A stretch of DNA of 12,570 nucleotides from an uncultured Eubacteriales bacterium (lineage in GTDB: Bacteria; Bacillota; Clostridia; Oscillospirales; Oscillospiraceae). The notes beneath the pieces are model-generated. The model was not told where the DNA came from, did no database searches, and saw nothing but the letters and a program-made list of their open reading frames with translations. The translations under genes were made by a program, and so were the position numbers. Positions 1 through 12,570 of this stretch are shown here, piece by piece (within the stretch, counting starts at the first letter, position 1; every line of letters begins with the position of its first letter). The DNA is taken from NCBI GenBank assembly GCA_900544295.1, contig UQUO01000057.1, positions 1 through 12,570 on the forward strand, given 5' to 3'.

Positions 1-14
1 AAGCGTTTTTCTTT

Positions 15-60
15 GGGGCTCCACCCCGTTTCTTTGGGCAAGACCAAAGAAATGGGGTGG
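15..60. repeat. Intergenic repeat with long perfect hairpin
   Basis: A 17-bp stem joins 21-37 to 44-60 around a 6-nt loop (38-43). All positions pair, one of them as a G-T wobble. It is preceded by a small GGGG/CCCC hairpin (15-27, loop CTCCA). The same order, a G3-4 CTCC C3-4 mini-hairpin followed by a stem that starts with C's and runs into T's, recurs at 12520-12564, so this looks like a member of a dispersed intergenic family. The run of T's expected of a simple terminator does not follow directly. Its role is unknown. Confidence 0.6.
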
Positions 61-138
61 AACTGGCAGCACAACCTAAAGCCCAGCAGGGCAAAACGGC
101 GAGTTCCTCCCCCCCAGCTTTTCCGGCCTGGCGCTGTA

Positions 139-167
139 TTTACAACGCCAACATACTGTGTTAAGAT
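139..167 (+). promoter_or_regulatory. Sigma-A-type promoter for the MATE-led operon
   Basis: The -35 TTTACA (139-144) is separated by exactly 17 nt from the -10 TAAGAT (162-167). A TG dinucleotide at 159-160 gives an extended -10. The predicted transcript would start near 174, about 30 nt before the chosen start codon. The call rests on sequence match only. Confidence 0.5.
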
Positions 168-204
168 AAAATTTACGAGAAAAAACATACGTGGGAGTGA
201 GAGC

Positions 205-1620
205 TTGAGCAGGAGAGATATGACCACCGGGCCGGAGTGGAAGGAGATACTGCTTTTCTCCCTCCCCATCATGGCCGGGCAGTTTTTGCAGCAGCTGTAC
301 AACACCGTGGACGGCGTCGTCGTCGGACGCTACGGCGGGGCTACCCAGGCAATTTGCGAGAATATGATAGCCGCAGTCGGCAGCTGCGTCTCGCTCATCT
401 TTCTCTTCCTGGCTATATCCATCGGCCTGGGCAACGGCGGCGCCGTGCTCGTCGCCCAGCTCTACGGCGCACGCAGGACGCATGAGCTCCGCCGCGCGGC
501 CTCGACGCTGCTCATAACCCTCGTCGGCCTCGGCACCTTCCTCACCGTCGCCGGCAGCGTGTTCGCAAAGCCCCTCGTTGTCGGCCTCATGCGCGTGCGC
601 GACCCCGATATCGTGGACATGGCCATAGAATATTTCGCCATCTATTCCCTCGGCCTCATCTTCCAGTATGTCTACAACGCCGTCGCCGGTATCCTCCGCG
701 CCATCGGCGACAGCCGCGCCACGATGTACTTCCTCATCGTCAGCGCCGTGCTGAACACCATCCTCGACGTCTGGTTCGTCGTCAGCTTCGGCTGGGGGGT
801 CGTCGGCGTTGCGGTCGCCACCGTCATCGCCCAGGCCGCCTCCGCCGCGGTCAGTGTGGCGTATATGTTTATCAAATACCCCATTTTCCGCTTCAAAAAG
901 GGCGAATTTGTCTTTGACCGTGAGAAATTTGCCATCTCCCTCAAGCTGGGCGTCCCGGCGATCATCCAGCAGGCCGTCATCTCCCTCGGCAACGTCTTTA
1001 TACAGCGACTGGTCAACAGCTTCGACTCCACGACCATGAGCGCCTTCACCGTCGGCAACCGCATGGAGGCCTACGCCCTCGTGCCCATCTTCGGCTTTAA
1101 CTCCGGCGTCGCCACCTTCACCGGCCAGAACGTCGGCGCGCAGAAGTACGACAGGGTCCACCGGGGCTGGCGGGTGTCCACCATCATGTCCTGCGTCTCC
1201 AGCGTGGCCATCGCGCTGACGATAAACCTCCTGGCCGTGCAGTTTGCCAGACTTTTCAACCTCGGCGGCGTATCCATGAACAAGGCCGTCGAATACCAGC
1301 GCTACATGAGCTACTGCGTAGTGCTCTTCGCGGCCTACATGCCCACCTCGGGCCTGCTCCAGGGCGCGGGCGACGCCATCTGGGCCTCGGTCACCAGCCT
1401 CGCCACGCTCTCGGCCCGCGTCGCCGTCTCCTACCTGCTGGCCTATGCCTTCAGCGTCGGCTACGCCTCCTGCTGGCTCTCGCTGCCCGTGGGCTGGGCG
1501 CTGGGCATTGCGATCACCTATCCCCGCTATTTCGGCAAAAAATGGATGTCAAAGCGTGTCGTGCGCGATCCCGTCCGCGTCGTCGAAGCGGGGGAAGAAG
1601 AGGAGGAGCTTTTGCTGTGA
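205..1620 (+). CDS. MATE family multidrug/metabolite efflux transporter
   Basis: This is an integral-membrane antiporter of the MATE family (DinF-like/NorM-like), which exports cationic or organic substrates against a Na+ or H+ gradient. The product of 471 aa has the usual family length and about 12 hydrophobic segments in two similar halves. The N-terminal start reads DMTTGP, then a first helix ending PIMAGQFLQQLYNTVDGVVVG, which is typical of the family. I chose TTG at 205 because GGGAG (193-197) lies 7 nt upstream and because family members usually have a few residues before DMTTG. ATG at 220 with AGGAG at 211-215 is a close alternative. The open frame extends upstream to 13, but through a repeat hairpin and the promoter, so that part is not coding. 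The C-terminus is a run of acidic residues (EAGEEEEELLL) whose codons also form the ribosome binding site of the next gene, which overlaps by 4 nt. The substrate is unknown. Confidence 0.92.
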   Translation: MSRRDMTTGPEWKEILLFSLPIMAGQFLQQLYNTVDGVVVGRYGGATQAICENMIAAVGSCVSLIFLFLAISIGLGNGGAVLVAQLYGARRTHELRRAASTLLITLVGLGTFLTVAGSVFAKPLVVGLMRVRDPDIVDMAIEYFAIYSLGLIFQYVYNAVAGILRAIGDSRATMYFLIVSAVLNTILDVWFVVSFGWGVVGVAVATVIAQAASAAVSVAYMFIKYPIFRFKKGEFVFDREKFAISLKLGVPAIIQQAVISLGNVFIQRLVNSFDSTTMSAFTVGNRMEAYALVPIFGFNSGVATFTGQNVGAQKYDRVHRGWRVSTIMSCVSSVAIALTINLLAVQFARLFNLGGVSMNKAVEYQRYMSYCVVLFAAYMPTSGLLQGAGDAIWASVTSLATLSARVAVSYLLAYAFSVGYASCWLSLPVGWALGIAITYPRYFGKKWMSKRVVRDPVRVVEAGEEEEELLL

Positions 1621-2201
1621 GCGACTTTTTTGCCCTCATCTCCCGGATGCGCTATATCAGCCGCTGGGGCCTCATGCGCTCCAGCATACCCGAAAATGTG
1701 CAGGAGCACAGCCACATGGTCGCCGTCCTGGCCCACGCCCTGGGCGTCATCAGGCGCGACATATTCAAAGCGCCCTGCGACCCCGGCCTGCTCGCCGCCG
1801 CCGCGCTCTACCACGACGCGCCGGAAATACTCACGGGCGACATGCCTACCCCCATCAAGTACCACAGCGGGCGCATTAGCTCGGCTTACCACGAGGTGGA
1901 GCGAGCGGCAGCTGAAAAGCTCATTGAAATGCTGCCGGTGGAGCTGCAAGAAGTTTATGCGCCGCTTATCAGCGGAGAAGTGGGGGAAGACGAGAAAAAG
2001 CTCCTCAAAGCCGCGGACCGGCTCTCGGCCTACGTCAAATGCGTGGAGGAGCGAAAAGCGGGCAACCTTGAATTCCTCTCCGCCGAGGAGCAGACCAGGC
2101 GGCGCATTGAGGATATGCATCTGCCGGAGGCGGATTATTTTCTGGAGCACTTCATGCCGGCTTTCGGGAAGAATCTCGACGAGCTGGGTACGATGACCTG
2201 A
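1617..2201 (+). CDS. yfbR: HD-domain 5'-deoxynucleotidase (YfbR family)
   Basis: This is a predicted cytosolic metal-dependent phosphatase that removes phosphate from deoxyribonucleoside 5'-monophosphates, trimming the dNMP pool. The 194-aa product matches the length of E. coli YfbR and carries its signature residues: R16-W17 in SRWGLMR, H31 in QEHS, H66-D67 and E70 in YHDAPEILTGD, D75 in GDMPTPIKY, and D134 in KAADRL. The HD metal set is therefore complete. Translation starts at GTG 1617, overlapping the MATE stop codon as GTGA. AGGAGGAG at 1601-1608 sits 8-10 nt upstream inside the exporter gene, so the two are probably translationally coupled. The only doubt is exact substrate preference. 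Confidence 0.93.
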   Translation: MSDFFALISRMRYISRWGLMRSSIPENVQEHSHMVAVLAHALGVIRRDIFKAPCDPGLLAAAALYHDAPEILTGDMPTPIKYHSGRISSAYHEVERAAAEKLIEMLPVELQEVYAPLISGEVGEDEKKLLKAADRLSAYVKCVEERKAGNLEFLSAEEQTRRRIEDMHLPEADYFLEHFMPAFGKNLDELGTMT

Positions 2202-2213
2202 GGAGGACTAAAA

Positions 2214-2483
2214 ATGAAAGCGATAGTCACAGTCATAGGCAAGGACCGGGTCGGCATAATAGCCGACGTCAGCCGCATCCTCGCTGAGCGGGGAGTGAAC
2301 GTCCTGGACATCAGCCAGACCGTTTTGCAGGAGTACTTTACCATGATAATGCTCGTGGACGCCTCGGCCTGCACCGTGCCCTTTGCCGAGCTCACGGCGC
2401 TGCTGCGGAGCGAGGGCGAGAAGCTTGGGCTTGAGATCAGGGCTCAGCGCGAGGACATCTTCAACGCCATGCACAAGATATAA
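2214..2483 (+). CDS. ACT domain protein, UPF0237 family
   Basis: This small 89-aa protein is made of an ACT domain: MKAIVTVIGKDRVGI at the N-terminus, then a helix (ADVSRILAERGVNVLDI) and a strand (FTMIMLVD). ACT domains bind amino acids or other small ligands and usually regulate an enzyme. The family is related to the glycine-cleavage regulator GcvR, but no DNA-binding domain is present. AGGAGG (2201-2206) overlaps the yfbR stop and lies 7 nt before the ATG. The next gene is a UPF0210 protein, a pairing also known in streptococci and other Firmicutes, so the ACT protein may sense a ligand for its neighbour. That functional link is inference. Confidence 0.93.
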   Translation: MKAIVTVIGKDRVGIIADVSRILAERGVNVLDISQTVLQEYFTMIMLVDASACTVPFAELTALLRSEGEKLGLEIRAQREDIFNAMHKI

Positions 2484-2484
2484 A

Positions 2485-2528
2485 ATCCAAGGGGGACTAG
2501 TCCACCTTGGATACGCGGCCCCGCCGCG
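2485..2528 (+). promoter_or_regulatory. Palindrome and second hairpin in the ACT-UPF0210 gap
   Basis: 2485-2512 is a 28-nt near-perfect palindrome. Arms of 8 nt (2485-2492 and 2505-2512) enclose one G-A mismatch and a perfect 10-nt core, GGACTAGTCC (2494-2503). Two bases later CGCGGC (2514-2519) pairs with GCCGCG (2523-2528) over a CCC loop. No T-run follows, so this is not a standard terminator. It could be an mRNA-processing or stabilising structure, or a dimeric repressor site. It separates two genes that otherwise look co-transcribed. Confidence 0.6.
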
Positions 2529-2553
2529 ATGATCGTACGGAGGAATACTCGAC

Positions 2554-3912
2554 ATGATAAACAGAGGCGAGATCTTACAGACCATCGAGATGATAGACCA
2601 GCAGCATCTCGACGTGCGGACGGTGACGATGGGCATCTCCCTGCTCGACTGCTGCGGCGCCGACCCCAAGGCGGCCTGCCGGAAGATATACGACAAGATA
2701 ACCCGCTCTGCCAAGGACCTAGTGAAGACCGGCGAGGATATCGAGGCCGAGTTCGGCATCCCCATCGTGAACAAGCGCATTTCCGTGACGCCCATATCCC
2801 TCGTGGCGGGCGCGTCGGAGACGGAGGACTACGTGCCGTTCGCGCGGGCGCTGGACGCGGCGCGGGCGGAGACGGGGGTGAACTTCGTCGGCGGCTTTTC
2901 GGCCCTGGTGCAGAAGGGCATGACGCCCGCGGACCTGCGGCTCATCCGGGCCATACCCCAGGCCCTGGCGGAGACGGAGCTCGTCTGCGCCTCGGTGAAC
3001 ATAGGCTCGACGAAGGCGGGCATAAACATGGACGCCGTGGCGCTCATGGGTGAGACGGTGAAGGAGACTGCGCGGCTCACGGCGGACAGGGGCGGCTTCG
3101 GCTGCGCGAAGCTCGTCGTGTTCTGCAACGCGGTGGAGGACAACCCCTTCATGGCCGGCGCCTTCCACGGCGTGTCGGAGCCGGACAGGGTGATAAACGT
3201 CGGCGTCTCGGGCCCGGGCGTCGTGCACCACGCGCTCAAGGCCGTGAAGGGCCAGAGCTTTGACGTCGTGGCCGAGACCATCAAGAAGACCGCCTTCCAG
3301 GTGACGCGCATGGGCCAGCTGGTGGCGCAGGAGGCCTCGCGGCGGCTGGGCGTGCCCTTCGGCATCGTGGACCTCTCGCTGGCGCCTACGCCGGCTGTGG
3401 GCGACTCCGTGGCGCGCATACTGGAGGAGATGGGCCTTGAAGTCTGCGGCACGCACGGCACGACGGCGGCGCTGGCGCTCCTCAACGACGCTGTGAAGAA
3501 GGGCGGCGTCATGGCCAGCTCTTCCGTGGGCGGGCTCTCCGGCGCCTTCATCCCGGTGTCGGAGGACGAGGGCATGATAGCTGCGGCGAGCTCGGGCGCG
3601 CTCTGCCTCGACAAGCTGGAGGCCATGACCTGCGTGTGCTCGGTGGGCTTGGACATGATAGCGGTCCCCGGCTCGACGAGCGCGGAGACGATAGCGGCCA
3701 TCATCGCGGACGAGGCGGCCATAGGTATGATAAACCAGAAGACGACGGCGGTGCGCCTCATCCCGGCCCCGGGCCTGGAGGTCGGGGACACGGTGGAGTT
3801 CGGAGGCCTTCTGGGCTCCGCTCCGGTCATGGCGGTGCATCCCTTCTCGAGCGCGGACTTCGTGCGCCGCGGCGGGCGCATCCCCGCGCCCATCCACTCC
3901 CTGAAGAACTGA
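2554..3912 (+). CDS. UPF0210 / PFL family protein (DUF711-like)
   Basis: The 452-aa protein has the full family length and its conserved features. These are the N-terminal [14 protein letters not shown] and [13 protein letters not shown], the central [11 protein letters not shown] and [17 protein letters not shown], and the C-terminal [20 protein letters not shown] and [11 protein letters not shown]. Databases call the family PFL-like because its fold resembles pyruvate formate-lyase. I see no convincing C-terminal glycyl-radical motif, and the biochemical role of the family is not established. ATG 2554 has GGAGG at 2539-2543, a rather long 10-nt spacing. It follows an ACT-domain gene that is its usual partner, which suggests allosteric control by a small ligand. 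Cytosolic, with no signal peptide or membrane segments. Confidence 0.92.
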
Positions 3913-3921
3913 GGCGAGAGC

Positions 3922-4122
3922 ATGGAAAAGGAAAAGATGGAGCGCATCTCGGAGCTGACGCGCCTCTCGCGCGAGCGCGAGCTGACCCCCGACGAGCTGA
4001 CGGAGCGCGCCGCCCTGCGCGCGGAATATATCCAGGACTGGCGCAAAAGCACGATAAACGTGCTTGAAAACACCTATATCGTGGACGAAAAGGGCAATAA
4101 ACGCAAGCTCAGCAAAAAATAA
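3922..4122 (+). CDS. YnzC-like protein, DUF896 (UPF0291)
   Basis: The product is 66 aa and highly charged. It has the DUF896 layout: ERISELTRLSRERELTPDEL forms a helical hairpin with turn, followed by EYIQDWR, then a basic tail ending NKRKLSKK. In B. subtilis ynzC is an SOS-regulated gene next to yneA/yneB, but I see no LexA-type box here and the neighbours differ. GAGG (3911-3914) lies 7 nt before the ATG and overlaps the end of the preceding gene, so it is the probable last gene of the + operon. Molecular function is unknown. A dispersed repeat begins inside its TAA stop codon. Confidence 0.9.
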   Translation: MEKEKMERISELTRLSRERELTPDELTERAALRAEYIQDWRKSTINVLENTYIVDEKGNKRKLSKK

Positions 4123-4167
4123 AGCGCAGGAGTGGGTCTAAGGGGGAACCCTCGCCGGGGATTCCCC
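4121..4167 (+). repeat. Dispersed hairpin repeat, copy A
   Basis: This 47-nt unit aligns without gaps to the minus strand of 12477-12431, with 41 of 47 bases identical by hand. It starts with AAAGCGCAGGAG and ends in a hairpin. GGGGAA (4143-4148) pairs with TTCCCC (4162-4167), and CC (4150-4151) pairs with GG (4159-4160) around loop TCGCCGG, with one C-A mismatch. The pair 4147-4163 is A-T here and G-C in the other copy, a compensatory change. The unit lies between ynzC and the operon terminator, with its first base in the stop codon. Confidence 0.75.
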
Positions 4168-4195
4168 ACCCTGCTTTAAGTAAATAGTGTAAACA

Positions 4196-4222
4196 AAAAA
4201 CGCCCCCATCGGGGGCGTTTTT
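4196..4222. terminator. Bidirectional rho-independent terminator
   Basis: CGCCCCC (4201-4207) pairs with GGGGGCG (4211-4217) over an ATC loop. It is flanked by A's on the left and TTTTT (4218-4222) on the right, so it works on both strands. It sits between the ends of the convergent operons (ynzC at 4122 and the M20 gene ending at 4237) and probably terminates both. Confidence 0.92.
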
Positions 4223-4236
4223 GCTGTCTGCTGTTC

Positions 4237-5385
4237 TCAGCTGTTCAGGTAATCCACGGCCACCTGCGCATAGAGGGCGGTACCGACCTCCATGGCGCTC
4301 TCGTCGATGCAGAACATATCGCTGTGCTGCGGGGCCTCGCCGCCGCCGCCGAGGAAGACGAAGGCGCAGGGGATGTGAGCCGTGTATTCGGCAAAGTCCT
4401 CGCCGCCCATGTTGCGCTTGAAGGGCTGTATCTTATCCCCGGGCACCAGCTTCTCCGCCGCGGCGCGGGCCAGGGCGGTCATGTGCGGCTCGTTCACCAG
4501 GGACTCGGCCTTGAACTGGTAGTCCAGCTCCGCCGTGCAGCGGAAGGCGGCCGCTGTGTCCTGAGCGATGCGGCCGATTATCTCCGGCATCCGCGGGTGG
4601 ATGTCCGTGTTGAAAATGCGCACCGTACCCTCCAGCACCGCCTCGCCGGAGACGATGTTGAATCTCGCGCCTGAGTGCAGGGTGCCGACGGTGACGACGA
4701 CGGGGTCCAGGGGGCTGAACTCCCGGCTGGAGATGGTCTGCAGCGCCATGACTATGGCCGAGGCCGCGACGGTGGCGTCGCAGCCCTCGTCGGGCAGGGC
4801 GCCGTGGCTGGCGCGGCCCTTCACCGTCAGTTTGAAGTAGTCCGCCGCGGGCAGCAGCGCGCCCTCAGAGATGGACAGCGTCCCGGCGGGGATGCCGGAG
4901 AAGATGTGCTGGCCGAAGGCCGCGTCCACGCCCTCGATGGCGCCCTGAGCCACGATGTGCTTCGCGCCGCTGGCCAGCTCCTCCGCCGGCTGGAAAATGA
5001 GTTTCACCGTGCCGCAAAGCTCCTCCTTCACGGAGGCGAGTACCTTCGCAGCGCCCAGGAGCATGGCCGTGTGCGTGTCGTGCCCGCAGGCGTGCATGTA
5101 GCCGTCCCGCTGCGAGGCGTAGGGCAGGCCGGTCTTCTCCTGCGTCGTGAGCGCATCAATGTCCGCGCGCAGGGCTATGCATTTGCCGCTCTTTCCGCCC
5201 TTTATCTCGCCTATGAGGCCCGTGGGCTCAAACAGGCGGCAGGCTATGCCCATTTTGCCCAGCTCCTCGGCTATGCGCTGCGTCGTGCGGAACTCCTCGA
5301 AGCTCGGCTCCGGGTGCATGTGGAAGTCGCGGCGCATCTCCACGACGTAGGGGAAGACCTCGTGAGCAAGTGTCTTTATGTCCAT
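4237..5385 (-). CDS. M20 family amidohydrolase (HipO/AbgB-like), distal paralogue
   Basis: This is a cytosolic metallo-amidohydrolase that cleaves N-acyl or N-aminobenzoyl amino acids or related amides. The 382-aa product has typical length and order: RRDFHMHPEPSFEEFRTT, ALRADIDAL, HACGHDTHTAMLL (metal ligands C100, H102), FQPAEE (catalytic E135, ligand E136), H160, a dimerisation lid domain around 185-295 containing RASHGALP, GGEDFAEY, and C-terminal H354 in PQHSD. All expected ligands are present. The start ATG 5385 has GGAGG 7 nt upstream within the end of the preceding gene, from which it is separated by only 2 nt. A longer frame exists to 5439 but would overlap that gene. The tandem paralogue upstream and a transporter gene suggest the enzyme processes an imported substrate, whose identity is unknown. 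Confidence 0.92.
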   Translation of the reverse strand: MDIKTLAHEVFPYVVEMRRDFHMHPEPSFEEFRTTQRIAEELGKMGIACRLFEPTGLIGEIKGGKSGKCIALRADIDALTTQEKTGLPYASQRDGYMHACGHDTHTAMLLGAAKVLASVKEELCGTVKLIFQPAEELASGAKHIVAQGAIEGVDAAFGQHIFSGIPAGTLSISEGALLPAADYFKLTVKGRASHGALPDEGCDATVAASAIVMALQTISSREFSPLDPVVVTVGTLHSGARFNIVSGEAVLEGTVRIFNTDIHPRMPEIIGRIAQDTAAAFRCTAELDYQFKAESLVNEPHMTALARAAAEKLVPGDKIQPFKRNMGGEDFAEYTAHIPCAFVFLGGGGEAPQHSDMFCIDESAMEVGTALYAQVAVDYLNS

Positions 5386-5387
5386 GC

Positions 5388-6575
5388 TCAAGCCTCCAGT
5401 ATCTTCAGCGCCGTGGCGCACATGGCGGCGACGCCGCACTCAAGCGCCTCCTCCTGGAAGGTGCAGCGCGCGTCGTGCAGGGAATGGGGCGCGTCGCCCA
5501 GATAGCCAGCGTTAAGCAGCAGGAAGAGGCTGGGCGTGCCGGTGGCGTTGCCGTAGTAGCTGAAGTCCTCGCTGAAGGACAGCGGCTCCTCCAGGTAGTG
5601 TACGTAGTCGGCTCCGAGGGCCTCCGTTATGGCCGCGTCAGAGAGCTTGAGCAGCTCGGGGTCGTTCTTCACGGAGCCGTAGCCCTCTATGTGCTCAACG
5701 TCGAAACGGCAGGCGCTCAGCTCGCCGATGCCGCGGGCAAGGCGCATGACCTCGTCGTAGATGACCTTGCGGGTCTCCTCGCCGTAGGTGCGGCAGACCA
5801 TCTCCAGGCTCGCCGTGCTGGGGATGATGTTTACGGCCTCGCCGCCCTTGATGACGCCGATGGAGACGATGGCCGTCTTGAGCGGATCGACCCTGCGGGC
5901 GACTATCTGCTGGGCGTTCACGATGAACTGCGCCAGGGCCAGGATGGCGTCGTGGCCGTTCTGCGGCTGGGAGCCGTGGGCGTTCTGGCCGGTGACGGAG
6001 ACATTGTAGAGGTCGAAGGCCGTGGTCACGATGCCTCTGTAGAAGCTGACGGAGCCCACCTTCGGGCCGCCCGGCGAGATGTGGGTGGAGAGTATGGCGT
6101 CCACGTGGGGGTTTTCCATTACGCCGGCCTCGACCATGGGGCGCGCGCCGCCGCGGGGGGCCTTCTCCTCGGCGGGCTGGAAGATGAGCTTCACCGTACC
6201 GGGCAGCTCCTCCCGCATGCCGCACAGCAGCTTCGCCGTCGCGAGCAGCATGGAGATGTGCGTGTCATGGCCGCAGGCGTGCATGACGCCCGCGTTTTCG
6301 CTGGCAAAGGGCAGGCCGGTGGCCTCGGTGACGGGCAGGGCGTCTATGTCCGCGCGCAGGGCGACGCATTTGCCGGGCTTTCCGCCCTTTATGAGAGCGA
6401 CCGCGCCGGTGGGCAGGGGGCGCTCCACGCTGTCGCAGCCGAAGCTCTCAAGGAGCTCCACTATCTTTTCAGTGGTCCTGAACTCGTTGTTGCTCAGCTC
6501 CGGGTGGGCGTGGAAGTCGCGCCGCCAGGCGAGCATCTCCTCGGATAGCTCATGCGCTTTGGCTCTTATGTCCAT
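5388..6575 (-). CDS. M20 family amidohydrolase (HipO/AbgA-like), proximal paralogue
   Basis: A second M20 metallo-amidohydrolase of 395 aa, clearly paralogous to the downstream gene: both begin MDI[RK], share RRDFH.HPE and EFRTT, and share ALRADIDAL. Metal and catalytic residues are C101 and H103 in ACGHDTHISML, E136-E137 in FQPAEE, H165 in STHISPG, and H367 in SLHDARC. SEDFSYY replaces the GEDFAEY of the neighbour. The region between the catalytic Glu pair and H165 carries an insertion (APRGGARPMVEAGVMENPH) relative to the paralogue. The ATG at 6575 is preceded by AAGGA, 9 nt away. The two products could be separate enzymes with different acyl specificities or two subunits of one enzyme, as in AbgA/AbgB. 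The sequence does not decide this. Confidence 0.92.
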   Translation of the reverse strand: MDIRAKAHELSEEMLAWRRDFHAHPELSNNEFRTTEKIVELLESFGCDSVERPLPTGAVALIKGGKPGKCVALRADIDALPVTEATGLPFASENAGVMHACGHDTHISMLLATAKLLCGMREELPGTVKLIFQPAEEKAPRGGARPMVEAGVMENPHVDAILSTHISPGGPKVGSVSFYRGIVTTAFDLYNVSVTGQNAHGSQPQNGHDAILALAQFIVNAQQIVARRVDPLKTAIVSIGVIKGGEAVNIIPSTASLEMVCRTYGEETRKVIYDEVMRLARGIGELSACRFDVEHIEGYGSVKNDPELLKLSDAAITEALGADYVHYLEEPLSFSEDFSYYGNATGTPSLFLLLNAGYLGDAPHSLHDARCTFQEEALECGVAAMCATALKILEA

Positions 6576-6610
6576 ATCGTTTAGTCCTTTCTAACTAATA
6601 AAACGGCTTC

Positions 6611-6635
6611 AGGGGAGACGAAAAGCGTCTCCCCT
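6611..6635 (-). promoter_or_regulatory. Hairpin between the transporter and M20 genes
   Basis: A perfect 10-bp stem (6611-6620 with 6626-6635) has a 5-nt loop that reads CTTTT on the minus strand. On the transcribed strand it is followed by GAAGCCG and then TTTT, so the T-run is displaced. It may be a leaky terminator that lowers M20 expression relative to the transporter, or an mRNA-stabilising stem. Confidence 0.65.
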
Positions 6636-6653
6636 TTATGCGGTTTGCGTATT

Positions 6654-7880
6654 TCAGAAGACGAGCAGGTTCACCATGTAGCCGGCGATGAGGACGCTGG
6701 TGATGGAGACGGAGACCATGCCCGCGATGAGCATCTTGGGCATCATGTGGTCGAGCATCAGCTGCTTCTCCTCGTCGTTGGTGGCGGTGGCGTTCACGAC
6801 CTCGTTCGTGACGATGTAGGTGCCGGGGAAGCCGAACAGGCAGGTGCTGCCTATGGCGCAGCTCATCTGCCAGCTCACGCCGAAGATCTTGCCGACCAGC
6901 GTGGAGATGATGAGGAAGGTCACGCTGCCGGTGACGACGACGACGAGCAGGGGCCAGAGCATGCCGGCGACCATATCGGGCGTGGACTGGGCCAGGTTCG
7001 TGAAGATGGACAGGGTCACGACGACGAGCATGAAGCCGTCCGCCCCCGCGCGCTTCATCGGGTTCTCCTCAATGAAGCCCAGCTCCTTGGCGATGATGCC
7101 GTAGATGAGGGCGAAGATGAGGGCGCTTATCGAGAAGGCGGTCTCAAAGGTGGAGGCGATCCAGCCGTTTATCGCGTTGGCGGTGATGGTGGCGAGGAAG
7201 GCGAAGAAGGCGACCTTGGCCATCATGATGTTGGGGCCGTTGTACTTGTCGGGGATGTAGGGGATGAGGCGCTTCTTGGGCGCGGCGTCGGTGACGATCT
7301 TCGCCGTGACGCCCTTGAGCTCCTGCCCGGACTCGACGAGGCTGCGCACGCGCTTGGCCTCAGACTTCAGGCAGAGGGAGCAGACGGGGTAGCCCACGAA
7401 ACCCTGCACGACCATGACGAGGGCCGCAAACACGCCCAGCTCGACGCTGTGGCCTTCGACGGCCGTCTGCATGGTGATGGTGGCGACGACGCCGCCGGAG
7501 AGGATGGGCGCGCCGACGACAACGTAGTTCTTGTCCGCGACGATGAGGCCGCCGATGAAGTAGATGCCGAGGCTTATCGCGATGCAGGCTATGCACGCGA
7601 TGATCACGGTTTTCCACTGGTCGGCAAAGTCGCGCAGCTTGATGGTGGTGCCCATGTGGACGAGCAGCATGGAGACCAGCACGCCGGAGACGAGCAGCAG
7701 GGTGGAGTCGTCAAACATCGTGTTCGGCAGCACCTTGGTCCAGAAACCGGCCAGGAAGAGCACCGAGGAGAAAAAGAGCATGGAGACGATAGCCCTGGTC
7801 TTCGTGGCGACCATGTCGCCAAGACCGAAGATGAGCAGGATGATGAATACTGCGAGGATGGACAGCATTGGTCCTTGCAT
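6654..7880 (-). CDS. Polytopic membrane protein, probable substrate transporter of unrecognised family
   Basis: The 408-aa protein is strongly hydrophobic with about 10-11 membrane segments. I do not recognise the family with certainty. Two glycine- and serine-rich segments in equivalent places of the two halves (GAPILSGGVVATITMQTA at 124-140 and AIGSTCLFGFPGTYIVTNE at 342-360) look like re-entrant loops. They suggest an inverted-repeat carrier of the GltS/ESS or 2HCT type. A charged cytosolic loop of about 45 residues (172-216) separates the halves. The start ATG 7880 has GGAGG 8 nt upstream; an ATG at 7889 lies before this site's optimal spacing and is less likely. It is first in an operon with two M20 amidohydrolases, so it probably imports (or exports a product of) their substrate. 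It is not AbgT, which is longer and of different sequence. Confidence 0.75.
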   Translation of the reverse strand: MQGPMLSILAVFIILLIFGLGDMVATKTRAIVSMLFFSSVLFLAGFWTKVLPNTMFDDSTLLLVSGVLVSMLLVHMGTTIKLRDFADQWKTVIIACIACIAISLGIYFIGGLIVADKNYVVVGAPILSGGVVATITMQTAVEGHSVELGVFAALVMVVQGFVGYPVCSLCLKSEAKRVRSLVESGQELKGVTAKIVTDAAPKKRLIPYIPDKYNGPNIMMAKVAFFAFLATITANAINGWIASTFETAFSISALIFALIYGIIAKELGFIEENPMKRAGADGFMLVVVTLSIFTNLAQSTPDMVAGMLWPLLVVVVTGSVTFLIISTLVGKIFGVSWQMSCAIGSTCLFGFPGTYIVTNEVVNATATNDEEKQLMLDHMMPKMLIAGMVSVSITSVLIAGYMVNLLVF

Positions 7881-7901
7881 AGATAGCACCTCCGTTTGAT
7901 T

Positions 7902-8031
7902 TTCACAAATCCCCCCAGACTTGTGAAGACCCCCTCTGTTTTGGGAATCACGGGCTAGATGATACTACTTTTTGTTCGCGAGTGCAATGCGTTAAATCGA
8001 AATACAGCAGAATTTGTGAAATTTTTGTGAA
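7902..8031. promoter_or_regulatory. Four TTGTGAA half-sites around the transporter promoter
   Basis: TTCACAA lies at 7902-7908 and TTGTGAA at 7921-7927, 8014-8020 and 8025-8031. The last two are 11 bp apart, on the same helix face, upstream of the -35. The first two form an inverted repeat in the leader; in RNA it gives a 9-bp stem (7902-7910 with 7919-7927, including a G-U) with a G-rich loop. This gene-free stretch (7881-8127) otherwise contains the promoter and the rodA terminator. The half-site equals that of Rex repressors, but the spacing and orientation do not match a Rex operator. Confidence 0.45.
7959..7987 (-). promoter_or_regulatory. Promoter of the transporter-M20 operon
   Basis: On the minus strand TTGCAC (7987-7982) and TATCAT (7964-7959) are separated by 17 nt. 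Transcription would start near 7952, giving a leader of about 70 nt that includes the TTCACAA/TTGTGAA hairpin. Confidence 0.5.
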
Positions 8032-8071
8032 CTCGCACGGTTTTTACTGCCGTTTTACTCCAGATAATTTC

Positions 8072-8105
8072 AAAAAATCACAAAGGCGGAAGCCTTTGTG
8101 ATTTT
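8072..8105 (-). terminator. Rho-independent terminator of rodA
   Basis: A 14-bp perfect stem (8074-8087 with 8092-8105) has loop TTCC on the minus strand and is followed by a run of T's reading minus from 8077 to 8072. It lies about 23 nt after the rodA stop codon. Confidence 0.88.
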
Positions 8106-8127
8106 GAGGTTTTTTGTTTAGTTTAAG

Positions 8128-9279
8128 CTATCTGCCGTAGATGGCGGCCCTGGTGGGTTTTGGTCGGTATTTTATACCGGAAACGAGGCCCATGGCTGCG
8201 AACATGGAAAAGAGGGAGGAGCCGCCGTAGCTGAAGAAGGGCAGCGTGATGCCGACGACGGGGGCGATGCCTATGCACATGCCGATGTTCTCAAAGGTCT
8301 GGAAGACAACCGTGGAGGCGACGCCGAAGCAGACGAGCATGGACATCGTGTTGCCGGAGCGCAGGCCGATTTGAACGCAGCGGATGACGATTATCATGAG
8401 CAGCAGGATGACGAGGCAGGCGCCGATGAGGCCCAGCTCCTCGCCGACGACGGCGAAGATGAAGTCCGTGTGCTTGCCGGGGATGGCGTTGGACTGGCTC
8501 TGGGTGCCCTCGCCGAGGCCGGTGCCGGTGAGTCCGCCGGAGGCGATGGCGATTTTGGCCTGGTGCGGCTGCCAGTTGATGCCCTGGTTGGTGGGGTCTA
8601 TGCTGGGGTCGTAGGGCGCGAGGATGCGGCTGCGCTGGTAGTCCTCCAGGAAGTAGGTCCAGAGGATGGGGATCATGCCCGCGATGGCCGCGGCGCCCAT
8701 GATGAACCAGTAGAGCTTGACACCCGCGACGAAGAGCATGACGGCGAAGATGAAGAAGTACACGAGCGCGCTGCCGAGGTCCTGCGCCGTCACGAGGATG
8801 AGGCCGAACATTAGGATGAAGTGGCCGACGATCTGGGCGATGGAGACGACGGAACTGAGGTTTTTGTATTCCTTGAGGTAGGCCAGCTGCTTGGCCAGGA
8901 CGATGATGTAGGCGAGCTTGACTATCTCCGTGGGCTGGATGCCTATGCCGAAGAAGCGCAGCCAGCCGTTGTTGCCCGTGTCGCTCTGGGCGCCGAAGAA
9001 GATGAGCGAGATGAGCAGGGCGGCGCTCAGGCCGTAGAGCCATATCCAGTGCTGCGCGAAGATGTCCACGTCTATGACTGTGATGGCGATGAAAAGCAGG
9101 ATGCCCAGCACCAGCGCCAGGCCCTGGACGATGACGTACTGCGCGCTTCCGTTGTCGTAGGACTTCGTAGCGCTCGCGATGACTATGATGCCGTATATAG
9201 CGCAGATGACGCTGACAGTGAAGAGAAACATGTCCGCCCGGCGCACGAAGTCGCGCAGCTGGGGCAGGATTTTTTTCAA
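8128..9279 (-). CDS. rodA: SEDS-family peptidoglycan glycosyltransferase RodA
   Basis: This membrane glycosyltransferase polymerises lipid II during cell-wall elongation, working with a class B PBP. The product of about 383 aa shows ten hydrophobic segments and SEDS motifs: GNNGWLRFFGIGIQPTEIVKL, QDLGSALVY, GKHTDFIFAVVGEELG (the conserved Asp, residue 272, lies in the HTDF block), and GIAPVVGITLPFFSYGGSS near the C-terminus. The short N-terminus and GIGIQPTE favour RodA over FtsW or SpoVE, though a SpoVE/FtsW role cannot be excluded. I chose TTG 9279 because GAGGTGA (9291-9285), a 7-nt match to the 16S tail, is correctly spaced. An in-frame GTG at 9288 lies inside that site and lacks one of its own. 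The gene stands alone between its own promoter and terminator. Confidence 0.9.
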   Translation of the reverse strand: MKKILPQLRDFVRRADMFLFTVSVICAIYGIIVIASATKSYDNGSAQYVIVQGLALVLGILLFIAITVIDVDIFAQHWIWLYGLSAALLISLIFFGAQSDTGNNGWLRFFGIGIQPTEIVKLAYIIVLAKQLAYLKEYKNLSSVVSIAQIVGHFILMFGLILVTAQDLGSALVYFFIFAVMLFVAGVKLYWFIMGAAAIAGMIPILWTYFLEDYQRSRILAPYDPSIDPTNQGINWQPHQAKIAIASGGLTGTGLGEGTQSQSNAIPGKHTDFIFAVVGEELGLIGACLVILLLMIIVIRCVQIGLRSGNTMSMLVCFGVASTVVFQTFENIGMCIGIAPVVGITLPFFSYGGSSLFSMFAAMGLVSGIKYRPKPTRAAIYGR

Positions 9280-9317
9280 GGCGCTCACCTCGGTACAGGG
9301 AAATGTGGTAATATGGG

Positions 9318-9346
9318 ATTATAGCATATTCTTTGGCTTTACGCAA
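9318..9346 (-). promoter_or_regulatory. rodA promoter (extended -10)
   Basis: On the minus strand TTGCGT (9346-9341) is 17 nt from a perfect TATAAT (9323-9318), preceded by TGC, an extended -10. Its -35 overlaps the -35 of the divergent tsaE promoter. The start site would be near 9311. Confidence 0.75.
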
Positions 9347-9366
9347 CGCCGAAGCCGGTGTATAAT
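9338..9366 (+). promoter_or_regulatory. tsaE-tsaB promoter
   Basis: TTTACG (9338-9343) is 17 nt from a perfect TATAAT (9361-9366). The start site would be near 9373, about 23 nt before the tsaE ATG. Confidence 0.75.
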
Positions 9367-9395
9367 AAGTAGCCGCAGAAAAAAGGAGGCGGAAT

Positions 9396-9812
9396 ATGCG
9401 GGAGATTGTTTCAAACAGCGAGAGGGACACGGAACTTGCGGGGGAGCGCTTCGGCGCCTCGGTGCCGGACGGGGCCGTCGTGGCCATGTACGGGGAGCTC
9501 GGCTCGGGCAAGACGGCCTTTGTGCGCGGCATGGCCCGCGGCATGGGCATAGACTGCCGCGTCTCCAGCCCCACCTTCACAATAGTTAACGAATACCTGG
9601 GCGCGCGGGAGCTCATACACTTCGACATGTACAGGCTCGCCTCGGCGGACGAGCTCTGGGACATCGGCTGGGAGGACTACCTTGCCCGCGGCGCCGTCTG
9701 CGCCGTGGAGTGGAGCGAAAACGTCGAGGGCGCGTTCTACGGGGACGAGATCCGCGTCGTCTTCGAGAAAACGGGCGAGAATTCGCGCCTCATCAGGATA
9801 GAGGGGGACTGA
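9396..9812 (+). CDS. tsaE: tRNA t6A37 threonylcarbamoyltransferase ATPase subunit TsaE
   Basis: This is the P-loop ATPase of the TsaB-TsaD-TsaE complex that transfers threonylcarbamoyl to A37 of ANN-decoding tRNAs. At 138 aa it is of standard size. It has Walker A GELGSGKT (33-40), the switch-like segment SSPTFTIVNEY (57-67), HFDMYRL around 75-81, and the conserved EW at 105-106. AGGAGG (9384-9389) lies 6 nt before the ATG. It is followed by tsaB with a 5-nt gap. Confidence 0.96.
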   Translation: MREIVSNSERDTELAGERFGASVPDGAVVAMYGELGSGKTAFVRGMARGMGIDCRVSSPTFTIVNEYLGARELIHFDMYRLASADELWDIGWEDYLARGAVCAVEWSENVEGAFYGDEIRVVFEKTGENSRLIRIEGD

Positions 9813-9817
9813 AGCCC

Positions 9818-10516
9818 ATGCTTATACTCGGACTGGAATCCTCGGCGAAGGCGGCCTCCGCCGCGCTCTGCCGGGATGGGGAGCTCCTTGGGCAGTATAC
9901 CCAGTGCTCCGGGCTGACACACAGCCGGACGCTGCTGCCCATGGTCGAGGACCTTTTGAAGAACACGGAGACGAAGCTTGCGGACGTGGACGCTGTGGCC
10001 GTGGCGCGCGGACCGGGCTCGTTTACCGGCATACGCATAGGCGTCGCCGCTGTGAAGGGCCTGTGCTGGGGCGCGCAGAAGCCGGCGATAGGCGTCTCCA
10101 CCCTCGCGGCCATGGCCTGGAACGGCGTTGCCGCCGGGGAGGGCTCGATCATCTGCTGCTGCATGGACGCGAGGCGTCAGCAGGTATACAACGCCCTCTT
10201 TGAGATAAGAGACGGCAGACCGGTCCGGCTTGTTCCCGACAGGGCGCTTTCGGTCGAGGAGCTGGCCCCGGAGCTGGAAAAATACGAAAAGCGCGTTTTT
10301 CTTGTTGGAGACGGGGCGCGGCTGTGCTATAATCTTCTGGGCGGGCTGGGCGTAGAGAGCACCCTTGCCCCGGAGCCTCTCGTGCAGCAGAGCGCCTACG
10401 GCGTCTGCCGTGCGGCGGAGACGGAAAAGGCGGCCCCGGCCTCGGAGCTGCTGCCCGTGTACCTGCGCCTCTCCCAGGCGGAGAGGGAACGGCAGGCGAG
10501 ATTGGCCAACTCATAA
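9818..10516 (+). CDS. tsaB: tRNA t6A37 threonylcarbamoyladenosine complex dimerisation subunit TsaB
   Basis: This inactive-kinase-like (ASKHA fold) partner of TsaD is essential for t6A formation. The 232-aa product begins [17 protein letters not shown] and contains [13 protein letters not shown] and [18 protein letters not shown], the family hallmarks. ATG 9818 has AGGGGG at 9802-9807; the frame is open further upstream (from 9710) but that would lie inside tsaE. The usual followers rimI and tsaD are absent here, so TsaD must be encoded elsewhere. A possible internal promoter for upp lies near its 3' part. Confidence 0.95.
10305..10333 (+). promoter_or_regulatory. Possible internal promoter for upp
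   Basis: Within tsaB, TTGGAG (10305-10310) is 17 nt from a perfect TATAAT (10328-10333) preceded by TGC. The nine bases TGCTATAAT are the same as in the rodA promoter. It would give a leader of about 205 nt for upp. Coding constraint could produce the match by chance. Confidence 0.35.
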
Positions 10517-10544
10517 TAGAGAATATAAAAGGAGACGAACCCCC

Positions 10545-11174
10545 ATGAGCAATGTGCACGTATTCGACCACCCCCTCATCCAGCACAAGCTGAGCATCCT
10601 GCGCGACAAGAACACCGGCGCCAAGGCCTTCCGCGAGCTGGTGAGCGAGATAGCCATGCTGATGTGCTACGAGGCGACCCGCGACCTGCCCCTGGAGGAG
10701 GTCGAGGTCGAGACGCCGCTGGCCGTGGCGAAGTGCCGCCACATCGCGGGCAAGAAACTGGCGATAGTGCCTATCCTCCGCGCCGGCCTCGGCATGGTGG
10801 ACGGCATGGTGGCCCTGATGCCGAACGTCAAGGTCGGCCACATCGGCCTCTACCGCGACCCCAACACGCTGGAGCCCGTGAAGTACTACTTCAAGATGCC
10901 GCCCGACATCCAGGAGCGGGACGCCATAATCGTTGACCCCATGCTCGCCACCGGCGGCAGCGCGGCGGCGGCCGCGATGTTCCTGAAGGAAGTCGGCGTG
11001 AAGCACATAAAGCTCATGAGCATCATAGGCGCTCCCGAGGGCGTGGAGCGCATGCAGGCCGAGCACCCTGACGTGGATATCTACGTCGCGGGCATGGACG
11101 AGTGCCTGAACGACCACGGCTACATCGTCCCCGGTCTCGGCGACGCCGGCGACCGTATCTTCGGCACGAAGTAA
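10545..11174 (+). CDS. upp: Uracil phosphoribosyltransferase
   Basis: This cytosolic salvage enzyme makes UMP from uracil and PRPP. The 209-aa product has the standard length and motifs: the N-terminal [18 protein letters not shown], the [11 protein letters not shown] segment (77-87), the PRPP loop [13 protein letters not shown] (128-140), and the C-terminal uracil-binding [20 protein letters not shown] 10545 has AGGAG at 10530-10534. It follows tsaB by 28 nt and may share its transcript or use the internal promoter. A strong terminator follows. Confidence 0.97.
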
Positions 11175-11181
11175 AGCTCTG

Positions 11182-11241
11182 CCGCGGCTTGCTCAAAAAC
11201 CGCGGAAAAGCAAAGGGCCCCCGGAGAGGGGGCCCTTTTTT
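11182..11241 (+). terminator. upp terminator with preceding hairpin
   Basis: GGGCCCCC (11215-11222) pairs with GGGGGCCC (11228-11235) over GGAGA, flanked by AAA on the left and followed by six T's (11236-11241), which is a classic intrinsic terminator. A smaller CCGCGG/CCGCGG stem (11182-11187 with 11200-11205) precedes it. Only 9 nt separate the T-run from the IS30 end. Confidence 0.92.
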
Positions 11242-11250
11242 GCGTGCCGG

Positions 11251-11275
11251 GTGAATTATACTATCAAGTGCAACA
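11251..11275 (+). repeat. IS30 left inverted repeat
   Basis: It begins GTGAATT and ends AAGTGCAACA, matching the reverse complement of 12312-12336 at 19 of 25 positions. The mismatches cluster in the middle (11258-11265). Confidence 0.75.
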
Positions 11276-11295
11276 CTTTAGGGAAATAAAAAAGG

Positions 11296-11364
11296 AGTTC
11301 ATACAGAACCCTGGTAGAATGAAGTTACCACACCACCAAACCACCGGAGGGAACTGTATGAACT
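11296..11364 (+). promoter_or_regulatory. Leader inverted repeat sequestering transposase SD and start codon
   Basis: The left arm 11296-11312 and right arm 11348-11364 are complementary at 15 of 17 positions: an 11-bp stem, an AA/AA internal loop, then a 4-bp stem. The right arm covers the last bases of the GGAGG ribosome binding site (11346-11350) and the whole start codon (11358-11360). A transcript containing both arms should be poorly translated. Confidence 0.75.
11312..11320 (+). promoter_or_regulatory. Possible extended -10 promoter of the transposase
   Basis: TGGTAGAAT gives TG, one base, and TAGAAT (11315-11320), five of six matches to TATAAT. No convincing -35 lies 17 nt upstream. 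A start near 11327 would leave out the left arm of the sequestering stem but keep the ribosome binding site. Confidence 0.35.
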
Positions 11365-12323
11365 ACCATCATCTTACCATAGAAGAGCGCAGTTGTATAC
11401 GGAAATATTATGTGGATGGTCTGAGCTACCGGGAGATTGCCCGGCTGATCGGGAGGAACGTGAGTACGGTGTCGCGGGAGATACGGCGGAACTGCACCCA
11501 CATGTATGACATCCCGACCTACTACCCGCACACGGCGCAGAAGAAGTACCTGCTGCGTCGCTCGTACTGTCACCGGGGGATGTTTCATTCACAAGAGGTG
11601 ATTGACTACATAGAGGAAAAGCTGCGGGCGACCTGGTCGCCGGAGCAGATTGCCTGTAATCCTTGTGAGCTGAAGATGCCAAGCTGGCGTACCATCTACC
11701 GGTGGATCTACGAGAAATACCTGGTAAACGGCAATCTGAAGGTACTGCGCCGCAAAGGAAAGAGCCACGGAGTGAAAGAAACGCGAGGGAAATACAGTAA
11801 GGGAAAGTCGATCCGCAAGAGGGACAAGTCGGTATACAGCCGCCAGGAAGCCGGGCATTGGGAGGCGGATACGGTGGTGAGCGGCCAGGGCAAAAGCAAA
11901 GCCTGCTTTGCCACCCTGGCGGAGCGCAAGACCCGGTTTTACATTGCCGTGAAGATGCCGGACCGACGGGCGGAGACCATGGAGAACGCTATTGTCGCTG
12001 CGCTGTCCGCTTTCCCTCCGCAGCTGGTCAAGACCATTACCTGCGACCGGGGCACAGAGTTCGCCAACTGGCGCCGTATTGAAGAACGATTGCATTGCGA
12101 GGTCTATTTTACCGACCCGTATTGTGCCTGGCAGAAAGGCACAAACGAGAATCTGAACGGCCTGCTCCGGGAGTTTTATCCCAAAGGCAGGAACCTTTCC
12201 CGCGTTGCTCCCGCCACATTAAAACGAAACCTGGCGTTGTTGAACGCCAGGCCTCGCAAAGTTCTGAACTTCCATTCTGCTCAGGAATTATGGGACTTCG
12301 AGCTCAATTCCTGTTGCACTTAG
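11358..12323 (+). CDS. IS30 family transposase
   Basis: This 321-aa DDE transposase has an N-terminal helix-turn-helix region (about 5-45: LTIEERSCIRKYY, LSYREIARLIGRNVSTVSREI) that is typical of IS30 and binds the ends. The RNase-H-like core contains GHWEADTV (D171), ITCDRGTEFA (D230) and TNENLNGLLREFYPKG (E264). The DD(33)E spacing is that of the family, and all three catalytic residues are present. ATG 11358 has GGAGG 7 nt upstream. The frame is open to 11244, but that would run through the left inverted repeat and is not used. No frameshift is seen, so the enzyme is probably functional. Codon use is less GC-biased than in neighbours, consistent with transfer. Confidence 0.95.
   Translation: MNYHHLTIEERSCIRKYYVDGLSYREIARLIGRNVSTVSREIRRNCTHMYDIPTYYPHTAQKKYLLRRSYCHRGMFHSQEVIDYIEEKLRATWSPEQIACNPCELKMPSWRTIYRWIYEKYLVNGNLKVLRRKGKSHGVKETRGKYSKGKSIRKRDKSVYSRQEAGHWEADTVVSGQGKSKACFATLAERKTRFYIAVKMPDRRAETMENAIVAALSAFPPQLVKTITCDRGTEFANWRRIEERLHCEVYFTDPYCAWQKGTNENLNGLLREFYPKGRNLSRVAPATLKRNLALLNARPRKVLNFHSAQELWDFELNSCCT
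12230..12251 (+). other. Perfect hairpin inside the transposase reading frame
   Basis: CCTGGCGTT (12230-12238) and AACGCCAGG (12243-12251) form a 9-bp perfect stem with loop GTTG within codons for the NLALLNARP region. No T-run follows. It may be coincidental or act on the IS transcript. Confidence 0.55.
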
Positions 12324-12336
12324 TTTGACAATTCAC
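12312..12336 (-). repeat. IS30 right inverted repeat
   Basis: The reverse complement begins GTGAATT and ends AAGTGCAACA, as in the left repeat. It contains the transposase stop codon (12321-12323). Confidence 0.78.
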
Positions 12337-12570
12337 TTGCCGCCGCAGTTCCTGCGGGGCGGGGGGAGTATGTTCACCACTGTAGTGACGTCCGAGCGCG
12401 AGCTGCGGGCGGCGGGGGCCGCCCGCAAAGGGGGGACCCCCGGCGAGGGTCCCCCCTTTAACCCCCTCCTGCGCTTTGTGAGCACAAGGAGAGTTCCGCG
12501 CGCTGCGGCGCGCGGCCAAGGGCTCCGCCCCTGGACCCCGCCCGCTTTTTTGTAAAAAAGCGGGGCAAAA
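12337..12570. repeat. Gene-free hairpin cluster
   Basis: No credible gene is present. Hairpins in order are: CCGCAG/CTGCGG (12343-12357, loop TTC), a 13-bp perfect stem (12427-12439 with 12447-12459, loop CCGGCGA), CCGCGCGC/GCGCGCGG (12496-12515, loop TGCG), a short GGGC/GCCC (12520-12530), and a stem of C3GC plus six T's pairing with six A's plus GCG3 (12541-12564). The last two repeat the arrangement at 15-60. The open frame across it (12325-12555) has no ribosome binding site and codes low-complexity sequence. Confidence 0.7.
12431..12477 (-). repeat. Dispersed hairpin repeat, copy B (inverted)
   Basis: The minus strand of this stretch matches 4121-4167 at 41 of 47 positions. Here the hairpin is a perfect 13-bp stem, extending to 12427. 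It lies in the opposite orientation to copy A, about 8.3 kb away. Confidence 0.75.

Follow-up and report, generated by a model that had tools for sequence, protein, structure and literature searches.

An IS30-family insertion sequence (IS) in the analysed window carries, ahead of its transposase gene, a leader hairpin that is a real, selected feature and that probably acts as a fold-back block on translation. The window is the whole stretch of DNA that was analysed, 12,570 nucleotides of contig UQUO01000057.1 from an uncultured Eubacteriales bacterium. Under the proposed mechanism, RNA entering from outside the element carries both arms of the hairpin, would fold and would hide the Shine-Dalgarno (SD) sequence and AUG of the transposase; RNA initiated at an extended -10 box between the arms would lack the left arm and be translatable. 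A host terminator beside the left end and a palindrome acting on antisense RNA would complete the insulation. Computation shows the arms and how they co-vary, the conservation of the -10 box, a predicted change in how accessible the start site is and, in most copies examined, a stem beside the left end; that the block operates in cells is our inference.

The element extends over 1088 bp of the forward strand (11250-12337), from a left inverted repeat (IRL, 11250-11275) to a right inverted repeat (IRR, 12312-12337), each of 26 bp, and is bordered by an exact 5-bp target duplication, TGCCG, at 11245-11249 and 12338-12342. Its transposase reading frame (11358-12323, + strand, 321 aa) contains Pfam HTH_38 at the N-terminus (2.6e-17) and an rve (DDE) core (4.9e-13), which together with the 26-bp terminal inverted repeats identify it as a member of the IS30 family; many relatives of the transposase carry that family's annotation. 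The gene upstream of the element encodes uracil phosphoribosyltransferase (upp; Pfam UPRTase, 4.8e-78). Rfam gives no match to the window at the gathering score.

Relatives were taken as the best 80 of 338 loci from a genome-contig scan, mainly Clostridia metagenome-assembled genomes. These loci and the window yielded 66 leaders after exclusion of 12 whose match did not begin at residue 1 and three (L007, L018 and L033) that end before the IRL; removal of near-duplicates left a non-redundant set of 49. A class-wide search for further copies at E 1e-60 was positive in one of 291 genomes, the centre genome itself. An exact 5-bp duplication is present in 29 of the 54 copies with both flanks, compared with 8 of 2862 non-cognate end pairs, and is absent from the other 25; duplication lengths of 3, 4, 6 and 7 each match in at most one of the 54. 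The group is accordingly regarded as a subgroup apart from Escherichia coli IS30, because its duplication is 5 bp rather than 2 bp. Two loci have unusual ends: in L111 (positions 160-250) the right end is followed after ~5 bp by a left-end-like repeat, resembling a tandem or mini-element adjoining the IS, and the L067 leader has a duplicated IRL, the copies lying 44 bp apart, suggestive of insertion of one element next to the end of another. An upstream in-frame GTG at 11244, which would open a longer reading frame, was rejected as the transposase start since relatives do not keep the left arm in frame with the ATG: the distance between them takes all three frames (20, 16 and 13 of 49 leaders).

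The two arms of the leader hairpin, at 11296-11312 and 11348-11364 on the forward strand, pair at 15 of 17 positions with two A-A mismatches. The right arm overlaps part of the SD sequence GGAGGG (11346-11351) and the ATG at 11358-11360, so that this much of the first-pass annotation, which had proposed the arms and their coverage of the start signals, is borne out. RNA of 11290-11370 (81 nt) folds at -26.8 kcal/mol, against -13.7 +/- 2.9 in 200 dinucleotide shuffles (z -4.5, none as good). The annotation had also called for folding of a longer and a shorter leader, and leaders of this kind differ as expected: 11260-11400 folds better than nearly all shuffles (z -3.0, 2 of 200 as good), whereas 11327-11400, the RNA expected from the inner promoter, folds no better than shuffles (z -0.14).

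Complementarity among relatives, whose absence the annotation had named as one of two refuting outcomes, proves to be strongly maintained through co-variation. Cognate arm duplexes of the 49 leaders average -20.5 kcal/mol, compared with -15.45 +/- 0.36 for permuted arms (z -13.9), and the strongest mean in 10,000 arm permutations is -17.15 kcal/mol. A leader's own left arm ranks first among all partners in 13 of 49 cases, with a median rank of 4 where 24 is expected by chance. On a transposase tree of the 66 leaders, 53 compensatory pair changes (one standard pair swapped for another on both sides) are counted, against 0-10 when the left partner is slid by 1-4 positions, and standard pairs fill 970 of 1188 cells, against 315-538 in the slid registers. 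The register was chosen per sequence for maximal pairing, which favours the column and tree counts and leaves the arm permutation unaffected. By column, numbered with the A of ATG as 0, pairing exceeds all 1000 permutations at offsets -8, -4 to -1 and +4, does not differ from permutations at -10, +6, +8 and +9, and is uninformative at the near-invariant offsets 0-2. Pairing weakens towards the centre of the stem (21 of 49 leaders pair at offset -5), and G-U pairs occur at some outer positions. Some leaders have Ser (ATGAGC) or His (ATGCAT) in place of Asn at codon 2, and their non-coding left arm changes accordingly. The arms are also visible by eye in two viral-contig copies found by their IRL pattern, one of the two contigs having been matched in a separate search as well; one of these copies reads ATGGAC (Asp at codon 2) with a matching left-arm GTCCAT. 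Two marks of fold-back control are found, a distal arm that covers the SD and AUG and a complementarity that is kept by selection.

The hairpin is not confined to this group. Of 19 further IS30-family entries, 12 have a start-codon hairpin equalled by no more than 5 of 300 shuffles, with L081 and L082 counted separately although these elements are near-identical. The positive entries are the phiPV83 and StauST398-4 elements (one IS type), Tenericutes MO-XQ, an S. equinus element, satellite phage Javan285, ISLsa1, IS6770, IS1062, ISApl1, and elements of L. plantarum, L. sakei and L. brevis. The same test is negative in the remaining seven: the IS30 entry L088 from a Leclercia plasmid (at its annotated start 110 of 300 shuffles are as good), ISSba17, ISPsp4, ISPpu17, and one element each from E. 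faecalis, A. baumannii and Rhizobium. Starts were the annotated or match starts, assumed correct, except that a later ATG was used for L081 and L082; the annotated start of L081 (AB044554.1) lies 39 nt upstream of an ATG that has a Shine-Dalgarno sequence and a match to the family N-terminus, and is probably mis-annotated. Two entries, L123 (marked nonfunctional) and L125 (start unclear), stand outside the 19. In ISLsa1, IS6770 and ISApl1 the right arm lies on the SD and AUG even though the arm sequences differ altogether, which implies that the device is either old and fast-changing or has been re-invented.

These comparisons also bear on a reading in which the arms function as DNA, as a cruciform or as an operator bound by the N-terminal helix-turn-helix of the transposase, and pair in RNA incidentally. 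Operators often take the form of inverted repeats close to promoters, and the transposase does have an HTH_38 domain. The arm sequence, however, varies while complementarity stays, unlike a sequence-specific operator, which is rejected on the ground that the arms co-vary; the G-U pairs and the placement of differing right arms over the SD and AUG in IS6770, ISLsa1 and ISApl1 further disfavour a DNA role. A cruciform may be compatible with the co-variation taken by itself. As a whole the DNA reading is judged very improbable, and the RNA hairpin is retained as the interpretation of the arms.

A candidate promoter element lies between the arms. The extended -10 TGGTAGAAT at 11312-11320 on the forward strand, first noticed in the window alone, is present as described and proves to be part of a conserved box: of 66 leaders, 65 have TANAAT between the arms, where 200 mononucleotide shuffles give a mean of 6.1 and a maximum of 14, and 52 have TGNTANAAT (shuffle mean 0.4, maximum 3), leaving 14 leaders without the exact form. 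The box is situated on the 3' side of the core of paired bases in the left arm, and its first base is 13-16 nt from the pairing partner of the A of the start codon in all 49 non-redundant leaders (13 nt in 36), its position being assumed in one of them, L048. The viral copies read TACAAT in one case and TATGAT, which departs from TANAAT, in the other. No -35 for the inner promoter stands out by eye in the leaders, and the promoter would depend on its extended -10. In the window we infer that this box is a working promoter, from which transcripts would start near 11327.

The predicted accessibility of the start site differs between the two kinds of RNA. Opening the SD and AUG costs on average 13.6 kcal/mol in read-through RNA and 4.9 kcal/mol in inner-promoter RNA over the 49 leaders. 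The cost is lower in inner-promoter RNA in every leader, by at least 5 kcal/mol in 39 and by less than that in 10, the window among them. With a foreign left half the mean block drops from 14.4 to 9.4 kcal/mol, and the leader's own half gives the higher value in 40 of 49 cases. For the window, opening costs 14-16 kcal/mol in read-through RNA vs 5-11 in native RNA, varying with the 3' end used; pairing of codons 12-15 with the start region would keep native RNA partly closed there.

The ends of the element suggest a second promoter, one absent from the first-pass annotation, that would start upstream of the left arm. The IRR contains an outward TTGACA (12325-12330 in the window) and the IRL a TATACT (11257-11262), candidate -35 and -10 hexamers that likely form a promoter at the junction of an excised circle. 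TTGACA is present in all 74 IRRs found and TATACT in 62 of 67 IRLs, and most of the differences between IRL and IRR fall in or adjoin these hexamers. A 5-bp spacer between the joined ends, the length of the target duplication, would set the hexamers 19 bp apart, a spacing longer than ideal for sigma-70 promoters. Junction RNA would begin near IRL+20, before the left arm, and would therefore carry the whole hairpin and be folded shut; RNA from IRL+20 is predicted to require 13.9 kcal/mol to open the SD and AUG (mean of 49 leaders), the same degree of block as in read-through RNA. This leaves three readings: muting of the junction promoter by the hairpin, a junction promoter that is weak here, or opening of the hairpin in some other way. 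Promoters formed by joined IS30 ends are already described in the sources drawn on here (PMC9333248, PMC9330008).

This arrangement raises the alternative that the hairpin damps every transposase message, with the real promoter in the IRL or at the circle junction and the TANAAT box secondary. The conserved hexamers, the clustering of end-to-end differences at them and the blocked state of IRL+20 RNA agree with it, and the constant ribosome-site sequestration of IS200 offers a precedent (PMC12594629, PMC3196728). A constant block, however, needs neither a near-invariant box nor the fixed distance of that box from the left arm, and the junction hexamers would be spaced too widely for an ideal promoter. 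Constant damping is hence considered unlikely, if less so than a DNA role of the arms, and the fold-back block, which spares inner-promoter RNA, is preferred.

In the window, a terminator-like hairpin of the host (11212-11241, + strand) stands between the UPRTase gene and the element, with a perfect 11-bp stem at 11212-11238 followed by a T run, 11 nt from the IRL (z -3.3). It belongs to a left-end pattern of the group that the first-pass annotation did not contain. Left flanks of at least 55 bp are available for 64 copies, and 55 of these flanks have a perfect stem of 7 bp or longer, mostly terminator-like; such stems occur in 8 of 71 right flanks and in 11 of 305 control windows placed farther from the element on its left side. 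The longest left-flank stem averages 11.3 over the 64 copies, the stems vary in sequence between copies, and the distance from stem end to IRL is 6-17 nt (8-12 in 50 of 55). Nine copies lack such a stem, three of which (L014, L035 and L070) show an interrupted stem by eye. In both viral copies found by IRL pattern a stem is visible by eye at this place. The stems are flanked by a T run only in 14 cases, an A run only in 6, both in 28 and neither in 7. Upstream-flank genes identified by Pfam at 25 loci are co-directional with the element in 11, opposite in 5 and undecided in 9, in a test that scanned 40 of 50 candidate frames and some loci on one strand only; a crude longest-frame test (34 co-directional, 16 opposite, 25 unclear) was set aside, as it includes some right ends. 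A strict rule by which the element always lies downstream of a co-directional gene's terminator was tried and is not upheld by these run types and gene directions.

The stem lies on the left-end side but the direction of the terminator varies, which points to recognition of shape more than to coupling with an arriving polymerase; selection against harmful insertions could add to the pattern. Terminator siting is not family-wide: four copies of a related element (48-55% identical in their best segment, on two IMG/VR contigs from one sample) and two S. aureus phage copies have the leader hairpin and, by eye, no terminator. The four related copies (L127, L130, L131 and L132) have an A run within ~5 bp of the right end, a different target habit. 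As for the fold-back mechanism put forward in the first-pass annotation, co-variation and the conserved box speak for it, and it is likely right in kind; read-through from upp, given there as the example of an entering transcript, is weakened by the terminator-like hairpin between upp and the element.

A further palindrome, CCTGGCGTT-N4-AACGCCAGG, lies near the 3' end of the transposase gene (12230-12251, minus strand), with an A-rich tract upstream that is U-rich on the minus strand. Minus-strand RNA would form a hairpin followed by this U-rich stretch (z -4.7), and a scan flagged it as terminator-like. The palindrome is present in 74 of 81 sequences, with all 9 pairs in 57, and the A-rich tract is kept in 72 of the 74. 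Two-sided changes affect outer as well as inner pairs of the palindrome, which thus co-varies (CCTGGC/GCCAGG, TCTGGC/GCCAGA, CCTAGC/GCTAGG, GCATT/AATGC). It looks like a terminator for antisense RNA entering from the right, a role that is less certain because protein coding constrains the same bases.

As far as the sequences indicate, the element seems to be insulated from three directions, through its own sequence in two of them and through its site in the third. A broader proposal is advanced tentatively, at somewhat less than even odds: that this IS30 subgroup picks host stem-loops, mostly terminators, by their shape, placing its left end ~10 bp away and using the host terminator as an insulator, that the insulation has three layers, the other two being the fold-back hairpin and the co-varying antisense terminator within the gene, and that the hairpin mutes the element's own circle-junction promoter too. 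A target rule of this kind, with the left end beside a hairpin of any stem sequence, would spare genes and insulate the element. If the transposase reads DNA or RNA shape at terminators, it could be of practical use in placing genes at harmless sites.

In IS10 and IS50, outside RNA folds and transposase translation is blocked, a control known as fold-back inhibition, and general reviews mention start-codon inverted repeats in further elements. Searches of open-access full text showed no earlier description of a start-codon hairpin or of terminator-side targeting in an IS30 member, in agreement with the first-pass annotation, which knew of none for the hairpin. As far as seen, three things are new: how far the hairpin extends through the IS30 family, the position of left ends next to hairpins, and the antisense palindrome. 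The results provide strong comparative evidence for fold-back transposase control beyond IS10 and IS50, including in ISApl1, IS6770 and IS1062, which are elements of medical interest. As in IS10 and IS50, an inverted repeat would surround the native start, outside RNA would hide the start signals and native RNA would hold the distal arm only. Unlike them, the window element belongs to another transposase family and has the -10 itself between the arms, and its support is co-variation over many relatives.

IS200 of Salmonella combines a structure that stops incoming transcripts with a hairpin over the ribosome site (PMC3196728, PMC12594629), and the window element is likewise predicted to have two layers against impinging transcription. 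Both layers are inside IS200, whereas the left terminator-like stem of the window element is host DNA beyond the 5-bp duplication; no terminator of its own was found upstream of the ribosome-site hairpin in the window element. ISPpu9 is inserted at host palindromes and has a structured 5'-UTR that hides the ribosome site, but there, unlike in the window element, structure is present in the native 244-nt leader itself, which is probably opened with the help of an antisense sRNA (PMC8450116).

With respect to siting, group IIC introns have a terminator or attC stem-loop just upstream of their insertion site (PMC7923331); these are retroelements with a partly base-paired target, and the window element is a DDE transposon with a 5-bp duplication. 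IS1272 targets inverted repeats and is reported to replace the repeat and leave no duplication (PMC5678879). The window group, unlike IS1272, keeps the stem ~10 bp outside its left end and makes a 5-bp duplication, and repeat replacement of that type is not seen among its copies, where the stem stands beside the element and 29 of 54 carry the duplication. A survey of IS neighbourhoods describes orientation biases by family and, in the part consulted, no hairpin-side rule (PMC9208149).

A further known system is E. coli IS30, with which the window element shares an IS30-family transposase and ends that could form a junction promoter. E. coli IS30 makes 2-bp target duplications, uses hot spots or its own inverted repeats as targets and obtains high transposase from its junction promoter, Pjunc (PMC9333248); it also has an antisense RNA (Arini 1997, as cited in PMC8450116). 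The window element differs in its 5-bp duplication, and its hairpin would silence junction RNA, which in E. coli IS30 is a strong source of transposase (PMC9333248).
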